Shown here one piece after another: positions 1-33,921 of a stretch of 33,921 nt of DNA. Position numbers and translations under genes: made by a program. Numbering within the stretch: the first letter of the stretch is position 1; the number at the start of each line of letters is the position of its first letter. Under the pieces are notes generated by a model. The model searched no databases. It worked only from the letters and a program-made list of their open reading frames with translations, and was not told the origin of the DNA. This DNA comes from an uncultured Ruminococcus sp. (GTDB lineage: Bacteria > Bacillota > Clostridia > Oscillospirales > CAG-382), in NCBI GenBank assembly GCA_902772845.1, contig CACYCI010000057.1:1-33921 (forward strand), given 5' to 3'.

Positions 1-1340
1 CGGCGTTTTTGTGCTCCATGATAATGGTGCCTTTCATGCAGATGAGCGGAAATCAGATGCGCCTTGTATTCGCTGTCGGCGCTATGACGGTATCCGATAT
101 AGTCTTTGATCTTTTGAACGTAATGGTCTTTCACGGCGGCACGCTGGGGATGGGGCTTGCTTCAAGTCTCAGCTATTATATCGCCTTTATCATCGGAGGC
201 GCGTATTTCTTAAAAAAGAACTGTATGTTCCGCTTCAAATTGAAAGGGATCACCAAAAAAGTCTGCGGCGGTATAATAAAAAACGGCATACCTACTTTGC
301 TCAATCAGATCACTCTGGTGATGCTTGTATTTCTGTTCAACAAGCTGCTGGTCGACGTCGGAGGCAACCTTTCCGTCGCGTCGTATTCGGTCATTTCCAC
401 GGTCGCCAATATATGCTATTGCTTCGGCAGCGGTATCGGATCGGTCGCGCTTATGCTGGCGGCGCTTTTCCATAGCGACGAGGACCGCCAGGCGCTGCAG
501 ACCGTTGTAAGGACCATGACGCTGCAAGCGCTCATAATAGACACGGCCGTCGTCGCCGCGGTACTGCTCGCAGCGCCGCTGCTTGTCGATCTGTTCCTCA
601 CCGATAACGTTCAGGCGCGAGATATGGCGATAGTCGGTTTGCGCCTGTTTGCGATCTCGCTTGTCCCCAGCGCGCTGAACACCGCCTTTAAGAATTATTA
701 TCAGGGGATCGGCCGTGTCAAACTCACCGAAATCATTTCGGTGCTGCAAAGTTTCGTTTTCGCCGCTGCTTTTGCGGTCGTCATGACTCGGTTTATCGGG
801 ACAAACGGCGTTTGGCTTTCCTGGGCTTTCGGCGAATCCGCAACGCTGCTGTTCATTTCCGCCGTCGTGTGGAAACGCAACGCAAAGTTCACCTTGGCTG
901 CAAAGGCGTATGCTCTGCTGCCCGATGATCTGGGCGCTGCGCCCGGGGACTGCCTCGACGTTTCGGTCCGCTCTGCGGAAGAAGTTGTCGAAGCGTCGCA
1001 GGCGGCCGAAGAATTCTGTCTGAGCCACAAAGCGACCGTGCGCGACAGCAAGGTCATATCGCTCTGCGTTGAGGAAATGGCGAACAATATAGTAGATCAC
1101 GGCTTTGCAAAGGACCGCAGGAAAGATCACGTTATAGAGATCCGTCTTATGTTCAAAGAAAACAAGCGTTTGCTCCGCATACGCGATAACTGCGTGAACT
1201 TTGACCCTGTCGCCTATATGGATATGCATAAGACTGACGATCCCACCGTGCATATCGGTATACGTCTTGTCATGAAGATGGTGAAAGACGCCAACTATGT
1301 TTGCTCGCTCGGGCTGAATAACCTTACGCTCGTTCTGTGA
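1..1340 (+). CDS. MATE-type transporter fused to C-terminal RsbW-like ATPase domain (5' partial)
   Basis: The reading frame is open from the first base, so the start lies upstream of the window. The N-terminal two thirds of the visible protein is a run of hydrophobic helices typical of the MATE/polysaccharide-flippase fold. It is followed by a soluble domain of about 130 residues that looks like an anti-sigma-factor serine kinase of the HATPase_c_2 type. The N box reads EEMANNIVDHGF, the G1 region reads RDNCVNFDP, and the G2-like region is HIGIRLVMKM. In RsbW/SpoIIAB proteins these residues bind ATP and phosphorylate a STAS partner. A STAS gene lies two genes downstream, which suggests partner switching that reads or controls transport. 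The fusion is visible in the sequence; substrate and function are unknown. Confidence 0.85.
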   Translation, partial: AFLCSMIMVPFMQMSGNQMRLVFAVGAMTVSDIVFDLLNVMVFHGGTLGMGLASSLSYYIAFIIGGAYFLKKNCMFRFKLKGITKKVCGGIIKNGIPTLLNQITLVMLVFLFNKLLVDVGGNLSVASYSVISTVANICYCFGSGIGSVALMLAALFHSDEDRQALQTVVRTMTLQALIIDTAVVAAVLLAAPLLVDLFLTDNVQARDMAIVGLRLFAISLVPSALNTAFKNYYQGIGRVKLTEIISVLQSFVFAAAFAVVMTRFIGTNGVWLSWAFGESATLLFISAVVWKRNAKFTLAAKAYALLPDDLGAAPGDCLDVSVRSAEEVVEASQAAEEFCLSHKATVRDSKVISLCVEEMANNIVDHGFAKDRRKDHVIEIRLMFKENKRLLRIRDNCVNFDPVAYMDMHKTDDPTVHIGIRLVMKMVKDANYVCSLGLNNLTLVL

Positions 1341-1362
1341 GCGCGTATAAAGGACCACGTAC

Positions 1363-2232
1363 ATGAATAATCCAAAAATAATCGATATGCATATGCATAC
1401 AAGCGTATCCGACGGCACCGATACGCCCGAACAGATCGTCGGGCGCGTAAAAGAAGCCGGGATCGGGTTGTTTTCAATAACCGACCACGATGCGGTCAAG
1501 GGCTGCAAAACCGTACTCGGGATTTTGCAAAACGGCGACCCCGCGTTCGTTACGGGCGTCGAGTTTTCCTGCAAGGACGAAAAGGGAAGATACCATATTC
1601 TCGGCTACGGTTACGATACGGATGCGGAAGCGATCGTGGCGATCACCCGAAAAGGGCATGCTTTGCGCTTGGAAAAACTGCAAAAGCGGCTCGACTACCT
1701 CAAAAGCGAATTCGGCTTTTCGTTTTCGGGCGAGGACGTTTCTGCGCTGTTTTCGCTCGACAACCCGGGAAAACCGCATGTGGCGAACCTTATGGTCAGA
1801 TACGGGTACGCACCTTCCAAAGAGGAAGCGATCACGCGTTATATCAACGGGTTCCGCGCAGGCGACGCATACGTCCGCCCGGAGGAAGCGATCGATGCGA
1901 TCACAAGCTCCGGCGGGATCCCCGTGCTGGCGCACCCCTCATACGGACGCGGTGATGAGCTTATACTCGGCGATGAAATGGATTCGCGTCTCCGCCGCCT
2001 GATCGGCTTCGGTCTGTTGGGCGTTGAAGCGTTTTATTCCGGCTTTACGCCCAGACTGCAAAAAGAAATGCTCGGTTTTGCCGGCAAATACGGGCTGTAC
2101 GTCACCGCCGGCAGCGACTACCACGGGAAAAACAAGCTTGTACGCCTTGCGGATACGAATCTCCCGGACGAAAGCGAATATCCGCAGGGACTGATCCGGT
2201 TCATGAACGAAGTCAAAATAAGTCAGCCGTAG
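1363..2232 (+). CDS. PHP-domain phosphoesterase (TrpH/RNase AM-like)
   Basis: This 289-residue protein belongs to the PHP metallo-phosphoesterase family. The first metal motif, HMHTSVSDGTD, starts at His10, with ITDHD around residues 39-43, Glu67 in GVEFSC, LAHPSY near residue 190 and a closing GSDYHG motif. Together these give the His/Asp/Glu set that binds two or three metals. Relatives hydrolyse 3',5'-nucleotide bisphosphates or trim short RNA 5' ends; the substrate here cannot be told from sequence. The start is supported by AAAGGA about 10 bases upstream. It begins 22 bases after the MATE fusion gene and is probably cotranscribed with it and with the STAS gene. Confidence 0.85.
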   Translation: MNNPKIIDMHMHTSVSDGTDTPEQIVGRVKEAGIGLFSITDHDAVKGCKTVLGILQNGDPAFVTGVEFSCKDEKGRYHILGYGYDTDAEAIVAITRKGHALRLEKLQKRLDYLKSEFGFSFSGEDVSALFSLDNPGKPHVANLMVRYGYAPSKEEAITRYINGFRAGDAYVRPEEAIDAITSSGGIPVLAHPSYGRGDELILGDEMDSRLRRLIGFGLLGVEAFYSGFTPRLQKEMLGFAGKYGLYVTAGSDYHGKNKLVRLADTNLPDESEYPQGLIRFMNEVKISQP

Positions 2233-2305
2233 TTTTTCGGGCGGAAGATATGCAGATCTTTTTCCGCACGGCTGCCGTAAATATAAAATGTTGGAGGAAT
2301 CAATT

Positions 2306-2605
2306 ATGCTTAACATCGAAAAAACAAATAACGGCGGAGCTCTTGTCGTATCCCTTGACGGAAGACTTGACACCATTACCGCGCCGCAGCTCGAACAGGA
2401 ACTCGGCGCTTCTCTCGAAGGCGTCACCGCGTTGACGTTCGATATGGAAAAACTTGATTATATATCCTCTGCCGGACTGCGTGTGCTGCTTTCCGCGCAA
2501 AAGAGGATGAACTCGCAGGGGAGTATGAAAGTGACGCACGTCTGCGAAACTGTCATGGAGATTTTCGAAGTCACGGGCTTTACGGACATACTCACGATCG
2601 AATGA
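2306..2605 (+). CDS. STAS-domain anti-sigma factor antagonist
   Basis: This 99-residue protein is a single STAS domain of the SpoIIAA/RsbV type. The motif DYISSAGLRVLL (residues 51-62) contains the serine pair (Ser54/Ser55) where the phosphorylated serine of this family sits. An in-frame ATG at 2288 lies upstream of the ribosome binding site GGAGG (2293-2297), so the ATG at 2306, eight bases after it, is taken as the start. The likely partner is the RsbW-like domain on the MATE fusion protein two genes upstream, because no free RsbW kinase or sigma factor gene is visible here. A terminator follows at 2666. The family call is firm; the partner is inferred. Confidence 0.9.
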   Translation: MLNIEKTNNGGALVVSLDGRLDTITAPQLEQELGASLEGVTALTFDMEKLDYISSAGLRVLLSAQKRMNSQGSMKVTHVCETVMEIFEVTGFTDILTIE

Positions 2606-2665
2606 TATAACAGCCCAAAACTCCTTGCAAACAAAGTGACTTCGAGCATTTTCGGGCAAAAAAAG

Positions 2666-2692
2666 AATCCGGGCTGAAAAGTCCGGATTTTT
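2666..2692 (+). terminator. Intrinsic terminator after the STAS gene
   Basis: AATCCGG (2666-2672) pairs with CCGGATT (2683-2689) and is followed by a T run. It ends the MATE-ATPase / PHP / STAS operon. Confidence 0.8.
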
Positions 2693-2752
2693 GACCGTGG
2701 CGGTCAATTTACATGCACTTTTATAACGCCAAACCGGAAATTGTGCTTCCGA

Positions 2753-3034
2753 TCAACCGCCGGGACGATGGCCTTCTTCGCATTTGACAGCAATGCCGTT
2801 TTCATCAAAGAAGATGAAAAACAATAATTCTTCTTTTATTGAATAACCGCACCGGCAATTCCTGTAAAGACCATCTTGGCTCGCGGGCATGGTTATACAA
2901 TCAAATTGACCATAGATTTCAATTATTTGATCAGAGGTCTTTCCAATAATATCTTTCTCCCGATATCTACCGCTGCAACCGGAGGAAAAGCATAAAATCG
3001 AGAAGCACAAGAGTAATAGTATTGCTTTCTTCAT
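2753..3034 (-). CDS. Small secreted lipoprotein, function unknown
   Basis: This 93-residue protein starts with two lysines and a hydrophobic stretch that ends in FSSGC, a loose lipobox with Cys20 as the likely lipidated residue. The mature part is short and contains DIIGKTSDQIIEIYGQFD, which recalls the helical start of SmpA/BamE-like small lipoproteins, then an RCGY motif and a conserved-looking GHRPGG tail. The start has a good site (AGGGAG about 9 bases upstream) and its own promoter. The gene is clearly more AT-rich than its neighbours and lies alone between a terminator and a repeat region, which could mean a separate origin. The function is unknown. Confidence 0.7.
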   Translation of the reverse strand: MKKAILLLLCFSILCFSSGCSGRYREKDIIGKTSDQIIEIYGQFDCITMPASQDGLYRNCRCGYSIKEELLFFIFFDENGIAVKCEEGHRPGG

Positions 3035-3072
3035 TTATTCATTCTCCCTATAAGTCCCGATTTGTTGAACTC

Positions 3073-3102
3073 ATTATATCATAAAAATTGTGAATATTTC
3101 AA
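3073..3102 (-). promoter_or_regulatory. Promoter of the small lipoprotein gene
   Basis: On the minus strand TTGAAA (3097-3102) and TATAAT (3073-3078) are separated by 18 bases, about 40 bases ahead of the lipoprotein start. Confidence 0.7.
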
Positions 3103-3211
3103 CTCAGACCGCTCTCTTTCGATCTGTTGACCGAGGCAAAGGCGGCGGTTTGTCCGCTTTCGGATATATGACAGCATATACGTGGGAATAGATCAAGGGA
3201 AACGGGAAAAA

Positions 3212-3378
3212 GTGAAATCGCGACTAACGTCGCGGTGAAATCCGGGCAGTGCCCGGATGAAATCGTCGCTTCGCTCCCGGTGAAATTAAATCCGTCCTCT
3301 TTATCCCGCACGACAGTGCAGATTTCATCGCGCAGCGATTTCATCCGCAAAGTGGACTTGTCCCGTCCGTAAGGACGG
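3212..3378. repeat. Array of small hairpins separated by TGAAAT / ATTTCA units
   Basis: TGAAAT recurs at 3213, 3236, 3258 and 3281, a period of 22-23 bases. The spacers include perfect hairpins: CGCGAC-TAAC-GTCGCG (3219-3234) and a 7-bp stem at 3241-3257. Downstream the unit appears inverted as ATTTCA at 3322 and 3338, again next to short stems (3308-3319, 3327-3339, 3344-3356), and the array ends with CCGTCC-GTAA-GGACGG (3363-3378). The whole stretch between the lipoprotein promoter and the tRNA terminator holds no credible gene. It looks like a modular non-coding repeat element; its function is unknown. Confidence 0.65.
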
Positions 3379-3386
3379 ATTCAGTT

Positions 3387-3417
3387 GAAAAAGGACTTGC
3401 ATTGCAAGTCCTTTTTC
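3387..3417 (-). terminator. Terminator of tRNA-Pro
   Basis: A perfect 14-bp stem (3387-3400 with 3404-3417) with a 3-base loop and A/T-rich ends sits directly after the tRNA 3' end. It could work in both directions. Confidence 0.85.
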
Positions 3418-3494
3418 TGGTCGGAGCGAGAGGATTTGAACCTCCGGCCTCTTGGTCCCGAACCAAGCGCTCTACCAAGCTGAGCCACGCCCCG
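3418..3494 (-). tRNA. tRNA-Pro (anticodon CGG)
   Basis: The minus strand folds into a full cloverleaf. The 7-bp acceptor stem has one G-U pair, the D arm contains AGCTTGGTA, and the anticodon stem CTTGG/CCAAG has loop TTCGGGA (anticodon CGG at 3458-3460). The variable loop has 5 bases, the T loop is TTCAAAT, and the CCA end is encoded (3418-3420). It reads the proline codon CCG. It has its own consensus promoter, located in the end of birA, and a strong terminator directly after the CCA. Confidence 0.97.
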
Positions 3495-3530
3495 ACGATA
3501 GATATACTCACTTTTTTTGAAAGCTTTGTA

Positions 3531-3559
3531 AGTATATCACATTAAATCTGATTTGTCAA
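3531..3559 (-). promoter_or_regulatory. Promoter of tRNA-Pro, overlapping the birA stop codon
   Basis: On the minus strand TTGACA (3554-3559) and TATACT (3531-3536) are 17 bases apart, a near-consensus sigma-A promoter. The TGA stop codon of birA (3556-3558) is part of the -35 box. The expected RNA start is near 3524, about 30 bases ahead of the tRNA. Confidence 0.85.
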
Positions 3560-4557
3560 GGATTTTCTGGATTTTGCGTTTCGGCGCTTTTCACGCTTAT
3601 TTCGCCGGAATTCAATGTCATCGTTTTGCCGTCTTCAAGGCGGACGACGAGCTCGAAATCTTTGTTTATGCGTTCGGCGATCCCGCGGTAAACCACGCCT
3701 CCGCGTTCGAATTCTACCGGCTTTTTAAGGAAGAAGCAGCGCTTTTTATAATCGTTGTAATATTCGCGGTACGAAAGGCATTCGCAATAATCCTTAAGTG
3801 TGTTCAGCACTTCTCCCGCGACTTTGCAGCGGAGTTCTTTGTTTTCCTGCGTCATTGCAGAGGCGGCAATGTCCCTGATCTCGGCAGGGAAGCCGTCTTT
3901 CGGCGGGAGCAGATTTATGCCTATGCCGAGCACAACGTATTCAAGGCAAGTTTTTCCGGGGAGCAAAGATGATTCCGCAAGTATGCCGCAGACCTTTTTG
4001 CCTCCGGTGTAAACGTCGTTTACCCATTTGATACTTGTCTTGATTTTGCATACTTTCTCCAGCGACTTGGCTACGGCGACCGCCGCCGCCGCGGTGAGCA
4101 GTACGGCGTCCTTTGCCGCTATGGCGGGGCGGAGCACGATGCTCATATAAAGCCCGGTATCGGCGGGGGAAAAGAAAGTGTGGTCGTTTCTGCCTCGGCC
4201 GGCAGTCTGTTCGCGCGCTATGATGACAGTCCATTCCGCGCAGCCGCTTTCTGCAAAAAGCTTGCCCATATCGTTTGTTGAACCTACGGAATCGCGCAAT
4301 ACTATACTTATATCCTTCAGTTCCGGTACAAGATAGCTGCGAACGAGCGATTCACTGATGATATCCGCGCCGCTGCCGAGACGGTAACCGCAGTTCTGCA
4401 CCGCTTCTATGTTAAACCCGTCTTTGCGCAGACTTGTAATGGCTTTCCATATATAAGTGCGCGTGCAGCCGGTAGACTCAGCGACGCGCTGACCGCTTAC
4501 CCAGTCTCCCTGCGCAAGCAGATCGAGCAGCTGTTGCTTGATTTCTTTCAGTGACAT
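3556..4557 (-). CDS. birA: Biotin-protein ligase / biotin operon repressor BirA
   Basis: This 333-residue protein attaches biotin to carboxylase carrier proteins through biotinyl-5'-AMP. Residues 1-62 form a winged helix of the HTH_11 type, so this is the regulatory, DNA-binding form. The catalytic domain shows GRGRND at 120-125 followed by FFSP and LYMSIVLRP, then KWVND at 177-181 with the ligase lysine and asparagine. A short BPL_C-type domain closes the protein. The length matches bifunctional Firmicute BirA. It has its own promoter, and its end overlaps the promoter of tRNA-Pro. No biotin synthesis genes are in view. The promoter region carries an inverted repeat that could be an autoregulatory site. 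Confidence 0.95.
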   Translation of the reverse strand: MSLKEIKQQLLDLLAQGDWVSGQRVAESTGCTRTYIWKAITSLRKDGFNIEAVQNCGYRLGSGADIISESLVRSYLVPELKDISIVLRDSVGSTNDMGKLFAESGCAEWTVIIAREQTAGRGRNDHTFFSPADTGLYMSIVLRPAIAAKDAVLLTAAAAVAVAKSLEKVCKIKTSIKWVNDVYTGGKKVCGILAESSLLPGKTCLEYVVLGIGINLLPPKDGFPAEIRDIAASAMTQENKELRCKVAGEVLNTLKDYCECLSYREYYNDYKKRCFFLKKPVEFERGGVVYRGIAERINKDFELVVRLEDGKTMTLNSGEISVKSAETQNPENP

Positions 4558-4567
4558 AACGATGAGA

Positions 4568-4621
4568 CCCCCGTTCCGGGGGATATCATACCATAACGGA
4601 ACTGAATTGTCAACAGTTATG
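4568..4621 (-). promoter_or_regulatory. birA promoter with inverted repeats (possible operator)
   Basis: On the minus strand TTGACA (4608-4613) and TATGAT (4585-4590) are 17 bases apart. CATAAC (4592-4597) and GTTATG (4616-4621) form an inverted repeat with an 18-base gap across the promoter; the half-site layout resembles BirA sites (TAAC...GTTA). A GC hairpin, CCCCCG-TTC-CGGGGG (4568-4582), covers the expected RNA start. The promoter is clear; the operator role is inferred. Confidence 0.6.
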
Positions 4622-4650
4622 TTTTTGTGAATAGAATTTGTAAAAATATG

Positions 4651-4679
4651 TTGATTTTCGGAAAGCGTTGTGGTATATT
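4651..4679 (+). promoter_or_regulatory. Promoter of the phosphofructokinase gene
   Basis: TTGATT (4651-4656) and TATATT (4674-4679) are separated by 17 bases, 33 bases ahead of the ATG. It is arranged back to back with the birA promoter. Confidence 0.75.
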
Positions 4680-4712
4680 AAACTGAACGAATTTGAAAGG
4701 AAGTAATTTTTC

Positions 4713-5963
4713 ATGAAAGAACTCAAAGGCGCATGCATCATCGGTCAGTCCGGCGGCCCCACCTCCGCCATCAACGCTTCGGCGTACGGCGCTATAAAAG
4801 CCGCTCTCGACAATCCCTCCGTAACCAAGGTATACGGCGCTCTCAACGGTATAAAGGGCGTACTCAACGATAATCTCATAGATATGGGGCTCGAAGATCC
4901 TAACGAGCTCGCGTATATGAAATATACCCCTTCTTCCGCGCTCGGCTCTTGCCGTTACAAGCTCAAAGCTCCCGAAGTCGACGACACCGACTATAAACGC
5001 ATACTCGAAATATTCAAAAAATACAACGTACGCTATTTCTTCTACAACGGCGGCAACGATTCCATGGATACCTGCAACAAGATATCCAAGTTCATGCTCG
5101 CAAACGGTTACGAATGCCGCGTTATGGGCATTCCCAAGACTATAGATAACGACCTCTTCGGCACAGACCATTGCCCCGGCTACGCTTCCGCCGCTAAATA
5201 TATTGCCACCTCGCTTATGGAAATATATCACGACGCCCGCGTTTACGATACCGGTATGATCACCGTCGTTGAGATCATGGGCAGGAACGCCGGCTGGCTC
5301 ACCGCCGCCGCCTCGCTCGCTTCCTACAAGGGCTGCGGCCCCGACCTCATCTATTGCCCGGAAAACGAATTCGATCTCGAATCATGCATGGCTAAGATCA
5401 AAGATATATATGCCCGCACCGGCAAGTGCATCGTCGCGGTATCCGAAGGAATAAAAGACAAAAACGGCAAATACATTTCCGAATACGGCAACGATCTTTC
5501 CAATGCCAAGGACGGTTTCGGTCACGCTCAGCTCGGCGGTCTCGCTTCCTATCTTGCCAACTATATCAAGGCCCAGACCGGCGCAAAGGTCAGGGGAATA
5601 GAGCTTTCGCTCCTTCAGCGCTGCGCCGCTCACTGCGCTTCGCAGACCGATATCGACGAATCCTACGCCGCCGGCCGTGCCGCAGTCGAATACGCTGTCG
5701 AAGGCATCACAGACAAAATGGTCGGGTTCGAACGCTCTTACGAAAACGGCAAATACGTCTGCAACATCAAGCTGTTCGACCTCACTTCCGTTGCCAATAC
5801 CGAAAAGAAGGTTCCGGATGAATGGTTCAACGCCGAAAAAGACGGACTCAACGAAAAATTCGTCGAATACGCGCTGCCCCTCATCCAGGGCGAGACCAAA
5901 CTCGTTAAAGAAGACGGGCTTCCCAGGTTCGTGCATCTCAAAAAAGTCAGAGCTACCGTATAA
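4713..5963 (+). CDS. 6-phosphofructokinase, pyrophosphate-dependent type
   Basis: This 416-residue enzyme phosphorylates fructose 6-phosphate in glycolysis. The N-terminal GQSGGPTSAINAS loop, PKTIDND at 141-147 and MGRNAGW at 189-195 are the substrate and phosphate sites. A lysine instead of glycine before TIDND is the mark of PPi-using enzymes. The phosphate-donor loop reads GGNDS at 113-117, where PPi enzymes usually have GGDD and ATP enzymes GGDG. The second position thus keeps the Asp that blocks ATP, while the first Asp is Asn. PPi use is the best guess, but the Asn makes it less certain. AAAGGAAG precedes the ATG, and the gene is monocistronic with its own terminator. Confidence 0.9.
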   Translation: MKELKGACIIGQSGGPTSAINASAYGAIKAALDNPSVTKVYGALNGIKGVLNDNLIDMGLEDPNELAYMKYTPSSALGSCRYKLKAPEVDDTDYKRILEIFKKYNVRYFFYNGGNDSMDTCNKISKFMLANGYECRVMGIPKTIDNDLFGTDHCPGYASAAKYIATSLMEIYHDARVYDTGMITVVEIMGRNAGWLTAAASLASYKGCGPDLIYCPENEFDLESCMAKIKDIYARTGKCIVAVSEGIKDKNGKYISEYGNDLSNAKDGFGHAQLGGLASYLANYIKAQTGAKVRGIELSLLQRCAAHCASQTDIDESYAAGRAAVEYAVEGITDKMVGFERSYENGKYVCNIKLFDLTSVANTEKKVPDEWFNAEKDGLNEKFVEYALPLIQGETKLVKEDGLPRFVHLKKVRATV

Positions 5964-5974
5964 TAAACTATCCG

Positions 5975-6014
5975 GCGCCCGAACGCTTATAATGCGTCCG
6001 GGCGCGGTTTTTTT
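5975..6014 (+). terminator. Terminator after phosphofructokinase
   Basis: GCGCCCG (5975-5981) pairs with CGGGCGC (5999-6005), with inner ACGC/GCGT pairing, and is followed by seven T (6008-6014). Confidence 0.9.
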
Positions 6015-6049
6015 GCACTGCATATAATTGCTTTGATACGTTTTTTCTA

Positions 6050-6077
6050 TTGACATTTAAGCGTTTTGTGCTATAAT
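6050..6077 (+). promoter_or_regulatory. Promoter of the solute-binding lipoprotein / aldolase unit
   Basis: TTGACA (6050-6055) and TATAAT (6072-6077) have perfect consensus boxes with a 16-base spacer. AAGGAGG follows just before the ATG at 6109. No other good promoter is seen ahead of the aldolase, so this one probably serves both. Confidence 0.85.
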
Positions 6078-6108
6078 TATATCAATAAATATACAAGGAG
6101 GACCTTAT

Positions 6109-7629
6109 ATGAAATCATTCAGAATAGTTTCGATCCTTCTCGCGCTTCTGCTCGTTGCCTGTCTCGCCGTATCTTGCGGCAGCAACGGTCAGGATCCTTC
6201 TTCGCCTTCATCCCCCTCCGGCACTTCGGATCCCGCTTCGGCAGAAGATTCTTCCGTTTCGGAATCGGAATCGTCCGAAGAAGTCTCCCGCGGACCTCTC
6301 GATCATCTTGATGATCTTGCGCTCAACGGCGATACCATAACCTTCCTTGTCGAAAACGGCTCGCTGGGTTATCCTTCCGTTGAGATAATGCCCAACGAAG
6401 AAAACGGCGCCGAGATCGCCGGCTCCGTTCTCGTAAGGAACAACCTTGTAGAAGAAAAACTCGGTTGCACCATAGCTGAAAGACGTACCGATAATATGGC
6501 GAGCGAGCTGCGCACGGCGGCTTCCGACACGCCTGATTTCGATATTGCCTGCCCGTATATGACGACCGGCGCTCCCCTTATAATGGAAGATCTCTTCTAC
6601 GATCTTTATCAGTTCAAGGATATTATCAATTTCGACGCTCCTTATTGGGATCAGAACGCTGACGCCGACCTTTCTTTCGGCGACAAGCTTTATATGACGA
6701 CCGGCGATTTCTCGCTTCTCACCATGGACGTGACCCACTGCATGATCTTCAACAAGAACGTGCTTGCCAACAGCGGTCTGGAAAGCCCTTATCAGCTCGT
6801 TGAAGACGGCAAATGGACTATGGACAAAATGCTCGAAATGGCCCGCCAGGTCACTCAGGAAAGCGACGGAGTCGACGGCATCACTTATAAAGACACCATC
6901 GGGCTGTTCATCAACTGGAACTACTCTAACTCGCTGTATATCGGCTCCGGTGAAAAATTCGTCAAGAAAAACGCTGCCGGCATACCTGAGCTTGCCTTCT
7001 CGGGTGAAAGACAGATCGACGTCACCAGAAAGATATTCGATATTTTCCACGACGATAAAGTCATTTACGACGAAGGTTTCAACACACAAGCCATATCCGA
7101 CGGGTTCAAAAACTGCTACTGGGCAGCTCGCGACAGACTCGGCAACGACGGTGCTCTGTTCGTCACCATCTCGCTTTCCGACGTTTTGAATCTCGCTGAT
7201 TACGACTGCAACTTCGGTATGCTCATCACCCCCAAATATACCGAAGATCAGGAGAGATATTATTCTTACATTTCCGTTATAAAAGCCACCGGCTGCGTCA
7301 TCCCCGTGGGCAACGATAATCCCGAAAAAGCCGCGCTCATGCTCGAAGCTCTCAATGCCGCTTCAACCGCAACAGTCAAGTTCGACTATTACGAAAGGAT
7401 CTTCAAGGTTCAAAAAGCCAGAGATCAGGAAGACAGCGATATGCTCGACCGTATCTTTGCAAGCCGTGTTTACGATATCGGCTCTATATTCAACTGGGGC
7501 AACGCACGCGATTTTATCGCCAATGTCGCCAACGGCGCCTCTTTCGATTACGTTTCCTCGCTCGAATCCGCACAAGGCAGAATGGAGACCGAAATGCAGG
7601 ATACCGTTGATTATTTCAATGGCAACTGA
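6109..7629 (+). CDS. Extracellular solute-binding-like lipoprotein
   Basis: This 506-residue protein has a lipoprotein signal sequence (residues 1-23, Cys23 the likely lipid site in LAVSC) and a Ser/Pro/Glu-rich linker (about 25-62). The rest resembles family 1 sugar-binding proteins of ABC importers. No permease or ATPase genes lie next to it. It is a distant paralogue of the lipoprotein at 27625: both have a Y/W-rich segment (APYWDQNAD; DPWWDARCM there) and a late motif DMLDRIFASRVYDIGSI (DMLDLIFRSRFYDLGSI there). Aldolase starts 41 bases after it, an unusual pairing. The substrate is unknown; it may use a distant permease or only bind glycans at the surface. Confidence 0.8.
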   Translation: MKSFRIVSILLALLLVACLAVSCGSNGQDPSSPSSPSGTSDPASAEDSSVSESESSEEVSRGPLDHLDDLALNGDTITFLVENGSLGYPSVEIMPNEENGAEIAGSVLVRNNLVEEKLGCTIAERRTDNMASELRTAASDTPDFDIACPYMTTGAPLIMEDLFYDLYQFKDIINFDAPYWDQNADADLSFGDKLYMTTGDFSLLTMDVTHCMIFNKNVLANSGLESPYQLVEDGKWTMDKMLEMARQVTQESDGVDGITYKDTIGLFINWNYSNSLYIGSGEKFVKKNAAGIPELAFSGERQIDVTRKIFDIFHDDKVIYDEGFNTQAISDGFKNCYWAARDRLGNDGALFVTISLSDVLNLADYDCNFGMLITPKYTEDQERYYSYISVIKATGCVIPVGNDNPEKAALMLEALNAASTATVKFDYYERIFKVQKARDQEDSDMLDRIFASRVYDIGSIFNWGNARDFIANVANGASFDYVSSLESAQGRMETEMQDTVDYFNGN

Positions 7630-7670
7630 TATCAGCTATCAATTTTAAAAATAGAACAGGAGAACAAACA

Positions 7671-8639
7671 ATGCCACTCGTTACCAGTACCGAAATGTTC
7701 AAAAAAGCGTATAACGGCGGTTACGCCATAGGCGCTTTCAACGTCAACAACATGGAGATCGTTCAGGCGATCACAGAAGCGTGCAAAGAAGAACACGCTC
7801 CCGTTATCCTTCAGGTCTCCAAAGGCGCGCGCGCATACGCTAACCATACTTATCTCGTTAAGCTCGTAGAAGCTGCGGTTATCGAATGCCCCGAGATCCC
7901 CATAGTCCTTCACCTTGACCACGGCCCCGATTTCGAGACCTGCAAGGCGTGCATCGACGGCGGCTTCACCTCGGTAATGATCGACGCTTCTTCCAAGCCC
8001 TTTGACGAAAACATCGAGATCACCAAAAAGGTCGTTGAGTACGCTCACGCTCACGGCGTGGTCGTCGAAGCCGAACTTGGCACTCTCGCCGGAATAGAAG
8101 ACGAAGTAAAAGTCGCACACGGCGCTGAATCCTATACTCATCCCGAAGAAGTCGAAGAGTTCGTTTCCAGGACCGGCTGCGATTCGCTCGCAATAGCCAT
8201 AGGCACTTCGCACGGCGCGTACAAATTTACCGCTGCTCAGTGCACACGCAACGAAGAAGGCATCCTCGTTCCGCCTCCTCTCCGCTTCGACGTGCTCAAA
8301 GAAGTCGAAAAACGTCTCCCCGGCTTCCCCATAGTCCTTCACGGCTCGTCTTCCGTTCCTCAGGAATACGTCAAGATGATCAACGAAAACGGCGGCGCAA
8401 TGCCCGACGCTGTCGGCATCCCCGAAAGCCAGCTCCGCGAAGCTGCCCGCAGCTCCGTATGCAAGATCAATATCGACTCAGACCTGCGTCTTGCAATGAC
8501 CGGCACCATCCGCAAGTTCTTCAATGAACATCCCGATAAATTCGACCCGCGCGAATATCTCAAGCCCGCGCGCGCCAATATCAAGGAGCTCGTTCGCCAT
8601 AAGCTCGTCGACGTGCTCGGCTGCAACGGCAAAGCGTAA
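7671..8639 (+). CDS. fba: Class II fructose-1,6-bisphosphate aldolase
   Basis: This 322-residue zinc aldolase cleaves fructose 1,6-bisphosphate to dihydroxyacetone phosphate and glyceraldehyde 3-phosphate. The catalytic Asp83 and zinc ligand His84 sit in LHLDHGPD, the Glu of VEAELG is near 133-135, and zinc ligands His181 (GTSHGAYKF) and His224 (LHGSSSVP) are present, as is the phosphate-binding INIDSDLR at 266-273. The length and motifs fit the FbaA/GatY family used in central glycolysis. The ribosome site is AGGAG, 9 bases ahead of the ATG. It follows the solute-binding lipoprotein without a promoter or terminator between them, so it is probably cotranscribed with it. Together with the phosphofructokinase it supplies two consecutive glycolytic steps. 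Confidence 0.95.
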   Translation: MPLVTSTEMFKKAYNGGYAIGAFNVNNMEIVQAITEACKEEHAPVILQVSKGARAYANHTYLVKLVEAAVIECPEIPIVLHLDHGPDFETCKACIDGGFTSVMIDASSKPFDENIEITKKVVEYAHAHGVVVEAELGTLAGIEDEVKVAHGAESYTHPEEVEEFVSRTGCDSLAIAIGTSHGAYKFTAAQCTRNEEGILVPPPLRFDVLKEVEKRLPGFPIVLHGSSSVPQEYVKMINENGGAMPDAVGIPESQLREAARSSVCKINIDSDLRLAMTGTIRKFFNEHPDKFDPREYLKPARANIKELVRHKLVDVLGCNGKA

Positions 8640-8658
8640 AAATCACCATTAAACAACT

Positions 8659-8685
8659 AACGGCGTCTTGTTCAAAGGCGCCGTT
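8659..8685 (+). terminator. Hairpin after aldolase, weak or partial terminator
   Basis: AACGGCG (8659-8665) pairs with CGCCGTT (8679-8685) but no T run follows. It may reduce readthrough or stabilise the fba message rather than end it. Confidence 0.4.
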
Positions 8686-8707
8686 CGCATAATTTCGGGA
8701 GGTTTAT

Positions 8708-9250
8708 ATGGACAACGATACTGTTGTTTTAGAAGGCGAACTCAACCCTGTATCGGACCGAGTTTTGAACGAAACTTTGGATCATATTTTTTTCAGGCAA
8801 AAGCTTTACGATTGGATCTATCTTGCCGTGTGCGTATGCGCAGCAGTTTTTTTCCTCGCTGTTTATGGCTTCGATCCTAATAATATGTTACTGTTCATCG
8901 TATTATGCGCCTGCAGCTTGCTCGCCGTCTTTTTTGTGGCCGTGAGCCTGCCAAAACGCAAAAAGGCTTGCGCCGATCAGATACGTAAGAGGGCAACATC
9001 GGGGCATTATATTTATTATCAAGACAGAAGGGTCTGCATACGCGAAGATTCGACGTCTACCGTCCGTTACGACGAGTTTTTCAAAGCGGTCGAGCTCAAA
9101 AACACGTGGCTGCTGTATATCGGTGAAAAAAACGCTTGGGAAGTAATGATGGTCTCTTCTGACATGTTCCTTGAACAGGGTCATTACGAAAAAGCGCTGG
9201 AGCTGATGCTTTCAAAAGTCCCGGAAAAAAATATAAAGCACCGTAAATAA
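8708..9250 (+). CDS. Two-helix membrane protein, YcxB-like
   Basis: This 180-residue protein has two adjacent membrane helices (about 34-54 and 59-82), then a basic stretch (PKRKKA) and a soluble C-terminal domain. The layout and the segment VRYDEFFKAVELKNTWLLYIGE resemble the YcxB-like domain found in many Firmicute membrane proteins of unknown role. The last 40 residues are helical and Lys-rich. The start is supported by GGGAGG 6 bases ahead of the ATG. It lies 68 bases after fba, separated only by a hairpin without a T run, and ends at a strong stem shared with the convergent glycerate kinase gene. The function is unknown. Confidence 0.7.
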   Translation: MDNDTVVLEGELNPVSDRVLNETLDHIFFRQKLYDWIYLAVCVCAAVFFLAVYGFDPNNMLLFIVLCACSLLAVFFVAVSLPKRKKACADQIRKRATSGHYIYYQDRRVCIREDSTSTVRYDEFFKAVELKNTWLLYIGEKNAWEVMMVSSDMFLEQGHYEKALELMLSKVPEKNIKHRK

Positions 9251-9256
9251 CAGAAA

Positions 9257-9280
9257 CAGCCGGTCTTGTATGACCGGCTG
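9257..9280. terminator. Stem-loop between convergent genes
   Basis: CAGCCGGTC (9257-9265) pairs with GACCGGCTG (9272-9280) around a 6-base loop between the convergent YcxB-like and glycerate kinase genes. T runs are poor on both sides. Confidence 0.6.
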
Positions 9281-9285
9281 AACTG

Positions 9286-10398
9286 TTATATATCGTCCGG
9301 AGACATATAAAAGTCGGCTTTCAGATTCTCGGCTACTTTCTGCGACACCGCGTATAACCGCCGTTCGGCGTCATCTTTGTCTATCGCGGCGGGGGATTCC
9401 GGGTAGCACGCGAAGATCCCGCTCACTCCGCACTCCGCCAAAGGGGAAACGTCGCCTTTAACACTGCCGCATATTATGTAGCACGGCTTGCGGCGAGCTT
9501 TGCAAAGCTCTGCAATACGCGCGGGGAGCTTTCCGTGCGCAGTCTGTGCGTCGGTACGGCCTTCGCCTGTTATGACTATATCCGCCCGCGCGATCTTTTC
9601 TTTTAGTCCGGTGAGTTTTTCAATTATTTCAAAGCCGCTGACTATCTTTCCTCCAAGGAAAGCGGCAATGCCTCCTCCCAGACCTCCGGCGGCACCGCTC
9701 CCGGGCAGGGAAGCTATGCCTTCCGGGAACAGCGAGGCGAGCTTTTTCATCCCCGCGTCGAGCCGCAGCGCCTCTTCGCGCGTGGCGCCCTTCTGGCGTG
9801 AAAACATCAGCGCCGCGCCGTTTTCGCCGCAGAAGACCGCGTCCACGTCAGTGCAGGCGAACACGTTTGCGCCGTTGAGCGCACCGCTGATACCGTCGAG
9901 CTCATAGCGCTTGATATCGCAAAGGTTTCTCCCGGTGGGGATAAACGAATAATCAGAATAAAACTTGGCTCCTAACGCGCACGCCATACCGCAACCGCCG
10001 TCGTTGGTGCCGCTGCCGCCAAGGCCTATATAGATGTTCTTTGCGCCGTCTGCTGCGGCTGCGTGAATAAGCTGCCCCACGCCGAATGTCGTGGCGCGCA
10101 TAACGTCTTTGCCGAACCCAAGTCCGCAGGCGCGCGCCGATTCTATATAAGCGTCGCCGCCGATCATATGATATACCGCTTCGGTTTCGATAAAGAACGG
10201 ATCTTTGACTCTGGCTTTGCGCGCGATAGCGCCTTTTGTGACGGCAACAACGTCGCCGAACCCGTCGCCCCCGTCGGAAACGGGGCATACTTCAGCGCCG
10301 GGGACGCCTGTATCCGAGAACGCGGATCTTATTATTTCGCCCGCTTCGGCAGAAGAAAAAGTGCCTTTGAAAGAATCGGTTGCTATAAGGATACGCAT
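9286..10398 (-). CDS. glxK: Glycerate kinase
   Basis: This 370-residue kinase of the GlxK/GarK family phosphorylates glycerate, usually to 2-phosphoglycerate, and so links glycerate to lower glycolysis. Seen are the N-terminal ILIATDSFKGT, PVSDGGDGF, the glycine-rich GLGGSGTNDGGCGMACALG, GSGAAGGLGGG, and the late ITGEGRTDAQTAHGK motif. The frame is open 31 codons further upstream, but those codons overlap the promoter. The ATG at 10398 fits the family N terminus and has GGGTGA about 8 bases upstream. The gene stands alone, facing the YcxB-like gene at its end and divergent from the 273-aa gene. Confidence 0.93.
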   Translation of the reverse strand: MRILIATDSFKGTFSSAEAGEIIRSAFSDTGVPGAEVCPVSDGGDGFGDVVAVTKGAIARKARVKDPFFIETEAVYHMIGGDAYIESARACGLGFGKDVMRATTFGVGQLIHAAAADGAKNIYIGLGGSGTNDGGCGMACALGAKFYSDYSFIPTGRNLCDIKRYELDGISGALNGANVFACTDVDAVFCGENGAALMFSRQKGATREEALRLDAGMKKLASLFPEGIASLPGSGAAGGLGGGIAAFLGGKIVSGFEIIEKLTGLKEKIARADIVITGEGRTDAQTAHGKLPARIAELCKARRKPCYIICGSVKGDVSPLAECGVSGIFACYPESPAAIDKDDAERRLYAVSQKVAENLKADFYMSPDDI

Positions 10399-10417
10399 AA
10401 ACAAATCACCCGCAAAG

Positions 10418-10446
10418 ATTTTATATCTAATTATACCGTTTGTCAA
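10418..10446 (-). promoter_or_regulatory. Probable glycerate kinase promoter
   Basis: On the minus strand TTGACA (10441-10446) and TAAAAT (10418-10423) are 17 bases apart. This leaves a very short leader of about 13 bases. A TATAAT at 10430-10435 is an alternative -10 but lacks a well-spaced -35 box. Confidence 0.55.
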
Positions 10447-10455
10447 TGATAATAT

Positions 10456-10484
10456 TTGACAAAACCGGCATTGTGTGATAAAAT
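10456..10484 (+). promoter_or_regulatory. Promoter of the 273-aa gene
   Basis: TTGACA (10456-10461) and TAAAAT (10479-10484) are 17 bases apart, followed by AAGGAG ahead of the ATG. With the glycerate kinase -35 box it forms the inverted repeat TTTGTCAA / TTGACAAA (10439-10463, 9-base gap). Confidence 0.8.
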
Positions 10485-10513
10485 ATAACAAATAAATCTT
10501 AAGGAGTATTTAT

Positions 10514-11335
10514 ATGAAAGCTATGAATCTGCTTCCCAAGGTATTCACAAACCGGGCATTCGATAACGCGGGGCTCAAAATGGGCGATAACGACGGCCCG
10601 GCTTACGTCGTGTACGGCGCGCTCGGTACGGGAAGATGTTCTATGGAAATAGATTTTTCCGCCATAGAGGTCAACAACGTACGCGCTTCCGATAATAAGA
10701 CCGTCAACGGATATATGTTCCTCGGGTGCGACGTATATTCCGGCGAGCATTGGATCAACTGTTTCGACACCGGTTTCTGCTACAGCGGAAACCCGGGCAG
10801 ATGGCATCTGTTCTATAATATTTACGATCCCGCAGAAGGCGTTGCCGGCTGGTACGAATCCGACATAACGCTCGACTGTACGCATAACTACCGTCTGGAA
10901 CTCGATACGCTCCGCGTAGACGGCTATGCGGTCGTTTCCGCGTACGATCTTGATGAGAAGGTCTACGCAGATATCAAGCTTTTCCCGGTCAAAGGGCTGC
11001 GTTCAAGCGGACGCGACACCGCCTGCCTTATGAATTTCGCGCTCGATTATCCGCCCGATACCAAACTCGGCAGGGACGGTCAGCCGAGCGAGGATTTCGC
11101 CGAGATCACTCTTTATAATACCGACGAAGGGCTCAAGTTCAAAAATATCCGCGTCACCAACGCGCATATATGGTACGGCGGCACCGAGCACGCCTGGCTC
11201 GACAAATACACCGACCACCGCGGAATGTGGCCCGATATCTCTTTTGAGCAGTTCGATTACGACTGCACCCGCGTCACGTTCGGTCATAAGATCACCGACA
11301 GCGAATTCGTCGTCGACCTTGATATGAACAGATAA
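10514..11335 (+). CDS. Hypothetical 273-aa protein, probably beta-rich and cytoplasmic
   Basis: I do not recognise this protein. It has no signal peptide, membrane helix or lipobox, so it should stay inside the cell. It is rich in aromatic residues and in short alternating strands (YVVYGALGTGRCSMEIDF, YMFLGCDVYSGEHWINCFD, LKFKNIRVTNAHIWYGG). This suggests a beta-sandwich of the concanavalin type seen in carbohydrate-active proteins, but no catalytic pair can be picked out. It has its own strong promoter, a good ribosome site (AAGGAG) and a strong terminator, so it is a real single-gene unit. It lies divergent from glycerate kinase and next to the phage cassette; its codon use looks like the host's. 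Confidence 0.7.
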   Translation: MKAMNLLPKVFTNRAFDNAGLKMGDNDGPAYVVYGALGTGRCSMEIDFSAIEVNNVRASDNKTVNGYMFLGCDVYSGEHWINCFDTGFCYSGNPGRWHLFYNIYDPAEGVAGWYESDITLDCTHNYRLELDTLRVDGYAVVSAYDLDEKVYADIKLFPVKGLRSSGRDTACLMNFALDYPPDTKLGRDGQPSEDFAEITLYNTDEGLKFKNIRVTNAHIWYGGTEHAWLDKYTDHRGMWPDISFEQFDYDCTRVTFGHKITDSEFVVDLDMNR

Positions 11336-11349
11336 AAGTGAATAAACGT

Positions 11350-11387
11350 AAAGCACGCAAAGCAGAACGCCTTGCGTGCTTTCTTTA
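11350..11387. terminator. Bidirectional terminator at the end of the phage cassette
   Basis: An 11-bp stem, AAAGCACGCAA (11350-11360) with TTGCGTGCTTT (11372-11382), has a T-rich flank on the plus side. It ends the 273-aa gene and probably also the minus-strand cassette, whose last stop codon touches it. Confidence 0.8.
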
Positions 11388-11702
11388 TTTCTTGTGCGAA
11401 ATATAATTCTTTTTCAGCGTCATATCGGCTTTGTTGACTGCGGCGGTATAGTTGGCTTCGGCGATCTCAAGCTCGGTTTCGGTGCAAAGCTTGCGGGCGT
11501 AGCGGGCGAGCGCTATCAGCAGCTCGTTCGCCGCGTGGTCTAACTCAAAGCGCGATATCTGCTCTTCAACGTATTCGCGCCGCCTGCGTTCGGCGTCTTC
11601 GGCGGCGTTTTTCATCGCCCTGCGCATAAGCGCGGCTATTACCGCGCCTATCACGCCCGAAGAGGAAAAAATCACCGCAAGCGCTTCGGTGATATAGCTC
11701 AT
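11385..11702 (-). CDS. Phage-cassette membrane protein with helical cytoplasmic tail
   Basis: This 105-residue protein has one N-terminal membrane helix (about residues 5-27, ending in RRAMK), followed by a charged, helical segment (about 28-80) likely to form a coiled coil. It is the last gene of the cassette. Its ATG overlaps the stop codon of the 24-aa peptide (ATGA), so translation is coupled. Its position beside the holin suggests a role in membrane disruption or a second holin or antiholin, but no family is recognised. No endolysin gene follows; the next feature is the terminator. Confidence 0.65.
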   Translation of the reverse strand: MSYITEALAVIFSSSGVIGAVIAALMRRAMKNAAEDAERRRREYVEEQISRFELDHAANELLIALARYARKLCTETELEIAEANYTAAVNKADMTLKKNYISHKK

Positions 11703-11773
11703 GGCCTTATCTCGTAAATAAGCGCCGCTATCAGCTCAAACGCTTTTTTCAGCGAAAATATAAGCGTTTTCAT
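11699..11773 (-). CDS. 24-aa amphipathic peptide between two lysis-region genes
   Basis: This short reading frame encodes MKTLIFSLKKAFELIAALIY then EIRP. Its ATG overlaps the holin stop codon (ATGA), its TGA overlaps the ATG of the 105-aa gene (ATGA), and GGTGA lies 6 bases ahead. Overlaps on both sides make a real, translationally coupled gene likely. The peptide is hydrophobic and amphipathic; function unknown. Confidence 0.55.
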   Translation of the reverse strand: MKTLIFSLKKAFELIAALIYEIRP

Positions 11774-12069
11774 GCGTCGTCACCATTCCTTTTGCCGTAC
11801 TGCTTTACAAGATTGTGCGCGTACACCGTCGCGCCCGCGCAAAGCAGCCCCTGCGCCGTGCCGAAAGCCAAAAGTTTAAGAACTCCGCCCGCGCCGTCCG
11901 GAACTCCGTTCGCCAGAAGCCATACGGTCGCCAGGATTATTCCGGCTCCGCCCAGCACGAACGGGATCTTCCAATCCGCAAAAGAGGAACGTTTGAGAGA
12001 AGCGCCGATAATATACAGCACCGGCAGCAGCGAAAGCAGCTCCGGCTTTATGTATTCGTACATTTCCAC
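11770..12069 (-). CDS. Phage holin
   Basis: This 99-residue protein has three membrane segments (about 11-26, 35-54 and 63-85) and a charged tail. Its N terminus, EYIKPELLSLLPVLYIIGASLK, fits the Phage_holin_5-type family found in Firmicute phages. Holins form holes that let an endolysin out at the end of the phage cycle, but no endolysin gene is in this cassette. The start used is GTG at 12069 behind GGGGTGA; the ATG at 12063 is an alternative. It lies 17 bases after the coiled-coil gene. Confidence 0.8.
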   Translation of the reverse strand: MEMYEYIKPELLSLLPVLYIIGASLKRSSFADWKIPFVLGGAGIILATVWLLANGVPDGAGGVLKLLAFGTAQGLLCAGATVYAHNLVKQYGKRNGDDA

Positions 12070-12085
12070 GGCTTCACCCCCCCTT

Positions 12086-13387
12086 TCAGTTCCTTATAAG
12101 CGGCTCGGCAAGGTTCGTTTTTGTGTTGGCGCTTCTTCCGCCGCCACCGCCTGTGCGCTCGCTTTTGGAAGACTGTGCGTCGTTTGCGGCTCCGCCGGAT
12201 ATGCTTTTGAGCTTATCGGCATTTTCCTTAAGATATTTAGCCGCTTCGCTTTCGCTCACGCCGATCTCCACGCAGCATTTTTTGAACTGCTCCGCGTTAT
12301 CGCAACGCTTTATGCAGTAGTCGAGCCGGGCGTTTTGCGCCATTTCCGCGGCGTATTGCTTTGCGTCCTTTTCTTCTATCCGCAGCGTGCCGCACGCCTT
12401 CAAAGTATTGGAATACGTCTTCTTGTACGCTTCTTCGGAATCGCCCGCTATCCTGTACGCCGCTTCATCGTTGCCGTCGGGGACGTAGTATCCCAGCCCG
12501 CTCAGAGCCGCGCGCACGTCTTTAAGATATTCAGCGCTGAGTTCTCCCCGGCGTTCCAGTTCTTTAAGGTAACTGTCTACGTTCAGCACGTCGCTTACAG
12601 TCTTTATTTTGCCGCCGGAACTTGCGCGTTCCGCCGCTATTTCCTTTGCGAACTGCGTCGCCGTCTGCTTGGGACGGGACGCCGTTTCTGCGCTGCCCGG
12701 CGTTTCACCGCTTTGCGCGCCTTTGCCTGCAGATACTGATTTTTCGCGCTGCATCTCAAGCTCGTGCTCGCGCTTTTTGGCGTTTTCCACCGCTTCATAT
12801 TCGCGCTTCTTCGCGGCCTCGGCGGAAGCGTGCTCTCTTTCTTTTTGCGCGGCCGCTTCTGCAAGCTCGGCTTTTATCCTAAGCAAAGTCTCGTTGTAAT
12901 CGCGCTCGGCTTGCTTTTCCGCTTTGGCGTTTTCGGCGTCAAAGCCCGCCTTTGCCATAGCGGCCGCTTCGTTTTCCAAACGCTTGCTTTCGTCGTTTGC
13001 CTTTTCGGCGTATTGTTTATCCAGCTCGGCAAGCGCCGCGTCGGCGCCCGACCTCGCTGCGCTTTCGCTTTTTCTCCTTTCTTCCGCAAGGGAAGAGACC
13101 TTCTTCGCAAGCCCGAGCGAACGTTCTATATATTCCTGCTCGGCTTCGCCGGAACGCGAAAGCCCGCGGGCAGCCATGAACTGTTCCGCGTTCTTTTCCA
13201 GTATCCTGTTTGCCGCGGAGGCTTCGTTCAGATCGTTGCGGAACGCCCTGTTTATCTCCGCTATCTCGGCGTCGCGGCGGCCTTTGACGGAATCGACTGC
13301 GTTTTCATAATATTCGCGGTATTTTTTCAGCGTGTCGGTGTCGCTTAGATATTTCTTTGCTTCTTCAAGATAATCCTTATAATCCAT
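12086..13387 (-). CDS. Coiled-coil virion protein, ejection-protein-like
   Basis: This 433-residue protein has no membrane helix. Residues about 1-230 are almost wholly helical and rich in Ala, Glu, Lys and Arg, with long coiled-coil stretches (QKEREHASAEAAKKREYEAV). A Ser/Gly/Thr-rich linker (about 235-260) follows, then a compact helical domain (about 265-410) and a Gly/Ser tail. It follows the tail-hub gene, the place where P22-like phages encode proteins carried in the capsid and ejected with the DNA. The start (ATG 13387, AAAGGAG upstream) overlaps the end of the previous gene by 11 bases. The structural role is inferred from position and composition only. Confidence 0.6.
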   Translation of the reverse strand: MDYKDYLEEAKKYLSDTDTLKKYREYYENAVDSVKGRRDAEIAEINRAFRNDLNEASAANRILEKNAEQFMAARGLSRSGEAEQEYIERSLGLAKKVSSLAEERRKSESAARSGADAALAELDKQYAEKANDESKRLENEAAAMAKAGFDAENAKAEKQAERDYNETLLRIKAELAEAAAQKEREHASAEAAKKREYEAVENAKKREHELEMQREKSVSAGKGAQSGETPGSAETASRPKQTATQFAKEIAAERASSGGKIKTVSDVLNVDSYLKELERRGELSAEYLKDVRAALSGLGYYVPDGNDEAAYRIAGDSEEAYKKTYSNTLKACGTLRIEEKDAKQYAAEMAQNARLDYCIKRCDNAEQFKKCCVEIGVSESEAAKYLKENADKLKSISGGAANDAQSSKSERTGGGGGRSANTKTNLAEPLIRN

Positions 13388-15068
13388 TGTTTACTCCTTT
13401 GTCGTCGTAGCTGATGCCGTAACCCAGGATCTTAAGCTCCTTACCGGCTGGGCACTTGAATTCCACCGATAACCCGCTTATGTGCGGAATGCAGAACGGA
13501 ACGTTTACAGTCAGCGCGTTTCCGTGGTGCGCCGGATCCACCGTAAAACTTTTTTCAGCCGAAAGAGGTCCGCTTTCGCCCGGCCAGCAGAGCTTTACGC
13601 TGCCTGCGGTGACGTATCCTGCCTGAAGAGTCAGATCGACACAGCGTATGTCTTTAAGTGAACTGCATCCCAGGTCGGAATAGTGCGTTTTGTAATGCGC
13701 GACGTGCGCACGGACGGTCTGCGTGAAACGCTTTATGTATTCGCCTTCGACGGTGTATACGTCGCCAAACGCTTCAAATACCTTAGAAACTCCGGGGACA
13801 GATATCAGGTACCATTTTTCTGCGGCATAGTTGAAGATCGCGGCGAGTCCGCCGCATATTACCCACAGTTCGCTGCGCGACGGGATCTCAAACAGCTTTG
13901 CCCTTGCGCTTATCCCGCCTGTTTCGGGCAGTATCGAATCGTTCACCGGGGCTGATATACATACTGCGTTCTTTTCTGTTTCCACGCTGGAAGGGCGCCA
14001 TACGTTCACCCCGTCACGGCAAAGAGTCGCGGCCAGCCCGTTGATGCTGCACGAGCTTCCGTAAACAAGATTGCCTTTTCGCGGATGCAGCGGATACACC
14101 GGAAACGAAGCAAACGCTTTCCCGGACGGAGCCGTTTTCATTTCGCAGTATGAATAATACGCCGAATCCGTGGTAAAAATAAGCTGCTTGTCGTATTCCT
14201 GAACCATATCGGTTATAGGCGCGCTGCCCACGCAAGTGTAGTTGTTTACGGGGAAATACTCTGCGCTCGGAACGCCGTCGGCAAGCTCGCTGTGGATCCG
14301 CATACACGGCTTTTCGGCGTTGTTCCACAAAAAGACACGCTCGTCCGCGTCGGAACCGAACAGTATGGCGTTTCTGTATCCCAAAAACTCGTCTCTGCCG
14401 GATACCGCTGCGGAATACGTTATCTCAAGCGTGTCTATGCCTTCGGCCGGCGCAGTCGCCATTGTGACAGTCCCGTTTACGGTATCTGCCATATAGTCGA
14501 TCGAGTCGCACACCTCGCCGTTGAATACGACTTTATCTATCGATCTCAGGTCCTTTTCCGCAAGTCTGAAACATGTTTCCGTACCGTCGGGAGAAAAAAG
14601 CTGCCTTCGCGCAGGGGTGAGCATATTCACCGCTTCGTACGCTGTGCCGGCGCCGGAAGGCGAAGTCGATACCGATATGAGCGGAACGTACCCTTCCACG
14701 CTTTCAAGCACGCTGCCGTCATATCGGAAATATCCCGCATCGCTCAGCATATACAGCTTGCTTTCGTATTTGAAAAAAGCGGCGCGGTGCGCCCCCGAAA
14801 GGGGAGTCACGATAGTTGCGCCGGAATCGGGATCGTGGTCGCAGAACGATCCGCCGGCGAGGAACACGAACGCTTTTCTGCCCGCCAAGACTCCTGCCCA
14901 GCAGGCGACAATGTTTCCGGGGGCTCTGACCGACGTTTCTCTGCCGGGGCATTTATAAAGCGAACCCCCCGCGTCGATCGCAAAACCATCGGTTTCGACC
15001 GCGTACTGCGGCTTTTTTGCGTATTTGTCTATGCCGCCGAAACTTCCGTAATAAACGCTCCGCTTCAT
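13377..15068 (-). CDS. Tail hub / nozzle-like protein (P22 gp10-like)
   Basis: This 563-residue, beta-rich protein has repeating short motifs of the type FRYDGSVLESVEGYVPLI, AILFGSDADERVFLWNN, QLIFTTDSAYYSY and LWVICGGLAAIFNYAAEKWYL. This is the look of a beta-propeller in which each blade ends with an aromatic turn. Proteins of this type form the hub or nozzle below the portal of short-tailed phages (P22 gp10, T7 gp12). The length is close to P22 gp10 (472) with an extra C-terminal sandwich domain. The ATG overlaps the previous stop by one base (TGATG). The phage structural role is fairly sure; the exact equivalent is inferred from fold and position. Confidence 0.7.
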   Translation of the reverse strand: MKRSVYYGSFGGIDKYAKKPQYAVETDGFAIDAGGSLYKCPGRETSVRAPGNIVACWAGVLAGRKAFVFLAGGSFCDHDPDSGATIVTPLSGAHRAAFFKYESKLYMLSDAGYFRYDGSVLESVEGYVPLISVSTSPSGAGTAYEAVNMLTPARRQLFSPDGTETCFRLAEKDLRSIDKVVFNGEVCDSIDYMADTVNGTVTMATAPAEGIDTLEITYSAAVSGRDEFLGYRNAILFGSDADERVFLWNNAEKPCMRIHSELADGVPSAEYFPVNNYTCVGSAPITDMVQEYDKQLIFTTDSAYYSYCEMKTAPSGKAFASFPVYPLHPRKGNLVYGSSCSINGLAATLCRDGVNVWRPSSVETEKNAVCISAPVNDSILPETGGISARAKLFEIPSRSELWVICGGLAAIFNYAAEKWYLISVPGVSKVFEAFGDVYTVEGEYIKRFTQTVRAHVAHYKTHYSDLGCSSLKDIRCVDLTLQAGYVTAGSVKLCWPGESGPLSAEKSFTVDPAHHGNALTVNVPFCIPHISGLSVEFKCPAGKELKILGYGISYDDKGVNNGL

Positions 15069-15484
15069 CAGTATACCTCTTTTATCGGTTCGGCGACCGC
15101 AGGCGCGGAAGAACGGTAAAGCGCGAACGCGGTTTGATACATCTTATCGAGTATCTGTGCGGTTTTGGGATCGTACCGCAGCGCCACCAGCACGGCGGTT
15201 TTCAGCGGAAGAACGCTGTACGCTACAACGGAAGCCGCGGTTATCTGTGTGTCGAACGCCGTTACTGCCGACGGAGTTATATCATTTGGAGAAAACTCGC
15301 GGTTGATCCTGTTCACTTCCTGTATCGCTGCGTTTATGCAGTCGAGCGCCGCGCCCCTGCAGCGTTCCGCAAACTGCGCTTGGGCGCCTGTGTCTCCGTT
15401 GCAGCCCAAAAACGACATCACAGTCGAAAAGATCTGCTCGGGCGTAATGACTGCGTCGTTATTCAAAACCCAGTTATCAGACAT
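15068..15484 (-). CDS. Head-tail connector-like protein (P22 gp4 position)
   Basis: This 138-residue helical protein starts MSDNWVLNNDAVITPEQIFSTVMSFLG. The start is set by AAAGGAG 6 bases ahead of the ATG at 15484; an upstream in-frame ATG has no ribosome site. Its size, all-helical character and place between the coat/decoration genes and the tail-hub gene match P22 gp4 and other head-completion adaptor proteins. These bind the portal ring and begin tail assembly. No diagnostic motif is seen, so the name rests on gene order. A very strong hairpin without a T run lies just upstream of its ribosome site. Confidence 0.6.
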   Translation of the reverse strand: MSDNWVLNNDAVITPEQIFSTVMSFLGCNGDTGAQAQFAERCRGAALDCINAAIQEVNRINREFSPNDITPSAVTAFDTQITAASVVAYSVLPLKTAVLVALRYDPKTAQILDKMYQTAFALYRSSAPAVAEPIKEVY

Positions 15485-15504
15485 TCTGACTCCTTTCTCT
15501 GTGC

Positions 15505-15531
15505 GCGGCTGCGGCATTTTGCCGCAGCCGC
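15505..15531. other. Strong 11-bp hairpin between head genes
   Basis: GCGGCTGCGGC (15505-15515) pairs perfectly with GCCGCAGCCGC (15521-15531) around a 5-base loop. No T run follows on the minus strand, so it is more likely an RNA-stability or expression-ratio element than a terminator. Confidence 0.6.
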
Positions 15532-15563
15532 AATGTGTTAAGCGTTGTCCGGCGTTTTTTGAT

Positions 15564-15953
15564 TCAATGAGTGATAACGCCGGAGTAGACCGCGCTCACC
15601 GTAACGCCGCACCCTTTTACGGTGTTCATGGCGTTGGGGCTTATCTTTACGCAGACCTTGCCGCCGGCGTTTTTGACGAACCCGGATTCAACGGCTATCG
15701 CGCAATGTGCGTTCTTGGCGAGCGTGCAGTTGCTTTCAGCAAATCCGTTTCCTTCCGCTGCCGCAAGCACGCATACCTGCACTGCCGAAACGTTTCCGTT
15801 CGTAACAAGTATATAACAGGTCTCGTCTTTTGCCGGGAAAGCCGCCTCGAACACTTCGGGGGTACCGTTGGTTTCGGAAACGCCTTCCGCATTCGTAAGG
15901 ATCTTAACCGTATTTTCGGGGGATACGTATGTGGGGGTGACTGTGATTGCCAT
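15564..15953 (-). CDS. Capsid decoration-like protein
   Basis: This 129-residue beta-strand-rich protein begins MAITVTPTYVSPENTVKILTNA. It has many Val/Thr/Ala alternations and no membrane helix. It follows the coat gene by 24 bases, the usual place for head decoration or cement proteins and Ig-like head fibres. Decoration proteins bind the outside of the capsid and stabilise it. The ribosome site AAAGGAG is 9 bases ahead of the ATG. No known family is recognised; the call rests on position, size and composition. Confidence 0.55.
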   Translation of the reverse strand: MAITVTPTYVSPENTVKILTNAEGVSETNGTPEVFEAAFPAKDETCYILVTNGNVSAVQVCVLAAAEGNGFAESNCTLAKNAHCAIAVESGFVKNAGGKVCVKISPNAMNTVKGCGVTVSAVYSGVITH

Positions 15954-15977
15954 TGTTTCGTTCTCCTTTCAAAAAAC

Positions 15978-16802
15978 TTAAATGGTGTTGCCGCCGTCGA
16001 TGACGGGAGCGCATACAAGTTCGTTGGGCTTTATGACTTTTGCGCCGAAAACTATCCTGCCGCGTACAGCCGTGTCGAACGAGTCTTCCATGCGGTCTAT
16101 GACCTGTGTATCGAGTATCTGTTCAGCGTAGCCGATCGCCGAATATGAGCCCGCGAGCGCGAATACCGTGGTACCGTAATTGGAAAGCTGGTTGGAAACG
16201 TAAAGATCGCAGCCGAGCTCGTCGGTGTAACCTATCGCTCCGGTCCCGTTTACGCCTTCGTTCACCGAAAACTTGATCCCGGCAAGGATCAGCTTGGTCT
16301 TGAGGAAGGGAGGGATGACTATCCAGGACTGTCCGTCTGGGACGTTGGCTTTTTCAAGCGCCTCTTTCATTTCCGCCACTACCTGCAGCGCGTTGGCGGG
16401 AGTTACCGTCGCGGAAGCGAGCGTGGTCCCCGCGCTTCCGTAAAGGCCGAGCACGTACGAGTCTACGCTCTTTTTGAGGTTATAGCTCGCGCGCTTGGTC
16501 TGCGAATCTTTCAGCCCTATGGAGCTGCGCAGCGCTTCAAGGTCTTTCACCTTGAATGCGAAATATTTGTCCTGATCGATATTCAGCTTTATGGCGTTGT
16601 CGTCGATATCCTCGTAACTGACTACGCCGTCATAGGTGCCGACAGCCGGATCGTTCAGGCCGATGAACGTAACGGAATCGCCTGCGTTCTTTATGTCGCC
16701 CGCAAAGGACGTGTTGCATATCTTGTTGGCGATAAGGTTGTCTTCGTTCGTACGAAGTATCTCCGCAGAGATTATTTTTTCAATGGAATTGTAATTTGAC
16801 AT
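15978..16802 (-). CDS. Phage major coat protein
   Basis: This 274-residue protein directly follows the scaffold-like gene. Features of phage coat proteins are the N-terminal segment NSIEKIISAEILRTNEDNLI, the spine-helix-like region from about residue 115 (LKKSVDSYVLGLYG), PDGQSWIVIPPFLKTKLI near 165, and a C-terminal part with many short strands (GRIVFGAKVIKPNELVCAP). It is shorter than P22 coat (430), close to the minimal HK97-type fold without an insertion domain. The start is supported by AAAGGA about 9 bases upstream. The assignment is strong from order and sequence style; no structure-level match can be run here. Confidence 0.8.
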   Translation of the reverse strand: MSNYNSIEKIISAEILRTNEDNLIANKICNTSFAGDIKNAGDSVTFIGLNDPAVGTYDGVVSYEDIDDNAIKLNIDQDKYFAFKVKDLEALRSSIGLKDSQTKRASYNLKKSVDSYVLGLYGSAGTTLASATVTPANALQVVAEMKEALEKANVPDGQSWIVIPPFLKTKLILAGIKFSVNEGVNGTGAIGYTDELGCDLYVSNQLSNYGTTVFALAGSYSAIGYAEQILDTQVIDRMEDSFDTAVRGRIVFGAKVIKPNELVCAPVIDGGNTI

Positions 16803-16817
16803 TTTATCGTTCCTTTC

Positions 16818-17345
16818 TTATGCTTTCCATTTTTTCATGGAGCTTATGATCTTTGCGAAATTGCTCTTCACCGCTGAAGCGGGCATTTTTTCGACTTCGC
16901 TTTCGCTGAAAGCGGGCGCTTCGGCTCTTCCGGGCATGACGGGCGCCGAACGCGCCTCGTTCTGCGCGTTGATCTCGTCGCTCGTCTTTCCGCCCGACAT
17001 TATAGAAAATGCGTATGCGTATGCGAGCGGGATCCCTTCAGCGGCGTCTTCCCATACCTTTTGCGGCACGGCTTCGGGCGCCACGCCGGGGAAAGCGGCG
17101 ACGAATTCGCGAAGCTGCTTTTCGAATTCCTCTTTTTCATGCGTCTTGCGCTTTTCTTCCCTGAAACTGCGCTTTATCTTTTCCGCGTCGGCTGCTTCCG
17201 CCTGAAGCTCCGGCGGAAAATTTCTGAACCTTTCGGCCCGCGCGCTTTCGGCGTTTTCCGTCAGCGCAAGCAAAAACTCTTCCGTGCTCTTGCCTTCGCT
17301 TTCGGCGAGATCTTCAACGATCTCAATAACTCTTTTATCCGTCAT
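16818..17345 (-). CDS. Scaffolding-like protein
   Basis: This 175-residue acidic/basic helical protein is rich in Glu, Ala and Lys. A central coiled coil (about 50-95) is followed by a small domain and a Pro/Ala-rich linker, and the protein ends in a short basic helix (SNFAKIISSMKKWKA). Internal scaffolds of tailed phages have this layout: a helical rod with a basic C-terminal coat-binding helix. It lies between portal and coat, the scaffold position. The ATG overlaps the portal gene end by 11 bases and has AAAGGAAA upstream. The call is inferred from position and composition. Confidence 0.65.
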   Translation of the reverse strand: MTDKRVIEIVEDLAESEGKSTEEFLLALTENAESARAERFRNFPPELQAEAADAEKIKRSFREEKRKTHEKEEFEKQLREFVAAFPGVAPEAVPQKVWEDAAEGIPLAYAYAFSIMSGGKTSDEINAQNEARSAPVMPGRAEAPAFSESEVEKMPASAVKSNFAKIISSMKKWKA

Positions 17346-18882
17346 TTCGGTTTCCTTTCTCGTTGTTTTCGCGTATCTCTTCGATAAGCTGTTCCTTGGA
17401 AGCCAGCAGATTTTCCGGCAGACGTTCGAGATACTGTATTATGTTTATGTGTCCGCCGTTCAGCAGATTGTCAAGCGTGTTAAGGCAGGCGATCTCCGAC
17501 CAGTATGCCGAAGGACCTACGTCTATGCGGCATTCGAACAGCGCGTCGCGCTGCTTGCCCAGACTGAAACGCTCGTATTTGCCGTCTATCTTCACAAGGC
17601 GCCCTTCACCGTAGCAGGCGGTGATAAAGTCCAGCCATACCAGCCCTATATCTTCTATAAAGCGGTAAAACTGGCGTTTGACGCTTTCAAGCGGCAGCGT
17701 CGAAGCTTTTTGCAGCGCAAGTATAGCGGAAGTGTTGTTGGGCTGCACGTCGCCCAAAGCCGTGTCTGTCGCCCCCAGGCATTCCTTGGTCGCCGACATC
17801 GCCATGTTTATCACTTCAAGCATTCCCGCCTGCATTTGCCCGGGAAGAATGACTTTTGCGACGTCGCTCACCGGCCCGTCCACCTTAATGGCTTCGCCTA
17901 CGCGGTTGGACCATTCGTCGAGTATGGTGCCGTCGTAAACGACTTTTGAAAACGCGGTGTCCATCATGTGCTTCATGGCCATGGCGTATCCCTTGTTTAT
18001 AAAGAGCTGGTTTTCCGTAAGCCCGGTCGCCACGGCTTCGCCGTGCCAGGAATTTTTGGATTTCGTCCAGTTCATAACGGCTATGGGATATCCCCGCAGA
18101 CCTGTTTCGGTCTCGCCGCAGATCACCGCGTCGCGCGTGGATTTACGGTAACGTATCTTGCCGTCTTCACCGCGCCACAGCTTTATAAGCGAAATACAGC
18201 GGGTGTTTTCGAGTTCGATCTTAGAAAGATCGCCGCTCCCGTTTTCGGTATCGGAATCCGGCTTTATTTTTGCCGCCTCTTCTTCGCTCCTGCCGTTCCT
18301 GCGCGCCTGAGAACGCAGATCTTCCACGTTTTCGCGTTCGGAAATAAGAATCCAGGGCTGCTTTTGCACGTTCCGTTCGTTCGGGTTCCCGAAAAACACG
18401 TCCGTGTTGTCCACAAGTACCGTCTTGAAGTCGCCTTTGAATTGCTGCCCTGTCTTTACGCAGGCATCCCAATAGGTGTAGGCGACCGCGTCGCCGCTGA
18501 GCGCCGCGTCGTGGAGCGCGTCGTCCATGAACTCCTCCATCCGCATATCTTCCCAGCGGCGTTGAGCTATTCCGTTAAGCAGACGCTCGTACGTCTCCGC
18601 GGAATCCTTGCCGACCGGAAGCCCGTCGCCGAAAGGTTCGCCGTACGAAAATTTCATGGCGACCGAAGTGGAAAGTATGGAAGACGAATAGTAGTTGATT
18701 ATGCGTTTGAAGATGTTGAAGACCGGGCGCGGGAGGTTGCCTGACCTTGCCCCCTCCCACTGGTCGCCGCGGTAGAACCTTTCGTTGGAAGCCACCTTGT
18801 TATAAAGGTCGAGCGATAAATTATACGCTTTTCCGCTTTCGTAAAGCTTCCAGTCTTCGGTAGTCGGAGTTTTGATTTTCAA
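17335..18882 (-). CDS. Phage portal protein
   Basis: This 515-residue protein should form the dodecameric ring through which DNA enters and leaves the capsid. The N-terminal segment NERFYRGDQWEG, followed by LPRPVFNIFKRIINYYSS (residues about 33-65), is typical of podovirus and related portals. The middle has DVFFGNPNERNVQKQPW, and the region from about 340 (MQAGMLEVINMAMSATKECLG) is the stem/tunnel-loop part with the familiar NNTSAILALQKAS motif. The start is TTG at 18882 with AGGAGG 12 bases ahead; no in-frame ATG fits better. The gene begins 16 bases after terL. Confidence 0.85.
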   Translation of the reverse strand: MKIKTPTTEDWKLYESGKAYNLSLDLYNKVASNERFYRGDQWEGARSGNLPRPVFNIFKRIINYYSSSILSTSVAMKFSYGEPFGDGLPVGKDSAETYERLLNGIAQRRWEDMRMEEFMDDALHDAALSGDAVAYTYWDACVKTGQQFKGDFKTVLVDNTDVFFGNPNERNVQKQPWILISERENVEDLRSQARRNGRSEEEAAKIKPDSDTENGSGDLSKIELENTRCISLIKLWRGEDGKIRYRKSTRDAVICGETETGLRGYPIAVMNWTKSKNSWHGEAVATGLTENQLFINKGYAMAMKHMMDTAFSKVVYDGTILDEWSNRVGEAIKVDGPVSDVAKVILPGQMQAGMLEVINMAMSATKECLGATDTALGDVQPNNTSAILALQKASTLPLESVKRQFYRFIEDIGLVWLDFITACYGEGRLVKIDGKYERFSLGKQRDALFECRIDVGPSAYWSEIACLNTLDNLLNGGHINIIQYLERLPENLLASKEQLIEEIRENNEKGNRNDG

Positions 18883-18898
18883 TTCTTTTCTATTCCTC

Positions 18899-20248
18899 CT
18901 AACAGTCTAAATAATCGTTGTACCCGGCGTTGATCCTGCGGCTGCCGAAACTGTAGGTACCGCCGAGCTGTGTTTCCGGCTTGGTGTCGCAGCGCGGCTC
19001 GCGCGACATCAGCGCGTAGCGCAGCGCTTCGGGGGCGTGCGTTATATCGTGCGGGACGTCCGCGGCGTCCTCGGACGTATCGGGATCGAATGCCAAAGAG
19101 GGAAGACACCGTATCAACTCTTTACACGACCTCGTGATATGTATCCGCGGGACGCCGTCTTCCGCACCCGGACGAAGATATTCACGCACGACGCGCCAGC
19201 CGGGGATGCGCGCATTATCGGCGCGCCTCAGACCCCTGAGCCCTGCCTCGGTCATTATCTGTACTCCGCTTTTACCGCTGTCCTGCCGCCTGTTCCACAG
19301 ATCCGGCGAGGCCACCGTGTACCTTATAACCTCGTTTTCCGGCGTTGCCTTCAGGATCGCCGCCGCGGCTTCCGAAAGTATAAGATCGGGCATACAAAGC
19401 TCGCGGTAAACGACCAGTCGTCGTTCGGGCGTGACGGCGATCCAAAGGCAGGCGGTCATATCCAAACCGTAATCAAGCGCGCGGAATTTGACCCATTCGG
19501 AAGACGGATGAAGGTCGGGGATAACATGTTTTGATTCGTCGAATTCGGGGAAAAACATGCCTTCAAACGAATTCCAGTCGCCGTATAGCATTGCGCGCTT
19601 TCTGGTTTCGGGCAGCGCTTCGAGCGTGCGAAGATAGCCCGGATCGTGCTCCATAAGGAACGAATTGTCGTAGACGAGACTCTTTATGAAAACATAGTCG
19701 TCAGGGTCTTCGTTCATACGGTACTCGCGATCTATAAAAAGACGCTTTACCCAGTTGTTGCCAACGCCTCCGGGATTGCAGGTAAAATACATACGCGGTG
19801 AAAACGGCTTGGTCATCGAACCGGAAACACGGTTGCATTCGGTAAGGCACAGGAACTGAAAATAAGTGAATTGAGTGGCTTCCTCCATCCCGATAACTTC
19901 GTACGCCTGACCCTGGTATTGTAGTACGTCGGATTCGGAATCGAGATAACCGAGCTTGATGCGGCTCCCGTTCGGAAAGGTGAATTCCTTAGCGGAATCC
20001 TTGTAAACCGCCACTCCGTTGAGCAGAGCGCGAAGCGGGATGATGTGGTTTTCTCTCAGCTCGCCGAGCGTTCGCCTCAGAAGAAGGATATTTATCCCTG
20101 CGTAATGCGCGGCGAGCAGAACGCATTTCATTCGCATGGCCCACGACTTTCCTCCGCCGCGCGCGCCGCCGTAAGCGGTGTACTTTGCTTTTGATCTGAA
20201 AAATTCCAGCTGCTTGGGGTTGGGAAGCATGTCAAACTGTTTAAGCAT
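18899..20248 (-). CDS. terL: Terminase large subunit
   Basis: This 449-residue packaging motor ATPase and nuclease has Walker A GGARGGGKS at 27-35, Walker B VIGMEEAT with Glu122/Glu123, and the coupling motif TCNPGG at 156-161. The RNase H-like nuclease residues are Asp259 (ALDYGLD), Asp316 (ASPDLW) and Asp401 in DITHAPEALRYAL (401-413). All active-site residues are present and the length is normal, so the protein should be functional for both translocation and cutting. The gene starts 6 bases after terS. Whether packaging is headfull or site-specific cannot be told from sequence alone. Confidence 0.95.
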   Translation of the reverse strand: MLKQFDMLPNPKQLEFFRSKAKYTAYGGARGGGKSWAMRMKCVLLAAHYAGINILLLRRTLGELRENHIIPLRALLNGVAVYKDSAKEFTFPNGSRIKLGYLDSESDVLQYQGQAYEVIGMEEATQFTYFQFLCLTECNRVSGSMTKPFSPRMYFTCNPGGVGNNWVKRLFIDREYRMNEDPDDYVFIKSLVYDNSFLMEHDPGYLRTLEALPETRKRAMLYGDWNSFEGMFFPEFDESKHVIPDLHPSSEWVKFRALDYGLDMTACLWIAVTPERRLVVYRELCMPDLILSEAAAAILKATPENEVIRYTVASPDLWNRRQDSGKSGVQIMTEAGLRGLRRADNARIPGWRVVREYLRPGAEDGVPRIHITRSCKELIRCLPSLAFDPDTSEDAADVPHDITHAPEALRYALMSREPRCDTKPETQLGGTYSFGSRRINAGYNDYLDC

Positions 20249-20254
20249 AGCGTG

Positions 20255-20611
20255 CTACTCGCTCCATTCTTCCGCAAGTCCGCGCAATATCAACGTGGCA
20301 CAGTTCAGATCCTCGGGCTTGTCACGGTAGCCGTGATCGTTCCTCAAGTCGAAAGCTAACACGGCGGCAGGCAGCTTTCCGCGATAAGCCAGCTGTTTCT
20401 TTGCAGCCGCTATTTTTGTCTTTGCGCTTTTTACCGTGCGTGAAGTTTTCTTGGAGCCTTCAAGCTCGTTGAGGTCGTCGCGGGTTATCCCTAAATAAGC
20501 CGCAAGCGATTCCGTATCTGGAACGACAGACGGGTTTTCGGCGATGTACTTTTCGAAATAATCTGTTGTGAGTCTTTCGAGCTCGGCGATCTTGAACGGG
20601 TATTTTTTCAT
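20255..20611 (-). CDS. Terminase small subunit
   Basis: This 118-residue DNA-recognition subunit begins MKKYPFKIAELERLTTDYFEKY and has a helix-turn-helix at about 31-50 (DTESLAAYLGITRDDLNELE). It is followed by a basic helix (RTVKSAKTKIAAAKKQL) and the common tail VLAFDLRNDHGYRDKPE. The frame is open back to a TTG at 20632, but AAAGGAG (20618-20624) lies 6 bases before the ATG at 20611, which is taken as the start. It is the first gene of the cassette, downstream of the LexA box, promoter and leader hairpin. Confidence 0.85.
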   Translation of the reverse strand: MKKYPFKIAELERLTTDYFEKYIAENPSVVPDTESLAAYLGITRDDLNELEGSKKTSRTVKSAKTKIAAAKKQLAYRGKLPAAVLAFDLRNDHGYRDKPEDLNCATLILRGLAEEWSE

Positions 20612-20649
20612 TCTCTGCTCCTTTCGTGCCAATACCTTTTTGCGGAAAC

Positions 20650-20680
20650 AAAAATCGAGCCGCGCCGGCTGCGACCCGAT
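20650..20680 (-). terminator. Terminator-like hairpin (attenuator candidate) in the leader of the phage operon
   Basis: On the minus strand 20680-20654 folds into a 10-bp stem with two G-U pairs and a 7-base loop, followed directly by a T run (20654-20650). It lies after the predicted RNA start (about 20691) and before terS, so it could stop most transcripts unless overridden. Confidence 0.6.
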
Positions 20681-20697
20681 CTCGTTTTCACACTTTC

Positions 20698-20726
20698 ATT
20701 CTAAACCCGAATATGCTCCGTTTCAA
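20698..20726 (-). promoter_or_regulatory. Promoter of the phage cassette
   Basis: On the minus strand TTGAAA (20721-20726) and TAGAAT (20698-20703) are 17 bases apart, 87 bases ahead of the terS start. It is the only good promoter seen in the gap between the trk terminator and terS. Confidence 0.75.
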
Positions 20727-20731
20727 TATGC

Positions 20732-20745
20732 CGAACGTATGTTCG
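20732..20745. promoter_or_regulatory. LexA (SOS) box upstream of the phage cassette promoter
   Basis: CGAACGTATGTTCG (minus strand CGAACATACGTTCG) matches the Firmicute LexA consensus CGAAC-N4-GTTCG perfectly. It ends 5 bases upstream of the -35 box of the cassette promoter, between it and the trk terminator. This predicts repression by LexA and induction by DNA damage. Confidence 0.85.
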
Positions 20746-20756
20746 TATGAACTCAC

Positions 20757-20785
20757 AAAAAAACATGCCCGTTTTTGGGCATGTT
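20757..20785 (-). terminator. Terminator of the trk operon
   Basis: On the minus strand the stem AACATGCCC / GGGCATGTT (20762-20785) is followed by seven T (20763-20757). It separates trkH from the phage cassette on the same strand. Confidence 0.92.
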
Positions 20786-20811
20786 CTACAAAGCTTATGA
20801 TTTGCACGCGA

Positions 20812-22260
20812 TCATCTGCGTTTCCAGACCGAAGGCGAAAACAGCATGAGCATTGGGAATATCTCAAGTCTTCCCACAAGCATATCGAAAATCAGCACTA
20901 TTTTTGCATAGAACGGGAAGAACCCGTAATTGCAGGTAGGCCCGACAAGATTTAGACCGGGGCCGATATTGTTCACGTTAGCTATGACAGCGGTCACGTT
21001 AGTGGTGAAATCGTAACCTGCAAACGAAATTATAAAGACAGAAACCACTGATATTATTATAAGAGTGGAAAAATAAACGGTAACTCTGTTGAGCGTTTCA
21101 CGCTCGACCGGCTTGCCGTCCTGCTTCACCGTGACGACGCTTTGTGGATGAAGCATTCTTTTAAGCTCGGCTTTTAGTGATTTTACCAGAAGAATAGCCC
21201 GCGTAACTTTCAGTCCGCCGCCTGTGGAGCCGGCGCACGCGCCAAGCATCATAAGTATGACAAGTATGAACTTTGAAAGCTCTGGCCAAAGATTGAAATC
21301 CGTTGTGGAATAACCTGTGGTGGTGATTATGGAAGTCACCTGGAAGAACGAATGCTTCAGCGACTCACCGAACGAGCCGTAAAGGTGCGAAATGTTCACG
21401 GCTATCGCGACGGTCGATGCTGCTATGACGCACAGATACGCTTTCAGCTCGCCGTTCCTGCCGATCTGACGGAATTCGCGCAGTATAATAAGATAATAAA
21501 TGCTGAAATTCACGCCGAACAGCATCATGAATACAGAAATGACTATCTGACAGTAAGAGCTGTAAGAACCTATCCCGCTGTTCAGCAGGGCAAAGCCGCC
21601 GGTGCCCGCCGTACCCATGGAAAGCGTGAACGAATCAAAAAGATCCATGCCGCCGAACAGCAAAAGCACCGTTTCTATAAACGTCAGCCCGAAATAGATC
21701 GCGTAAAGGATCCTCGCGGACGAATGTATTTTAGGAGTTATCTTATCCACGGTCGGGCCGGTGCTTTCCGCGCGCAATATATGCAGACTCATCCCGTTCC
21801 CTTTTCCGAGAGGGGCTATGGCGATAATAAAGACAAGTATCCCCAGGCCGCCCATCCAGTGCAGGAACGACCTCCAGAAAAGGATCGATTTGGAAAGACA
21901 TTCGACGTCGGAAAGGATCGAGCCGCCTGTAGTGGTGAGGCCTGATACCGTTTCGAACACCGCGTCCAAGTACGAAGGTATTTCGCCGGATATAACGAAA
22001 GGCAGCGCGCCGAGCAGGGAAACGATGACCCACGAAAGCGAAACAATGATAAACCCTTCACGCGCGTAAATGGCTTTGTCGTCCGTCTTTATGCGTGTTA
22101 TAAGCAGCCCCAGCACGGCCATTATAAGCGCTGTCACGCCGAAACTTAGTGCAGGCAGCCATTCGGCATATATAAGCGCCACTCCGAGCGAAGGCAGGAG
22201 CAATACCGCCACGAGCAAAAGTATCTTGCCTAAATAGTTACAAGTTATCTTTATGTTCAT
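20812..22260 (-). CDS. trkH: Trk-type potassium uptake membrane subunit TrkH
   Basis: This 482-residue protein of the TrkH/KtrB superfamily forms the K+ channel-like translocation path. About ten hydrophobic helices fit the four M1-P-M2 repeats. The four pore loops with the key glycines can be seen: SGLTTTGGS near 111, MGTAGTGGFALL near 215, ITTTGYST near 315 and NVNNIGPGLN near 445. The ATG overlaps the trkA stop codon (ATGA), so both subunits are made from one coupled message. A terminator follows 27 bases after the stop. Confidence 0.95.
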   Translation of the reverse strand: MNIKITCNYLGKILLLVAVLLLPSLGVALIYAEWLPALSFGVTALIMAVLGLLITRIKTDDKAIYAREGFIIVSLSWVIVSLLGALPFVISGEIPSYLDAVFETVSGLTTTGGSILSDVECLSKSILFWRSFLHWMGGLGILVFIIAIAPLGKGNGMSLHILRAESTGPTVDKITPKIHSSARILYAIYFGLTFIETVLLLFGGMDLFDSFTLSMGTAGTGGFALLNSGIGSYSSYCQIVISVFMMLFGVNFSIYYLIILREFRQIGRNGELKAYLCVIAASTVAIAVNISHLYGSFGESLKHSFFQVTSIITTTGYSTTDFNLWPELSKFILVILMMLGACAGSTGGGLKVTRAILLVKSLKAELKRMLHPQSVVTVKQDGKPVERETLNRVTVYFSTLIIISVVSVFIISFAGYDFTTNVTAVIANVNNIGPGLNLVGPTCNYGFFPFYAKIVLIFDMLVGRLEIFPMLMLFSPSVWKRR

Positions 22261-23636
22261 TCGGGCTTCACCGCGTCCCTTTCAAAAATGTCTTTAAGGT
22301 CACTTACCGGGTGTTCCGCGTCTGTCACGGCTATTATCGTGTCGTGCGGCTTAATGCAGTCGTCGCCGCGCGGGATGATTATCTGATAGTTGCGGCTTAT
22401 GCAGGCGATCAGCACGTTCTGCCTTATATTGAGCTTGGAAAGAGGCACGTTGAAATACGGAGCCGTGCCGGAGGCGAGGAATTCGAGCGCTTCGACTTTT
22501 CCGTTGACTATGCGGTGAAGCGAGCGCACGCTGCCGTCGCCGCTGTTGCTCTTGGCGCGTATGTAACGCACTATCTCGTTTGCCACAAGATCCTTGGGGC
22601 ATACTATACTGCCTATATCCGTATCGCTGAACAGCTTTGCGTATTCCGTGCGGTCGATCTTAGATACGGTCTTTTCCACTCCGAGTCTGCCGACGTACAT
22701 GGATATTATGAGATTTTCTTCATCTATACCGGTGAGCGCTATTACCGCGTCGGCTTTGCCTACGCCCTGCGATTCGAGGAACCCTTTGCGCGAAGCGTCG
22801 CCGTGAATGACAAGCTGCTTGGGGAAACGCTGCGAAAACCGGTTGCAGGTCTCTTCATTCTTTTCTATAAGCGTTACCTCTACGCCGCTCTTTTCAAGCT
22901 CGTCCGTGAGATATTCCGCTATCTTGCTGCCGCCCACTATCACTACGTAGCGGATCTTTTTCCTTACAATGTCCAGACTTTTTATAAGCTTGGCAAGGTC
23001 GCTTCTCGCCGCTGTGACTGTAATGCGGTCGTTTGCTTTCAGCTCGAAACGGCCGTTCGGTATGAATACCTGATCGCCGCGTTCGACGGCGCAGACCAGC
23101 ACGTGCAGACCGAGTATGTCTGTGACGTCCATTATCCGCTTGCCTTCGAGCTTTCCGCCTTCTTCAACTTTAAGCTCCACAAGCTCTACGCGGCCCTTGT
23201 CGAACGAGTCGCGTTTAAGGAAAAGAGGAAATTGAATAAGACGGTATATTTCCTGCGCGGCGGTCTGTTCGGGATTTATGGAAAGCGAAAGCCCAAGCTG
23301 CTCTTTAAGAAAAGGTATCTGCTGGTTGTATTCCGGATTGCGGACGCGCGCTATGGTGTGCTTGCAGCCCAGCTTTTTGGCGGAAATACAGCATAGCAGA
23401 TTTATTTCGTCGGCGTTGGTGCACGCTATAAGGACGTCTGTGTCCTGCACGCCGGCGGACTTGAGCACTTCCAGCGAAGCTCCGTTGCCGTTTATTACCA
23501 TGATATCCAGTAATTGCTGAGCTTCTTCAAGCAGCTTTGCGTCGGTATCGATAACTATGATATCGTGTTCTTCGCGGGATAATTGCTCGCAAAGCGAATA
23601 CCCGACTTTTCCTGCCCCGACTATGATGATCTTCAT
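22257..23636 (-). CDS. trkA: Trk potassium uptake regulatory subunit TrkA
   Basis: This 459-residue cytoplasmic gating subunit is built of two tandem RCK units. Each has a Rossmann NAD/ATP-binding domain (GAGKVGYSLCEQL at 7-19 with acidic strand end VIDTD; second copy VVIVGGSKIAEYL near 232) and a TrkA_C ligand-binding domain (about 140-220 and 370-455). The double form is typical of TrkA paired with TrkH rather than of single-RCK KtrA. GGAGG precedes the ATG. It is first in the trkA-trkH operon. The leader of about 70 bases shows only a weak stem and no recognisable riboswitch. Confidence 0.95.
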   Translation of the reverse strand: MKIIIVGAGKVGYSLCEQLSREEHDIIVIDTDAKLLEEAQQLLDIMVINGNGASLEVLKSAGVQDTDVLIACTNADEINLLCCISAKKLGCKHTIARVRNPEYNQQIPFLKEQLGLSLSINPEQTAAQEIYRLIQFPLFLKRDSFDKGRVELVELKVEEGGKLEGKRIMDVTDILGLHVLVCAVERGDQVFIPNGRFELKANDRITVTAARSDLAKLIKSLDIVRKKIRYVVIVGGSKIAEYLTDELEKSGVEVTLIEKNEETCNRFSQRFPKQLVIHGDASRKGFLESQGVGKADAVIALTGIDEENLIISMYVGRLGVEKTVSKIDRTEYAKLFSDTDIGSIVCPKDLVANEIVRYIRAKSNSGDGSVRSLHRIVNGKVEALEFLASGTAPYFNVPLSKLNIRQNVLIACISRNYQIIIPRGDDCIKPHDTIIAVTDAEHPVSDLKDIFERDAVKPE

Positions 23637-23707
23637 TGTGTCACGACCTCCGTCGATCTTATGCCGAAAAATAATAAATATCCGGCAGCAAAATTTCTTA
23701 ATGATAA

Positions 23708-23736
23708 ATTATATACCTTTTATACGGTTTTGTCAA
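23708..23736 (-). promoter_or_regulatory. Promoter of the trkA-trkH operon
   Basis: On the minus strand TTGACA (23731-23736) and TATAAT (23708-23713) have perfect consensus boxes with a 17-base spacer. Confidence 0.9.
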
Positions 23737-23756
23737 GCGCTATAACGTCCTCGCCT

Positions 23757-23798
23757 AAAAAAGCCGACCGTGCCGGCGCAAAATGCGCGGCACGGTCG
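23757..23798 (-). terminator. Terminator of nagB
   Basis: On the minus strand an 11-bp stem (23788-23798 with 23765-23775) has a loop with further CGC/GCG pairing. It is followed closely by six T (23762-23757). Confidence 0.9.
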
Positions 23799-23813
23799 AT
23801 ATAAGCGTTATAT

Positions 23814-24536
23814 TCAGCCTTCGTAAGCGGCTTTGTCGCAGATGACGACAACGTCCGGATGCGTTTTGAGCAGGGTGGAGGGGATGTGAGTGGTAATGCG
23901 GTCGTTGAGCATGTTTTCTATAACGTAATGCTTATTTTTGCCGCTTGCCAGCACAAGGATCTTGCGCGCCTTCATAATGGTGCCCATGCCCATAGTGATC
24001 GCCTTTGTGGGAACGTCCGCCTTGGAAGCGAAGAAGCGGGAATTGGCTTCTATGGTGTTGTCGGTGAGGGAAGTGAGGTGAGTGCCTACATAGAGCGCGT
24101 CTTCGGGTTCGTTGAAACCAATATGACCGTTCTGGCCAACGCCGAGGACCTGTATATCGACATTACCGGCGTCTTCAACAGCTTTGTCGTATGCGGCGCC
24201 TTCAGCAGCAGGATCTTTTGCAAGGCCGTTGGGAACGTGAGTGCGCGATTTGTCGATATCGACGTGGTCGAAAAGGTTGTGGTTCATAAAATAACGGTAG
24301 GACTGATCGTGCTCGGGAGCAAGAGGATAGTATTCGTCGAGATTGTAGGTGGTGACGTCCTTGAAAGTGATCTCGCCGGCTTTGTTCATGCGGCGGAGTT
24401 CTTCGTACATCCCAATGGGGGTGGAGCCGGTGGCGAGACCGAGCACGCACTTGGGCTTGGATTTGAGCAGGTCGGCTATTATCTGCGCGCCCGCTTTGGA
24501 CATTTCTTCGTAATTTTCGCAAACTATGAACTTCAT
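23814..24536 (-). CDS. nagB: Glucosamine-6-phosphate deaminase NagB
   Basis: This 240-residue enzyme converts glucosamine 6-phosphate to fructose 6-phosphate and ammonia, feeding amino sugars into glycolysis. The phosphate loop LGLATGSTPIGMYEEL is at 32-47, NLDEYY with the catalytic Asp67 at 65-70, and LGVGQNGHIGFNEP at 131-144 with His138 and Glu143. The short length without an allosteric C terminus is typical of Firmicute NagB. The frame is open 34 codons upstream, but GGAGG precedes the ATG at 24536 and family proteins start here. No nagA or amino-sugar transporter is next to it. Confidence 0.95.
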   Translation of the reverse strand: MKFIVCENYEEMSKAGAQIIADLLKSKPKCVLGLATGSTPIGMYEELRRMNKAGEITFKDVTTYNLDEYYPLAPEHDQSYRYFMNHNLFDHVDIDKSRTHVPNGLAKDPAAEGAAYDKAVEDAGNVDIQVLGVGQNGHIGFNEPEDALYVGTHLTSLTDNTIEANSRFFASKADVPTKAITMGMGTIMKARKILVLASGKNKHYVIENMLNDRITTHIPSTLLKTHPDVVVICDKAAYEG

Positions 24537-24567
24537 GCGGTATTTCCTCCAAAAACTGTTATTTTGC

Positions 24568-24626
24568 GGCACGCGTGCGTGCCTGTTCACAACGGGTATT
24601 TTAGCACATCCGAACGACAAAGTCAA
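24568..24626 (-). promoter_or_regulatory. nagB promoter and leader inverted repeat
   Basis: On the minus strand TTGACT (24621-24626) and TAAAAT (24598-24603) are 17 bases apart. Just after the RNA start, GGCACG-CACG-CGTGCC (24568-24583) forms a stem that could be a regulator site or a leader hairpin. Confidence 0.75.
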
Positions 24627-24740
24627 CAAATTGAGCAATTTATTTTCGGCTTATTCTTCATACCGGCGCCGCCCGGCGCGCGGATTATTGTGGTTATTGC
24701 CGAAAACGAAATATTATAAATAAAATTATGCAAAAAATAC

Positions 24741-24768
24741 TTGCAAAATCTAAAAGAAGTGGTATAAT
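24741..24768 (+). promoter_or_regulatory. asnS promoter
   Basis: TTGCAA (24741-24746) and TATAAT (24763-24768) are 16 bases apart. The expected leader of about 30 bases is too short to hold a T-box. Confidence 0.7.
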
Positions 24769-24806
24769 CATAGTATATTTTTGGAATTTCCGAAAGGATA
24801 AATGTC

Positions 24807-26213
24807 ATGTCAGTAAAAAAAGGACTAACATCATTGTCAGAGATCTTCGCTTCTCCCGCTGAATTCGGCGGCAAATGCGTAACTGTCGGCGGCTGGATCC
24901 GCAACAGCCGTTTTTCAAACGCGTTCGGTTTTATCGAACTGAACGACGGCACATATTTCAAACCTGTCCAGGTCGTTGCCGAAGAGGAACGGCTTTGCAA
25001 TTATAAAGAAATCTCAAAGCAGAACATCGGCGCGTCGCTCATGGTCACCGGCACTCTCGTGCTCACTCCTCAGGCGAAGCAGCCGTTCGAGATCAAAGCC
25101 GAATCCGTTGAAGTCACCGGAACGTCCACCCCTGACTATCCTCTCCAGCCCAAGCGCCATTCGCTCGATTTTTTGCGTACCGTAGCTCATCTCCGTCCGC
25201 GCACCAACACGTTCAGCGCGGTGTTCCGCGTACGTTCGGCAGCCGCTCAGGGCATTCACGAATTCTTTGCCAAAAACGGGTTCGTTTACGTCAATACTCC
25301 CATAGTTACCGGCAGCGACGCCGAAGGCGCCGGCGAGATGTTCCGCCTTACCACGCTCGATCTTAACGACGTCCCCCGCACCGAAGAGGGAAAAGTCGAT
25401 TACTCCAAGGATTTCTTCGGCAGATCTACTAACCTTACTGTTTCCGGCCAGCTCGAAGCCGAATGCTTTGCGCTCGCATTCGCGAACGTCTATACGTTCG
25501 GGCCGACTTTCCGCGCAGAAAAATCCAACACGCCCCGCCACGCTGCCGAATTCTGGATGATCGAACCGGAAATGGCGTTTGCCGATCTAGAAGATTACAT
25601 GGATACCGCCGAGGCGATGACCAAATACGCTATCCGTTACGTTATGGAAAAATGCCCCGCCGAGCTTCAGTTCTTCAACAGCTTTGTAGATAAAGGCCTG
25701 CTGGAACGTCTTGAGCTCATTGTCAATTCCGACTTTGCAAGAGTAACCTATACAGAAGCGGTGAGTCTGCTTCAGAAATCGGGCGAAAAGTTCGAATATC
25801 CCGTGTCATGGGGTATCGATCTCCAGACCGAGCACGAACGTTATCTTACCGAAAAGATATTCAAAAAGCCTGTGTTCGTCACCGATTATCCCAAGGATAT
25901 CAAAGCGTTTTATATGCGCCTGAACGATGACGGCAAGACTGTCGCGGCTGCGGATATGCTCGTGCCCGGCGTGGGCGAACTCATAGGCGGTTCTCAAAGA
26001 GAGGAACGGCTCGATCTGCTCGAAAAACGTATAACCGAACTCGGAATGGATCCCAAGGATTACTGGTGGTATCTCGAGCTGCGTAAATACGGCGGCGTCA
26101 AACACGCCGGCTACGGCCTTGGTTTCGAACGCCTTATAATGTATATAACCGGCATGTCCAACATACGCGACGTCGAAGCTTTCCCGCGCACTCTCGGCAA
26201 CGCCGAATTCTGA
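24807..26213 (+). CDS. asnS: Asparaginyl-tRNA synthetase
   Basis: This 468-residue class IIb synthetase charges tRNA-Asn. The N-terminal OB-fold anticodon-binding domain (about 20-110) contains [22 protein letters not shown]. The catalytic domain has motif 2 [21 protein letters not shown]-like residues around 235-255 and motif 3 [15 protein letters not shown] near the C terminus. The NTPRH form, not the D-type loop, and the overall length favour AsnRS over AspRS. AAAGGA precedes the ATG. The aminotransferase gene follows after about 25 bases, as asnS neighbours aspB in Bacillus. Confidence 0.96.
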
Positions 26214-26238
26214 TTTTCCCAGTTAGGAGATGATCCCT

Positions 26239-27459
26239 TTGCAAAACGCGCGCCTTTCGGCTGAATACGAAAAATATAAAAGCTCGGGCAAAAAGCTCGA
26301 TATGTCTCGCGGCAAGCCGTCCGCCGAGCAGCTCGACAACATGACCGGTTTGCTCACGGAAATATCGGATATAGACGGCTGCTTTTCGGAAAACGGCATA
26401 GATTGCCGCAATTACGGCTGCCTCGAAGGCATCCCGGAAGCAAAGCGCTTGTTTGCCGGGATCCTCGGAGTCAGGGAAGAAAACGTCGTCGTGTGCGGCA
26501 ACTCGAGTCTGAACATAATGTTCGATCTTATCAATAACGCCTACACGTTCGGGATTCACGGGTGCGAGCCCTGGAGCCGTCAGGGCGGAATAAAATTCCT
26601 TTGTCCTGCGCCGGGGTACGACCGCCATTTTGCCATCACCAAACTTTTCGGCGCGGAAATGATAACGGTCCCTATGCTCGCCGACGGTCCGGATATGGAC
26701 CTTGTCCGCAAGTATGCGGCCGACCCCTGCGTGAAAGGGATATGGTGCGTACCTAAGTATTCAAATCCCACGGGCGTAACTTATTCCGACCGCGTCGTGA
26801 GGGAATTCGCTTCGCTCAAGCCCGCGGCAAAGGATTTTGCAGTCATTTGGGACAACGCATACGCCGTACACGACCTTACCGATACTCCCGATACATTGCT
26901 TTCGGTATTGCCTCTTGCGGAAGAAAACGGCACCGCCGACCATTTCTATCTGTTTACTTCCACGTCAAAGATATCCTGGTCGGGCGCGGGTATTTCGTGT
27001 ATCGCCATGAGCGAAAAAAGCAAAGCCGAATTTCTTGAAATAATGAAAGTCAAGACTATCGGTTTCGATAAGCTCGCCATGCTTCGCCACGCGCGCTTGC
27101 TTTGCCGCAGTCTCGGGGACGTTATGCGTATGCACGCTTCCGTGATCCGGCCCAAGTTCGAGCTTTGCTATAAGTATTTCGAACGCCTTGCTGCCGATAT
27201 CCCCGGTTTCGTCTTTTCTCGGCCTAACGGCGGCTATTTCATAAACGTCAACGTTCCTGCGGGTAAAGCAAAGCAGATAGTTTCACTTGCGGAAGAAGCG
27301 GGGCTCAAGCTTACTCCGGCGGGCGCCACTTTCCCTTACGGAAAAGACCCGGCGGATTCGAATATCCGTATAGCTCCCACTTACCCCACGCTCCCCGAAC
27401 TCGAAGAAGCTCTTGCTTTGTTCGATATATGTGTTCGTTTGGCCTGCTCGGAGCAGTGA
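26239..27459 (+). CDS. Aspartate aminotransferase-like PLP enzyme
   Basis: This protein of about 406 residues belongs to fold-type I aminotransferases, of the subgroup with the N-terminal signature LDMSRGKPSAEQLD. PLP contacts are visible: SNPTG near 175, WDNAYAVHD with the Asp near 205, and the Schiff-base lysine in TSTSKISWSG (about residue 244). A C-terminal arginine lies in SNIRIAPTYPT. It probably exchanges amino groups between aspartate and 2-oxoglutarate. Start choice: AGGAG (26225-26229) touches an ATG at 26230, which is too close, but is 9 bases from the in-frame TTG at 26239, so TTG is preferred. It is cotranscribed with asnS; a strong terminator follows. Confidence 0.88.
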   Translation: MQNARLSAEYEKYKSSGKKLDMSRGKPSAEQLDNMTGLLTEISDIDGCFSENGIDCRNYGCLEGIPEAKRLFAGILGVREENVVVCGNSSLNIMFDLINNAYTFGIHGCEPWSRQGGIKFLCPAPGYDRHFAITKLFGAEMITVPMLADGPDMDLVRKYAADPCVKGIWCVPKYSNPTGVTYSDRVVREFASLKPAAKDFAVIWDNAYAVHDLTDTPDTLLSVLPLAEENGTADHFYLFTSTSKISWSGAGISCIAMSEKSKAEFLEIMKVKTIGFDKLAMLRHARLLCRSLGDVMRMHASVIRPKFELCYKYFERLAADIPGFVFSRPNGGYFINVNVPAGKAKQIVSLAEEAGLKLTPAGATFPYGKDPADSNIRIAPTYPTLPELEEALALFDICVRLACSEQ

Positions 27460-27485
27460 CGTTATAATACACAATTAGTGTTTGG

Positions 27486-27520
27486 CGTATTTGTGCATAT
27501 TGCGCAAATACGTTTTTTTT
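27486..27520 (+). terminator. Terminator of the asnS-aminotransferase operon
   Basis: CGTATTTG (27486-27493) pairs with CAAATACG (27505-27512), with three more inner pairs, and is followed by eight T (27513-27520). Confidence 0.93.
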
Positions 27521-27566
27521 CTTCGCGTTTTTGGTGCAAAGCGGACATAAAAATCGGCACTTGCTA

Positions 27567-27595
27567 TTGAATTTTCGCAATCGGTATGCTATAAT
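27567..27595 (+). promoter_or_regulatory. Promoter of the surface-protein operon
   Basis: TTGAAT (27567-27572) and TATAAT (27590-27595) are 17 bases apart, 29 bases ahead of the lipoprotein ATG. Confidence 0.8.
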
Positions 27596-27624
27596 GAATC
27601 ATAAAGAAATTAAGAGAGGTCAGT

Positions 27625-29187
27625 ATGAAAAAAATAGTATCGTTCTTACTAGCCGCTTTGGTTTTGCTGTTCGCGCTTGCTTCGTGCAGCAGCTCAGACG
27701 GTAACGGTAATTCCGTCCCTGCCGACGCTTCTTCCGGCACTTCCGTTCCGGCGGAGCCCGTCTCCGAAGGCGGCACCGAAGATTCTTCCGACGACGGTAT
27801 CTGGAAAGACGACTTCAAATACGCCACCGACGAATTTTACGGCAAGACAGTACGTATATTCACCGTCAGCACCAACCGCCATATGTACGCCGAGGTCCAG
27901 TTTGCGCCTGTTGACGAAGAAAACGTCCCCGACACCGTGAACAACGCGGTGCGCGAACGCAACGACTATATCTACGACAAATACGGCGTTACTATTCTCA
28001 CCCGCGCCGAGGATTATCCCAGCGATCTGCTCCTTTCCGAAATAAGCGGGAACGAAGCCGATTATGATCTCGTGTGCGAATCGGTCGACCGTATGCTCGG
28101 CCACATTTCAGACAAACTCTTCCTGCCTGTCGACGATTATTTCGATTTTTCCGACCCCTGGTGGGACGCAAGATGTATGGATAACCTCTCGATAGACGGA
28201 GTCAAGCATTATTTCGTTTCCGGCGATTGTATGCTCACCGATACAGACCATATCTATCTCACGCTGTACAACAAGAATATGTACAACGACAACGCCGATC
28301 TTTCCGGCACTTACGGCGATCTGTACCAGCTCGTCCGCGACAACAAATTCACGCTCGACAACTATATCGCAATGTGCAAAATGGCTTCCGTTCCCGACGA
28401 AAACGGCGAATACGGCATAAACGCAACCTTCGGCAACCTTTCGCACGCTTACGGAGCCAATATCATGGTCAACGGCTGCGGCGTCTCTATGGTCGAAAAG
28501 AGCGCCGACGGGCTGCGTTGCACCGTGGTCGACGATTATCCACAGACCGTTTTTGACAAAGTTTACCAGCTTATGTCCGACAAATCGATCACTCAGCGTG
28601 CCGAACTCATTATAGGCAAAGCCCCGGAAGGGTACAATTCAAGGTACGGCTTCGCCGAACTTGAATATATGTTCCGCAGCGGCAAAGGGCTTTTCTATAA
28701 CACAACAGTCAATTCAATTTCCATACTAAAAAATAAAGACCTCGGTTTCACCGTGGGCATACTTCCCATCTGCCACCTCAACGAAACAGACACCGAGTAT
28801 TACTGCGCCGTCAACCGCTATCAGTCCAGCGTAATAGGCATCCCCGTTTCCAATTCCGAAAATATCGAAGCGGCCGCTTTTGTCCTCAACGCGCTCGGCT
28901 ATTATAACGTCAATCATCCTTCCAGCGTAAAGAACGCCTATTACGAACTCACGCTCAAACTCCAGGCGTCCGATTCCGAAGACGATTTCGATATGCTCGA
29001 CCTGATCTTCCGTTCGCGCTTTTACGATCTTGGCTCCATCCTGCCTATCGACCGCCTTGCCGGGATGTACGGCGTGGTGATCAACAACGCTTCTAACACT
29101 CTCACCTCGTATTACGGCTCTTACGAGGGTGAGATCACCGAAAAGATCAATACCTTCTACGACGATTACGTCAACAGCATTTCTTGA
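27625..29187 (+). CDS. Solute-binding-like lipoprotein
   Basis: This 520-residue protein has a clear lipoprotein signal (MKKIVSFLLAALVLLFALAS then Cys21), a Ser/Asp/Glu linker (22-65), and a large two-lobed domain like ABC sugar-binding proteins. It shares motifs with the lipoprotein at 6109 (DPWWDARCM; YNKNMY; DMLDLIFRSRFYDLGSI), so the two are paralogues. No permease lies in this operon. It is the first of four genes; the next gene starts at its stop codon. A role in catching sugars or glycans at the surface, together with the DUF4855 and CBM9-like proteins, is inferred. Confidence 0.82.
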   Translation: MKKIVSFLLAALVLLFALASCSSSDGNGNSVPADASSGTSVPAEPVSEGGTEDSSDDGIWKDDFKYATDEFYGKTVRIFTVSTNRHMYAEVQFAPVDEENVPDTVNNAVRERNDYIYDKYGVTILTRAEDYPSDLLLSEISGNEADYDLVCESVDRMLGHISDKLFLPVDDYFDFSDPWWDARCMDNLSIDGVKHYFVSGDCMLTDTDHIYLTLYNKNMYNDNADLSGTYGDLYQLVRDNKFTLDNYIAMCKMASVPDENGEYGINATFGNLSHAYGANIMVNGCGVSMVEKSADGLRCTVVDDYPQTVFDKVYQLMSDKSITQRAELIIGKAPEGYNSRYGFAELEYMFRSGKGLFYNTTVNSISILKNKDLGFTVGILPICHLNETDTEYYCAVNRYQSSVIGIPVSNSENIEAAAFVLNALGYYNVNHPSSVKNAYYELTLKLQASDSEDDFDMLDLIFRSRFYDLGSILPIDRLAGMYGVVINNASNTLTSYYGSYEGEITEKINTFYDDYVNSIS

Positions 29188-29189
29188 AA

Positions 29190-31535
29190 ATGAAGACTAA
29201 AATTCTCGTCATACTGCTGCTTTTATTAGTTATGTTACAAGTATTTCCTCTTTCCGCCGTAAACGCCGAAGGCGATGAAAACCTCGTCGCGGGCATGCAG
29301 TATACCGTCACTTACGATTCGCCAATAGATAAAGCGTATCCCGGGCTGGTGTATAACGACCCCGGTTATGCGCTCACCGACGGCAAAAAGGCGGGCAACG
29401 ATTATTCCGACCGCGCATATCGGAGCTTTTACCGCGGAACGTATGCTACGGTGGAGTTCGCGTTCGATTCCTTTGTTTACGTCAATTCATTCACAGCAGG
29501 TTTTTACGGCAACGCCTACGGCATACTGATCCCGCGCGAATTTTACCTTTCGGTTTCCGAAGACGGCGAAAACTGGTATTCCTGCATCGCTGTGCGCGAC
29601 GATTCGCTTCCTGCAAAAAGCAATAAGGGCATTTTCCGTGTCAGTGAAAAAGCCGACTCCTATTACAAGGCCCGCTACGTCCGCTTTACGTTCGCCTGCG
29701 ACGTATTCTGCTATGCGGATGAGATCGAGATATTCGGTTCCCGCACCGGAGACGGAATAACACCTACCGAACACGGCTTTGACGAAAAGGTCTATCCCAA
29801 CGCCTTTACTTCGCCGGAAAAGCCGATATTGCAGGGCACGCGCCACGTAGTGCTTATTTATAATAATTCCGACGATAACAACACCGAAGAATCGCTGCTT
29901 CCTTACGCTGCGTATCTCGATAACAGCGGAAAGATCGTTTCCGCCGATATGTTCGATTCATTCCTCTTCCTCCCGCTGCGTTACAGCGCCAGGGAAGGCC
30001 AGACCGATAAAGAGGGCTGGGAGGAATACCTCGACGCCACGCTTGGCTTCGGAGACGTCCCGCATAACCTCGCCGCGCTTGAAAAGGCCGCCGAGACCGT
30101 CGGCGAAGCTTTGGGTACCGAACCTCCTACATATAACGTTTTCCTCAGCATCCCTGAAATGCGCGCCTCCGGCAGCGTGTTCGGCAACTTCACAGGCAAA
30201 GGCAACGTTCGCCGCAACAGTAAGGAAAACCGCCTTTTCATTGTCCGGTGGTACGTCGATCTTGTGCTCGAAAAGTTCAACGCCTGCAATTTCAAGCATC
30301 TCAATTTTGTGGGATTCTACTGGTTCAATGAAACGGTCAATTTTGCCGATACGAATTACGAATTCGAATTCGTAAAAGAGTATAACGAATACGTCCATTC
30401 CAAAGGCGTCGCCAGTGTCTGGATCCCTTATTACTGCTCGCCGGGCTTCAACCTTTGGGAAGAACTCGGCTTTGATTGCGCAGCGCTCCAGTCCGGCTGG
30501 GCTTTCCCGCGCGCGGCAGATTCCGAAACCGGCGCTCAGATCGCAGGCATGACCGACGACACTATGGCTGTCGCCAAAAAATACGGAATGGGCCTGGAGC
30601 TCGAAGTGGCTTCGGCCGCTCCGGAACGTTTTACCGATTATATTGTTTCTGCCGCAAAAGCGGGTTGTATGACGAACGGTGTTTCCATGTATTACCAGGA
30701 AGCTCTTCCCGGCGTGTTCTACAAGTTTTATAAAAACGACCGCACAAAATATGACCTGCTCCACAGCTATATAACAGCCGCATACGAACGTTACGCGCCC
30801 ACTGCGGAAATACCCGAAAAGGTGCTTATAAAGACCGGCTCCAGGGACAACGCCGGAAACCTTAAGTTTTCCGACCCGGATTCATCAAGATCCAATATAC
30901 GGATCGCTTCGCGCACCGAGCCGATGCACGGCACGCTTTCGCTTGACCGCGACGGGTTCTTCGTATACACGCCCGAACCCGGCTATTCCGGCGAGGATTT
31001 GTTTGCTTTTTCTCTCAGCGATTCTTTTAACGAAAGCGAAATATTCACCGTGAATATACTCGTTTCACCGGAAGTGATCCGGTTCGACGGTATGAATTCG
31101 CGTCTTAAAGAAAACAAAGCCGTGCTTTACGATAAAGCAGGGACCGCCACCGGCGCCGATCCGTCGCTCCCCGGGCTCACCGAGCTCGTCATCGACAGCG
31201 CGGGCGTTATAGTTTCGGTATCTTCCAAAGGCGGTATCACTGTTCCGGAAAACTGCCGCGTGCTTTCTTTCTGCGGCGATAAAGCGGCGGAGTTTACAAA
31301 AATTGCATCTGTCGGTAACAAGATTTATCTTGACACCGTAACAAAATCATTGTATCTTATAGAAGACGCATACGAACCCGAAGAAAGCGTTGCGGAAAGC
31401 TCTGCTCCGGAAACGGCTTCGGAAGGGAATAAAACAGTATTATATATCGCCGTTGCCGCGGCGGCGGCAGCCGTAATTGCTGCGGCGGCGTTTATAATAA
31501 AATCAAAATTCTTCAAAGGAGAAGAGAAAAAATGA
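29190..31535 (+). CDS. Membrane-anchored surface protein: discoidin-like, DUF4855 and Ig-like domains
   Basis: This protein of about 781 residues has a signal peptide (1-26), a discoidin/F5-8-type C-like domain (about 35-185), and a DUF4855 domain (about 210-545). The DUF4855 signatures seen include FKHLNFVGFYWFNE, VASVWIPYYCSPGFNLWEEL and CAALQSGWAFPRA. A Big_9-like Ig module (about 565-640, GTLSLDRDGFFVYTPEPGYSGED) follows. A C-terminal membrane helix (about 745-770) with a basic tail anchors it. DUF4855 looks like a glycosidase-type TIM barrel, but its activity is not established. The ATG at 29190 is preferred; a TTG at 29184 overlaps the previous stop. No clear ribosome site is seen, so translation is probably coupled. 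Next gene overlap is ATGA. Confidence 0.85.
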   Translation: MKTKILVILLLLLVMLQVFPLSAVNAEGDENLVAGMQYTVTYDSPIDKAYPGLVYNDPGYALTDGKKAGNDYSDRAYRSFYRGTYATVEFAFDSFVYVNSFTAGFYGNAYGILIPREFYLSVSEDGENWYSCIAVRDDSLPAKSNKGIFRVSEKADSYYKARYVRFTFACDVFCYADEIEIFGSRTGDGITPTEHGFDEKVYPNAFTSPEKPILQGTRHVVLIYNNSDDNNTEESLLPYAAYLDNSGKIVSADMFDSFLFLPLRYSAREGQTDKEGWEEYLDATLGFGDVPHNLAALEKAAETVGEALGTEPPTYNVFLSIPEMRASGSVFGNFTGKGNVRRNSKENRLFIVRWYVDLVLEKFNACNFKHLNFVGFYWFNETVNFADTNYEFEFVKEYNEYVHSKGVASVWIPYYCSPGFNLWEELGFDCAALQSGWAFPRAADSETGAQIAGMTDDTMAVAKKYGMGLELEVASAAPERFTDYIVSAAKAGCMTNGVSMYYQEALPGVFYKFYKNDRTKYDLLHSYITAAYERYAPTAEIPEKVLIKTGSRDNAGNLKFSDPDSSRSNIRIASRTEPMHGTLSLDRDGFFVYTPEPGYSGEDLFAFSLSDSFNESEIFTVNILVSPEVIRFDGMNSRLKENKAVLYDKAGTATGADPSLPGLTELVIDSAGVIVSVSSKGGITVPENCRVLSFCGDKAAEFTKIASVGNKIYLDTVTKSLYLIEDAYEPEESVAESSAPETASEGNKTVLYIAVAAAAAAVIAAAAFIIKSKFFKGEEKK

Positions 31536-33298
31536 AAAAAATCATTGCGCTTTTGCTTGCTGCGCTGCTCGTTTTCGCACTTGCTGCGTGCGGCGGCAAC
31601 AACAGCAACGAGTCTGCGCCCGAATCCAAGGCGGAAGACTCAAAAGAACCGGCTTCCGTTCCCGAAACGGAATCCTCTGAGCCCGAACCCGCTTCTGTGG
31701 AAGAAAGCTCTGAACCCGAACCCGTTTCCGAAGAAGAAAGCTCCGAACCCGAACCTGTCAGGGAGTATTTCGATTTCACCAAGACCGCTTCTTCTGTTTC
31801 CGTTGACGGCACCGTCACCGGTGAATCCGTAGTCATTTTCACTACCGATTCTTTCGCAAAGAGCGGCAACGCAAAATGGTCCATCAACGTACTGCTCCAG
31901 AAGAAGGCCGAATGCCTCTATGAAGTTGTCAGCGTTGCGGCAGGCGACGGCTCCGAATACGCCGGCACCTTCGAAGAAGGCCAGATCCTCCTCGCTGTAC
32001 ATTCTTCCTCCAGCGATATGGGCGAGATCGAAACTTACCAGAACGTTCCCGGTAAGATCGCTGCTTCCGCTCTTCAGCCCGGCGATCTCCTCGCTATCGT
32101 AGGCATCGAAGAAAAAGACATCCAGCTCCTCAAAGAGTACGAAGAAGGCGTCGATAAGCTCGAATACGTAAGAGAACTTGCCGCCAACATCAACAAATTC
32201 GTCTCTTTCGCTACCAGCGCCATCGGCACCGGCACAAACGCTAACCAGAACACCTCCATCATCCTTACCGGCGTAAACGAAGATCCCACATACGGTTCTG
32301 TCGTTCTTTACACCAAAGAGGGCTGGGGCGACACTCTCGGCGCAAGAGCCAATATCGATTGGTCCGAATACTACGTCTGCCAGGTCGAATACGATCACAG
32401 CAAATTCTATTTCGAAAAGAAACTCATCATCGAACCCGACGGTGAAGGCAAAGAAGACGTTGCTCTTCCCGAATACGGCTTCGTACTCGTCGTTTCCAAG
32501 TACAACGAAGTTGCTGCAAACCACTTTGCAAACATCCAGGATGAATCAAGATTCTACGCTCACGGCCTCCGCGTTGTCCCCGATGACGACGCTACTTATC
32601 TCGTAGACGGCTGCGGCGAAGACAAACCCGTGATCGACGGCGTTATGGATATCGGCGAATGGGATTCCTATATCGTTGACGAAGCTAACGAAAACAATAT
32701 CATGTGGGACTACTCTCAGTTCGAAGTCAACGACTACGGCGTTACCGGCACCATCTACATGACCTACGATAACGACAACCTCTATTTCTGCGTACGCGTT
32801 GAATCCGATAAACCCCACTACTGCGACGTTTCTCAGACCAATGCAAGCAGCATGTGGAACCGTTGCTGCATCCAGGTCAACGTAATGAACCAGTCTCCGC
32901 TTACCGAATACGTGAGCGAACATTACGATTACGTCAGAGATAACAAAGCCGAATCCGATAACGTTATCCGTCAGTACGGTTTCTCCGTAAACAACGACGG
33001 CGAAACTGTCTACTGCGTGTGGATGGGCGTTGATAAAACCTTCACCGGCGAAGCCAAAGTCATCTCCACCAGCGACGGCGCTGAAAACATCACCGTTTAC
33101 GAAGTTTCCATCCCCTGGACCGAAGTAAACGTTGACACCATCGAAGACGACAAAGAGATCTCCGTTTCGTTTTCCATCAACTATTCTCCCGAAGAAGATT
33201 TCAAGAAAAACATTTGGAGAAACGTCAGATATCTCGACGGCGGCGGTATCATAGGCAGAAACGACTGGGTCAAGATGCCTACCGTGGTTCTTCAGTGA
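31532..33298 (+). CDS. Lipoprotein with acidic repeat linker and C-terminal CBM9-like domain
   Basis: This 588-residue protein has a perfect lipobox (FALAAC, Cys20), followed by a Ser/Glu/Pro linker with three 11-residue repeats. Two similar-looking beta domains follow (about 85-215 and 230-360; each has a VVxxTxEG/TD strand and a late ILLAVHSS / VLVVSKYN strand). The C-terminal domain (about 365-588) starts KPVIDGVMDIGEWD and has YMTYDNDNLYFCVRVESD and YEVSIPWTEV, as in CBM9/DOMON-type carbohydrate-binding modules. Codons are strongly biased (GAA, AAC, CTC, GTT), suggesting high expression. AAAGGAG precedes the ATG. A polysaccharide-binding surface role is inferred. Confidence 0.82.
   Translation: MKKIIALLLAALLVFALAACGGNNSNESAPESKAEDSKEPASVPETESSEPEPASVEESSEPEPVSEEESSEPEPVREYFDFTKTASSVSVDGTVTGESVVIFTTDSFAKSGNAKWSINVLLQKKAECLYEVVSVAAGDGSEYAGTFEEGQILLAVHSSSSDMGEIETYQNVPGKIAASALQPGDLLAIVGIEEKDIQLLKEYEEGVDKLEYVRELAANINKFVSFATSAIGTGTNANQNTSIILTGVNEDPTYGSVVLYTKEGWGDTLGARANIDWSEYYVCQVEYDHSKFYFEKKLIIEPDGEGKEDVALPEYGFVLVVSKYNEVAANHFANIQDESRFYAHGLRVVPDDDATYLVDGCGEDKPVIDGVMDIGEWDSYIVDEANENNIMWDYSQFEVNDYGVTGTIYMTYDNDNLYFCVRVESDKPHYCDVSQTNASSMWNRCCIQVNVMNQSPLTEYVSEHYDYVRDNKAESDNVIRQYGFSVNNDGETVYCVWMGVDKTFTGEAKVISTSDGAENITVYEVSIPWTEVNVDTIEDDKEISVSFSINYSPEEDFKKNIWRNVRYLDGGGIIGRNDWVKMPTVVLQ
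31670..31768 (+). repeat. Three 33-bp in-frame tandem repeats coding for ESSEPEP units
   Basis: Units at 31670-31702, 31703-31735 and 31736-31768 encode ESSEPEPASVE, ESSEPEPVSEE and ESSEPEPVREY. They form the acidic spacer of the CBM9-like lipoprotein; such repeats can vary in number between strains. Confidence 0.85.
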
Positions 33299-33324
33299 TC
33301 AAGAATAACGCAAGGACGTAAAAA

Positions 33325-33921
33325 ATGAAATTAGGTATAAGCTTATACAGCTTTCACGCTTATGCAAACCCCGATAAACTCGGAATAAAGGGCTGCATAG
33401 ATAAAGTCAAAGAACTCGGCGCCGAAGGCGTTGATATCGTCGAAGGCCCCAAGTTCGCAACTCAGGAAGAATACGTCGCTTACGCCGCGGATATCGGTGA
33501 ATACTGCCGTAAAGTCGGCATAGAGGCGTGCTGCTTCTGCGTTGGCAGCGATTTTATCAACGGCTCCGGCGGTGATATCGAAGCCGAGATCGCCCGCGTA
33601 AAGCTGCTCGTAGACGTCGCCGCGGCATACGGATGTAAATTCATGCGTCACGACGCGACCGGCGGCTTCCCTCAGAATGTCAAACACGGCAGAGCGTTCG
33701 ATAACGCGCTCCCGCGGCTCGTAAAGGGCTATAAGGCGGTCACCGAATATGCAAAGACCAAAGGTATAAAGACCTGCGTCGAAAACCACGGTTTCTTTGC
33801 GCAGGACGCCGAAAGGGTAGAGAAGCTCATAAACGCTGTTGACGACGATAATTTCGGTGCTCTCGTCGACGTCGGCAACTTCTCCTGCGCGGACGAGTAC
33901 AACCCCCGTTCCGTGGGTATA
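33325..33921 (+). CDS. Sugar phosphate isomerase/epimerase-type TIM barrel (3' partial)
   Basis: The frame is open to the window edge, giving 199 residues. It begins MKLGISLYSFHAYANPDKLG and has the xylose-isomerase-like (AP_endonuc_2) pattern: KELGAEGVDIVEGPKF, RKVGIEACCFCVGSDF, AAAYGCKFMRHD, IKTCVENHGFF with the metal-binding Glu, and FGALVDVGNFSC with the Asp. AAGGA precedes the ATG by 8 bases. It lies 26 bases after the CBM9-like lipoprotein, with no terminator between them, so it is probably the fourth gene of the surface operon. This links the surface proteins with intracellular sugar or inositol metabolism. Substrate unknown. Confidence 0.88.
   Translation, partial: MKLGISLYSFHAYANPDKLGIKGCIDKVKELGAEGVDIVEGPKFATQEEYVAYAADIGEYCRKVGIEACCFCVGSDFINGSGGDIEAEIARVKLLVDVAAAYGCKFMRHDATGGFPQNVKHGRAFDNALPRLVKGYKAVTEYAKTKGIKTCVENHGFFAQDAERVEKLINAVDDDNFGALVDVGNFSCADEYNPRSVGI

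Follow-up and report, generated by a model that had tools for sequence, protein, structure and literature searches.

The 33,921-nucleotide stretch of DNA analysed here (the window), which is an entire 33.9-kb contig of a source genome that is 88% complete, carries an operon of eleven genes that is probably a domesticated, vertically inherited podovirus-derived particle operon, and most likely a gene transfer agent (GTA). Domestication is argued because the cassette is fixed, vertical, intact, selected and minimal, and a GTA is the best of the domesticated functions since conservation extends both to the catalytic residues of the terminase and to a short tail of the DNA-conducting type. The block is a strong GTA candidate, and from its sequence we infer that its particles would package and deliver host DNA. 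By analogy, an experimental precedent exists in the same class in FpGTA of Faecalibacterium, a podovirus-like GTA (Borodovich et al. 2026, PMC12946183).

Organization of the operon

The eleven genes form one operon on the reverse strand (11385-20611; 9.2 kb) between trkH and a gene of 273 aa. They are ordered as TerS, TerL, P22-like portal, scaffold-like protein, coat, small protein, adaptor, nozzle, coiled-coil protein, holin and small protein. A preliminary description of this DNA had listed intact genes for TerS, TerL, portal, scaffold-like, coat, decoration-like, connector-like, hub-like and coiled-coil proteins, and all of these are indeed present and open, as are the remaining two. The same description spoke of a minimal cassette lacking integrase, replication, lysin and tailspike genes; none of these was found in the block, but it had overlooked the holin at 11770-12069. 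Replication, repressor and tailspike families were unmatched by any block or flanking protein scanned, and PADLOC defence models gave 0 matches among 7 proteins scanned.

A promoter-like site, TTGAAA-17-TAGAAT (20698..20726, reverse strand; 10/12 in a consensus scan), lies upstream of terS, and a hairpin with a T run read from the sequence (20762..20785, reverse strand) would end trkH transcription. After the last gene, a scan together with the sequence revealed a terminator-like hairpin of 15 pairs (11350..11382, reverse strand). With these three sites, all of them consensus matches alone, the operon looks self-contained, with its own promoter-like site and terminator. An open frame of 24 codons, read from the sequence between holin and last gene (11699..11773, reverse strand), may be due to chance; genus g6 has no room for a counterpart. 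The GC content of the block (0.51-0.57) is slightly above that of its flanks (0.46-0.55), which corrects the earlier statement that its base composition is that of the host. Direct repeats of at least 16 nt bracketing the block were not found, in keeping with the flanking repeats reported absent before, and the sole tRNA in the window stands 8 kb from the block.

Packaging and head genes

The small terminase subunit TerS is of the gp3 type (20255..20611, reverse strand; PF16677 3.6e-10, phrog_606 2e-8). Its start is most likely at 20611, where AAAGGAG precedes the ATG as a good ribosome site, rather than at 20745; the open frame could also begin at 20632. TerS aligns with nearly the entire gp3 packaging family. 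The TerS proteins of RcGTA and FpGTA have been reported to lack a DNA-binding domain, that of FpGTA being described as without an obvious one (PMC6854486, PMC12946183). Given these descriptions, a TerS that appears near full length for the gp3 family may count against the GTA reading. The large subunit TerL (18899..20248, reverse strand; PF04466 4.8e-13, phrog_979 1.8e-47) has a Walker A motif (GGARGGGKS), an acidic Walker B, D259, D316 and a PHxITH motif. The ATPase and nuclease residues had been described as complete, and they are also invariant in relatives, save for Asp/Glu at the third acidic site.

The head genes follow the terminase. The portal is of the P22 type (17335..18882, reverse strand; PF16510 5.1e-16, phrog_156 1.6e-32). 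The scaffold-like protein (16818..17345, reverse strand) is named from its position between portal and coat and matches phrog_14606 at 2.3e-6, a family of unknown function. The major capsid (coat) protein of 274 aa (15978..16802, reverse strand) matches phrog_267 at 9.4e-39 and PF25209 at 9.7e-11. The small protein encoded after the coat (15564..15953, reverse strand) matches no family and keeps its position in most relatives; a role in decoration is a guess.

Tail and lysis genes

AlphaFold models, built from the window sequence and genome-contig relatives only, support two roles that the preliminary description had given in broader terms. The connector-like gene (15068..15484, reverse strand, with the start corrected to 15484; 138 aa, pLDDT 83) is predicted to encode a head-tail adaptor of the P22 gp4, Sf6 gp7 and T7 gp11 type. 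In VIA comparisons the model matched A4 (Z 12.6), Sf6 gp7 (9.8), P22 gp4 (9.4) and T7 gp11 (8.6); all matches at Z 7.4-12.6 were phage adaptors, and the next unrelated fold scored 4.7. The tail-hub-like gene (13377..15068, reverse strand; 563 aa, pLDDT 91) is refined to a predicted tail nozzle of the P22 gp10 and T7 gp12 type. Foldseek matches 1-29 of its model were all podovirus-type nozzles (E 1e-19 to 1e-11), with P22 gp10 at 2.8e-14 and a TM to target of 0.69. VIA gave Z 26.5 with Pa223 and 22.5 with P22 gp10; the nozzle call rests on whole-chain coverage because unrelated propellers score as high as Z 20-21. The adaptor and nozzle folds and the P22 portal family liken the block to the tail machines of P22 and Sf6; it differs in that no needle or tailspike was recognised in it, and the matched tail parts are 7-14% identical.

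The coiled-coil protein (12086..13387, reverse strand) retains an RGLxxSGExA-like motif across an alignment of 37 relatives; from its position it might, as a guess, be an ejection protein. The holin is of the Hol44 type (reverse strand; PF16079 1.6e-18, phrog_1129 8e-16). The operon's last gene (11385..11702, reverse strand) encodes a small protein with an N-terminal hydrophobic stretch, which is conserved in 24 relative loci and weakly matches the phrog_1350 holin (0.015). No endolysin lies in the block, and searches made for the cassette family, which covered one amidase and one fibre family, yielded no endolysin, tailspike or receptor-binding protein that fits. An amidase two to three genes upstream of the block in genus g2 was considered as endolysin and rejected, being a core gene that also occurs in block-free genomes.

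PBSX of Bacillus subtilis is a long-tailed killing particle. It resembles the present block as a domesticated phage-like particle of a Bacillota host (PMC12946183), and the sole sequence link seen between the two is a match of TerL to the PBSX family model at 66.5 bits, below the cut-off of 105. The presence of a holin would suit a PBSX-like particle, which may package host DNA and serves to kill neighbours or lyse its producer, with no gene delivery; selection would equally keep a particle function other than transfer. The TerL ATPase and nuclease residues are nevertheless invariant and the terminase is retained even where unlinked, from which it follows that DNA packaging matters, and the short tail has a nozzle of the kind that conducts DNA. 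Transfer by a GTA would itself be deduced here from sequence, and the authors of FpGTA leave the PBSX-like alternative open for their own element (PMC12946183). On this evidence a PBSX-like particle is considered improbable, at perhaps one chance among several for the block.

Distribution in genomes and viral databases

In a portal search, all 4 genomes of the genus, and 21 of the 37 available for the family, each had a single intact copy, with no portal interrupted by an internal stop. Most of the genomes surveyed are MAGs. Annotation of regions up to 20 kb around 25 copies with iterated profiles revealed a kept order of TerS, TerL, portal, scaffold, coat, (small), adaptor, nozzle, coil and (holin, small), with no other recognisable phage genes alongside. 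The cassettes of genus g2 are without the holin and the last gene, and the post-coat small protein was unrecognised in g6. Some genomes of the clade (G013, G023) have no cassette. A few copies are imperfect: G024 and one f24 genome have a split nozzle, and in G010 a frameshift probably lies where nozzle and coil meet; these imperfections could be sequencing errors.

The preliminary description had named as its main alternative a recent deletion that left only the late genes of an ordinary P22-like prophage, and the block does consist of late genes without replication or integration genes. A recent deletion is excluded because divergent genera share the same minimal block: the set recurs in 8 genera, with portal identities to the window of only about 55-62%. 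All genes are moreover under purifying selection, and a full relative at the site was not found. A deletion remnant is thus given next to no credence as an account of the block.

Of 394 genomes drawn from the order, 136 have a related portal, mostly as a single copy, and outside the order only 13 drawn genomes had a portal match at E<=1e-20. Named genomes, when scanned, yielded 55 loci. With a single exception their titles are those of MAGs from Clostridia, Eubacteriales or other Bacillota, and many come from the ruminant gut; the exception, L109, is on a contig binned as Bacteroidetes. In IMG/VR (2.9 million viral contigs) the best portal relative was 59% identical over 283 residues, a part of the portal, and TerL had no confirmed relatives there. 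Among 50,697 phage records the best portal identity was 31.5%. Near relatives were therefore found in neither collection. The IMG/VR contig with the 59% identical portal (L029, 5.6 kb) could be a cassette of chromosomal origin that was entered as viral.

Vertical inheritance and selection

Distances for TerL, portal and coat combined correlate with those for rpoB (r 0.95, Mantel p<=0.0002; 19 family genomes). Genera with several members are all monophyletic in both the block and the rpoB trees, and branching within g1, g2 and g6 is the same in both; deep inter-genus nodes are weak and partly discordant between the two. A portal tree with 70 rows places families f1, f17 and f20 in one clade each and unites the three in a supported clade without phage rows. 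The agreement of trees and distances indicates that the block has been inherited mostly vertically and has diversified along with its host.

Pairwise dN/dS within genus g1 (window, L033 and L034) was 0.01-0.30 across all eleven genes, as compared with 0.03-0.18 for host neighbours. Coat and TerL gave 0.01-0.07, the coat 0.03, and the coil up to 0.30. Single values are rough where dS is near 1; the pair L033/L034, with dS of about 0.3, agrees. The earlier suggestion that selection may keep the block, to be examined by dN/dS of terL, portal and coat, is borne out by purifying selection on all genes, by the single copy across the family and by congruence with the host tree.

Genomic site and mobility

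In genus g1 the block lies between trkA-trkH and the 273-aa gene followed by a glycerate kinase gene, and in both same-genus genomes with the site assembled it is there, intact and under purifying selection. In other genera the neighbours are lepA (mostly with GtrA) in g5, g6 and g8, and GtrA in g2. Because the neighbours are constant within genera and different between them, the block must have moved or its flanks been reshuffled at the scale of genera. The flanks, as far as scanned, contain host genes and genes of unknown kind, with host genes on both sides in the window and in relatives. A clean empty site at trkH is undefinable, as trkA-trkH is kept in other genera and the downstream genes vary. 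The 273-aa gene itself (10514-11335, forward strand) was rejected as a particle gene, since it belongs to a secreted lipoprotein-like paralogue family found at loci without cassette genes. It lacks the signal peptide of these paralogues and stays beside the block in the genus.

In 20 cassette genomes, 100 tyrosine-integrase matches were obtained and none was within 20 kb of a cassette; one was on a cassette contig, 28 kb off. A full prophage with integrase at the locus in relatives, which the preliminary description held would speak against its reading, was not found at any copy in searches for tyrosine integrases. Among the genes of a temperate P22-like prophage, a tyrosine integrase (within 20 kb, 20 genomes) and replication, repressor and tailspike genes are thus missing. 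The variation of sites between genera could be taken as a sign of a satellite-like or still-mobile minimal element, self-packaging and moved by a helper phage or an unlinked recombinase, as could a serine recombinase after TerL in one f17 genus. Such an element is hard to reconcile with the 0 of 20 f1 cassettes having a tyrosine integrase near, the absence of flanking repeats, a phylogeny that tracks the host, the f17 terminase unlinked from the head genes and the lack of copies among near viral contigs. A mobile element of this kind is therefore judged very unlikely.

Sister family f17 and alternative cassettes

In the sister family f17 the portal cassettes (L141-L147, L053) have no adjacent terminase. 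Head, adaptor, nozzle, fibre and coil genes stay together, and in all 13 genomes TerL has a separate locus (L215-L226), which lies on a different contig in 12 of them and at a distance of 24 kb in the remaining one; in several it lies in a short TerS-TerL island. Portal and TerL identities correlate (r 0.87, 8 genomes), so the two parts co-diversify. A split terminase would be hard to maintain for a replicating phage or a satellite that packages itself, but not for a host-encoded GTA; known GTAs are frequently distributed across several loci (PMC9662315). The serine recombinase of one f17 genus (464 aa; L216, L217, L219, L223) comes directly after TerL and is followed by a conserved series of host genes, one of them for a prmA-like methyltransferase. 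Cassettes of f17 also encode, between nozzle and coil, a glycine-rich protein resembling a tail fibre or receptor-binding protein (L141:5708-6568, reverse strand; L142:11048-12130, forward strand). As the receptor-binding protein of the present system it was rejected, with 0 homologues in 16 f1 genomes.

Genera g3, g4, g7 and g9 of the same family had 0 portal matches and carry an alternative minimal cassette (L210-L213), in which TerL and nozzle are related and the P22-type portal, coat and scaffold are different. Minimal TerL-portal-scaffold-coat-adaptor-nozzle-coil cassettes are also present in f13 (L161, L166, L168; mostly genus g99), where they adjoin FtsK/SpoIIIE-like and uppP-like genes at what is apparently another fixed site.

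Comparison with known systems

Six attributes of GTAs have been listed (PMC9662315): homology to tailed phages, endogenised genes, vertical inheritance, random host DNA, an undersized head and delivery. The present block shows the first three: its products are homologous to tailed-phage proteins, its genes are endogenised, with host genes on both sides and the terminase unlinked in the sister family, and its trees and distances follow those of the host. The other three would be properties of its particles. FpGTA, compared here by the description of its operon, likewise has an operon of about ten genes with TerS, TerL, portal, scaffold and coat, homologues in short-tailed phages, no replication genes and a Clostridia host, and is conserved in all examined species of its genus (PMC12946183). 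It differs in that its tail fibre, receptor-binding protein, holin and endolysin are encoded by a second operon, whereas the holin of the window block is in the main operon. FpGTA particles of about 40 nm package DNA of about 9 kb, which matches host-genome fragments of 8.4-8.9 kb found in faeces (PMC12946183). Against a capacity of 8.4-8.9 kb for FpGTA heads, the window block measures 9.2 kb.

RcGTA and the other alphaproteobacterial GTAs (Rhodogtaviriformidae) are also vertical and host-congruent and occupy several loci, as seen here in f17. They belong to another host class and have long tails of the siphovirus type (about 49 nm in RcGTA), in contrast to the podovirus adaptor and nozzle of the window block. 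The nearest named phages by portal (31.5% identity) are the Pagevirus podoviruses of Bacillus megaterium, which have TerS, TerL, portal, head genes and tail protein in the same order. These are phages of about 40 kb with a tailspike and many other genes that the block does not have.

Possible function and significance

As a GTA, the operon would be switched on in some cells. A small head would be assembled on the scaffold, TerS and TerL would load it with pieces of host chromosome, and adaptor and nozzle would close it as a short tail. The holin may aid particle release, and a peptidoglycan hydrolase and a receptor-binding protein would be supplied by genes elsewhere in the genome, like the second operon of FpGTA. 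Several points weigh against a GTA: endolysin, tailspike and receptor-binding protein were not found, the site varies between genera, and some copies are imperfect or missing.

A podovirus-like GTA is a kind already known through FpGTA (2026). Few GTAs have a known genetic basis, mostly in Alphaproteobacteria, and for Bacillota the open-access literature found names only PBSX and, since January 2026, FpGTA. The present candidate is conserved through its family, and related, mostly single-copy portals occur in roughly one in three genomes sampled from the order. The unlinked f17 terminase is a signature of domestication, readable from sequence alone, that can be searched for elsewhere.

The chances are about even that an ancient podovirus-type GTA became fixed before several families within a single Clostridia order diverged and has been vertical since, with one lineage moving its terminase to a separate locus and keeping head, tail and fibre genes together, and other genera having an alternative cassette with shared TerL and nozzle and another portal and coat. 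If so, DNA-packaging particles are an ancestral trait of these gut bacteria. Overall, a podovirus-type GTA candidate could help explain GTA-like packaging in faecal viromes, and it would suggest that the exchange of DNA by particles is of long standing in gut Clostridia.
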